A stretch of 37,651 nucleotides of DNA from Candidatus Zixiibacteriota bacterium (GTDB lineage Bacteria; Zixibacteria; MSB-5A5; DSPP01), in assembly GCA_022614805.1 (NCBI GenBank), contig JAKEHY010000005.1, positions 1 to 37,651 of the forward strand, given 5' to 3'. Numbering within the stretch: position 1 is the stretch's first letter; each line of letters begins with the position of its first letter. This document shows positions 1 to 37,651 of this stretch, in pieces. The notes under the pieces were generated by a model. The model saw only the letters and a program-made list of their open reading frames with translations, was not told the DNA's origin and did no database searches. The position numbers were made by a program, and so were the translations under genes.

Positions 1-456
1 CGACAGGGGTTTACGATCCGAAAACCTTCATCCCCCACGCGGCGTTGCTGCGTCAGCCTTGCGGCCATTGCGCAATATTCCCTACTGCTGCCTCCCGTAG
101 GAGTCTGGGCCGTATCTCAGTCCCAGTGTGGCCGGACACCCTCTCAGGCCGGCTACCGATCGTAGGCTTGGTGGGCTTTTATCCCGCCAACTACCTAATC
201 GGGCGCGGGCTCATCTCTATGTGATAGCTTACAAGTAGAGGCCACCTTTGGTTTCCAATCGATGCCGACCGGAAACGTTATTCGGAATTAGACCCCCTTT
301 CGAGGGTTTATGCCAAACATAAAGGAAGATTACCCACGTGTTACGCACCCGTCTGCCACGGCACATCCAACCTTGCGGCCGGATATACCGTACGACTTGC
401 ATGTATGAGGCACGCCGCCAGCGTTCGTTCTGAGCCAGGATCAAACTCTCCAAATT
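1..456 (-). rRNA. rrs: 16S ribosomal RNA, 5' part (partial)
   Basis: The reverse strand carries the universal 16S 5' signature AGAGTTTGATCCTGGCTCAG (complement at 430-449). The conserved ACTCCTACGGGAGGCAGCAG block lies near position 87-106, so the window holds roughly the first 450 bases of the gene, through V1-V2 and into V3. The rest lies beyond the left edge. The mature 5' end is placed near 456 by alignment to the seven bases that precede AGAGTTTG in E. coli. Identity as 16S is certain. The phylum cannot be read reliably by eye; the gene would be the best taxonomic marker in the window. Confidence 0.98.
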
Positions 457-477
457 AGGTTGATTTCTAATTTAAGA

Positions 478-505
478 GCGATGATCCGTCTAAACGGACG
501 ATCGC
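478..505 (-). other. Hairpin in 16S leader just upstream of mature 5' end
   Basis: An imperfect inverted repeat (478-489 against 494-505, about 10 of 12 positions paired, 4-base loop) lies 22 bases upstream of the predicted 16S 5' end. It is probably a structured part of the rRNA precursor leader. A processing role is inference, because the 3' flank needed for a classical RNase III stem is outside the window. Confidence 0.35.
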
Positions 506-608
506 GTCTGTTGGAATTAAAAGAGCTCTCTCAAAGTAGGGCGCACCGAAGCACGCCTTTATTTTGAAGAGCCAGCACAATTTTAAAACAATGTGCGCGC
601 TATATAAT

Positions 609-620
609 TGTCAAAGAGCA
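609..620 (-). promoter_or_regulatory. rrn boxA antitermination element
   Basis: The reverse strand reads TGCTCTTTGACA, which differs by one base from the E. coli rrn boxA TGCTCTTTAACA. In known systems boxA RNA is bound by NusB-NusE and makes rRNA transcription resistant to Rho. Its position, about 150 bases upstream of 16S and downstream of the predicted promoters, matches rrn leaders. Its TTTGACA could be mistaken for a -35 element, but no -10 lies at the right spacing. Confidence 0.8.
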
Positions 621-632
621 TTCCGTCCCTTC

Positions 633-680
633 GAATCGTAGCCCGATTCGTAACCCGATTCGCAAGTCGATTCGTAGCCC
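633..680. repeat. Four tandem 12-bp repeats in the rrn leader
   Basis: Four consecutive 12-base units on the + strand: GAATCGTAGCCC, GATTCGTAACCC, GATTCGCAAGTC and GATTCGTAGCCC. They sit between the predicted rRNA promoters and boxA, so they would be transcribed as leader RNA. Divergence is 2 to 4 bases per unit. No function is known; they may be remnants of a dispersed GTAGCCC-type element (see the adjacent hairpins). Confidence 0.6.
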
Positions 681-732
681 GGACTTCAGTCCAGGTCTAT
701 CCCTTCCTCGGTAGCCTCGACTTCAGTCGAGG
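681..732. repeat. Two TTCA-loop hairpins (dispersed-repeat-like)
   Basis: GGAC-TTCA-GTCC (681-692) and CCTCGAC-TTCA-GTCGAGG (715-732) are perfect palindromes with the same TTCA loop. Each is preceded by GTAGCC. The shared design suggests copies of one small palindromic element inserted in the rRNA leader. The second has a 7-bp GC-rich stem and should fold stably in RNA. Confidence 0.55.
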
Positions 733-803
733 TTCCCTCCGGGAAATCGGGACGGTTCATCCAAGCAGTCGCCAAGATAGATGGGATGCCAAATCCCGTT
801 AAG

Positions 804-832
804 GACTTAAGACACCCCTCCCTACCTGTCAA
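804..832 (-). promoter_or_regulatory. Possible second rrn promoter
   Basis: On the reverse strand a perfect -35 TTGACA (827-832) is followed after 16 to 17 bases by TTAAGT or TAAGTC. The -10 is poor, but the element is in tandem with the stronger promoter just upstream, the usual arrangement for rRNA operons. Confidence 0.4.
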
Positions 833-846
833 CCGCAGGGGTAGGG

Positions 847-875
847 ATTTTAATACCTATCCTCGTATCTGTCAA
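847..875 (-). promoter_or_regulatory. Main rrn promoter (sigma70-type)
   Basis: The reverse strand shows TTGACA (870-875), a 17-base spacer and TAAAAT (847-852), almost the full sigma70 consensus. Start of transcription would be near 840, giving a 16S leader of about 385 bases that contains the tandem repeats, hairpins and boxA. No other gene lies between this promoter and 16S. Confidence 0.8.
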
Positions 876-900
876 GCCCAAAATGCCTAATTTTTACCTA

Positions 901-940
901 TCCCCCCTTCCCGCATCGGGAAGGGGCCGGGGGTTAGGTT
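901..940. repeat. Dispersed hairpin element (copy 1)
   Basis: A palindrome of the form CCCCTTCCCG-n-CGGGAAGGGG followed by GGGGGTTAGGTT. A near-identical element lies at 35634-35674, 35 kb away. The two copies share stem, loop position and the GGGGGTTAGGTT tail, so they belong to one dispersed family. Here it sits between the rrn promoter and the end of the metalloprotease operon. It has no T-run, so it is not an obvious intrinsic terminator. Apart from this element, bases 941-1117 hold nothing I can identify. Confidence 0.65.
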
Positions 941-1117
941 GTTTTCCGCAGGGGCAACCCCCGTGGCTGCGCGGTAGGGCAGTTCACGAATTGCCCCCCA
1001 CTTCACCACATACTTCAACTAATACCGGGGACATTTTTTTGCTCAAAGCAAGCCCAAATCTTGTCAGCAAGACTAAAAGCCAAAAAGGATTCCTTACTTT
1101 GAATGCTCAATGTTAGT

Positions 1118-2899
1118 TTACGGGTTTGCAGGTTGGGCAGGCACGAATGTCCCTCTTTGCACATTAGCCCCTGTGCCCGCAAAGGGCGGAGTAATACCCT
1201 GAAGAGTATGAAGCAGATTTGGCTGGCTCATGCCGCCGTCTTCCCTATGTCTTACGAAGAATCTCCTGTTTCTCTCACTCCAATCGACGGTTCTAATCTC
1301 ATTGGAAGCCCATGTTTTGTTTCTAAGGAAACTATCATCAAAATTTGGCTGGACAGCGAACGCTTTCTGCCAAATTACCTTTGCCTGGTTGGAAAATTTC
1401 ATATCCAAACCGAAAGTCTCACTTTCTACGCTGCTGGACATGATAGTTAGAACAGGGCTTCCATCAGCTTCGCTATATGGCCCGCTGTTTAGTATTATCA
1501 TCTCGTGCATCAATCCAAGACTATGTCCTATTTCATGCGCTATGACAATGGCCGCCTTTGTTGCCACGGCCTCAAGAAGTTCAATCAGTGCCTGAACGGA
1601 AGGGAATGACCTTTCCCGACTCTCGGCGTCGTGAGTTATTTTCCCCTTGAAAAAGCTGGTCCTGATCTTGATTGGTTTTTCAAGTTTCTTGTTTCCCGAC
1701 CCAATCGGAATTGGGCACGGCAGCATATACTCCCGACCACCCTGGATTGCATTAAATTCTGCGTTCGGTAGCTCCGACTCACCCACTGGAACTATGAGAT
1801 TATCAAGTGTAATAAAGAAATTCCAAAAGGAAGTTTCAAAAAGATTTCGTTGACTTATGAGTCTCCAACGACGATGTCGCCCCGTATCTCGCGTGAATTT
1901 TTGCTTAAAAGCATTAGCCAGTGGTGTTGCAACCGGTTCATCTTCCCACCCTACGGCCCCCTCCGAAAACCCTCCATTGCTGAAAATTCCAAGGAGAACT
2001 TGTTTTAATTTATTCCTTATGCTTGTACGAACCTGGGTGCGTCTTCCTGCTAAACCGGTTCCCGTAACATTTGGTGTTACTCTTTGCCCCAAAAACTGCG
2101 CATCTGGAATCATATCCTCAAGCAAGTCATTCATTAGAACAATCTTCAAACTTCCTGGAACATATGGCTGAAAGGATAGATGATGATCTGCGGGACCGAA
2201 AGGAGGTGATAATTTCACCGGAATGAATTGAGCGGGAGGCGGGTCGGGGAAAGGAGGCCCGCTGGTGTTTCGAAATGCTCCCTGAACAAGATATTCCTCG
2301 TGATGCAGTATTAAATTGCCAATCACGTTCCCGGTGTATCTCATATTGCCGCCGCCTTCTGGGCGCGTCGTAGTTTCCACTTCGTGCCGGCGACGCACAC
2401 GCAGGTTTAGAACAGCTACTTGAGTAACCGTAGGATTTTGCCGGTCGATTTCAGCCACGGCCTTAAATTCCATGAATTGTGCTTCCCTACGGGTGTCCAC
2501 CAGAAAGGGAAGGTTTAGCCGGAATTCTCGATTGAGAAACGTCAATACAAGAGCGTCCACACCGAGAACACACTCCGGGTCGAAGCCGCTTACTTCTCCT
2601 GCATGGGGGTTTTCAGGTGCAGGTCCGAGTACAAGTTCAAAGGTTATACGCCTTTGCTCGGGCTCACTTGGGTTGCGATGAAAAGTTCCGTGAAAGGTGG
2701 CGACCAGCCGATCTTGGGAAACCTCGGCCTCTCCTCTGTGACCGGCTCCAGTCCCGCTGACTTCAAAAATTTGGATCCGCCCGGGGGTCGGGGTTGTCAG
2801 AGTAGGATCGTCTCCGCCGAGTTCTAATCCAATATTGACCCGATTACTGGTGGACCCTACGGGCGAGTTGTTGGGTTTCCACCAGAATCTTATAGGCAT
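1118..2899 (-). CDS. Predicted metzincin-type zinc metalloprotease, 593 aa
   Basis: The sequence contains HEIGHSLGLMH at residues 455-465, an exact HExxHxxGxxH zinc-binding and catalytic motif (His455, Glu456, His459, His465). A plausible Met-turn follows in LTIMSSS (Met487). This identifies a metzincin-clan peptidase by established motif knowledge. The 450 residues before the motif match no family I recognise; they look beta-rich, with acidic and proline-rich stretches. No signal peptide or membrane segment is visible. The start at 2899 has GGGGA about 8 bases upstream. It is the last gene of a three-gene operon, 15 bases behind the LysM/OmpA gene. Base composition near its 3' end is AT-richer than the dcw genes (1261-1320 is 43% GC), hinting at different ancestry. 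The substrate is unknown. The protease call is firm; any effector role is inference. Confidence 0.8.
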   Translation of the reverse strand: MPIRFWWKPNNSPVGSTSNRVNIGLELGGDDPTLTTPTPGRIQIFEVSGTGAGHRGEAEVSQDRLVATFHGTFHRNPSEPEQRRITFELVLGPAPENPHAGEVSGFDPECVLGVDALVLTFLNREFRLNLPFLVDTRREAQFMEFKAVAEIDRQNPTVTQVAVLNLRVRRRHEVETTTRPEGGGNMRYTGNVIGNLILHHEEYLVQGAFRNTSGPPFPDPPPAQFIPVKLSPPFGPADHHLSFQPYVPGSLKIVLMNDLLEDMIPDAQFLGQRVTPNVTGTGLAGRRTQVRTSIRNKLKQVLLGIFSNGGFSEGAVGWEDEPVATPLANAFKQKFTRDTGRHRRWRLISQRNLFETSFWNFFITLDNLIVPVGESELPNAEFNAIQGGREYMLPCPIPIGSGNKKLEKPIKIRTSFFKGKITHDAESRERSFPSVQALIELLEAVATKAAIVIAHEIGHSLGLMHEMIILNSGPYSEADGSPVLTIMSSSVESETFGLDMKFSNQAKVIWQKAFAVQPNFDDSFLRNKTWASNEIRTVDWSERNRRFFVRHREDGGMSQPNLLHTLQGITPPFAGTGANVQRGTFVPAQPANP

Positions 2900-2914
2900 G
2901 CTCTTTTCCCCGTT

Positions 2915-4246
2915 TTAGAAGTGGTCCCTCATCCGAAGGAACCAGGGGGTCCCGGTGTAGTTTTCTTTTTCTGACATATAGTAAACCTCAACGATCTCAC
3001 TTTTTCCACCACAGTCCACTTCGTAATAATCATCGGGCAGGTTTTCATGCCGTAAAACTCCCTGTTCGTCGGTAACGCCACTGATTCTGACGGGGCTGCT
3101 CAAACCGCGGAGCATATACTTGGTATTAGCCAATACTTTCTCCATACTATCATTGAACAGCTTGATAAAGACAAAGCAGATTGGATTACCGATTTCACAC
3201 GGACACTCCCTTGCCACGCTGTCATAAAAACTGCACTTGAAAGTTTCTTTAAATCGCGGTGAGAGTTGAACCATTTGCTTTTTGCAGGGGCCGATGTCGC
3301 CAAGTTTACAAGGCAGTGTCGGCAGGCGGTCGGGGTGGAACAAATAAAACACCACCCGCCGGTTGGGCTCGTGGGCGGTCTCGACGTTGTCGACCGGATT
3401 GAACTCCCCGCACCCCATAAACTTCGGTTCCATAAACTGGTCGGGGGTCAGCTGAACGTCGTGCTTGCTGGTCATATATTCGCGGAACATCGTCTTGCGG
3501 GTCTGCGAACCGACGATGCCATCGACGGCCAGCCCTCGGTCTTGCTGGTAGCGGCGCACGGCTGCCTTTAACGAGGCGGTTGAACTTCCGGGGTCGTATG
3601 GCCCGCCAAAATCCAACAGAATCTGGCGAATCACATCCATCCCCCAGTCCTCTTCATTATAAAGTTCTTCCCAGGTGTCGGCGTCATTGGTGATGAAAGC
3701 CAGGGTGCTTCTGGCCCGCCGTTCGGAAAGCTCTTTGTTGTACTGTTCGCTCCCCACCTTGTCCGTGTGCCCGAAAATCATAACCTTTGCATTCGGATGC
3801 TTGGCAACCGCTTCTTCCAACTTTTTCAGGTGGTCAACGACAGAGGGACGAATGAATGATTTGTCGAACTCGAAGGTGACCCCCGGGATCTCGCAGCATT
3901 CCAGAAACTGGGGAGCCGGAGAGGGTTTCTTGCGAACCCGCAGGGTGTGGGTCCGCTCGGTCGCCAGTCCCGGTTTTGCAAAGCGTACCGGAATCAGAAG
4001 CTTCTCCTGTGGTTGGTCCTCGGTGGAGATGATAAAATTTTTGGTGCCATCCCGCTTGCGGCACCCCAGTTTATCCCGCAGGCATTCGTTGACCGCCTTC
4101 TCCTCGTCCGTGCCCCAGTTGAATTTGGCCAGCTCCTGCCAGGTTATCGGATTGCCGGCGGCCCGCTCCCGCTCGGCAATCGATTGCAAACTGTCCCCCT
4201 CCTTGGGCTCGTACTTTTTGGCTTTGTCCCGCTTCTCAAAACCCAT
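2915..4246 (-). CDS. LysM / OmpA-like / peptidoglycan-binding multidomain protein, 443 aa
   Basis: Residues about 13-86 look like a LysM-type module, from EGDSLQSIAERERAAG to KLLIPVRF. An OmpA-like peptidoglycan-binding core begins at 122 and includes FGHTDKVGSEQYNKELSERR (159-178). Its C-terminal strand resumes only at 278-303 (GCGEFNP...NRRVVFYLF). Between them, at about 205-255, lies a PG_binding_1-like unit (AVRRYQQDRGLAVDGIVGSQ), so that domain appears nested inside the OmpA fold. Residues 313-357 hold six cysteines. The C-terminal 80 residues form an Ig-like or carboxypeptidase-regulatory-like module (GVTDEQGVLRHENLPDDYY). There is no signal peptide or lipobox, which is unusual for an OmpA-like protein. 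The start is supported by AGGGA 6 bases upstream. It lies 8 bases behind the 194-aa gene, which has a similar terminal module. Confidence 0.75.
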   Translation of the reverse strand: MGFEKRDKAKKYEPKEGDSLQSIAERERAAGNPITWQELAKFNWGTDEEKAVNECLRDKLGCRKRDGTKNFIISTEDQPQEKLLIPVRFAKPGLATERTHTLRVRKKPSPAPQFLECCEIPGVTFEFDKSFIRPSVVDHLKKLEEAVAKHPNAKVMIFGHTDKVGSEQYNKELSERRARSTLAFITNDADTWEELYNEEDWGMDVIRQILLDFGGPYDPGSSTASLKAAVRRYQQDRGLAVDGIVGSQTRKTMFREYMTSKHDVQLTPDQFMEPKFMGCGEFNPVDNVETAHEPNRRVVFYLFHPDRLPTLPCKLGDIGPCKKQMVQLSPRFKETFKCSFYDSVARECPCEIGNPICFVFIKLFNDSMEKVLANTKYMLRGLSSPVRISGVTDEQGVLRHENLPDDYYEVDCGGKSEIVEVYYMSEKENYTGTPWFLRMRDHF

Positions 4247-4254
4247 TGGAGTCC

Positions 4255-4839
4255 CTATTCAACTCGAACAACCTCGAAGGCGTCCGGGTCCTCCATTTTT
4301 TGCAGCTCGCAGCTCCCGGGAGGGAGGTCCCGGATTTCCACCGTCCCGCCGGCGTTCGTGCGGAAGTCCTTGACCGTCCCGTCCGGCAATTTGAGGGTGA
4401 GCACCACCCCTTCCACCGGCTGGCCGCTCTCGTCGTCCACAATCAGAAACTTGACCCACTTGGACTCCTTGACTCGGGTAGGAGGGGGAGGCGCTTCCTC
4501 AATCACAGCCGCTTCCCTCTTGGACGAGGCGGCCGCAGCTTCCTCCTTCACAGCCGGGGTTTCCCGGCGGGGCAGGATATGTATCTCTCCTCCTGCAACC
4601 CGCCATATTAATTGCTGAATAACCTCCCGGTCTTCCAGTTGAGAAATATTTCCGGAAGAAACCCTTTCTGCCAGAATCTGCCGCAGGGTCGCCATACTCA
4701 AAGGGTCCCCCAAAAAGTTGGAAAGAAAGTGGGTAACCGAAAGCTCGTCTCGAAACTCCCCGGTCGTATCCGAAAAACGGCTCTCCCACCAGTCCAGAAT
4801 TTCAAATTCTCGCAGGTTCCTTCTGAAAACTCTTCCCAC
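4255..4839 (-). CDS. Hypothetical protein with C-terminal Ig/carboxypeptidase-regulatory-like module, 194 aa
   Basis: Residues 1-91 form a helical region of unknown family. Residues 92-122 are an Ala/Glu/Pro-rich linker. Residues about 129-180 contain FLIVDDESGQPVEGVVLTLK and a GT(V)xxxxLPPG pattern typical of small beta-sandwich modules (CarboxypepD_reg-like). A comparable module ends the next protein in the operon. The start is GTG at 4839 with GAGG 5 bases upstream; it is the first gene after a predicted promoter. No signal peptide or membrane helix is visible. I do not recognise the N-terminal domain. Proteins with such modules often occur beside secretion or injection systems, but nothing in this sequence proves that here. 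Confidence 0.7.
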   Translation of the reverse strand: MGRVFRRNLREFEILDWWESRFSDTTGEFRDELSVTHFLSNFLGDPLSMATLRQILAERVSSGNISQLEDREVIQQLIWRVAGGEIHILPRRETPAVKEEAAAASSKREAAVIEEAPPPPTRVKESKWVKFLIVDDESGQPVEGVVLTLKLPDGTVKDFRTNAGGTVEIRDLPPGSCELQKMEDPDAFEVVRVE

Positions 4840-4874
4840 AAAAACCTCGCTTTTCCGTTTTAGTGTTGCAGTTT

Positions 4875-4904
4875 AAGGTAAGAATTTTCGCCTTCGGCTG
4901 TCAA
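4875..4904 (-). promoter_or_regulatory. Candidate promoter of the metalloprotease/OmpA operon
   Basis: On the reverse strand TTGACA (4899-4904) is separated by 18 bases from TACCTT (4875-4880). The start of transcription would be near 4868, about 30 bases upstream of the GTG start of the 194-aa gene. The -35 is perfect; the -10 resembles the TAnnTT core of Bacteroidetes-type promoters more than TATAAT. The same TACCTT occurs ahead of the 47-codon ORF. Confidence 0.5.
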
Positions 4905-5423
4905 CCCGAAATTTCAACCGAATAGCCCCAAATCGGACCAAACACCGCAGGGGTTGTTTTTGTAGGGGCCGGTCTTGCTTGCCCCGAGCGTAGTCGAGGA
5001 GTGCCTGCCCGTTTTTTTTGTCCCCCTTACCAAGGGGGACGAGGCCCGCAGGGCCGGAGGGGGGGTTACAAATTCACCCCCACTTCGGTAAGTTTTCACT
5101 TCCGCTTTTACCTATTTTGCCTATTCAGGAACCCTTTGAAAAATGCCCGGCGCAAGTTCCTGCTATAGAAGAAATTCAAGCCGATGACAAAAAAATAATT
5201 GGTCACCTTTCACAATTCACTCCTGGACATTGGGTTTAAGGATGTGTATTAAATTGCACTTTCACCTAAAATCGCAAGCATTTTCCAACAGTTTCTGTTT
5301 CGCGATTTTTCAAAAAAAACTACAATTTCCCCACTCTTTTCCCACCGTTTTCGCTAAACCAGACCGCCCAAACTTCCAAATTCACAACTCTTTCCCCGCC
5401 ATTTTTGACAAAATTACTACCTT
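4905..5423. other. Intergenic region, repeat remnants then AT-rich DNA
   Basis: No convincing gene. 4961-4985 contains GTAGGGGCCGGTC...TTGCCCC, a degenerate member of the CCCCTAC palindrome family, followed by CCCCGAGCGTAGTCGAGG. A T8 run (5012-5019) precedes a GC-rich compound palindrome (5021-5066). From about 5100 to 5423 the sequence turns AT-rich, clearly unlike the neighbouring genes, and has only short open frames on either strand. Confidence 0.5.
5021..5066. repeat. Compound palindromic element
   Basis: TCCCCCTT-ACC-AAGGGGGA is directly followed by GAGGCCCGCAGGGCCGGAGG, containing GGCCC-GCA-GGGCC. Two adjoining GC palindromes with purine/pyrimidine-rich arms are typical of dispersed intergenic repeats. 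A T8 run lies on its left side, which is the wrong side for a terminator on either strand. Confidence 0.5.
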
Positions 5424-5567
5424 TTACCGGTTCCTCCGTTTCAGTCTTTTCTTGGATGGCTTCACCCCGCTCCCCTTCGATTTACGCGCCTCCCTATCCC
5501 GGTGTTTCTCTTCCGCCTGTATTATCGCAACGAATTCATCCGCCGTCATCTCGGTAAACTTTTTCAT
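5424..5567 (-). CDS. Small basic protein, 47 aa, unknown function
   Basis: An open frame of 47 codons starts at ATG 5567 and ends with TAA at 5424. It has an excellent ribosome binding site, AGGAG 6 bases before the ATG. The first half (MKKFTEMTADEFVAIIQAEE) is acidic and probably helical. The second half is strongly basic, ending KKRLKRRNR, so the product could bind nucleic acid or rRNA. A possible promoter (TTGCTG, 17 bases, TACCTT) lies 56-84 bases upstream. It stands alone, divergent from rpmB. I do not recognise the family. The combination of strong Shine-Dalgarno, promoter-like sequence and charge pattern supports a real gene, but no homology was checked. Confidence 0.55.
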   Translation of the reverse strand: MKKFTEMTADEFVAIIQAEEKHRDREARKSKGSGVKPSKKRLKRRNR

Positions 5568-5622
5568 TCCTTTCTCCTTTTTTTGAACCCAATCGCAAAT
5601 CCGCTTTTATATCCGTTCCGCC

Positions 5623-5651
5623 AAGGTAGCTTCTTTTCAATCCGTCAGCAA
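5623..5651 (-). promoter_or_regulatory. Candidate promoter of the 47-codon ORF
   Basis: The reverse strand has TTGCTG (5646-5651), 17 bases, TACCTT (5623-5628), putting the transcript start about 50 bases upstream of the ATG at 5567. The -35 is weak. The TACCTT hexamer is shared with the promoter at 4875-4904, which raises its credibility. Confidence 0.35.
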
Positions 5652-5680
5652 GCCCGGAGGGGTTTTTTCCACGAAATCAG

Positions 5681-5762
5681 GGTTGAATGTATTCAACCTC
5701 TACAAAACAAAATTGCAGGGGTTCAATCCTTCGGCTACGCACAGGACAAGTATATTGAACCC
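5681..5762. repeat. Pair of palindromic repeats with (C)CTAC / GCAGGGG ends
   Basis: GGTTGAAT-GT-ATTCAACC (5681-5698) is followed by TCTAC. Then GGGGTTCAAT (5718-5727) pairs with ATTGAACCC (5754-5762) around a loop containing CCTTCGGCTACGCACAGGAC. The two palindromes have related arms in opposite orientation. They resemble the cluster at 35538-35625, where GGTTTGATTAATCAAACC is followed by CCCTAC. They lie between the 47-codon ORF and the rpmB promoter. Confidence 0.6.
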
Positions 5763-5772
5763 AAACCCCCTC

Positions 5773-5800
5773 TTGCCTTTCCCCAAAAAATCATTAAATT
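5773..5800 (+). promoter_or_regulatory. Candidate rpmB promoter
   Basis: TTGCCT (5773-5778), a 16-base spacer and TAAATT (5795-5800) lie 25 bases before the rpmB ATG. The transcript would start near 5807, leaving a short leader that contains the ribosome binding site AGAGGA. Confidence 0.5.
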
Positions 5801-5824
5801 AGCGCTCTCTTTGAGAGGAAAATT

Positions 5825-6040
5825 ATGAAAGTATGTGACATTTGCGGAAAAGGCGCCCAGAACGGAAACACAGTCAGCCACGCGAACAACAAATCGCGCC
5901 GGCGCTTTTTCCCCAATTTGCACCCGGTGCGCGCCAATGTCAACGGGCGGCATCTGCGACTCAAGGTTTGCAGCTCCTGCTTGAAAGCCGGCAAGGTGTT
6001 GAAAGTCACCCGCCGCCCCAAAGTTACCGCCGAAGCGTAG
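5825..6040 (+). CDS. rpmB: 50S ribosomal protein L28
   Basis: The 71-residue product has the L28 pattern [10 protein letters not shown]...[14 protein letters not shown], with the conserved internal K/R-rich motif and [10 protein letters not shown]. Four cysteines (4, 7, 49, 52) form two CxxC pairs, so this is the zinc-binding form of L28. The start has AGAGGA 5 bases upstream. It is the only recognised plus-strand protein gene in the window, monocistronic and convergent with ftsZ. The family call is firm. Confidence 0.96.
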
Positions 6041-6060
6041 CTTTTTGACCCCGCCCTTAA

Positions 6061-6087
6061 TCCCTCCCCTCCAAGGGAGGGAATTTT
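6061..6087 (+). terminator. Possible rpmB terminator
   Basis: A perfect 8-bp stem, TCCCTCCC (6061-6068) with GGGAGGGA (6075-6082), followed by ATTTT, starts 20 bases after the rpmB stop. The T-tract is short. The sequence also resembles dispersed GC-rich palindromes in this genome, so termination is plausible rather than certain. Between here and ftsZ lie a further imperfect palindrome (about 6112-6136) and an 8-bp hairpin (6155-6181, GCACCGAA with TTCGGTGC). Confidence 0.4.
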
Positions 6088-6154
6088 GGTTTCGTCCTCT
6101 GTTTTTCCTTTCCCCCTCTCCGCTGGAAGGGGAGGGACAAAGGATGGGGTATGT

Positions 6155-6181
6155 GCACCGAATACAAAAACCATTCGGTGC
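6155..6181. repeat. Hairpin between rpmB and ftsZ
   Basis: GCACCGAA (6155-6162) pairs with TTCGGTGC (6174-6181) around an 11-base loop. It lies 65 bases downstream of the ftsZ stop and could mark the end of the dcw transcript, but there is no T-run on the ftsZ strand. The following 6200-6246 has short direct repeats of the type CTACG. Confidence 0.4.
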
Positions 6182-6246
6182 CACCGACATTGAATCTTTC
6201 GGTGTTCCGAGCTGCGACCTACGCTCTACGTCCTACGACCTGCGTC

Positions 6247-7491
6247 TTAGTATTTCCTCCCGTTCATCTGCTTGCGCAAAAAGGCAGGCACTTCCGGACT
6301 GTTGGGGTCCATCCCTTCCCGTTTCGGAACGGCAACCGGCTCCTCCACTTGGCGGCCGGTTCCGACTTGTCCCGAATATTCCCGAGGGAGCGGGCTGGCG
6401 GAGCGGGTGGTCACACCGGTTTTGTCTAAACCTAACCTGTGCCGCGCCGCGGTGAAAAGGTCGGATACCTTCGATTCCATCACTTCCATCGTCGCCCCGC
6501 CGCCGCCCAAAAACCCGGTGGCGATTACCGTGACCCGCATCTCGTCTTTCAAATTCGGGTCAATCACGGCGCCGAAGATGATGTTGGCTTCCGCGCCGAC
6601 GGCTTCATAGACGACCGAGGTGGCGTCGTTCACTTCCGCCAAGGTCACGCCCGAGCCGCCGGTGACGTTGATTAAAACCCCCTTGGCGCCGAGGATGGAA
6701 ACGTTGTCCAGAAGCGGGCTGGCAATCGCCGCCCGGGCGGCCTCTTCCCCTTTGCTCCCTCCCCGCCCCACGCCGGTTCCCATAATGGCGTCGCCGGACT
6801 CCGCCATCACCGTGCGGACGTCGGCAAAATCGCAGTTGATTAAACCGGGGACGGTGATGAGTTCGGAAATTCCCTTGGTGGCCTGCATCAAAACCTCGTC
6901 AGCTTTGAAAAAGGCGGCGGTCAGGGGGGTGTCGGCGGCCACGAGCGAAAGCAGCCTTTGGTTGGGGATGACGATGAGCGTGTCGACGCGGGATTTCAAC
7001 TCATCCAGCCCGTCCAGAGCCCGGCTCATCCTTTTTTTCCCTTCGAAATCGAACGGCTTGGTGACGATGGCAACCGCCAAGGCCCCCCCTTCCCGGCCGA
7101 TTTCCGCCACGATGGGGGCCGCCCCGGTGCCCGTGCCGCCGCCCATTCCCGCGGTGACGAAAACCATGTCCGACCCGGCCAGAAATTCGGAGACGATATC
7201 CCGGCTTTCCTCGATGGCTTGCCGGCCGACTTCGGGACGCGCCCCGGCCCCCAGCCCGCGGGTGATTTTGGAGCCGATTTGAATTTTGTGCGGCGCCAGG
7301 GAGGATTCCAAAACCTGCGCGTCGGTGTTGATGACGATGAAATCGACCCCCTTCAATCCGCCCTCAATCATCCGGTTGACGGCGTTGCCGCCCGCCCCGC
7401 CGACCCCCACCACCTTGATTTTGGCGCCCGAAAGCGCCTCCAAATCGAAGTCGATGAACATTTCGGCCGGGTTCGCTGTTACTCTTTCCAT
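6247..7491 (-). CDS. ftsZ: Cell division protein FtsZ
   Basis: FtsZ is the tubulin-like GTPase that polymerises into the division ring at midcell. The tubulin signature GGGTGTGAAP is at residues 117-126, and the N-terminal nucleotide-binding loop VGVGGAGGNAVNRM is present. The C-terminal tail PEVPAFLRKQ is the conserved peptide that binds FtsA. I chose ATG 7491 (414 aa) because AGGAG lies 6 bases upstream and the sequence then aligns with family N-termini. A longer frame from 7554 would overlap ftsA and lacks support. It is the last gene of the dcw cluster, 41 bases after ftsA. Confidence 0.98.
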   Translation of the reverse strand: MERVTANPAEMFIDFDLEALSGAKIKVVGVGGAGGNAVNRMIEGGLKGVDFIVINTDAQVLESSLAPHKIQIGSKITRGLGAGARPEVGRQAIEESRDIVSEFLAGSDMVFVTAGMGGGTGTGAAPIVAEIGREGGALAVAIVTKPFDFEGKKRMSRALDGLDELKSRVDTLIVIPNQRLLSLVAADTPLTAAFFKADEVLMQATKGISELITVPGLINCDFADVRTVMAESGDAIMGTGVGRGGSKGEEAARAAIASPLLDNVSILGAKGVLINVTGGSGVTLAEVNDATSVVYEAVGAEANIIFGAVIDPNLKDEMRVTVIATGFLGGGGATMEVMESKVSDLFTAARHRLGLDKTGVTTRSASPLPREYSGQVGTGRQVEEPVAVPKREGMDPNSPEVPAFLRKQMNGRKY

Positions 7492-7532
7492 ACCCTCTCC
7501 TATCGGTTTGTGGTTTATGTTTAAGCTTTTTT

Positions 7533-8753
7533 TCACAGGTATTCCTTCATCCAATCCACGGTTTTTTCGAAAAAACCGAAAACTCTTCCGCGCGGCTTTC
7601 TCTGGCCGAGCTCGTGGCCGCAGGCGTACATCGCCAAACCGACCGCCGTGGCGTACTGCGGGTTTACGGCCTGCTCGACGCTCCCGCCGAACCCCCCGGG
7701 GACTCCCACCCGGGCGGGCAAATCGAAAATCTCCTCCGCCAGACGGGCCGCTCCCGAAAGCATCGCGCCGCCGCCGGTCAAGACCACCCCGCCGGTCAAA
7801 AATTCGGAGAGCCCGAGGGAGCGCAGCTCCCGCAGGGCCAGGCCGAAAATCTCCTCCATCCGCGGCTCGATGATGGAGGCCAAAATGGAGTGGGAAATCT
7901 TCCGCTCCCCCCTTCCGGCCGAGGGGGGCAGGACCAAAGTTTCCTCTGGGTCCACGAGATGGGAGGAGGCGACCCCGAAATTTTTTTTCAACTCCTCCGC
8001 CTCGGGCGGCTCCAGGCGCAACCCGATGGCGACGTCGTTAGTGACGTTGCCGCCCCCCAATGGAATGACGAAGGTGTGCAAAAGCTCCCCCTCCAGAAAG
8101 ACCGCCATGTGGGTGGAGGCCCCGCCGATGTCCAGCAAAATTGCCCCGCGCACTTTTTCGGCCGGAACGAGGACGGTCTCCGCCGCCCCCAGAATGGAAA
8201 GCACCAGGTCGCACGGCTCCACTCCCGCTTTTTCCACGCAGCGGTACAGATTCTGGGCCGCCGTGGTGGAGCCGGTGACCAGATGGACATCCGCCTCCAG
8301 CCGCCAGCCGGACATCCCGCGGGGGTCTTTGATTCCCGGCTGGCCGTCCAGAACGTATTCGAACGGAATGGTGTGGAAAATCTCCCGGTCGTGCGGCAGG
8401 GAAACCGAGCGGGCCTGGGCCACGGCCCGCTGCATTTCCTGCAGGGAGATGCCCAGGCTGGAATGCGCCACCGAAATCCCCCCCCGGGAATGCAAGCTTT
8501 TCAGATGTTCCCCGCCGATGCCGGCCACCACGAGGGAGATCGGCTCCCCAAAAATCATCTCGGCGTCCCGCACGGCCCGGCGGATGGAATCGACCGCCCC
8601 GAACAAATCCACCACGACCCCCCGCCGGACGCCGCAGGCGGGGGCGACCCCCAGACCGACCAGCCGCGGCCGGCGCTCTTCGGGGTTTTCCACGACTGCG
8701 GCGGCGACTTTGGTGGAGCCGATGTCAAGCGCGCAGGCGACCGTTCGCTTCAC
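7533..8753 (-). CDS. ftsA: Cell division protein FtsA
   Basis: FtsA is the actin-like ATPase that tethers FtsZ filaments to the membrane. The N-terminus ACALDIGSTKVAAAV is the phosphate-1 loop of the actin fold, and LLDIGGASTHMAVF is phosphate-2. The C-terminus FFEKTVDWMKEYL is the conserved amphipathic membrane-targeting helix. The start is GTG 8753, overlapping the ftsQ stop (GTGA), giving 406 residues, the normal FtsA length. An upstream in-frame extension to 8915 runs inside ftsQ and shows no FtsA similarity. Confidence 0.96.
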   Translation of the reverse strand: MKRTVACALDIGSTKVAAAVVENPEERRPRLVGLGVAPACGVRRGVVVDLFGAVDSIRRAVRDAEMIFGEPISLVVAGIGGEHLKSLHSRGGISVAHSSLGISLQEMQRAVAQARSVSLPHDREIFHTIPFEYVLDGQPGIKDPRGMSGWRLEADVHLVTGSTTAAQNLYRCVEKAGVEPCDLVLSILGAAETVLVPAEKVRGAILLDIGGASTHMAVFLEGELLHTFVIPLGGGNVTNDVAIGLRLEPPEAEELKKNFGVASSHLVDPEETLVLPPSAGRGERKISHSILASIIEPRMEEIFGLALRELRSLGLSEFLTGGVVLTGGGAMLSGAARLAEEIFDLPARVGVPGGFGGSVEQAVNPQYATAVGLAMYACGHELGQRKPRGRVFGFFEKTVDWMKEYL

Positions 8754-9475
8754 TTTTCCCCCTGCGGAGTTCCCACGAAGGCGACCACCGAATTTTTCTG
8801 CCGCAAATCGAGATTTCCCGCCGGCAGCCCGGAGGCGGCCATCTCTCTCAAAAGCAAAAGCTTCGGCTCGTGCGGTGCCGCGCCGAAATTTATTTCCGTC
8901 CCCCCTTCCTGCCAATACGCCTTCACGTTGCCGGGGTCTTCAAAGTCCAGCTGGGAAGCCCGCTCCAGAAGCTCCGGATACTGCCGCCGAACGGCGGCCA
9001 AAAAATTGGCAACCCGCCCGAAGGCCGGAGTCCGCATCGGCCGGTAGTACCAGCCGGAAAAAGTGCCGCAGCCGGAGATGACCAGCCGGTCCCCCGTTTT
9101 CATGCTGTCATCGAGGGGAAAAATCTCCATTTTTTCGGAAAGCCCGAAGAGTTCGTTGGAAACCAGGAGGTAATCGAATTTTTTCTCTTTCACCCGGACG
9201 ACGAGTTTATTCGGGAAGGCAAAGCGGACGGCCACTTTCTCTATGCGGGGGTCTTGCAGCACCGCCTCTGCCGCTTTCTTGGTGGAGAAACCGGAAAAGG
9301 GTCTTCCTTTCAGGTCGGAGAGCTTGCGGGCGATTTCCTTCGGCGCGACTTTTTCCGTTCCCTCCACAATGATGTTTCCGATTACGGGGGAGTGCGGGCC
9401 GAAATAGAAATAGAGGGGGAGGCCGAACAGAATCAAAAACGCCGCCAGACTGATATCCCGAAGGGTTCGCTTCAT
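8750..9475 (-). CDS. ftsQ: Cell division protein FtsQ/DivIB
   Basis: The 241-aa product has a short cytoplasmic N-terminus, one membrane segment (about 10-26), and a POTRA-like domain from 32 (IGNIIVEGTEKVAPKEIARK), followed by the beta domain. FtsQ links early divisome proteins to FtsL/FtsB and FtsI/FtsW in the periplasm. Sequence conservation in this family is low. The assignment rests on domain order, length and position between murC and ftsA. Its ATG overlaps the murC stop by 4 bases. Confidence 0.9.
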   Translation of the reverse strand: MKRTLRDISLAAFLILFGLPLYFYFGPHSPVIGNIIVEGTEKVAPKEIARKLSDLKGRPFSGFSTKKAAEAVLQDPRIEKVAVRFAFPNKLVVRVKEKKFDYLLVSNELFGLSEKMEIFPLDDSMKTGDRLVISGCGTFSGWYYRPMRTPAFGRVANFLAAVRRQYPELLERASQLDFEDPGNVKAYWQEGGTEINFGAAPHEPKLLLLREMAASGLPAGNLDLRQKNSVVAFVGTPQGEK

Positions 9476-10890
9476 TTCAACAGCTCCACCAGTTTTTCGC
9501 CGGCCCGGTAGATGGAGCCGGCGCCCAAGGTGATGACCAAATCCCCCTCCGAAAGCCGGGGCAGCAAAACCGACGCCACATCCTCCCAGCGGGCGACGAA
9601 GTCGAAGTTTTTGAAGCCGACTTTCTCGAACCCCTCCAAAATCAAAGCCGAGCTGACCCCGGAAATCGGCTGCTCGCGGGAGGGGTAGATTTCGGTCAGC
9701 ACGACCCGGTCGGCGGCCGAGAGGGCGACGGCGAATTCGAGGGAAAAATCCCGCGTGCGGGAGAAAAGATGGGGCTGGAATGCCGCTATCAAACGAGCCT
9801 TCGGGAAGGCGGCGCGGGCGGCTCGGATGGTGGTCTCTATCTCGGTCGGGTGGTGGGCGTAATCGTCCACCACCGTCACCCCGCGCCCCTTCCCTTTGAT
9901 TTCGAACCGGCGGCGCACCCCCCGGAATTCAGCCAGACCGGCGGCAATTTTGTCCCAGGAGAGTCCAATCTCCCGCCCGGCGACGGCGGAGGCCAAAGCG
10001 TTTTTGACGTTGTGGACTCCGGGAACGTGCAGGGTAATCTCCTGTTTTTCTTTCAGCCTGGTTTTGACGACGAAGTAAGTCGCCAACCCTTCCATCCGTA
10101 TATCCTCCCCCCAGAAATCACAATCCTTGGCGGGACAAACGATGCCGTAGCGCAAAACCGGGCGAGTGAGAGCCGGCTCGATGGAGCGAAGGTTGGCCTC
10201 GTCGGCGCAGAGGATGATGGTGCCGTAGAAGGGGACCCGGTTCAGGAACTGAACGAACGCCTCCTTGATTTCCTCCAGATTTTTGTAGTAGTCGAGATGG
10301 TCCGCTTCGAGGTTGGTGGCGACGGCGATGTGGGGGGAAAGGGAAAGAAAGGAGCGGTCGTATTCGTCCGCCTCGCAAACCATGAACTCCCCCTGCCCGA
10401 GCTTGGCATGGGTGTCCAGATTGACCACCCGCCCGCCGACCACGATGGTGGGGTCCAGCCCGGCGGAGGAGAGAATCTGCCCAATCATTGAAGTGGTGGT
10501 GGTCTTGCCGTGGGTGCCGGAGACGGCGATGCCGAACTTCATCCGCATCAGCTCCCCCAGCATCTCGGCCCGGCGGATGACCGGGATTTTTTCTTTGCGC
10601 GCCTCGGCCACTTCCGGATTCTCCTCCTTCACGGCGGAAGAAATCACGACCACGTTGGCGCCGAAGATGTTTTCCCGCTTGTGTCCGAACTGCACCGGAA
10701 CGCCGAGTTTGATTAAACGGTCGGTCGCTTCCGAGGCGGCCAAATCGGAACCGGTGACGCGGTAACCCAGATTGAAAAGAATCTCCGCCATTCCGCACAT
10801 CCCCGTTCCGCCGATGCCGACGAAATGGAGGGAGCGGATTTTGCGCAGAACCGGAAGAACGGAGCGTTTTTCCTTTACCATCGTTAACAC
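9472..10890 (-). CDS. murC: UDP-N-acetylmuramate--L-alanine ligase MurC
   Basis: MurC adds L-alanine to UDP-MurNAc in the cytoplasm. HFVGIGGTGMCGMAEIL near residue 22 is the Rossmann N-terminus typical of MurC, and GTHGKTTTT (125-133) is the ATP-binding P-loop. The frame opens at GTG 10890, overlapping the murG stop. An ATG at 10881 is an alternative; AGGGGGTGA upstream lies 4 bases from the GTG and 13 from the ATG, so the choice is unresolved. The next gene is ftsQ; murB and ddl, often found here, are absent. Confidence 0.96.
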   Translation of the reverse strand: MLTMVKEKRSVLPVLRKIRSLHFVGIGGTGMCGMAEILFNLGYRVTGSDLAASEATDRLIKLGVPVQFGHKRENIFGANVVVISSAVKEENPEVAEARKEKIPVIRRAEMLGELMRMKFGIAVSGTHGKTTTTSMIGQILSSAGLDPTIVVGGRVVNLDTHAKLGQGEFMVCEADEYDRSFLSLSPHIAVATNLEADHLDYYKNLEEIKEAFVQFLNRVPFYGTIILCADEANLRSIEPALTRPVLRYGIVCPAKDCDFWGEDIRMEGLATYFVVKTRLKEKQEITLHVPGVHNVKNALASAVAGREIGLSWDKIAAGLAEFRGVRRRFEIKGKGRGVTVVDDYAHHPTEIETTIRAARAAFPKARLIAAFQPHLFSRTRDFSLEFAVALSAADRVVLTEIYPSREQPISGVSSALILEGFEKVGFKNFDFVARWEDVASVLLPRLSEGDLVITLGAGSIYRAGEKLVELLK

Positions 10891-12023
10891 GTCACCCCCT
10901 TTGGCGAAGAGACGGCCGGCTCGGCCGAAAAATCTTTCCCTTTCAAAGTCAGCTTCAAAATTTCATCCACCATCTGCCGGGCCGCATCTGGTTTGCCGAA
11001 CTGACGCGCCCGGGCGGCCATCTTCTTTAGCTCTGTCGAATTTTTCAACAACGCCGTAACCCTCTCCGCCAAGCCGGAAAGCTCTTTTTCTTTCAACACC
11101 AAACCTCCGCCGGCCTCGGCCAAGGCCTCCGCATTTTTGGTTTGATGGTCGGCCGCCGCCGCCTCATAGGGAACGAGAATCGAGGGTTTTCCCAAAGCCG
11201 CAAGCTCGGCGATGGAAAGGGCGCCCGCCCGGCAGACCACCAAATCGGAGGCGGCGTAGGCGGCGGCCATATCCTCGATGTAAGGCAGAACGACCACATT
11301 GGAAGGCTTTTGGGCAGGGGCGGCCTGATTTTCCGCAAACCATTTGGGGCCGGTTTGCCAGAGAAGCTGGATTTCCCCGGGACCTCCGGCAGAAATCCAG
11401 TTCCGAACGGCCTCGTTCAAACAGCGCGCCCCCTGACTGCCGCCGAAGAGAACCACCGTTTTTTTGTTGGGGGAAAGCCCGAAAACTTTCGCTCCCTCTT
11501 CACGGGATTTAACCAAATCTTTTCTCACCGGATTGCCGACGAAACGCAAGCTTTCCAGCCGGGAGAAATACTCCCCCGATTCGGCGAAACCGAGGAAGAC
11601 CAGATTCGCGCGGGGGGCTAAAAGACGGGTCACCAGACCCGGCACGGAATTCTGCTCCTGCACGGCGTTCGGCACCCGTTTCCACTGCGCCCAGAAGAGC
11701 ACGGGAAAAGAAACATAGCCGCCGGTTCCGACCACGACGACCGGTTTCAATCGGTTTAACAGGCGCCTGGCCTCTAACAGCGCTTGTAAAAGGCGCAGTG
11801 GAAACAAGAGGTTTTTGGCCGACCAGAAACGCGCCAGGCCGGAAACCTTCAACGTGAAAAGCGCAAACCCTGCATCCGGAATTATTCTTTCCTCCGGCCC
11901 TCCCGCCTTCCCCACGAAAACCGGCTCGAACCCGGCCCGGCGGGCGACCAGTTCCTGCGCCATTGCAATCGCGGGATAGATGTGCCCCCCGGTGCCGCCG
12001 CCGGCAAAAAGAATCTTAGGCAA
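10884..12023 (-). CDS. murG: UDP-GlcNAc--undecaprenyl-PP-MurNAc-pentapeptide GlcNAc transferase MurG
   Basis: MurG converts lipid I to lipid II on the inner face of the membrane. The glycine-rich loop GGGTGGHIYPA (8-18) and the second loop GGSQGA (194-199) are classic. Length, 379 aa, is a little above the usual 355-365. The segment VQEQNSVPG (121-129) has Gln where many MurGs have His (HEQN). The start overlaps ftsW by 8 bases. Confidence 0.96.
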   Translation of the reverse strand: MPKILFAGGGTGGHIYPAIAMAQELVARRAGFEPVFVGKAGGPEERIIPDAGFALFTLKVSGLARFWSAKNLLFPLRLLQALLEARRLLNRLKPVVVVGTGGYVSFPVLFWAQWKRVPNAVQEQNSVPGLVTRLLAPRANLVFLGFAESGEYFSRLESLRFVGNPVRKDLVKSREEGAKVFGLSPNKKTVVLFGGSQGARCLNEAVRNWISAGGPGEIQLLWQTGPKWFAENQAAPAQKPSNVVVLPYIEDMAAAYAASDLVVCRAGALSIAELAALGKPSILVPYEAAAADHQTKNAEALAEAGGGLVLKEKELSGLAERVTALLKNSTELKKMAARARQFGKPDAARQMVDEILKLTLKGKDFSAEPAVSSPKGVTC

Positions 12024-13149
12024 AGCGGCCTCTCCTTTCCTTCCCCGGCCGGGCCGCCTCGAACAGCCTGGTCTGGGCGGCGATGTTTTGCAAAACCCCG
12101 ACCGAGACGGCGGTCATCAAAAGGGAGCTGCCGCCGTAACTCAAAAAGGGGAGCGGAATGCCGGTGGTCGGAACCAGCCCGGTCACCACGGCCAGATTCA
12201 AAACGACCGAAACGAATATCGAGGCCGTGAGGACAAACCCCAAAAGGAAGCCGAACAAATCCGGCGCCCGGGCCGCCACCATCCACCCCCGCCAGATGAG
12301 AACCAGAAACAAAAAAAGCAAAAGCAGAAGTCCGACGAGGCCCCCCTCCTCCCCGATGGAGGCGAAGATGAAATCGGTGTGCGGCTCCGGCAAATAGAAC
12401 ATCTTCTGCCGCCCCTCCCCCAGCCCGCGGCCGAAAAGCCCGCCGGAGCCCAGGGCCAGAGTCGCCTGCTTGACTTGATAGCTTCCCAAAGAGGGGTCGT
12501 GAAAGGAACGAGCGTAGTCCAAAACGCGCGCTTTTTTGTAGCCTAAGCCGAAAACGAAAACCGCGGCAAGGAAAACCACCGGCAAAGTCACCAAGACAAG
12601 ATGCTTAACCCGCGCCCCCACCACGAAAAGCCCGAGAAAAGTCATTACCGCAATGGTCATAAAGGTTCCCAAATCCGGCTCCTTCATTATGAGAAGGAAG
12701 GCCAAGAGCAGTATCGGCGCATAGGGAATTAAAAGGTAGCGCCAGTTCTCCAATTTCCCGGTCCGCTTGGCCAGCGAATGGGCCAGATAAACCGCCAGTG
12801 CGAACTTGAAAAACTCCGAGGGCTGGAACTGAAAGGCCTTGAAGGAAATCCAGCGATGGGCCCCCTTGATGGGGCGGGAGAAGAGAACCAAAACGAGCAG
12901 CAAAAAACCGAAAACCAAAAGCGGCCGGGCCACCCGCCGAAACAAATGATAGTCGATGCGGGAGAGGACTAAAAGGGCCCCGAGGGCGATTACGCTCCAG
13001 ACCACCTGACGCAAGAGAAAGAAATGGGGGGTGTCGAACTTCTTTAGGGCGATGAAATGGGAGGAGGAATAAACCATCACCACGCCGACGGTCAGCAAAA
13101 TCAAAACCACCGTCAATAAAAAGAAGTCTAAGCCCCAGCGGTTGTCCAT
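12016..13149 (-). CDS. ftsW: Septal peptidoglycan polymerase FtsW (SEDS family)
   Basis: The 377-aa polytopic membrane protein carries SEDS hallmarks: KGAHRWISF...QFQPSEFFK (95-115) and PTTGIPLPFLSYGGSS near the C-terminus. SEDS proteins polymerise glycan strands from lipid II with a cognate class B PBP, here encoded by ftsI in the same cluster. About ten hydrophobic segments are visible. The start at 13149 has GGAG 5 bases upstream and overlaps murD by 22 bases. FtsW rather than RodA is inferred from position. Confidence 0.95.
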   Translation of the reverse strand: MDNRWGLDFFLLTVVLILLTVGVVMVYSSSHFIALKKFDTPHFFLLRQVVWSVIALGALLVLSRIDYHLFRRVARPLLVFGFLLLVLVLFSRPIKGAHRWISFKAFQFQPSEFFKFALAVYLAHSLAKRTGKLENWRYLLIPYAPILLLAFLLIMKEPDLGTFMTIAVMTFLGLFVVGARVKHLVLVTLPVVFLAAVFVFGLGYKKARVLDYARSFHDPSLGSYQVKQATLALGSGGLFGRGLGEGRQKMFYLPEPHTDFIFASIGEEGGLVGLLLLLFLFLVLIWRGWMVAARAPDLFGFLLGFVLTASIFVSVVLNLAVVTGLVPTTGIPLPFLSYGGSSLLMTAVSVGVLQNIAAQTRLFEAARPGKERRGRFA

Positions 13150-14528
13150 TTTTGCTCCGTTTTCCGTTTCAGCTCGAGAACCGACTTTTTAAAAATATCC
13201 CCCCGCTCTTCGAAGTTGGAAAACATATCGAAGGAGGAACAGGCCGGGGAAAGCAGGACCGTGTCTCCCTTGGCCGACAATTCGTACGCCTTTTCCACCG
13301 CTTCGGGAAGCGTTTTCGTTTCGTACGCCGGGGCCAAATCCTCTAACGCTTTTCTTATTAAGGGACGGGCCTGGCCGATTAGAACCATCGCCTTGACCCG
13401 CTGGGGAAAAAGCTCCCGCAGGGGGGCGTAGCTGCCCCCTTTATCCTTGCCCCCCGCTATCCAGACAATCGGCGGCGCGACCGACTGCAAGGCGTACCAG
13501 ACCGAATCGACGTTGGTCGCCTTCGAGTCGTTGATAAATTTTATACCGTTCACCTCCGCCACCGGCTCGAGCCGATGCGGCACGCCGGAAAAACTCAAAA
13601 GCCCTTTTATCACCCCATCCTTCGGCGCCCCCCAAGCCAAAGCCGCCGCTGCGGCGGCCAGGGCGTTGGCGCAGTTGTGCGGCCCCTTGATGGGGAGCTG
13701 GTCTTTCTTTGCCAACGGGATTTTTCCCTGCGGCCCGGTGAAAACAAGCGTTTCCCCTTCGAGATAAGCCCCCTGCGGCACTTTCTCCTTCATCGAAAAG
13801 AAGTACACCTCTCCCTTCAAGCCTTGGGCGTATTCCCGCAAAAAAGGGTCGTCGTAATTCACCACTGTTTTTTTGCCGGGGGCGAAATTTTCAAAAATCC
13901 GCAGCTTGGCGGCCCGGTATTCCTCATAGGAAGCGTAGCGATCCAAATGGTCGGGAGAGAGGTTCAAAAACAGCGAAAGTTCCGGGGAAAACTCCTCGAT
14001 GTATTCGAGCTGGAAGGAGGAGATTTCCAGAACAATCATCTGGTAATCTTTCTTATCCGCAACCACGGCCGAAAAAGGGAGTCCGATGTTGCCGGCGACC
14101 CGGCAGGAATAACCGGAGGAGGAAAAGATGTTCCCCAGAAGCGCCGTGGTGGTGGTTTTTCCGTTGGAGCCGGTGACGGCGGCAATCGGAGAGGGACAGA
14201 GCCAAAAGGCCACTTCCACTTCTCCGAAAACCGGCAAAGCCCGCTTTTGCGCCTCTTTTAAAACCGGCGCGTCCTTGGGTACGCCGGGGCTAATTACCAG
14301 AAAATCCTTCCCCTCCCAGCAGGCTTGGGTATGTCCGCCGGTTTCGCAGGGAACGCCTAATTTTTTTAGTTCGGCAATCGGTTCGGCCAAATCGGAAGCC
14401 GGCTTCTGGTCGGAAACGAAGGGGGTTCCGCCGAAATCTTTCACCAGCCGGGCCAAAGCCAGCCCCGAGCGGGCCATTCCGAGAATGGCGACTTTCTTTC
14501 CCTTTATTCTTTCCGGACGGTTCGGCAT
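13128..14528 (-). CDS. murD: UDP-MurNAc-L-alanine--D-glutamate ligase MurD
   Basis: MurD adds D-glutamate to the nascent stem peptide. VAILGMARSGLALARL (13-28) is the N-terminal Rossmann-like region, and AAVTGSNGKTTTT (116-128) is the P-loop. The later motifs LSPDHLDRY and NDSKATNVDSVWYAL are typical of MurD. At 466 aa it has family length. Its ATG shares bases with the mraY stop (TAATG). Confidence 0.96.
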   Translation of the reverse strand: MPNRPERIKGKKVAILGMARSGLALARLVKDFGGTPFVSDQKPASDLAEPIAELKKLGVPCETGGHTQACWEGKDFLVISPGVPKDAPVLKEAQKRALPVFGEVEVAFWLCPSPIAAVTGSNGKTTTTALLGNIFSSSGYSCRVAGNIGLPFSAVVADKKDYQMIVLEISSFQLEYIEEFSPELSLFLNLSPDHLDRYASYEEYRAAKLRIFENFAPGKKTVVNYDDPFLREYAQGLKGEVYFFSMKEKVPQGAYLEGETLVFTGPQGKIPLAKKDQLPIKGPHNCANALAAAAAALAWGAPKDGVIKGLLSFSGVPHRLEPVAEVNGIKFINDSKATNVDSVWYALQSVAPPIVWIAGGKDKGGSYAPLRELFPQRVKAMVLIGQARPLIRKALEDLAPAYETKTLPEAVEKAYELSAKGDTVLLSPACSSFDMFSNFEERGDIFKKSVLELKRKTEQKWTTAGA

Positions 14529-15613
14529 TATCTGATTTTCAACGTGCTGAAGGACAAAAGGGCGAAAAGGGCCCCCAAAATCCAGAACCGCACCACCACC
14601 TTCGGCTCCGCCCAGCCGGAAAGCTCGAAGTGATGATGCAGGGGGGCCATCTTGAAAATCCGCTTCCCCCGCAGTTTGAAGGAGGCGACCTGCAGAATCA
14701 CGGAAAGCGCCTCCAGAACGAAAACTCCCCCCAGAATCACCAGAAGCATTTCCTTTTTAATGAGAACCGCCAGAGATCCCAAAGCGGCCCCGAGCGCCAA
14801 AGCCCCCGTATCCCCCATAAAAACCTGGGCCGGATGGGAGTTGAACCAGAGAAACCCCAAGGCCGCCCCCATCACCGCCCCGCAGAAAATGGTGAGTTCC
14901 CCCACCCCTTCGAGGTAGGTGATGTTCAAATAGCCCGACCAGTCTATCCGGCCGGTGAGATAGGCCAGCCCGGCGAAAGCCATAAAGCAGATGCCGGCCA
15001 GCCCAATCGCCAGTCCATCCAGCCCGTCCGCCAGATTGACGGCATTGGAGGCGCCGGTGATGATGAGCATCACGAAGGGGATGTAAAAAGGGCCGAAGGG
15101 GATGAAGTAGTTTTTGAAAAAGGGGATTTCGGTGTCGGGAGTAAAGCCGGCCGAAGGGGGGAAAAAGTAGAGCGCTACGCCGAAGAGAAGCCCCAACAAA
15201 ACCTGCCCCGAAAGTTTTTTGCGCGCCACCATCCCCTTCTTCTGGTGTTTGATGACTTTCAGATAATCGTCCATAAAGCCGATGGCCCCGGTCCAGACGG
15301 TGACCACGAGAATCAACTGGACGTAGCGGTTGGTCAAATTGGCCCAGAGCAGAGTCGGGATGACCACGGCCGCCAGAATGATTAGTCCCCCCATCGTCGG
15401 GGTGCCGGCTTTGGACTGGTGGCTTTGCGGCCCTTCTTCCCGGATTTTTTCCTTCAGCTGCATGGCCGCCAGCTTGCGGATGAAGAAAGGCCCCAAAATC
15501 CAGGCGATGAAAAGCGCCGTCACGGTGGCGTAGGCGGTGCGGAAGGTGATGTAGCGGAAGATGTTGAAACCGGAAATCGTATCCGCCAAAGGATAGAGCA
15601 GATGATAGAGCAT
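14528..15613 (-). CDS. mraY: Phospho-MurNAc-pentapeptide transferase MraY
   Basis: MraY transfers phospho-MurNAc-pentapeptide to undecaprenyl phosphate, forming lipid I. The aspartate pair in GFMDDYLKV (112-120), SNAVNLADGLDGLA, and the histidine-rich loop MAPLHHHFELSG are diagnostic catalytic and metal-binding signatures. About ten membrane helices are visible over 361 residues. It directly overlaps the murF stop by one base. Confidence 0.97.
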   Translation of the reverse strand: MLYHLLYPLADTISGFNIFRYITFRTAYATVTALFIAWILGPFFIRKLAAMQLKEKIREEGPQSHQSKAGTPTMGGLIILAAVVIPTLLWANLTNRYVQLILVVTVWTGAIGFMDDYLKVIKHQKKGMVARKKLSGQVLLGLLFGVALYFFPPSAGFTPDTEIPFFKNYFIPFGPFYIPFVMLIITGASNAVNLADGLDGLAIGLAGICFMAFAGLAYLTGRIDWSGYLNITYLEGVGELTIFCGAVMGAALGFLWFNSHPAQVFMGDTGALALGAALGSLAVLIKKEMLLVILGGVFVLEALSVILQVASFKLRGKRIFKMAPLHHHFELSGWAEPKVVVRFWILGALFALLSFSTLKIR

Positions 15614-17076
15614 CAGTTCCGTCCCCTCAAATTTTCCAAAAGTCCGCGCACCAAAACATCCAGGCCGGTGCCGCGGGAGGCCTTGACCAGGACGAAATCG
15701 CCGGGGCGCAGCTCTTCGGCCAAAAATCCGAGCGCCTCTTTTTTATCTTGGAACCAGAGCACTTTTTGGGCATCCATTCCGGCCGCGACGGCCGCATCCG
15801 CCAGCGCTTTCGATTCCGGCCCGACCGCCACCAGCAGGTCCGGTTCGGCCTCCGCCGCCCGTTTTCCGACCTCGGCGTGCAAAATTTTTGATTTCTCCCC
15901 CAATTCCCGCATATCTCCCAGACAGGCCACCCTGCGGGCCGCTTTTTGCTCCCCAAGGGTGGCTAAAGCGGCCCGCATAGAGTCGGGGTTGGCATTGTAG
16001 CTGTCGTTCAAAATCGAAATCCCGGCCGCCTTTTCCAATTCCATCCGCCAGGCGACCGGCCTGAAGCCTTCGAGCGCCCTGCCAGCTTTCTCCAAATCTG
16101 CCCCTATCGTTTCCGCCAGCGCCAGCGCGACCAGGGCGTTGTAAACCTGATGCCGTCCCATTATGGAGAGAGAAACGGAAAGTTTTCCATTGTAAGTGAA
16201 ATCGTATCCCCTTTTTTCATTGGGTCTTAACTCCGATGCTTGATAATCGGCTTTCCTTTCGATGCCAAACCAAGAAAATTGAATCTCCTGCCGGGCCCGG
16301 TATTTGGAAAGCATCGGGTCGTCGGCGTTCAGGAAGAGTTTTCCTCCCGGCGGGAGGCCATCCGCCAGCTTAAGTTTCTCCCGCATCACGTTTTCCCTGC
16401 TTCCCAAAAACTCAAGATGGGTGTCACCGATGTTCAAAACCACGCCGAAATCGGGCCGGCAGATTAAAACCACCCGTTCCATCTCCCCCAATTTGGAAAT
16501 TCCTATCTCGTACACGGCGGCCTTGTGTTCTTTCTTCAAGGTGAAAACGGAAAGGGGAAGCCCGATTAAATTGTTGAAGTTGCCGAGGGAGCCGGAGGTC
16601 GGAAAGCTGGCCGAGAGGGCGGCATAACTCATTTCCTTGGCCGTCGTTTTGCCGGAAGAGCCGGTAATCCCCGCAACTTTTAAGGAAAACCGTCCCCGGT
16701 ACCAGGCCGCCAGATCTCCGAAGGAACCCAAGGTATCCGGCACGACCAAAAGCGGTTTCCCTTCCGGGCGGTTCTGCAAATACCAGGCCTTGGAAACCAC
16801 GGAAAGCCCCGCCCCGGCGGCAAAGGCCCGCTCCAGATACTGATGGCCGTCCGAACTCTCCCCCGGCAGGGCAAAGAAAATATCCCCGCGGGCAAGCTGG
16901 CGGGTGTCGGTGGTGACGGCATACAAATGCTCCGCCTGGCTTATGCCGGAAAGCTCCCCCTTCACCGCCCAGGCAATCTGGCCGGCCGAGAACCCTGTGG
17001 CATCGCCGAAAAGCACCCGATAGGAAGGGGTCTCTTTGGCCATCTTTACGAAATTTTCAGTTGTTGCCGTCAGCAT
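15613..17076 (-). CDS. murF: UDP-MurNAc-tripeptide--D-alanyl-D-alanine ligase MurF
   Basis: MurF adds D-Ala-D-Ala to UDP-MurNAc-tripeptide. The P-loop GITGSSGKTT is at 136-145, and LNDSYNANPDSMRAAL is the conserved MurF C-terminal motif. The frame starts at ATG 17076 (487 aa), with GAGG only 2 bases before it and a 20-base overlap with murE. A start at ATG 17043 would give 476 aa but has no ribosome binding site. The true start is uncertain; the enzyme identity is not. Confidence 0.95.
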   Translation of the reverse strand: MLTATTENFVKMAKETPSYRVLFGDATGFSAGQIAWAVKGELSGISQAEHLYAVTTDTRQLARGDIFFALPGESSDGHQYLERAFAAGAGLSVVSKAWYLQNRPEGKPLLVVPDTLGSFGDLAAWYRGRFSLKVAGITGSSGKTTAKEMSYAALSASFPTSGSLGNFNNLIGLPLSVFTLKKEHKAAVYEIGISKLGEMERVVLICRPDFGVVLNIGDTHLEFLGSRENVMREKLKLADGLPPGGKLFLNADDPMLSKYRARQEIQFSWFGIERKADYQASELRPNEKRGYDFTYNGKLSVSLSIMGRHQVYNALVALALAETIGADLEKAGRALEGFRPVAWRMELEKAAGISILNDSYNANPDSMRAALATLGEQKAARRVACLGDMRELGEKSKILHAEVGKRAAEAEPDLLVAVGPESKALADAAVAAGMDAQKVLWFQDKKEALGFLAEELRPGDFVLVKASRGTGLDVLVRGLLENLRGRN

Positions 17077-18568
17077 ACCCTCTTTTTTTCAAGGCCTCCC
17101 GAAAAACTTCCCGGTCGTCGAACGGAAACTTTTTATCCCCTATCTGCTGGTAGACCTCGTGCCCCTTGCCGCAGGCCACCAGAAAATCCCCATCTTGGGC
17201 CGCTTGCACCATTTCCGAAAGCGCTTCCCGCCGGTCGGTAATCGTTCGGACTTTCGAGCGGTCCGAAAAACCGAACAAGGTTTCTTTGATAATCTCTTCC
17301 GGCGGTTCGGAGCGGGGATTGTCGGAGGTGAGAAAAATTAGGTCGGCGTACTTTTCCGCCGCCTGCGCCATCAAAGGGCGCTTCCCTTTATCCCTATCCC
17401 CGCCGCAGCCGAAAGCGACCAGAACCCGCTTCGGTTTGAAAAACCGGGCCAGCTTTAAAATCTGTTCGATACCATCCGGCGTGTGGGCGTAGTCCACCAC
17501 CACGATAAACGGCTGCCCCGCCTTAACCTGCTCCACCCGCCCGGGAACCGGCGGCGATTTTTCCAGTGCGGACTTTACCAATTCGGCATCATAACCGTAA
17601 GCCAGCCCGGCCGCGGCCGCCGCCAAAAGGTTTTGCAGATTGAAAGGCCCGACCAACTGCGTCTTCAAGGAAAATTTTTTCCCCTTGTGGGCGAAATCCA
17701 CCTCCGTCCCCTCAGTGGTGAAGCGGTATTTAACGGCATGCAAATCAGCGGTTGGATGCTCCGCGGAATAAGTAAAAACCATCCCTTTGGTCAGCTTCCG
17801 AAAGAATTCGGACTCGGGGGCATCCAAATTCAAAACCGCCTTGCCGGAGGGCTTCAAATGCCGGGTGAAGAGCTTCAGCTTTTCTTCCCGGTACGCTTCC
17901 ATTGTTTTGTGAAAGTCCAAATGGTCGCGGGTCAAATTGGTGAAAACCGCCACGTCGAAGAAAATTTCCTCCACCCGGCCCAACGCCAGAGCATGGGAGG
18001 AGACCTCCAGCGAGGCGGCCTTTCCCCCCCGTTGGGCTATGTTGTAAAAAAAGCGGGCCAAATCCAAAGATTCCGGGGTGGTGTTCCAAGCCGGAATCGA
18101 TTCGCCGGCGAATTCGTAGGCAATCGTCCCCAGAACCGCCGGGTTCGTTCCGGCCTCTTTCAGGATATCCCGCATCAAGAAAGCGACCGTCGATTTGCCG
18201 TTCGTGCCGGTGACGCCGAACAAAGTCAGCCGGGCGGCCGGATGACGGTAGGCCAGATGGGAGACTTTCGCGAGGGCGGTCCGTATTTCCGGCACAACCA
18301 GCCAGGCAACCTCCGTCTCCAACCCAAAATTCGCGGCGACCACCCCCGTGGCCCCTTTCTTCACCGCCTCCGGGACAAACTGTTTCCCGTCCTGCTTGAA
18401 GCCGGAAATGGCGAAAAACAAGGAGTTTTCGGTCACCCGGCGGGAATCGCACTCCACCCCGTAAAACTCCGACGGCAACTCTCCAATGATTTTGGCTTCC
18501 GGCAGAATTTTCAAGATTTCCTCTTTTTTGACCGGCCCCGGCAGGGAGGCGGTGAAAAGCTCACTCAT
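17057..18568 (-). CDS. murE: UDP-MurNAc-tripeptide synthetase MurE (meso-DAP type)
   Basis: MurE adds the third residue of the stem peptide. VTGTNGKST (119-127) is the P-loop. DNPR at 416-419, followed by SEPP, is the motif that in characterised enzymes selects meso-diaminopimelate over lysine, so this organism very likely has DAP-type peptidoglycan. At 503 aa it has normal length. The ATG overlaps the ftsI stop by 8 bases. Confidence 0.97.
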   Translation of the reverse strand: MSELFTASLPGPVKKEEILKILPEAKIIGELPSEFYGVECDSRRVTENSLFFAISGFKQDGKQFVPEAVKKGATGVVAANFGLETEVAWLVVPEIRTALAKVSHLAYRHPAARLTLFGVTGTNGKSTVAFLMRDILKEAGTNPAVLGTIAYEFAGESIPAWNTTPESLDLARFFYNIAQRGGKAASLEVSSHALALGRVEEIFFDVAVFTNLTRDHLDFHKTMEAYREEKLKLFTRHLKPSGKAVLNLDAPESEFFRKLTKGMVFTYSAEHPTADLHAVKYRFTTEGTEVDFAHKGKKFSLKTQLVGPFNLQNLLAAAAAGLAYGYDAELVKSALEKSPPVPGRVEQVKAGQPFIVVVDYAHTPDGIEQILKLARFFKPKRVLVAFGCGGDRDKGKRPLMAQAAEKYADLIFLTSDNPRSEPPEEIIKETLFGFSDRSKVRTITDRREALSEMVQAAQDGDFLVACGKGHEVYQQIGDKKFPFDDREVFREALKKRGYADGNN

Positions 18569-20501
18569 CCGTAAAGGGGGGACGGCAGGAAAGAATCACC
18601 TCCGTCCGGCCGATGGGGGCGCCGGGCGGCAGGTTTTGCTCCCGCACCACTCCTTTTCCTTTTACCCGCACGGAGAGCCCCCGGACGGAGGCCTCCCGCA
18701 ACGCCAGCCGGACCGGCATCCCGGAAAAATCCGGCACCAGTTGCAGGGGCCAGCCCCCGGTCGGCGCTGGCGGCTGCGTGGCGGCGGAAGCCACCTGTAA
18801 AAGCGGGAACGATTCTTCCGGCTCTTCCGGACGCAAAGGCTCTTCGAGAAGCGTCAAAAATTTTTCCGCCACGCTGCGAAAAACCGGCGCGGCCACCTCT
18901 CCGCCGTAGTAGGCCCCCTTCGGCTCATCCAGGGCAACGAGCCCGGCCACGCGGGGGGCCGCCACCGGGAAAAAGCCGACGAAGGAGGAGACGTAGCGCC
19001 CCGGCAGGTAGCGCCGGGTCTGCGGGTCCGGTTTTTTGGAGGTGCCGGTTTTGCCGCCGACCGAGACTCCTTCCACTTTGGCCGCCTGGCCAGTGCCGGA
19101 ATCGACCACCCCGGAAAAGAAGCGGCGCAAAACCAGAGCCGTCTGGCTGGAAACCACCCGGCCGGCCTCCTCCGGCAGCCTTTGCCAGACCAGCGTCCCT
19201 TTTTCGTCCCGGACCTCCTTGACCAGATACGGTTTCATCCGCACCCCGTCGTTGGCCACGGCGGCGTAGGCGCACACCAGCTGCAGGGGGGTGACCGCCA
19301 CGCCGTAGCCGTAGGAACAGGTCGCCAGCCGTATTTCCTTCAAACTTTTTTCGGAGGGCAACTGCCCCGGCGCCTCCCCGGGCAAATCGATTCCGGTTTT
19401 TTCCCCGAAGCCGAATTTTTTCGCCGCCGCGCAAAAGGCCGGCCCTCCTATGGCCAGCCCGATTTTGGCCAGGGCGATGTTGGAGGATTTGACCACCGCA
19501 TCCTCAAAGGTGAGCCACTCGTGGCGGTGCACGTCGTGGATGGTACGCCGGCCGATTTTATAATCCCCGTTCTCGCAGTAAACGGGGCTTCCGGCCGAAA
19601 ACTTGCCCGACTCCAGAGCCGCCGCGGCGGTGACCAGCTTGAAAGTTGAACCGGGTTCATAGATGTCGGCGATGAGCCGGTTTTTTTGCCGGCTGGCGCG
19701 CGGGTCCGGGTTGCCGGCCAGGCAGGCGGCCATTGCCCAGAGCTCCCCCGTTTTGGGGTCCATAAAAATCCCGTAGGCGCCCGCGGCTTTGGTTTTCTCC
19801 AGAGCCCGCACGAGCTCTTCTTCCAAAACCGACTGCATCCGCACGTCGATGGTGGTTACCAGGCTGTTTCCGGATTTCGGCCTGGAGTTCTCTCCCTCCA
19901 CCCGGTAGGTCCGGCCGCGGGCATCCCGCACCAGGGGCAAGCGGGCGGAATCGCCGCGCAAATAACTTTCGTAAAACAGCTCCACGCCCGCCTGGCCGGC
20001 TCCGTCCACGCTTGTGAAACCGAGCCAGTCCACTCCCAGGGGATAGTACGGGTAGGCCCGCCGGTCTTCGGGGGTGACGTAAACGCCGCGCGGCCTCCTT
20101 TTTTGAATTTTTTCAGCCTCCTCTTTTTCCACGTCCCGCAAAAGCCAGACAAACCCACGGCGCTTTCTTTTTTCCCCCAGTTCCCGCTCCGAAAGCCTTC
20201 CCCGGAAAACGGCCCGGGACAAAAAGCGCGGGGCGCCCAAACTTTCGGCAAAGCTGAAAAAGGAGTAGGTCGGCAAATTTTGGGCCAGCACTTCGCCGTT
20301 CCGGTCGAAAATGAGGCCCCGGCTGCCGGCCAAAACCTTCACTCCCTGCTCCTGTTCGCGGGCCAGGCGAGCATAGCGGGGACCGGAGAAAATCTGAATC
20401 TGCAGCAGGCGGAGAACGAGGGCCCCCCAGACCAGAAGCGAAAGGGAGAAAAGCAGCCGCACCCGCCCCTTGGAGACGCCGAAGGAAAACCTATCGGCCA
20501 T
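18561..20501 (-). CDS. ftsI: Septal transpeptidase FtsI / class B penicillin-binding protein with PASTA domain
   Basis: A membrane anchor (about 13-36) precedes the class B dimerisation region (RGLIFDRNGEVLA, 61-73) and the transpeptidase domain. Catalytic motifs are STFK (285-288, nucleophile Ser285), SSN (339-341) and KTG (484-486). Residues about 586-640 form one PASTA-like module, found in many FtsI/PBP2x and SpoVD-like proteins but absent from E. coli FtsI. The protein crosslinks septal peptidoglycan with FtsW. The start overlaps the ftsL-like gene by 11 bases. Confidence 0.95.
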   Translation of the reverse strand: MADRFSFGVSKGRVRLLFSLSLLVWGALVLRLLQIQIFSGPRYARLAREQEQGVKVLAGSRGLIFDRNGEVLAQNLPTYSFFSFAESLGAPRFLSRAVFRGRLSERELGEKRKRRGFVWLLRDVEKEEAEKIQKRRPRGVYVTPEDRRAYPYYPLGVDWLGFTSVDGAGQAGVELFYESYLRGDSARLPLVRDARGRTYRVEGENSRPKSGNSLVTTIDVRMQSVLEEELVRALEKTKAAGAYGIFMDPKTGELWAMAACLAGNPDPRASRQKNRLIADIYEPGSTFKLVTAAAALESGKFSAGSPVYCENGDYKIGRRTIHDVHRHEWLTFEDAVVKSSNIALAKIGLAIGGPAFCAAAKKFGFGEKTGIDLPGEAPGQLPSEKSLKEIRLATCSYGYGVAVTPLQLVCAYAAVANDGVRMKPYLVKEVRDEKGTLVWQRLPEEAGRVVSSQTALVLRRFFSGVVDSGTGQAAKVEGVSVGGKTGTSKKPDPQTRRYLPGRYVSSFVGFFPVAAPRVAGLVALDEPKGAYYGGEVAAPVFRSVAEKFLTLLEEPLRPEEPEESFPLLQVASAATQPPAPTGGWPLQLVPDFSGMPVRLALREASVRGLSVRVKGKGVVREQNLPPGAPIGRTEVILSCRPPFTDE

Positions 20502-20916
20502 TTTTGAACTCCTGGGCTGCCACGACCGCTTCTTTGAAGGGAAGGCTTTGCCGGAGGCGGGCCAGAAGGCCCCGGTCGTCCAGGTTTTTTTGCCAGAGGT
20601 TTTCTTCCGGGACCGGGAAAAGCGGCAGCCGCGCCAACTGCCCCAGCCGGGGGTATTCCAGCCCCAAAGCCACCGCTTTCTTCTCGAGCGCCTCGGCCGA
20701 AGAGGCCCGCGCGACCTCCCCTTCGAGATAGGCGATGTTTTCCTCCAGTTTCTGCTTGTCTTTTTCCAAGGCCGCCGTTTCCTCCAAAAGGGAGTAGGTT
20801 TTCACCCGCTGGCCGACGTACGCCGCCGCCAGGGCGACGACCAAGACCACGCAGCCGAACGCTTTGGCCAACCGGGTTTTGAACAAAAACAGATAAAAGA
20901 GAAAAAATCGCTTCAT
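20491..20916 (-). CDS. ftsL: FtsL-like bitopic divisome protein
   Basis: The 141-aa product from ATG 20916 has a short hydrophobic and basic N-terminus, a membrane segment (about 17-35, GCVVLVVALAAAYVG), and a Leu/Glu/Lys-rich coiled coil (about 40-75, LLEETAALEKDKQKLEENIA). This is the FtsL plan, and the gene sits exactly between rsmH and ftsI, where ftsL is expected. Sequence similarity is too low for motif proof. A C-terminal extension beyond the coiled coil makes it somewhat longer than E. coli FtsL. The ATG overlaps the rsmH stop by 4 bases (ATGA), so I reject the longer frame starting at 21039. Confidence 0.82.
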   Translation of the reverse strand: MKRFFLFYLFLFKTRLAKAFGCVVLVVALAAAYVGQRVKTYSLLEETAALEKDKQKLEENIAYLEGEVARASSAEALEKKAVALGLEYPRLGQLARLPLFPVPEENLWQKNLDDRGLLARLRQSLPFKEAVVAAQEFKNGR

Positions 20917-21815
20917 AGTTTTTGGGCCGCCCGCAGCTTGGCCGAACCGGCGCGGGGGTTTTCTTCTTTCTCCTTTGCCGAAGCCAGCACCGGTTTGGCG
21001 GTCAAAATTTTCAAGGAGGCCCGGTGCCCGCAAAGGCATTCCGGCAGCCCCGGCGGGCAGACGCAGTCTTTGGATTCCCGTTTGAAAAAATCTTTGACCA
21101 GGCGGTCTTCCAGCGAGTGGTAGGAAATCGCCACCAGCCGCCCGCCCGGTTCCAAAAGCGGAAGGGAGGCCTCCAAACCCCGCCGGATGTTTTCCAATTC
21201 CTGATTGACTTCAATTCGCAGGGCCTGAAAGATTCGGGCCAGAAAGCGGCGGGGATTCGGGCCTCTCCAGAATGCAACCAAAAGCAGGCGCAATTCTCCG
21301 GTCGCGGTTATGCGCTTTTTCTGCCGGGCTTTAACTAAAAAGCGGGCCAGGGATTTGGCCTTCGGCTCTTCCCCGTAGCGGAAAAAAACGTCCGCCAGGG
21401 CCTTTTCCGAATATTCGTTTAAAATTTTTTCGGCGGTGAGTTCCTGGCCCCGGTCGAAGCGCATATCGAGGGGGCCTTCGAGTTGAAAGGAAAAACCGCG
21501 GGAGGGGTCATCCAGTTGTTCGGAGGAAAGTCCGAAGTCAAAGAGAATGCCGGAGGGCCGGGCGACCCCCGCCAGCGCCAGCCGGTCCGGCATTTCGGCA
21601 AAATTTCCCCTATAAAAAGAAAAACGCGGACTTTGCAACGCGGCTCCCTCCGGCATCCTATCCCGGTCGATTCCGATTACCGTCCCCGCAAAACCGGGGA
21701 GTTCCAAAAGCGCCTTAGAATGACCCCCTCCTCCGAAGGTCATATCCACGTACGCTCCGTCCGGCCGGGCCAGCCAAAACGAGAGCACTTCCCGAACCAG
21801 AACCGGCCGGTGCAC
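20913..21815 (-). CDS. rsmH: 16S rRNA (cytosine-1402-N4)-methyltransferase RsmH
   Basis: RsmH (formerly MraW) methylates C1402 of 16S rRNA in the decoding centre using SAM. The N-terminal HRPVLVREVL and the SAM loop DMTFGGGGHSKALL (24-37) are characteristic, as is SYHSLEDRLVKDFFK near the C-terminus. The start is GTG 21815, three bases after the mraZ stop. At 300 aa it has family length. It is the standard second gene of the dcw cluster. Confidence 0.97.
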   Translation of the reverse strand: MHRPVLVREVLSFWLARPDGAYVDMTFGGGGHSKALLELPGFAGTVIGIDRDRMPEGAALQSPRFSFYRGNFAEMPDRLALAGVARPSGILFDFGLSSEQLDDPSRGFSFQLEGPLDMRFDRGQELTAEKILNEYSEKALADVFFRYGEEPKAKSLARFLVKARQKKRITATGELRLLLVAFWRGPNPRRFLARIFQALRIEVNQELENIRRGLEASLPLLEPGGRLVAISYHSLEDRLVKDFFKRESKDCVCPPGLPECLCGHRASLKILTAKPVLASAKEKEENPRAGSAKLRAAQKL

Positions 21816-21818
21816 CCA

Positions 21819-22265
21819 CTACGCTCCCCCCGAAGGCCCGGGCAGAATTTTTTCCGCGACTTTGTCCCATTTGGGCTTGAAGCGGGCCATAAAGTTTTTG
21901 AAGCGGGCCGGATTCCAAATTTCCATCCACCGGGAAACCCCCACCACCACCGCCTCGCCGGTGAGGCCGGCCTCCTTCAAAAAATTTTCCGGAATCAAAA
22001 TACGCCCCTGGGCGTCGGGCACGACTTCCTGGGTGTTGGCGTAGAGGTAGCGGGAAAAATCCCGGAAGGCCCCCCGGGTGAAGGACTGGCCGGAAAGGTT
22101 TTTTTCAATCCCTTCCCACTCCGATTCGGGATACAAAACGAGGTAGTCCCCGAAGCCGGGGGATAAATAAAACTTTTCCCCTCCCTCCTTTCGCAGCCTG
22201 GCGGGGATGGCCATTCTCCCCTTGTCGTCCACCGCGGTGCGGTAATTCCCGGTATATCCGGCCAT
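21819..22265 (-). CDS. mraZ: Transcriptional regulator MraZ
   Basis: MraZ is a ring-forming AbrB-like DNA-binding protein that represses the dcw promoter. Both repeats of the family DxxxR motif are visible: AVDDKGRMAIPARLR near residue 11 and VVPDAQGRILIPENFL later. ATG 22265 gives the normal MraZ N-terminus (MAGYTGNYR) and 148 aa. The ribosome binding site is distant (AGAGG about 14 bases upstream). A longer frame to 22397 would include the MraZ operator and is rejected. Its predicted binding boxes lie at 22362-22386. Confidence 0.95.
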   Translation of the reverse strand: MAGYTGNYRTAVDDKGRMAIPARLRKEGGEKFYLSPGFGDYLVLYPESEWEGIEKNLSGQSFTRGAFRDFSRYLYANTQEVVPDAQGRILIPENFLKEAGLTGEAVVVGVSRWMEIWNPARFKNFMARFKPKWDKVAEKILPGPSGGA

Positions 22266-22361
22266 CGGACAAAAAAGACCTCTCCCTTCCCTTTTCAGGG
22301 TGCTTCCGCTCGTGCAAGCGGGACTTTTTATTAACCCGAAAAACGCCTGCCTTGCCGCTTC

Positions 22362-22386
22362 CCCCACCTTTCCCCACTTCCACCCA
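22362..22386 (-). promoter_or_regulatory. MraZ operator: three TGGGN boxes
   Basis: The reverse strand contains TGGGT (22382-22386), TGGGG (22372-22376) and TGGGG (22362-22366), each separated by exactly 5 bases. In E. coli, MraZ binds three TGGGN repeats with 5-base spacers next to its own promoter. Here the boxes begin about 8 bases downstream of the predicted transcription start, a position suited to repression of the whole dcw operon. Confidence 0.85.
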
Positions 22387-22400
22387 AAAAAATCCACTCC

Positions 22401-22429
22401 ATATTATTCCTCCCCACATCGCTTGTCAA
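22401..22429 (-). promoter_or_regulatory. dcw operon promoter (Pmra)
   Basis: TTGACA (22424-22429), a 17-base spacer and TAATAT (22401-22406) on the reverse strand form a near-consensus sigma70 promoter. Transcription would start near 22394, with a leader of about 128 bases to mraZ. The leader contains the TGGGN boxes and a small 5-bp hairpin (22306-22321). Confidence 0.85.
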
Positions 22430-22546
22430 GAACAATCTGGGGTTTTTCAAAAAATTTTTCGAAACGAGAGGAAAACGTCCCGCCGAAAGAGAACCGGACG
22501 GCAAGCTTGTTGCCTGGCGTTTTTTGGTGCAAGTGAAAAAAAGAAC

Positions 22547-23437
22547 TTAGCGGAGGAAAACCGAACCGAAAACAGCCCTACCGACAGCGGTAAGAATTAC
22601 AAGCGGCAATAGTAATAGTAGAAAAGTTTTTTGAAGCAAGCTCGACCATTTCCAAAGATAGCGGAAGAATCCGAAATGCGAGGAAAAGTAAAAAACGGCC
22701 CCCATTTTTCGAGTCGAAGCGCCCTGCCGGTGAAAAACTTTGGCTTCCGGCACGAAAGCAATCCGGTAACCGGCTTGCCTCAACCGGCGGCAAAAATCGA
22801 CGTCGCCGAAAAAAACGAAAAAACGCTCGTCCAGTCCGCCGATTTTTTCCAGCGCCTCCCGCCGGACTAAAAGGGCCGAGGCCATCGGCTGCTGGACTTC
22901 GCGAAAGGTTCGATGGTCGAACTCCGGAAGTTTCCAGCGGTTGAAAAACGATTTCGGAAAAAGAAAGGCCAGTCCCGCCGTTTGAAAAACCAAGTCTGCC
23001 AAAGTTGGCAGCCGTCGGCAGGAGGGCTGGATGCCGCCGCCGGGGTCTAAAAGCTGCGGAGAGGCGGCGGCGAATTCGGGGCGCTGTTCCAAGAAGCGAA
23101 CCAATCCTCGCAAAGCTTCCGGCTGGAACCAAGTATCCGGGTTGGCAAAAAAAACAAACTCCCCCCTGGCGGCCTTGACTCCCTGATTATTGGCGGCCGA
23201 CCAGCCGAGGTTTTCTTGATTTGAAATTAGTAAAGTTGCCTTGTTCCACTTTCGGACTAAATCGACGCTTGAATCGGAGGAATGGTTATCGACGAACAGG
23301 ACTTCGATTTCGCCGGCGGGGAATTGTTCCAAACTGCGCAAAAAATCCGGCAGGCAGTCGGCGGAATTAAAGGTTGCGCAAACGACTGAGACTTTCGGGC
23401 TATTCTTTTCGGCGGTAGATGCGGATGGGCCCGGCAT
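22547..23437 (-). CDS. Glycosyltransferase family 2 protein
   Basis: A GT-A fold is indicated by VSVVCATFNSADCLPDFLRS near the N-terminus, the VDNHSSD strand-loop, and FFANPDTWF (97-105), where NPD replaces the usual DxD metal-binding triad, as in many rhamnosyltransferase-like (WbbL-type) GT2 enzymes. A C-terminal hydrophobic segment (LLLLLPLVILTAVG) suggests membrane association. I chose ATG 23437 because AAAGGA lies 5 bases upstream; the ATG at 23452 lacks a ribosome binding site. It is the last gene of the envelope operon and overlaps the preceding gene by 38 bases. The sugar and acceptor cannot be told. Confidence 0.88.
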   Translation of the reverse strand: MPGPSASTAEKNSPKVSVVCATFNSADCLPDFLRSLEQFPAGEIEVLFVDNHSSDSSVDLVRKWNKATLLISNQENLGWSAANNQGVKAARGEFVFFANPDTWFQPEALRGLVRFLEQRPEFAAASPQLLDPGGGIQPSCRRLPTLADLVFQTAGLAFLFPKSFFNRWKLPEFDHRTFREVQQPMASALLVRREALEKIGGLDERFFVFFGDVDFCRRLRQAGYRIAFVPEAKVFHRQGASTRKMGAVFYFSSHFGFFRYLWKWSSLLQKTFLLLLLPLVILTAVGRAVFGSVFLR

Positions 23438-24857
23438 CGTAATCCTTTGCATAGTTGGAGAAAAGCGGCTGGGGCCAGACCTCGGAGACGGCGCCGCCGG
23501 TTACCACCCATCTGACTTTCTTGAACCGCAAAAGGGAATCCGCCCCGGCCGAATCCAAAATGTGGTAGGCCCTTTTTTCTTCGGCGGTCAAAAGATGGGC
23601 AATGTCCAGCCCGACCGTTTCCGTTCCACGCGGCAACTGCATTCCGGCCAAAACGGCATACCCCGGCCATTCCGAAAAGAGGGTATCAGTCGAGCTTCCG
23701 TTTTCCCGCAGATGTTCAATCACCGGTTTCACACTGGACAGAAGAAACGGCCGGTTGAGGGGGCGGTAGCCAAAGAGGAAGATGTAAGCGACCATTCCCA
23801 AACTAACCAGATGGGCGGCCCCCAAGGCCAGTTGCTTGCCGATTTCGAATCGGGCTGCATATCTTTCTTGCACGACCTTCCATCCAAATCCAGCCAACAG
23901 GATAAGGTAGGGTAAGGTTTCGGTGTAGTATTGCACCATCGAAGGGGTTGAAATAAAAAAAACAAAATGCAAAACCAAGGCCGAACCCAAAGCAAGCAAA
24001 AATATCTCCCGCTGCCAAGTCTCCTTTGGTCGGAAGCGGAGGCCCAAGAAAGCCAAAACATACAGGACCAGATTCTGGGGGAGAAGGGCAAACTTGCCAA
24101 AAGCCGTCAGTCGGTGAAGAAAATCAAACCCTCCCCCCGCCACCACTTCCGACCCCCAGAGCCTGTGATAGGTATAGTTGTTGAAAAGGAAGGCCGGCGG
24201 TGAATTCAAAAAGAAGAAAAGCGAAAACGAAAGCGCCAACGCCAATCCAAAAACCCATAATGAAAACTTTTTCCGATTTAAATCCTTCTTTTGCAGAAGA
24301 TACACCCCCCACACCGCTGCGGGAAAAGCCAAAAACCCCCGAAAGTTGGCGGCCATACCAGCGGCGAGCCCGCTCCAAAAAAAAGCCAGCTTTTGCGGAA
24401 CGGGGCTACCGGTCAAACTCCAGAATCCCAAAAAAAGAAAGAAATCCCCCCAGCCGGCCGGTTTGGCGACCGAACCCCAAGTCAAGACCAGCCCGTTCAA
24501 AATCCAAAAACCCCAGACCGCAAAAGCGGTCGTATCGTCCCACAGCCGCCGGGCCAGCGAAAAAAGGAGAAGTCCGGTAAGAACCGGCGCAAGAGTGGAA
24601 AGCAATCGAACGACGAAAAGACCGGCCCAGCCGAGATTTGAAAAAGGAGCGATAAAATACGGGTAACAGGGGGTCTGCACGTACATAAAGTCGATGTAGG
24701 GCAGCCGCCCCAAAAGGACCTCTCTGGCGGCTGACAGATAAAGCCCCTCGTCGGCATCGATGTACCGGAAGAAAACGAAAATCACCAAAAGCAAAACGTG
24801 CAGGGGAACCATAAGGGAAACTTTTTGCCTGAAAGACAAGTCGTGAAAGAATTTCAT
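23400..24857 (-). CDS. GT-C membrane glycosyltransferase (PMT/ArnT-like family 39 type)
   Basis: The 485-aa polytopic protein has about ten hydrophobic segments. The N-terminal loop RYIDADEGLYLSAAREVLLG (31-50) carries the acidic motif expected in the first extracytoplasmic loop of PMT_2/ArnT-type enzymes. Such proteins transfer sugars from polyprenyl-phosphate donors on the outer face of the inner membrane. The C-terminal 130 residues form a soluble domain. Donor and acceptor are unknown. It overlaps the upstream gene by 4 bases. Confidence 0.75.
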   Translation of the reverse strand: MKFFHDLSFRQKVSLMVPLHVLLLVIFVFFRYIDADEGLYLSAAREVLLGRLPYIDFMYVQTPCYPYFIAPFSNLGWAGLFVVRLLSTLAPVLTGLLLFSLARRLWDDTTAFAVWGFWILNGLVLTWGSVAKPAGWGDFFLFLGFWSLTGSPVPQKLAFFWSGLAAGMAANFRGFLAFPAAVWGVYLLQKKDLNRKKFSLWVFGLALALSFSLFFFLNSPPAFLFNNYTYHRLWGSEVVAGGGFDFLHRLTAFGKFALLPQNLVLYVLAFLGLRFRPKETWQREIFLLALGSALVLHFVFFISTPSMVQYYTETLPYLILLAGFGWKVVQERYAARFEIGKQLALGAAHLVSLGMVAYIFLFGYRPLNRPFLLSSVKPVIEHLRENGSSTDTLFSEWPGYAVLAGMQLPRGTETVGLDIAHLLTAEEKRAYHILDSAGADSLLRFKKVRWVVTGGAVSEVWPQPLFSNYAKDYDAGPIRIYRRKE

Positions 24858-26083
24858 TTCAATTTGGATTCGATTAAGTTTGAAAGCTGCCCGGCCTGCT
24901 TATCCCACCCGAACGGCTGACGCAGCGTTTCGGGGAGGGAAGGCAATGAACCGTTCTCCCATTGCCGGTAATAAAACTCCAATTGCTCCACAATCTCATC
25001 CTCCCGGCTGCACAGCGCGCCGACCGGGTATTGGGAAAAAAAGTCCGCCACGGCGCTCCCCGCTCCCGCCACCGCCAAAACCGGTTTTCCGAGACCGATG
25101 TATTCGAAAATCTTGGCGGGAAGGTTTAGGCCGTAGGCCGGTTCGGGGGGCAGGAAAAGAAGAAAAAGGTCGGCCTCCCCAAGTTTCTGCCGGGCGGCCC
25201 GGTGGGGAAGGTAGCCGGTCACCTCGGCGTTTTCGGCCAGCGCCAATTCCTCCAGCCAGGACCGAACCGGAAGTTCCAGCACCCGGCCGACCAAAAGGAG
25301 TCGAAACGGGCGTCCCTTGCTTTTTTTCCAGCGCGAAAGGGCTTTAAAAAAAGGGTGCGGATTATGGGGGGCGTTCAAAGTCCCTCCGTAGGCCAAAGTA
25401 AAAATCTTTCGGGGGGAAGCAAAATCTGAAACCTTAATCTCCGGGTCAAAGCCGTTAAAAACCGTAGCTACCTTACCGGCTTGGGCCAACGGCTCCAGAA
25501 AATTTTTCAAGCCGTCGTTGACCGCCGTGACCCCGTCCGCCGCGGCAAGCAGGCGTTTCAATTTCTCCCGCCTTTTTTGCCATACATTCGAGTTTTCTTC
25601 CGGCCCCTCCGCCTCCCAGGGGTCGCGGAAATCGGCAAACCATTGGATATCGTTGGTCCGTTTCAGCCAGAGCCCGGCCAGATGCAGGGACGGCGGAGGC
25701 GACGTCGTCCAGATTGCGGAAATGGAAAATTCCTCAATCAACCGGCACCCCTTCGCCCAGACAAAGGGCGCAAACCCGAGCTTGGCATCCCAAAACAGTT
25801 TTCCGGCAGCCGGACGAAAACCGGTGCCGGTCCGTTTCCGCCGTCCAAAAAGGTAAGAAACTCGTGCGGGGTCCAAAGAACCGGCCCGAAAGACCGGAAT
25901 CTCTTTGGGAAAATCCTCCAAGAGCGTCGGGTCGGTCTCCCAGTAGGCAATCGGCTTTACGGTCAGGACGTAAACCCGCCACCCCAAGCGGAAAAGGTAT
26001 TTGGCCAGCCCAAGAGGGCGCTGCACGCCGGCCATTCCGAGGGGAGGAAAGTAGTAGCTGATTAACAGGATGGAACGTTTCAC
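24854..26083 (-). CDS. Glycosyltransferase family 4-like protein
   Basis: The N-terminal ILLISYYFPPLGMAGVQRPL is typical of GT4 enzymes with an N-terminal GT_4-like domain. DFRDPW (151-156), NGFD (210-213), GGTLN (233-237) and LPAKIFEYIGLGKPVLAV (321-338) are hallmarks of the GT-B fold; the Glu in the last motif lies in the nucleotide-sugar site. At 409 aa it is complete and soluble. It probably adds a sugar to a surface glycan built with the neighbouring transferases. It overlaps both neighbours by 4 bases. Confidence 0.88.
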   Translation of the reverse strand: MKRSILLISYYFPPLGMAGVQRPLGLAKYLFRLGWRVYVLTVKPIAYWETDPTLLEDFPKEIPVFRAGSLDPARVSYLFGRRKRTGTGFRPAAGKLFWDAKLGFAPFVWAKGCRLIEEFSISAIWTTSPPPSLHLAGLWLKRTNDIQWFADFRDPWEAEGPEENSNVWQKRREKLKRLLAAADGVTAVNDGLKNFLEPLAQAGKVATVFNGFDPEIKVSDFASPRKIFTLAYGGTLNAPHNPHPFFKALSRWKKSKGRPFRLLLVGRVLELPVRSWLEELALAENAEVTGYLPHRAARQKLGEADLFLLFLPPEPAYGLNLPAKIFEYIGLGKPVLAVAGAGSAVADFFSQYPVGALCSREDEIVEQLEFYYRQWENGSLPSLPETLRQPFGWDKQAGQLSNLIESKLK

Positions 26084-27150
26084 GGATGTTTTTTCACCAA
26101 ATCAGAAAAGGCCCGCTCCACATCGGCCATATTATCTTCCCAAACCGCTTTGGTCGAAACCTTCTCGAAGGCCCGTTCCCCCAACCGCATCCGCAGCCCG
26201 GCGTCATCCAAGAGTTTTCCAATGAGAAAGGCCAGCATTTCGTCGTCTTTGGGCACAAAGGTCAGCCCGTTTTCCATAACCGTTATCCACTCCGCATTCC
26301 CCGGAACCTCCGTCACGAGGCAGGCCAGCTTGGCGGCCATCCCCTCCAGAAGGGAAACGGAAGTGGAATCGGACAGCGCCGTGGAGACATAGATATCGGC
26401 TTCGAGCAGCACCTTCCGGTAATCGGAGATGGAAAGCTCTCCCAGAAAGGTGACCCGGTTGGCAATTCCCAGCCTAGCCGCCAGCCGCTCCAGTTTCTGC
26501 TTCCGGGAACCGGTTCCGACAATCAGGGCCCGCCAGTTCGGACGTTTCTTCAGGCGGGCCAAAGCACGCAAAAACGTCTCCACATTATATAATTTTTCCA
26601 GCCGCCGGCAGGAAAGAATGGTAAGGGTTTCCTTGGGGGACAAGACCCTTCGGCTTCCCTCCTCCAGAAGCGGACGTTCCACCCCCATTGGGCGTACCAA
26701 GAGTCTATCTTTGTTCACCCCCAAATACAAAACTTCGACGGCAGCCGAACGGGAATCGGCCGTAACCAAGCGGGCTTTGGAAAGGGAGTAGCGGGCCCGC
26801 AATCGGTGCAGAAAACTTTTTTTGGGGGAAATCAGAACGTCCGACCCCCAGGTGGTGATTACCAAGGGGCGGACGCCGGCAAGCGCACCGATGAATCCGT
26901 AATTGGGAACGAAATGGGCGTTGACCAAATCCGGCCCCAGCCCGGCCATCTCCCTTTTCAGCCCGGATACCAGGGAAAGGTAACCCAGAACCCGCCCCGG
27001 CAGGCGCGGGAGAAGCCGCCGGTATCCGGGAAGTTCCTCCTTCGGCGGCTCCGCCGACCAGGAATGGACCTCGTGGCCCCGCTCCGCAAAGAACCGCACC
27101 CAGCGTATAAAGTGACTGCTCTGGGCGTCTCCGAGAAAAAGCAGTTTCAC
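26080..27150 (-). CDS. Glycosyltransferase family 4 protein
   Basis: The 356-aa GT-B protein begins MKLLFLGDAQSSHFIRWVRF. It has WGSD (101-104) in the N-terminal domain and STSVSLLEGMAAKLACLVTE (262-281) in the C-terminal nucleotide-sugar-binding domain, where the E-x7-E motif of GT4 enzymes would be. VGTGSRKQKLERL (211-223) is the standard strand-turn of this fold. The substrate is unknown. It is translationally coupled to its neighbours by 4-base overlaps. Confidence 0.88.
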   Translation of the reverse strand: MKLLFLGDAQSSHFIRWVRFFAERGHEVHSWSAEPPKEELPGYRRLLPRLPGRVLGYLSLVSGLKREMAGLGPDLVNAHFVPNYGFIGALAGVRPLVITTWGSDVLISPKKSFLHRLRARYSLSKARLVTADSRSAAVEVLYLGVNKDRLLVRPMGVERPLLEEGSRRVLSPKETLTILSCRRLEKLYNVETFLRALARLKKRPNWRALIVGTGSRKQKLERLAARLGIANRVTFLGELSISDYRKVLLEADIYVSTALSDSTSVSLLEGMAAKLACLVTEVPGNAEWITVMENGLTFVPKDDEMLAFLIGKLLDDAGLRMRLGERAFEKVSTKAVWEDNMADVERAFSDLVKKHP

Positions 27151-28100
27151 GCCCGGCCCCGCAGCTTTTCATACCAGCCCCGCAGAGCTCGTTTGAGCGG
27201 GGGGGCAAACACATATTCGTACGTGGGGCGGCGTTTCCCCCCAAAACGCTCTTTCAAAAGTGCCGCTCCTTCGGCGCCGGCCGGGGTCTGTCCAAAGTCG
27301 ATTGTCTTAAACCCTTTATTGGCGGCCCAATCCAGAGTCCGGGCCAAGAGGAAATATCCCGGCCGAAGCCCGGAAAAAACGGGGTCAAAATCGGCGTCCC
27401 ACAAAAAAAGTTTTTCCCGAAAGGGGAGGCCGATGAGATACCCGGCCGTCTTCCCCTCTTTCAAAGCCAAAAACCAGAGGGCGCGGCCGCCGGGCAAAAA
27501 AATCGCCGCCAGCTTCCGGTAAAAAACCTTCGAATAGAAATCCTTCTTGCGCCCCCGGCCGGAAAAAGAAAAAAAACGGGACAAATCCTCCTCTTTTTCG
27601 ATTCGCAAAAGGGAAAAACCGGCCGTAAGCGCCGTCCCCACCTGCTCTTCCATCGAGCGGGAAAACTTCAACCGGCCTCCGGAAGGAAGGGTCAGATAAT
27701 GGGAAAAATGAACGTTTTTCTGAAAACCAAGTTCTTCGAGAGCCGGCTCTTCTTTTTCCGAGATGACCACCAGCCGCTCCCGCCGAGCTCCCGCCGTACG
27801 CTCAATCCAGGTACGGTACAGGGCAGCTTCCTCTCCTCCTCCGACCACCCCGCCGCAGGTGCCCATCGGCATTGAATAGTAGTTGTCCAGCCACTTTCTG
27901 GCGCGAACGAACGGCAGCCCGGCCCGGTAGCCCCCCTCCGGCTCGACATCGACCAAAAAGCAACTTTCAAAAAAAGAATAGCTTTCCTGCCAGAGCCGGG
28001 CCCATTCGGCCGTGTGGAAAAAAGTGGCCGCCGGAGCCGCCGCCAAGAGCTCTTCCCACCGTTGGCGGTCCAGTTCGGCAAGTTTCAAAAGTTGAATCAA
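27147..28100 (-). CDS. FemAB/GNAT-like acyltransferase
   Basis: The 317-aa protein begins with TFFHTAEWARLWQESY (26-41), a pattern common to FemAB-like and BioF2-like acyltransferases. Its second half has GKTAGYLIGLPFREKLFLWD, then LRPGYFLLARTLDWAANKGF, matching the acetyl-CoA or aminoacyl-binding part of that fold (Acetyltransf_6). Relatives in polysaccharide clusters acylate sugars; FemAB proper adds amino acids to lipid II. Position among glycosyltransferases favours glycan or lipid-sugar modification. Exact reaction unknown. Confidence 0.7.
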   Translation of the reverse strand: MIQLLKLAELDRQRWEELLAAAPAATFFHTAEWARLWQESYSFFESCFLVDVEPEGGYRAGLPFVRARKWLDNYYSMPMGTCGGVVGGGEEAALYRTWIERTAGARRERLVVISEKEEPALEELGFQKNVHFSHYLTLPSGGRLKFSRSMEEQVGTALTAGFSLLRIEKEEDLSRFFSFSGRGRKKDFYSKVFYRKLAAIFLPGGRALWFLALKEGKTAGYLIGLPFREKLFLWDADFDPVFSGLRPGYFLLARTLDWAANKGFKTIDFGQTPAGAEGAALLKERFGGKRRPTYEYVFAPPLKRALRGWYEKLRGRA

Positions 28101-28101
28101 C

Positions 28102-30318
28102 CTAAAATTGCCGGATGACCGCCAGCTTGCCGGTGAAGTTTTTTTGCCCGGGAACGTTCACCAGAAACAAATAAACGCCGGAGGCGACGTGGTTCCCCCG
28201 TGAGTTTTTCCCATCCCAGAAGTCGGTATCCACGAGCCGACGCACCTCCTCCCCGGCAATCGTGTAGATGTGCAGAGTGGCCTCCAGGGGCAACCCCCGG
28301 AAATAGACCCGCTCGCTGCCCGTTTTCAAAAGGAAGGGATTGGGAAAGGCCTCCACCATCGAGGGGGGCGTTGATTCTTCCAGCACCTGGGTGGAAAGGC
28401 GGGAAAGCCCGCCGGCGGTGCCTATCCACAGATAGCCGGTTTCCGGGTCAAAATCCATAGCGTTTATCAAAGACGCCACCAGACCGGAATTTTCCGGCAG
28501 AAAGGGACCGAAAATCTCCCCTTCTTCGGTGATGACCGCCAGCCCGTTGGTCGTTCCGACCCATTTGTTGTTGCGGGGGTCCACCACGATGGAATTCACC
28601 TGCGGGCCCACGGGCTGCGGCAGGGGAACCGTCTCGAAAAAACTGAAATCGGCGTTGAAGCGGGAAAGCCCCAGGCCGGTGCCGGCCCAGAGGGTGCCGC
28701 GCCGGTCGACGACGATGGCGGTGACGCGGTTGTCCAGAAGAAAATTGTCCTCCTTGTTGTAATAGACCAGCCGATCGTCGCTTTTGTTGGAAACCGTACC
28801 GCCAAAGTTGAGATGGCCGATGCCGGGCGCATTGTCCGGCTTAAAAGCGATCCAGATATTGTCCCCGTCGGGGAACAGGGCCACAATGTCATTAGAGGCG
28901 TCAAATCCATCGCTTGAATTGAAAACCGTGAAACTTCCGTCCGGTTTGCGCACCACCAGGGCCTGTCCGTTGGAAGCGAGGCTGTTGGCAAACCAGACGT
29001 TTCCCTGATAATCGTCGGCGACATCCGTAACCAGGATATAAAAATTGAACCCGGGAATTCCCACCAAAGGAGAGTTCAGGGTATCGAAACGGAAAAAGCT
29101 GTCCGGTTTTGCCCCCCAAGCCACGGTAGCCGCTCCACCCCAGAAACCATACCATTTATTCCCGGCTTGGTCCAAATCCACCGCCACGGACAGTCCGGCC
29201 ATCTGGGGAACCGTGTCGAGAATCTTCCAGTTGACGCCGTCGAACATCGAAGCACCGAAGCGGTCGTTGGCGCACCAGATGCGTCCGAAACCGTCCACGG
29301 CCAAGTCGTCGAAGTAATTTCCCGGCGGCCCCGGCGGACGGTAAATGGACCAGAAACTCCCCCGCCAGCGGGCGAACCCTCCTCCGGGCGTGCCGGCGAA
29401 AAGTTGGTTTTGTGGGGTCACAAAAAGGGCCGGAAAGATTCGCCCGCCGTAAATGGTGTCGCTGAGCAAATCATACCCGATCCCATCCACCGTGCGCACT
29501 AAACCATACTGCCAAGGCGAATACAAGGTGTCCCCAAGCGAAACCATTGAAGCAATGAAACCAGCACCGAGGTGAGGGCGATACACCCGAAAGCGTGCCG
29601 AGTCGCTCAAATAAGCAAAAATGCCGACGGAGGTGCCGACCAGAAGCGTGTCCTGAAAAACTAAAAGAGAATATGCATCCTTGTTGGTCAGTCCGGCGCT
29701 GGGATTGCGCCAGTAAGCCGAATCGAGAAGGTTGAAACCGTTTTTATAAGCCTGCGCCACTCCCTGTGGGGTGGCGGCCCAGATGGAATCGCGGAAGAGG
29801 GCCAGTGCCCGCACCGGGGTTTCGATATTGATGCTTCCCAGCCGCCGGTAGATTTCCTTCATTTCTCCGCCGTTTCTCTCGGTCAAAAACAAAGCGACCC
29901 CAATGTCGGTTCCAATCCAGAGCCGGTCGGAATCCGGCAGGATGACGGACAGTTTGAGCCGGCGGCCGTCCGGCCCCAGCATCGGATAAACGGTAAAACG
30001 GTTTCGGGCCAAATCATATTTGGTCAAAGTTCCGTTATCCGCACCCGCCCAGACGTTCCCCCGGCCGTCGGCGGCTACCGACAATAGGAAATTTCCTCCC
30101 AAACCCTCGGCGTTGGTGAAGACCTGGCGCGCCTCGAAGGTTGGGTTGAATTTCACCAGTCCTCCGGTGGTGGCTACCCAAAGGTAGCCGCCGGCATAGG
30201 CAAACCCCCGGACGTCGTTGGTATTGGTGTAGTTTTTCCATTCGCCGATGATGAAGGCCTCGGCGCCGGAATGAACCAAAACAACGTACAAAAACCCGAA
30301 GAAGAAGCCCCGTTTCAT
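28102..30318 (-). CDS. Secreted beta-propeller protein with FlgD/type IX-sorting-like C-terminus (PorZ-like)
   Basis: A signal peptide (1-21, ending SGAEA) is followed by IGEWKNYTNTNDVRGFAYAG and many repeats of the type GNVWAGADNG, LWIGTDIG, LWAGTGLGLSRFN and YLWIGTAGGLSRL. These are two-component-regulator-type propeller blades, enough for two propellers. The last 84 residues (from 655; FPNPF, WDGKNSRG, ASGVYLFLV) match FlgD-Ig/type IX sorting domains common in FCB bacteria. The architecture of signal peptide, two propellers and C-terminal sorting domain is that of PorZ, a type IX secretion surface component; that identity is inference. The gene is separated from both neighbours by a single base. 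Confidence 0.75.
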   Translation of the reverse strand: MKRGFFFGFLYVVLVHSGAEAFIIGEWKNYTNTNDVRGFAYAGGYLWVATTGGLVKFNPTFEARQVFTNAEGLGGNFLLSVAADGRGNVWAGADNGTLTKYDLARNRFTVYPMLGPDGRRLKLSVILPDSDRLWIGTDIGVALFLTERNGGEMKEIYRRLGSINIETPVRALALFRDSIWAATPQGVAQAYKNGFNLLDSAYWRNPSAGLTNKDAYSLLVFQDTLLVGTSVGIFAYLSDSARFRVYRPHLGAGFIASMVSLGDTLYSPWQYGLVRTVDGIGYDLLSDTIYGGRIFPALFVTPQNQLFAGTPGGGFARWRGSFWSIYRPPGPPGNYFDDLAVDGFGRIWCANDRFGASMFDGVNWKILDTVPQMAGLSVAVDLDQAGNKWYGFWGGAATVAWGAKPDSFFRFDTLNSPLVGIPGFNFYILVTDVADDYQGNVWFANSLASNGQALVVRKPDGSFTVFNSSDGFDASNDIVALFPDGDNIWIAFKPDNAPGIGHLNFGGTVSNKSDDRLVYYNKEDNFLLDNRVTAIVVDRRGTLWAGTGLGLSRFNADFSFFETVPLPQPVGPQVNSIVVDPRNNKWVGTTNGLAVITEEGEIFGPFLPENSGLVASLINAMDFDPETGYLWIGTAGGLSRLSTQVLEESTPPSMVEAFPNPFLLKTGSERVYFRGLPLEATLHIYTIAGEEVRRLVDTDFWDGKNSRGNHVASGVYLFLVNVPGQKNFTGKLAVIRQF

Positions 30319-30319
30319 T

Positions 30320-31870
30320 TTAACCTGCCCGAACCCGGCTTCCCAAGCGGGCCTGCGCCAGCGAGAGTACCGAAAGCAAGCTGACCAGAAAACAGCCCTG
30401 CGGGAAAAAATCCCCCCAGCGGGCGTAAAAGGTTGTTTCTGCGCGCAACGGAATTTCCGCCATCACGATTTGCTTTTTGAAAAGCCCCCCTTCCGCCAGC
30501 ACCCGGCCGTACGGGTCGAAGGCGGCCGAGATGCCGGAGTTGGCCGCCCGCACCACCGGAATCCGGTTTTCCACCGCCCGAAAAAGGGCTATCCGCTCAT
30601 GCTGATAGGGCCCGTTGGTGCGCCCGTACCAGCCGTCGTTGGTGATGCCGACCAAAAACAAGGCCCCTTTCAGGACAAACCGCCGCACCAAATCCGGGAA
30701 GACCACCTCGTAACAAATCAATGCCCCATAAGACCCAAAGGAGGAATTTAAAAGCAGAATCGAATCCCCCGGCGTGAAATCCGCCTGCCCGACGTGAATG
30801 TCCTTCAGCACCCGCACCCGCCCGGAAAAGGGAATTGTCTCTCCGAACGGCACCAGGTGTAATTTGGAGTAGGGAATCGAGGGCTGCCCCAGGGTGTCGA
30901 AATGGTAGGCGGCGTTGTAATACAGATATTGATTGGGACCGAGCGCGCGGTAGGCCAAAGTTCCCACCAGCATTTCCTTTTTGGCCACCTGCGCCATCGC
31001 CATTACTTGATACAAATAATCCGGCTCCTGGAGCAAGTAGCAGGGGGCCGCGGTCTCCGGCCAGACCAGAAAATCGGCTCCCCGGGCCGCCGCCACAAAG
31101 GCCAGCTGCCGGTAGGTGTCGAAACTGTTCTGGGTGAAGGCTGCATCCCATTTGCTCCAGCTGTCGATGTTTCCCTGCAGCAACGCCACTTTCATCACCG
31201 GCTTGGTTTGAGCGTTTTCCAGAACCCATAAACCGTAAACTCCGGGCGCAAGCCAGAGAACAAAGGCGGCGGCAAAGCCGAACCAACGTTTCTTTTCGAT
31301 GTTTTCGAGCGCATAAAAAATCAGCAGATTCAAGACCACAATCCAAAACGAAAGCAACGTATCCCCTGCGAAGGGGAGAACTTGGAGCCAAGCGGTGTGG
31401 TAGCTCTGGGTGTAGCTCAAATTAGCCCAGGGGAAGGCCAGCTCCCCCAACGTGCGAAAGTACTCCAGTCCGACCAACAGAAACGGCAAGAGCAAATAGG
31501 CCCGATGCCCCCAACGCTTTCTCGAAAGCCCGAAAATCCAGAAGGGCACGGCCCAGTAGAGAGCTAATATCAGAACCATCGCGACGGTCCCCGGCAAGGT
31601 CACCCGCCAAGTCCAGAAAAGGGCGGTGGCGTTGAAGGCCAGTCCGAAAAGATAGGCCAGAATGAGATGTTGTTTCGGAGTTTTGTCCTTCAAAGCATAC
31701 AAAAGCGGGACTAAAACGAAGTAGGCGATGAAACCGGTGGGAAACGGAGGATATGCCAAGGTCAGCGCCAGCCCGCCGACGATCGCGAAAAGATAATCCC
31801 GGCGGGAAATTTGCGGCTTTGGCTCCAAAGCGGCGGCGACTTCGGGGGGGGGAGTTAAAACTTCAGTCAT
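30320..31870 (-). CDS. lnt: Apolipoprotein N-acyltransferase
   Basis: Lnt adds the third acyl chain to lipoproteins in the inner membrane, the final maturation step in bacteria with an outer membrane. The N-terminal half has about six membrane helices; the C-terminal nitrilase-like domain contains the catalytic triad Glu272 (VWPETAAP), Lys336 (YSKLHLVPFGE) and Cys386 (ICYEVVFPDL). Length 516 aa matches the family. The start overlaps the gpmI stop by 8 bases. Confidence 0.95.
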   Translation of the reverse strand: MTEVLTPPPEVAAALEPKPQISRRDYLFAIVGGLALTLAYPPFPTGFIAYFVLVPLLYALKDKTPKQHLILAYLFGLAFNATALFWTWRVTLPGTVAMVLILALYWAVPFWIFGLSRKRWGHRAYLLLPFLLVGLEYFRTLGELAFPWANLSYTQSYHTAWLQVLPFAGDTLLSFWIVVLNLLIFYALENIEKKRWFGFAAAFVLWLAPGVYGLWVLENAQTKPVMKVALLQGNIDSWSKWDAAFTQNSFDTYRQLAFVAAARGADFLVWPETAAPCYLLQEPDYLYQVMAMAQVAKKEMLVGTLAYRALGPNQYLYYNAAYHFDTLGQPSIPYSKLHLVPFGETIPFSGRVRVLKDIHVGQADFTPGDSILLLNSSFGSYGALICYEVVFPDLVRRFVLKGALFLVGITNDGWYGRTNGPYQHERIALFRAVENRIPVVRAANSGISAAFDPYGRVLAEGGLFKKQIVMAEIPLRAETTFYARWGDFFPQGCFLVSLLSVLSLAQARLGSRVRAG

Positions 31871-33383
31871 TGGCCAAAAGCGAGCGGCCGGTCATCTCTT
31901 TGGGCTGGGGCAAATTCAAAAGCTCGAGGAAAGTCGGGGCAATGTCGGCCAGAATTCCCCCCGGTCGAAGCGAAAAACGCTTCTCCGGCGCTACTAACGT
32001 GCAGGGGACCGGGTTGGTGGTGTGGGCCGTGTGCGGGCCGTTGGTCTTTTCATCCCACATCGTTTCGCAGTTGCCGTGGTCGGCGGTAATCAGGGCCGTT
32101 CCGCCCGCTTTGCCAACGGCCTCCATTACCCGGCCGACACCGGCATCGACCGCTTCCACGGCGGCCACGGCCGCTTTCAGAACGCCCGTGTGCCCGACCA
32201 TATCCGGATTGGCGTAGTTGAGAATGATAACGTCGTACTTTTTGGACGAAACCGCCTCGGCCACTTTTTCGGTCACCTCCGTCGCGCTCATCTGGGGCTG
32301 CAAATCGTAGGTCGGCACCTTGGGGGAAGGAATCAATATTCGCTCCTCCCCCGGATACGGTTTTTCATTCTGCCCGTTGAAGAAAAAAGTGACGTGGGGG
32401 TATTTTTCCGTTTCCGCAATCCGCAGCTGTTTTTTGCCGGCTTTGGACAAGACCCCGCCGAACAGGTTGGTCAAGGTCATCTGCGGAAAAGCCACGGCCG
32501 CTTTGAGCTTGTCGTCGTAATGAGTGAGGGTGTACAAATCTATCCGCGGTTTCTTTTTTATACCCTCGACCGGCATATCTTTTTCGGTAAGCATAAAGGA
32601 AAGCTGCCGGCCCCGGTCCGTACGGAAGTTGAAAAAGATGACCTGGTCGCCATCAGCTATCAAATTCGGTTGCCTGCTCTCGACGTAAATCGGCTCCATA
32701 AACTCGTCGGTGATTCCTTTGGCATAATACTCCTTGACCGTGGCTACAGGGTCTTTAGTCTTCGTTCCTTCACCGGCAACCAGCAGGCGATACGCTTTTG
32801 AAGTCCGTTCCCAGCGTTTGTCCCGATCCATAGCCCAGTAGCGGCCGCAGACGGTGGCCAATTCCCCGACTTGTTCTTTGCGGCAGAAATCCAAAACTTG
32901 CTGGATAAAACCAGCGCCGGAAGTAGGCGGGCAGTCCCGGCCGTCCAAGAAGGCATGCACGTAAACTTCGGGCACTTTTCTTTGTTTGGCCATTTTCAGC
33001 AAAGCGAAAAGGTGGTCTATTGAGGAATGCACCCCCCCGTTGGAGACCAGTCCCAAAAGATGCAGCCGGACTTTGTCCTTTTTGGCCTTTTCCATCCCCT
33101 CGACTAAGGCCGGATTTTTAAAAAAATCCCCTTCCTCGATGGATTTGTCGATGCGGGTGATTTCCTGATAAACCACCCGCCCGGCACCCAAGTTCAAATG
33201 CCCCACTTCCGAATTCCCCATCTGCCCGTCCGGCAGCCCGACCGAGCGGCCGGAAGCCCCCAGCTGGGTATAGGGATTTTGACTGAAAAGCCGGTCCAAA
33301 TTCGGCTTTTTGGCCAGTGTGACGGCGTTGTAAGAATCGGGGGTCCGGATGCCGTAGCCGTCCAGAATGATGAGAATCAGCAT
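31863..33383 (-). CDS. gpmI: 2,3-bisphosphoglycerate-independent phosphoglycerate mutase
   Basis: This glycolytic enzyme interconverts 3- and 2-phosphoglycerate using two Mn ions. ILIILDGYG (3-11) carries the first metal ligand, and DGQMGNSEVGHLNLGAG (52-68) contains the phosphorylated Ser58. HAFLDGRDCPPTSG, FFNFRTDRGRQL, NPDMVGHTG and ITADHGNCE supply the remaining active-site residues. Length 506 aa is normal. It is a housekeeping gene inside the envelope operon, 3 bases after the small 113-aa gene. Confidence 0.97.
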   Translation of the reverse strand: MLILIILDGYGIRTPDSYNAVTLAKKPNLDRLFSQNPYTQLGASGRSVGLPDGQMGNSEVGHLNLGAGRVVYQEITRIDKSIEEGDFFKNPALVEGMEKAKKDKVRLHLLGLVSNGGVHSSIDHLFALLKMAKQRKVPEVYVHAFLDGRDCPPTSGAGFIQQVLDFCRKEQVGELATVCGRYWAMDRDKRWERTSKAYRLLVAGEGTKTKDPVATVKEYYAKGITDEFMEPIYVESRQPNLIADGDQVIFFNFRTDRGRQLSFMLTEKDMPVEGIKKKPRIDLYTLTHYDDKLKAAVAFPQMTLTNLFGGVLSKAGKKQLRIAETEKYPHVTFFFNGQNEKPYPGEERILIPSPKVPTYDLQPQMSATEVTEKVAEAVSSKKYDVIILNYANPDMVGHTGVLKAAVAAVEAVDAGVGRVMEAVGKAGGTALITADHGNCETMWDEKTNGPHTAHTTNPVPCTLVAPEKRFSLRPGGILADIAPTFLELLNLPQPKEMTGRSLLAND

Positions 33384-33386
33384 AAA

Positions 33387-33728
33387 CTACCCGCCGCGCT
33401 GGAGGGAGTTCCGCACGGCCAGATATTTTTCCGGTTCGTAGGGGCACCAGATGCGCAAAACCGGCCGGTCGGACGAGTCGGCGAACTCCACCACCGGCTC
33501 CTCTCCGTAATCCGAATTTTCCTGTTTGAAGTGGAGGGTCTGAAAGCTTTCCGGGTTTATATGCACATGACAGCCGCACCCTTTGATTCCGAGCAGAATT
33601 TCGTCCGGCTTGACGGTAAACGAAAGCTCCCCGACGAGATTGGCCGAAACCCCCTCCGGCCCGAGCGCCACGATGACCTTTCCCAATTCTTCCAGCTTCC
33701 TTAAAACCGGCTCCAGGGCGGAACTCAC
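33387..33728 (-). CDS. Conserved-looking hypothetical protein, 113 aa, with GCGCHVHI motif
   Basis: The product has alternating beta-strand patterns and a central GCGCHVHINPESFQTLHF segment with two cysteines and two histidines close together, which could bind a metal or heme. Its HVHINPES stretch faintly recalls heme-utilisation ChuX/HutX-type sequences; I give this little weight. There is no signal peptide. It overlaps purM by 4 bases and precedes gpmI by 3, so it is co-translated with housekeeping genes. Function unknown. Confidence 0.7.
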   Translation of the reverse strand: MSSALEPVLRKLEELGKVIVALGPEGVSANLVGELSFTVKPDEILLGIKGCGCHVHINPESFQTLHFKQENSDYGEEPVVEFADSSDRPVLRIWCPYEPEKYLAVRNSLQRGG

Positions 33729-34747
33729 TGCAAAATCACCTCTTTTTTGCCTTTGACAATCTCGCCTACGACCCAGAATTTTTCGTTCATCCCCTTCAAA
33801 TCCCGCAGCACGTCTTCCAATTTATCCTTCCCCACGACCGCAACCATCCCCACCCCCATATTAAAAACCCGGTACATCTCCTCTTTGCTCACTTCGCCGG
33901 CTTTCTGAATCATTTTAAAAATCGGTGGAACATCCCAGCTTGCCGTGTTCACAACGGCGGAGGCCTCGAATGGCAAAATCCTTATCAGATTCCCCGGAAT
34001 GGCGCCACCGGTGATATGGGCGAGGCCGTTCAATTTCCCCTGCAGAATCAGGGGGTGCAGCAAATGAAAATAGGAGCGGTGGACGCGCAGAAGCTCGTCC
34101 GCCAGAGTCGTGCCGTTGTCCGGCAAAAAACTGTCCAGACGATACAGGCCTGAATCCAACAAGACCTTGCGCGCCAGCGAGTAGCCGTTGGTGTGCAGGC
34201 CGGAGGAGGCCAGACCGACCAGGACATCTCCCGGCGAAATGGAGCGGCCGTCCAAGATTTTTGCATTTTCCACGATGCCGACCATGAAGCCGGCCAAATC
34301 AAATTCCCCTTTGGCATAAAGCCCCGGCATCTCGGCCGTTTCCCCGCCCAAAAGCGGACAGTTGTGCTTTTTGCAGCCCCGCACCAGCCCTTCCATCAAA
34401 ACCTCCGCGAGGGCGGCATCCAGTTTTCCCCAGGCCTGATAGTCCATAAAGAATAAGGGCGCCGCGCCTTGCACCAGTAAATCGTTGACCGAGTGGTTGA
34501 CCAAATCCTCGCCGACGGTATCCAGACGCTTGGCGGCGATGGCGACTTTCAGCTTGGTGCCGACGCCGTCCGTGGTGGCGACCAGAACGGGGTCTTTGTA
34601 ATCCTTCGGGAAGCTCATCATCCCGCCGAAGGCGCCGACGTCCGCCAAAACGGCGGGCGTTCGGGTCGATGCCACGAGAAGCTTGATTTTGTTTTTTACG
34701 GCGTCCGCCAGGGCGATATCCACGCCCGCTTTTTTGTATTCGCTCAC
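33725..34747 (-). CDS. purM: Phosphoribosylformylglycinamidine cyclo-ligase (AIR synthetase)
   Basis: PurM closes the imidazole ring in purine synthesis using ATP. VATTDGVGTKLKVA (56-69) is the diagnostic nucleotide-binding loop; VNDLLVQGAAPLFFMDY (87-103), LLGGETAEMPG and GLASSGLHTNGYSLAR are further family signatures. At 340 aa it is complete. It overlaps the HD-domain gene and the 113-aa gene by 4 bases each. Confidence 0.97.
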   Translation of the reverse strand: MSEYKKAGVDIALADAVKNKIKLLVASTRTPAVLADVGAFGGMMSFPKDYKDPVLVATTDGVGTKLKVAIAAKRLDTVGEDLVNHSVNDLLVQGAAPLFFMDYQAWGKLDAALAEVLMEGLVRGCKKHNCPLLGGETAEMPGLYAKGEFDLAGFMVGIVENAKILDGRSISPGDVLVGLASSGLHTNGYSLARKVLLDSGLYRLDSFLPDNGTTLADELLRVHRSYFHLLHPLILQGKLNGLAHITGGAIPGNLIRILPFEASAVVNTASWDVPPIFKMIQKAGEVSKEEMYRVFNMGVGMVAVVGKDKLEDVLRDLKGMNEKFWVVGEIVKGKKEVILQ

Positions 34748-35430
34748 AACAACCGTTGCCCGTTGATTTCCAGCTCGAATTTCATCCTCAAAAACTCCGC
34801 CGCCCGCCGGCAGAAGGCCATACGGGAAAGGAAAATTTCAAAATATTCCATCACCTGCGAAATGGAGGTGTCGATTTTCAGCTCCAGCGAAATGACCCCT
34901 TTCTCCTCCTCCACCCGCAAAAACGAAGAGGTGGCGGCGTAGTTTACCCGGTCGTGGATGTCCTCCTTTATCGAACCGGTGGTGCGCACGCGGGAGCGGT
35001 GCACGTCCGATTTGTCGGCCAGAATCAGAGCCGCCCCGATTTCGTTCACCGGCGCCCCTCCCCGCTCCTCGTGGTTGCCGATGGCCGCCATTATTTCCAA
35101 AACCTCTTCCGGCGGCATTCCGAGGTAAGACAAAATCCGGTGGGTGATTAAGGCCCCGGTTTGGGCATGGTATTCGCGCGAAATCACGTTGCCGATGTCG
35201 TGCATATAGGCGGCGATGGAGGCCAGTTGGGCCTGCCGTTCCGTTCGCTTGAGTCGGGTCATCACGTTGTAGGCGATATTGGCCACCAAAGCCGTGTGCC
35301 GAAGCCCGTGCTCGGTATAGCCGATGACCCCCAAGTACCGGTCGGCCATTTCGATGAGCAATCGGACTTCTTCGTTTCTTTTGACGTCATCGAGCGTTAC
35401 GCCTTTTTCGAGGACAGCCACTTTCGCCAT
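34744..35430 (-). CDS. HD-domain protein (predicted phosphohydrolase), 228 aa
   Basis: The HD motif is clear: His45 (GLRHTALVA) and the His77-Asp78 pair (YMHDIGNV), followed by His88 (YHAQTGALITH) as in HD hydrolases that act on nucleotides or cyclic dinucleotides. The helical N-terminus and C-terminal extension are of unknown type. The substrate cannot be told. It is the first gene of the long envelope operon. No Shine-Dalgarno sequence precedes ATG 35430; a promoter-like TTGCCG, 17 bases, TAGTTT would place the transcript start at or beside the ATG, so translation may be leaderless. Confidence 0.85.
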   Translation of the reverse strand: MAKVAVLEKGVTLDDVKRNEEVRLLIEMADRYLGVIGYTEHGLRHTALVANIAYNVMTRLKRTERQAQLASIAAYMHDIGNVISREYHAQTGALITHRILSYLGMPPEEVLEIMAAIGNHEERGGAPVNEIGAALILADKSDVHRSRVRTTGSIKEDIHDRVNYAATSSFLRVEEEKGVISLELKIDTSISQVMEYFEIFLSRMAFCRRAAEFLRMKFELEINGQRLL

Positions 35431-35436
35431 TCAGTT

Positions 35437-35465
35437 AAACTACGAAAAAAGAAAGCGGACGGCAA
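35437..35465 (-). promoter_or_regulatory. Candidate promoter of the HD-purM-gpmI-lnt-glycosyltransferase operon
   Basis: The reverse strand reads TTGCCG (35460-35465), 17 bases, TAGTTT (35437-35442). Six bases then separate the -10 from the ATG at 35430. The elements are weak individually, but TAGTTT fits the TAnnTT core seen upstream of two other transcription units in the window. Confidence 0.35.
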
Positions 35466-35487
35466 GCAAACACCTCTCCTCTTTGTT

Positions 35488-35535
35488 CCCCTCTCCCTCA
35501 ACTGACTTCGGGACAAGTCCGAAACGGAGAGGGGA
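35488..35535. repeat. Palindromic element with CCCCTCTCC / GGAGAGGGG arms
   Basis: CCCCTCTCC and GGAGAGGGG form the outer arms. An inner palindrome GACTT-CGGGAC-AAGTC lies between them. Such nested GC-rich palindromes resemble dispersed intergenic repeats. It lies 58 bases upstream of the HD gene start. Confidence 0.5.
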
Positions 35536-35537
35536 AT

Positions 35538-35625
35538 GGGCGAACACGAGGTTCGCCCCTACAGTTTTGTGCAGTGGTTTGATTAATCAAACCCCTACAG
35601 GGCAACCACAAAGGGTCGCCCCTAC
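35538..35625. repeat. Array of three CCCCTAC-ended palindromes
   Basis: Three consecutive elements each end in CCCCTAC: GGGCGAACACGAGGTTCGCC plus CCTAC (35538-35562); GGTTTGATTAATCAAACC plus CCTAC (35576-35598); and GGGCAACCACAAAGGGTCGC plus CCCTAC (35600-35625). Each has a GC-rich or perfect inverted-repeat body. They have the look of a non-autonomous palindromic repeat family (REP-like) and have relatives at 4961-4985 and 5681-5762. Confidence 0.7.
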
Positions 35626-35633
35626 AAAAAAGA

Positions 35634-35674
35634 ACCCCCTTCCCGAATCGGGAAAGGGGGTTGGGGGTTAGGTT
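35634..35674. repeat. Dispersed hairpin element (copy 2)
   Basis: CCCCCTTCCCG-AAT-CGGGAAAGGGGG followed by TTGGGGGTTAGGTT. It matches the element at 901-940 in stem and in the GGGGGTTAGGTT tail. It lies 10 bases downstream of the stop of the fibre-like gene and could act as a transcript-end stem, though on that strand no T-run follows. Confidence 0.65.
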
Positions 35675-35684
35675 AAAACCACAC

Positions 35685-37651
35685 TTAGAATTTCGTCACC
35701 ATAACCCGGAACGTGCCGGAAGCCGGGTTTTGGGCCGCTGCCGAATAGTTGTTATAACGAATGGTCACGGTGCCTGCAACATTACAGTAAGCTGTGTAGC
35801 AACTGTTGGTAAGCGTTGTGGCCCCGCCGCCCGAGATACCCAGGGAGATTACATCCCCGACCGCCGCTCCGGCGACCCCGAGACCAACCTCCGACGAGGA
35901 CTGGGCGGCTGTGAGTGGAAAGTCAATCACGGCCGAGAGGCTAAGCACTTGAACGATGGGCGTGCCGCCGCCGATTTCCACGCTCCCGGCCACGTCTAAT
36001 TTTGCCGATGGAGCGGTCGTCCCAATGCCGACGTTGCCTGTGCTTGAGATATGCATCCTAGTAAGGCCTCCCGTGCCAACTTGCATTGCATCGGTTGCGT
36101 TACTGTATGTAACATAACCGGCATATGCGCTCGTGTTATCGCCGAAGCTTATACGTCCGCTGCCGGCAGTGCCCCCGATGACATTGACGGAGGCGATGTC
36201 GACGGCGGCGGCGTTGTTATTGACCACCACCCCTTCGTTAAGCAGGTCACCCGGCAGCCCTTGGCCGCTTCCTCTGTTGACGTGCAGCCGGGCCGATGGG
36301 CCGGCCGTCCCGATGCCGACGTCGCCTGCGCTGGCGATGTGCACTCTATTGAGGCCTCCCGTGCCTAACTGCAGGGCATCGGTTGCATTACTGTAGTTAA
36401 TGTAACCGGCATACGCGCTGGCGTTATCACCGAAGGTTATGCGGCCGCTTCCGGTAGTGCCCCCGATGACATTGACGGAGGCGATATCCACGGATGCGGC
36501 GTTGTTGTTGACCACCAACCCTTCGTTAAGCAAGTCACCCGGCAATCCCTGGCCGCTTGCCCTGTTGATGTGCAGCTTGGCTGATGGCGTATTCGTCCCG
36601 ATGCCAACGCTGCCCTCCACTAAAAGACCATTGACAGGAGCGGCCGTTCCTGCGAAAAAGGAGCCGATTGCCGCATTTCCTCCCACATCCAATGTATTCT
36701 GCTGGCTAAGTGTTCCGATTGCCACCCTGCCGTTGTTGGCTATTCTTACCCGAGTCGTCCCTCCGGTTTCAAAATCTATTAGCCCGGATGTTCGGTTGTT
36801 AACAATAGACATTCCATTGGATGCGCCGAAAACTGTTATGCTCGCCAGGCCGGAATTGCCAAAGTCTATTCTTTCTTGGGCAACGCCGCCCACATTGGGG
36901 TTTTCAATCCGCAGGCCGACGGAGGTGTTGGCATCCTGGAAAATATGCAAATTTCTTTGCGGAGCAGTCGTTCCGATGCCGAGGTAACCAGTTACATCAG
37001 CTATATACGCCCGGGTCGTTCCGGCGGGGGCCTGCAGGGAAAGCGGGCTGTTGCTGGAAAGGACGTTGGAAAAGACGGTGTCCGCTTTGACGCTCCCAAC
37101 CACTTCCAGCTTTTTGGTGGGGCTGGAGGTGCCGATGCCAACTTGGCCCTCGACCAAAAGGCCGTTGGCCGGCGCCGTGAAGGATCCCGAATAGTTAGCT
37201 CCTACGGCGGCTCCGCCTTCAACGTCCAACTTATTTGCGGTCCCGAGCGTTCCGATGCCAACATTGCCGCTGTTGCCGATGAAAAGCCTTGACGTACCGC
37301 CTACATGGAACCCCAAGGTTCCCGAGGTTCGGTTGTTGACAATGGACATTTCATTGGTTGAACCCAAAACATTTATGTGGGCCGCGCCATCGCCAAAATC
37401 GATTCTTTCCTGGGCGGCTAAGCCCGCGTTGGGATTTTCAATCCGCAGGCCGACATCGGCGTTGACATCCTCGAAAATATGCAAATTGCTTAGCGGGGCG
37501 GCCGTCCCGACGCCGACATTGTCGGTGCCCGTAGAAAGACGGACGACGGCGCCGTCATCCGTCCAGCCGCTGGGGGTGGCCCCTTGGTCAACGGCCGTAA
37601 CCACCGAGCCGTCCTGATTGATGGCCCTGATGAATGAGCCGGGTGCCGCGA
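35685..37651 (-). CDS. Repetitive fibre-like surface/tail protein, C-terminal part (partial)
   Basis: The frame is open through the right edge, so the N-terminus is missing; at least 655 codons are visible. The protein has eight copies of a short motif of the form VGIGTxxPSAKLxV, spaced by Gly/Ser/Asn-rich beta-prone sequence. This is typical of phage tail fibres and their bacterial relatives, which form trimeric beta-helical shafts. Two long segments are near duplicates: one with a 288-base period (units around 36050-36340 and 36340-36630), another with about 537 bases (around 36790 and 37330). The C-terminal 80 residues, with GAAVGDVISLG and PASGTFRVMVTKF, resemble a common fibre-tip domain. 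There is no endosialidase (S74) chaperone signature. Surface adhesin, phage-derived fibre or tailocin fibre are all possible. Confidence 0.8.
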   Translation of the reverse strand, partial: AAPGSFIRAINQDGSVVTAVDQGATPSGWTDDGAVVRLSTGTDNVGVGTAAPLSNLHIFEDVNADVGLRIENPNAGLAAQERIDFGDGAAHINVLGSTNEMSIVNNRTSGTLGFHVGGTSRLFIGNSGNVGIGTLGTANKLDVEGGAAVGANYSGSFTAPANGLLVEGQVGIGTSSPTKKLEVVGSVKADTVFSNVLSSNSPLSLQAPAGTTRAYIADVTGYLGIGTTAPQRNLHIFQDANTSVGLRIENPNVGGVAQERIDFGNSGLASITVFGASNGMSIVNNRTSGLIDFETGGTTRVRIANNGRVAIGTLSQQNTLDVGGNAAIGSFFAGTAAPVNGLLVEGSVGIGTNTPSAKLHINRASGQGLPGDLLNEGLVVNNNAASVDIASVNVIGGTTGSGRITFGDNASAYAGYINYSNATDALQLGTGGLNRVHIASAGDVGIGTAGPSARLHVNRGSGQGLPGDLLNEGVVVNNNAAAVDIASVNVIGGTAGSGRISFGDNTSAYAGYVTYSNATDAMQVGTGGLTRMHISSTGNVGIGTTAPSAKLDVAGSVEIGGGTPIVQVLSLSAVIDFPLTAAQSSSEVGLGVAGAAVGDVISLGISGGGATTLTNSCYTAYCNVAGTVTIRYNNYSAAAQNPASGTFRVMVTKF
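36050..36630. repeat. Internal 288-bp tandem duplication in the fibre-like gene
   Basis: Two nearly identical 96-codon units sit side by side. For example CTTCGTTAAGCAGGTCACCC at 36233 recurs with two changes at 36521, exactly 288 bases later. The encoded units share SGQGLPGDLLNEG, VNNNAA and YAGY segments, with mostly conservative substitutions. This indicates a recent in-frame duplication lengthening the fibre shaft. Confidence 0.75.

What the first reader, a model, noticed from the sequence alone, without database searches (positions are those of the whole stretch)
2915..4246. Peptidoglycan-binding domain apparently nested inside an OmpA-like domain
The OmpA core (FGHTDKVGS...SERRARS) ends near residue 185, yet its final strand motif GCGEFNP...NRRVVFYLF appears only at 278-303. 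In between lies a complete PG_binding_1-like repeat. An OmpA fold interrupted by a second wall-binding domain is unusual and would give bivalent attachment to peptidoglycan.
Basis: partly seen in the sequence, partly recalled or inferred. Interest (0 to 1): 0.5.

Follow-up and report, generated by a model that had tools for sequence, protein, structure and literature searches.

The report
Wall-binding domain nested inside another
A bacterium of a little-studied phylum carries a protein in which one cell-wall-binding domain appears to be inserted inside another, and related genes suggest this double module is cargo of a syringe-like secretion machine that brings protein-cutting enzymes to the wall of neighbouring cells.

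Summary
The 443-residue protein (2915-4246, minus strand) has the first two thirds of an OmpA-like domain, a PG_binding_1-like domain, then the last third of the OmpA domain. A module-only AlphaFold model (pLDDT 79.9, pTM 0.80) aligns to complete OmpA-like structures across the insert (best: T6SS TagL, 110 of 114 residues, Z 12.1). TagL's wall-binding positions are kept in 37-40 of 40 related modules.

It is unlikely to anchor the cell's own wall. None of the 40 has a signal-like N-terminus. Two paralogues lie beside VgrG in this genome's T6SS cluster; relatives follow PAAR or transthyretin-like (TTR) genes. Fifteen of 40 carry HExxH after the module, and in 10 of 14 such cases the next gene has a signal-like start (candidate immunity). 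Others, the window copy included, end in a TTR-like tail; here a separate metzincin-like gene follows.

Best reading: T6SS cargo module that keeps peptidoglycan binding. Delivery, toxicity and wall binding are inferred. Against it: the window cassette has no T6SS core gene or immunity candidate beside it, and four module genomes lack TssB. New variant of a known kind.

The parts
4255..4839 (-). 194-aa protein with a C-terminal transthyretin-like (prealbumin) domain, directly upstream (9 bp); proposed T6SS loading adaptor
   Evidence: Pfam SpaA 25.4 bits, cut-off 23.1; CarboxypepD_reg 32.1, cut-off 32.3; relatives directly upstream of the module gene in 6 of the 9 other close loci
2915..4246 (-). 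443-aa module protein, the finding
   Evidence: ORF, Pfam, models
4112..4213 (-). LysM-like N-terminal region, residues about 12-45
   Evidence: Pfam LysM 11.7 bits, below the cut-off of 20.9; relative L081 is above it, 21.7
3686..3907 (-). OmpA-like domain, first part (residues 114-187): strands 1 and 2, helices 1 and 2, with D162, N170, L173, S174, R177, A178
3455..3685 (-). nested PG_binding_1-like helical domain (residues 188-264)
   Evidence: Pfam 220-253; full-length model aligned to 6tci over 61 of 73 residues, Z 8.1, and 3bkh over 68 residues, Z 8.5
3335..3445 (-). OmpA-like domain, last part (residues 268-304): strands 3 and 4, GCGEFNP and NRRV
3197..3310 (-). cysteine-rich segment (residues 313-350)
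   Evidence: C313, C321, C338, C348 invariant in the 10 sequences of A6; role unknown
2972..3178 (-). TTR-like tail (residues 357-425)
   Evidence: profile comparison of four such tails with TTR adaptors, E 2.1e-10; profile search; Pfam alone did not report it
1118..2899 (-). 593-aa metzincin-like protein, 16 bp downstream; proposed cargo
   Evidence: motif HEIGHSLGLMH from residue 455; all Pfam metallopeptidase matches below cut-off (best Reprolysin_4 21.1, cut-off 22); no signal-like start
1505..1537 (-). zinc-binding motif HExxHxxGxxH of the metzincin-like protein

Best explanation
The gene belongs to a three-gene cargo cassette of a type VI secretion system. The upstream TTR protein helps to load the cassette on the VgrG/PAAR spike. 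The 443-aa protein is a carrier: after injection its OmpA[PG_binding_1] module docks on peptidoglycan of the target cell, and its TTR-like tail, which stands where relatives carry a fused peptidase-like region, recruits the separately encoded metzincin-like protein, so that the peptidase works held at the wall. Shown by computation: nested fold (as models), kept wall-binding positions, absence of signal-like starts, T6SS neighbourhood of paralogues and many relatives, fused and split forms, zinc motif. Inferred: secretion, spike loading, wall binding in the target, contact of tail and cargo, toxicity.
For: Paralogues 2-6 kb from VgrG and ClpV in the same genome. TTR gene directly upstream, same strand, in 7 of 10 close loci including the window; PAAR-TTR instead in L081. 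PAAR-TTR directly upstream in 5 of 8 fetched loci of the larger-frame family (the 8 were chosen for a TssB on the same contig). The five genomes with the strongest module matches in the phylum are among the nine with TssB at E below 1e-50. TssB in 10 of 11 module genomes tested outside the phylum against 2 of 20 planctomycete genomes without the module. No signal-like start in 40 of 40. HExxH after the module in 15 of 40, shuffles mean 0.68, maximum 4. Next gene signal-like in 10 of 14 with HExxH against 1 of 19 without. TTR-like tail in 10 of 25 without HExxH, four of them in the training set, against 0 of 15 with it. TagL wall-binding positions kept in 37 to 40 of 40. At least 11 copies in one planctomycete genome. 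Precedents: LysM proteins of vgrG loci bridge VgrG and effector (PMC10673891, passages); VgrG TTR domains recruit effectors (PMC6560169, passages); VgrG2b is a T6SS metallopeptidase toxic in the periplasm (PMC6899460, abstract and two sections).
Against: No T6SS marker other than the TTR gene was found in the 37.6-kb window by phmmer with 14 query proteins, and no immunity candidate follows the metzincin gene: the next feature is 16S rRNA. The metzincin-like protein found no relative among the held frames (phmmer E 1e-3), so it is not shown to be the split counterpart of the fused peptidases. Four genomes with TssB below 1e-50 (G001, G012, G032, G038) have no module match, and four module genomes (G034, G040, G050, G155) have no TssB match. 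The planctomycete loci L101-L118 and L042, L119, L120, L129, L130 show no T6SS marker in the stretch held. Ten of 25 proteins without HExxH have a TTR-like tail; the other 15 have neither. Nothing here is experimental.
Confidence: 0.55

Rival explanations
1. Loading only: the wall-binding folds are re-used to hold cargo on the VgrG/PAAR spike inside the producing cell, and peptidoglycan binding is vestigial or irrelevant.
For: LysM proteins of vgrG loci mediate VgrG-effector binding, and PG_binding_1 is one of six domain families enriched at vgrG loci (PMC10673891, abstract and passages). Module genes directly follow TTR or PAAR-TTR genes in many loci.
Against: The TagL-type peptidoglycan contact positions stay nearly invariant (D162 40 of 40, N170 39, L173 40, R177 40), which loading alone would not require. 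The two roles do not exclude each other.
Confidence: 0.2
2. Own-envelope anchor: a TagL-like or Pal-like protein that ties the producer's secretion machine or outer membrane to its own wall at two points.
For: Closest structural match is TagL, a T6SS wall anchor; two wall-binding folds in one protein.
Against: No signal-like start in 40 of 40 (largest hydropathy 1.55 in the first 50 residues, up to 2.17 anywhere before the module, against 2.71-3.40 in nine ordinary OmpA proteins). Many copies per genome and variable C-terminal parts are unlike an anchor.
Confidence: 0.1
3. The interrupted OmpA domain is itself the toxin: it sequesters peptidoglycan peptides in the target, as proposed for C-terminal OmpA domains of phage-tail-like (PVC) toxins.
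For: PMC3482391 proposes such a role for OmpA at the extreme C-terminus of PVC-delivered toxins (passages). 25 of 40 module proteins have no HExxH after the module.
Against: The module is followed by 148 to 1565 residues in the 40 proteins, and 15 of 40 have HExxH there; an N-terminal or central carrier place fits better.
Confidence: 0.08
4. Not nested: the OmpA-like part is a truncated domain and the later NRRV segment belongs to another fold.
For: Pfam reports OmpA only to profile position 66 of 98; pLDDT is under 50 at residues 283-294.
Against: The late segment aligns to the missing OmpA columns with 0 of 200 shuffles reaching its score; structural alignments run across the insert; RR of NRRV kept in 40 of 40.
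Confidence: 0.04

Closest known systems
TagL peptidoglycan-binding domain, T6SS accessory protein (PDB 5m38, 7bba; PMC8253398, passages seen)
   Same: OmpA-like fold (Z 12.1 over 110 of 114 residues) and the wall-binding positions Asp, Asn, Leu, Ser, Arg, Ala; linked to T6SS.
   Different: TagL anchors the producer's own machine and has no nested domain; here no signal-like start, and cargo-like C-terminal parts follow.
PorE C-terminal domain, T9SS (PDB 6top; PMC7192894, one passage seen)
   Same: An OmpA-like fold with an insertion between strands 2 and 3.
   Different: The PorE insertion is three helices of the domain itself; here it is a recognisable PG_binding_1-like domain of about 77 residues.
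Tox-OmpA in PVC-type polymorphic toxins (PMC3482391, passages seen)
   Same: OmpA domains in proteins delivered by a phage-tail-like system.
   Different: There always at the extreme C-terminus; here before a variable C-terminal part and interrupted by PG_binding_1.
LysM and PG_binding_1 proteins of vgrG loci (PMC10673891, abstract and passages seen)
   Same: Wall-binding domains in T6SS cargo loci, separate or fused N-terminal to toxins.
   Different: OmpA was not found in that text (0 occurrences); no nesting seen in the passages read.
VgrG2b C-terminal metallopeptidase and its relatives (PMC6899460, abstract and two sections seen)
   Same: T6SS-delivered HExxH peptidase acting in the periplasm, immunity gene next door.
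   Different: Attached to VgrG, PAAR or free; no OmpA[PG_binding_1] carrier in the sections read. Homology of the peptidases was not tested.

Membership tests
OmpA-like domain (PF00691) | Profile score above the curated cut-off | tested here: met
   45.3 bits, cut-off 27.2, profile positions 1-66 of 98
OmpA-like domain (PF00691) | Complete fold including strands 3 and 4 | tested here: met
   Models align over the whole domain across the insert; prediction only
OmpA-like domain (PF00691) | Helix 3 between strands 3 and 4 | tested here: inconclusive
   Residues 283-294 have pLDDT under 50
OmpA-like domain (PF00691) | Diaminopimelate-contact positions Asp, Asn, Leu, Arg | tested here: met
   Kept in 40, 39, 40 and 40 of 40 modules; correspondence to TagL by spacing
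OmpA-like domain (PF00691) | Binds peptidoglycan | not testable with these tools
   Needs a binding assay
PG_binding_1 (PF01471) | Profile score above the curated cut-off | tested here: met
   35.9 bits, cut-off 23; positions 24-57 of 57 here, 5-57 in L073, L075, L080
LysM (PF01476) | Profile score above the curated cut-off | tested here: not met
   11.7 bits, cut-off 20.9; relative L081 21.7
TagL | Membrane-anchored envelope protein (recalled) | tested here: not met
   No signal-like or strongly hydrophobic stretch in the first 50 residues
T6SS cargo | Encoded in or beside a T6SS locus | tested here: inconclusive
   Met by the paralogues and many relatives; the window copy has only a TTR gene beside it
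T6SS cargo | No Sec signal | tested here: met
   Hydropathy of the first 50 residues in 40 of 40
T6SS cargo | T6SS-dependent secretion | not testable with these tools
   Needs a secretion assay
T6SS antibacterial effector | Adjacent immunity gene | tested here: not met
   None found next to the window cassette; candidate in 10 of 14 HExxH relatives
Metzincin (593-aa neighbour) | HExxHxxGxxH motif | tested here: met
   HEIGHSLGLMH from residue 455
Metzincin (593-aa neighbour) | Pfam score above the cut-off of a metzincin family | tested here: not met
   Best Reprolysin_4 21.1, cut-off 22
Transthyretin-like tail of the 443-aa protein | Profile similarity to TTR domains | tested here: met
   E 2.1e-10 for four tails against five TTR adaptors; Pfam did not report it

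The most novel reading that the evidence does not exclude
The OmpA[PG_binding_1] module marks a class of polymorphic cargo of contractile injection systems, T6SS in Zixiibacteriota, Planctomycetota, an Acidobacteria genome and a Rhodothermia genome, and perhaps phage-sheath-type systems in lineages without TssB: a double-grip wall-docking carrier that is either fused to HExxH peptidases guarded by envelope lipoproteins, or carries a TTR tail and brings a separately encoded cargo.
Probability: 0.5. Interest if true: 0.7.

Novelty: new variant of a known kind. Interest (0 to 1): 0.55.

Why it matters
Cargo of contractile injection systems is found largely through marker domains (MIX and RIX are named in listings). 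A recognisable nested module would be such a marker in phyla where little is known of these systems. It would also show two wall-binding domains combined by insertion, not in tandem, and the fused and split forms would make it possible to test how TTR domains recruit cargo.

Tried and rejected
The single-protein scan of genome contigs found no relative. Plasmid and phage records matched stretches of 14-23% of the query, around the OmpA part. The viral structure library gave no match with E up to 0.001. PHROGs matched only the OmpA and PG-binding parts. NCBIfam gave no family above its cut-off for the window protein or for the five relatives and neighbours scanned. Foldseek gave no match up to 0.001 for the full-length model and four for the module model. 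The phylum of the Phenylobacterium genome gave 0 of 398 at E 1e-15; no genome known to match was in that set, so this shows little. Locus L082 was dropped (weak match to part of the insert; no match in its genome). Four partial hits (in L105, L111, L112, L116) were dropped before the count of 40; L105 has another, whole module that was kept. Among the 15 HExxH proteins, L125 has HEFTH and L128 has HERAH besides HELGH; L080 and L073 were not counted as signal-like next genes though L080 has a lipobox pattern. The next gene was taken as the longest same-strand frame, which is unreliable in the G+C-rich planctomycete loci. Start codons are the first ATG, GTG or TTG of a frame. Residue labels are one too high (compare). 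Fisher values ignore kinship and were computed after seeing the data. The sets of genomes by phylum contain the seed genome that led to them. The eight larger-frame loci were fetched because a TssB lay on the same contig. No paper describing this nesting was seen in the listings; the library is open-access only.

Full report
Observation. The ORF at 2915-4246 (minus strand) encodes 443 aa. Pfam finds OmpA at residues 124-187, stopping at profile position 66 of 98, and PG_binding_1 at 220-253. The missing last third of OmpA comes after the insert: residues 121-188 align to columns 5-72 of a profile of 14 ordinary OmpA domains of the phylum, residues 275-303 to columns 80-110, and 0 of 200 column shuffles of the late segment reached its score. 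GHTD and NRRV are 59 residues apart in the 15 ordinary OmpA domains that a pattern found among 27 loci (it looked no further than about 97 residues) and 136 apart here.

Structure. The full-length AlphaFold2 model, from 10 sequences, has mean pLDDT 66.4 and pTM 0.50. VIA-align places model residues 112-308 on 115 of 120 residues of the OmpA domain 7rjj (Z 9.0, rmsd 3.0), and residues 195-258 on 61 of 73 residues of the SleB N-terminal domain 6tci (Z 8.1, rmsd 2.1). The module alone (residues 108-322) reached pLDDT 79.9 and pTM 0.80. It aligns to TagL 5m38_C over 110 of 114 residues (Z 12.1, rmsd 2.8); the 50 rows shown are OmpA, Pal, MotB and related domains, with alignments that start at model residues 1-11 and end at 195-207, that is, across the insert. 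Strands 3 and 4 (window residues 271-278 and 296-303) come after the insert. Residues 283-294 have pLDDT under 50, so helix 3 is open.

Relatives. In the same genome two paralogues match residues 117-414 and 117-411 at 40 and 39% identity. Among 98 relatives searched with the whole protein, four others give long matches at 53-58% identity. With a profile of the insert and the last OmpA part, 37 of 132 genomes of the phylum match at E 1e-6, a count that includes matches to PG-binding domains only. The phylum is Candidatus Zixiibacteriota: contigs of same-class genomes have the lengths of contigs so titled. A scan of genome contigs gave ten loci; nine were used, titled Acidobacteria, Sedimentisphaerales, Phycisphaerae, Rhodothermia, Zixiibacteriota (three) or only bacterium (two). 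At E 1e-15 the module is in 7 of 294 genomes of the Phycisphaerae genome's phylum, with at least 11 places in one, in 1 of 297 of the Acidobacteria genome's phylum, the seed itself, in 3 of 296 of the Rhodothermia genome's phylum and in 0 of 398 of the Phenylobacterium genome's phylum. The first three samples contain the seed genome.

Forty modules. In 44 loci held with flanking DNA I found 40 whole modules and set aside 4 partial hits. In TagL, Asp486, Asn494, Leu497 and Arg501 contact diaminopimelate, and Asn494, Leu497, Ser498, Arg501 and Ala502 were shown to be needed for wall binding (PMC8253398, passages). By spacing these are D162, N170, L173, S174, R177, A178 here, kept in 40, 39, 40, 40, 40 and 37 of 40. 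The profile used to find the modules includes these positions, which favours them. The tyrosine of GYGE, invariant in 14 ordinary OmpA domains, is a cysteine (C279) in 39 of 40 (labels corrected by one). No module protein has a signal-like start: the largest 12-residue hydropathy in the first 50 residues is 1.55, against 2.71-3.40 in nine ordinary OmpA proteins; anywhere before the module it reaches 2.17.

Context. The paralogues lie in a T6SS cluster. Pfam confirms VgrG (Phage_GPD, Gp5_trimer_C, Phage_base_V), a DUF4280 protein and a LysM plus PG_binding_1 protein; ClpV, TssF and TssG are my reading of ORFs. TssB of this genome is on another contig. In ten close loci, the window included, a TTR gene like 4255-4839 lies upstream on the same strand within 166 bp in seven; in L073 it is 1.5 kb off on the other strand, L081 has a PAAR-TTR gene, and L079 begins at a contig end. 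A larger-frame group occurs elsewhere in the phylum: outside the ten best places, 23 frames of 690 aa or more match, some over part of the profile. Of these, 11 lie 6-13 kb from a weak but above-cut-off TssB match on the same contig, 8 genomes have TssB on another contig and 4 have none (my count). I fetched 8 of the 11; PAAR-TTR is directly upstream of the module in 5 of these 8, a LysM-TTR-PG_binding-like gene in one (L124) and, with an overlapping over-long start, PAAR-TTR in L123; L128 has neither. Nine genomes of the phylum have TssB at E below 1e-50, and the five with the strongest module matches are among them; four of the nine have no module match. Outside the phylum TssB was found in 10 of 11 module genomes and in 2 of 20 planctomycete genomes without the module. 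The four module genomes without TssB (G034, G040, G050, G155) have a phage-type sheath gene, as do six of the other ten; this may mean another contractile system or prophage tails. The planctomycete loci and L042, L119, L120, L129, L130 show no T6SS marker in the stretch held.

Two forms. HExxH follows the module in 15 of 40 proteins (shuffles mean 0.68, maximum 4). A TTR-like tail is found in 0 of these 15 and in 10 of the other 25, four of which trained the profile. The window protein is of the second form: tails of this kind align to TTR adaptors (E 2.1e-10), and the gene 16 bp on encodes a metzincin-like protein with HEIGHSLGLMH. That protein had no relative among the held frames. The gene after the module has a signal-like start in 10 of 14 HExxH cases, eight of them with a lipobox-like pattern, and in 1 of 19 others (Fisher 1e-4, kinship ignored). 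I read these as candidate immunity proteins of the periplasm. The window cassette has none; the next feature is 16S rRNA at 1-456.

Mechanism. TTR domains of VgrG recruit effectors directly or through adaptors (PMC6560169, passages). LysM proteins of vgrG loci bridge VgrG and effector (PMC10673891, passages). VgrG2b shows that a T6SS delivers an HExxH peptidase that is toxic in the periplasm and does not hydrolyse peptidoglycan (PMC6899460, abstract and two sections). I therefore think that the module is cargo that keeps wall binding and holds a peptidase at the target's wall. Loading on the spike by the same domains is an alternative that may also be true.

Verdict. The nesting is well supported by models and conservation. 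The family is a new variant made of known parts, in an arrangement I did not see described in the papers found by the searches named. Its function is inferred.

Noticed in passing
window 1-456, minus strand: 5' part of a 16S rRNA gene, cut by the contig end (Rfam RF00177); the cassette lies directly upstream of this rRNA gene.
   Followed up: partly
window 1118-4839: G+C of the cassette is 0.519, below every 3.7-kb stretch of the rest (0.537-0.618), which may point to acquisition.
   Followed up: partly
L007 and L008 (own genome, contig C13): T6SS cluster with two similar tandem units, each a module protein and a cargo-like protein (492 and at least 406 aa) without Pfam match, beside LysM-TTR-PG_binding_1 proteins.
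   Followed up: partly
L121 15771-16211 and many Zixiibacteriota genomes: A divergent TssB of about 146 aa, weak but above the Pfam cut-off, in a T6SS-like cluster with split ClpV-like frames.
   Followed up: no
L042 7510-10653, L129, L130: Module proteins with a long coiled-coil-like N-terminal part, followed by a zinc-ribbon-like protein with a weak Extensin-like_C match (25.0, cut-off 25.4), in genomes with a phage-type sheath and no TssB.
   Followed up: partly
window 3410-3412 (C279): Tyrosine of the OmpA motif GYGE is replaced by cysteine in 39 of 40 modules; further conserved cysteines follow. Role unknown.
   Followed up: partly
window 35685-37649, minus strand: Open-ended frame of 654 aa with repeated VGIGT...KLDV-like segments, as in fibre or surface proteins.
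   Followed up: no
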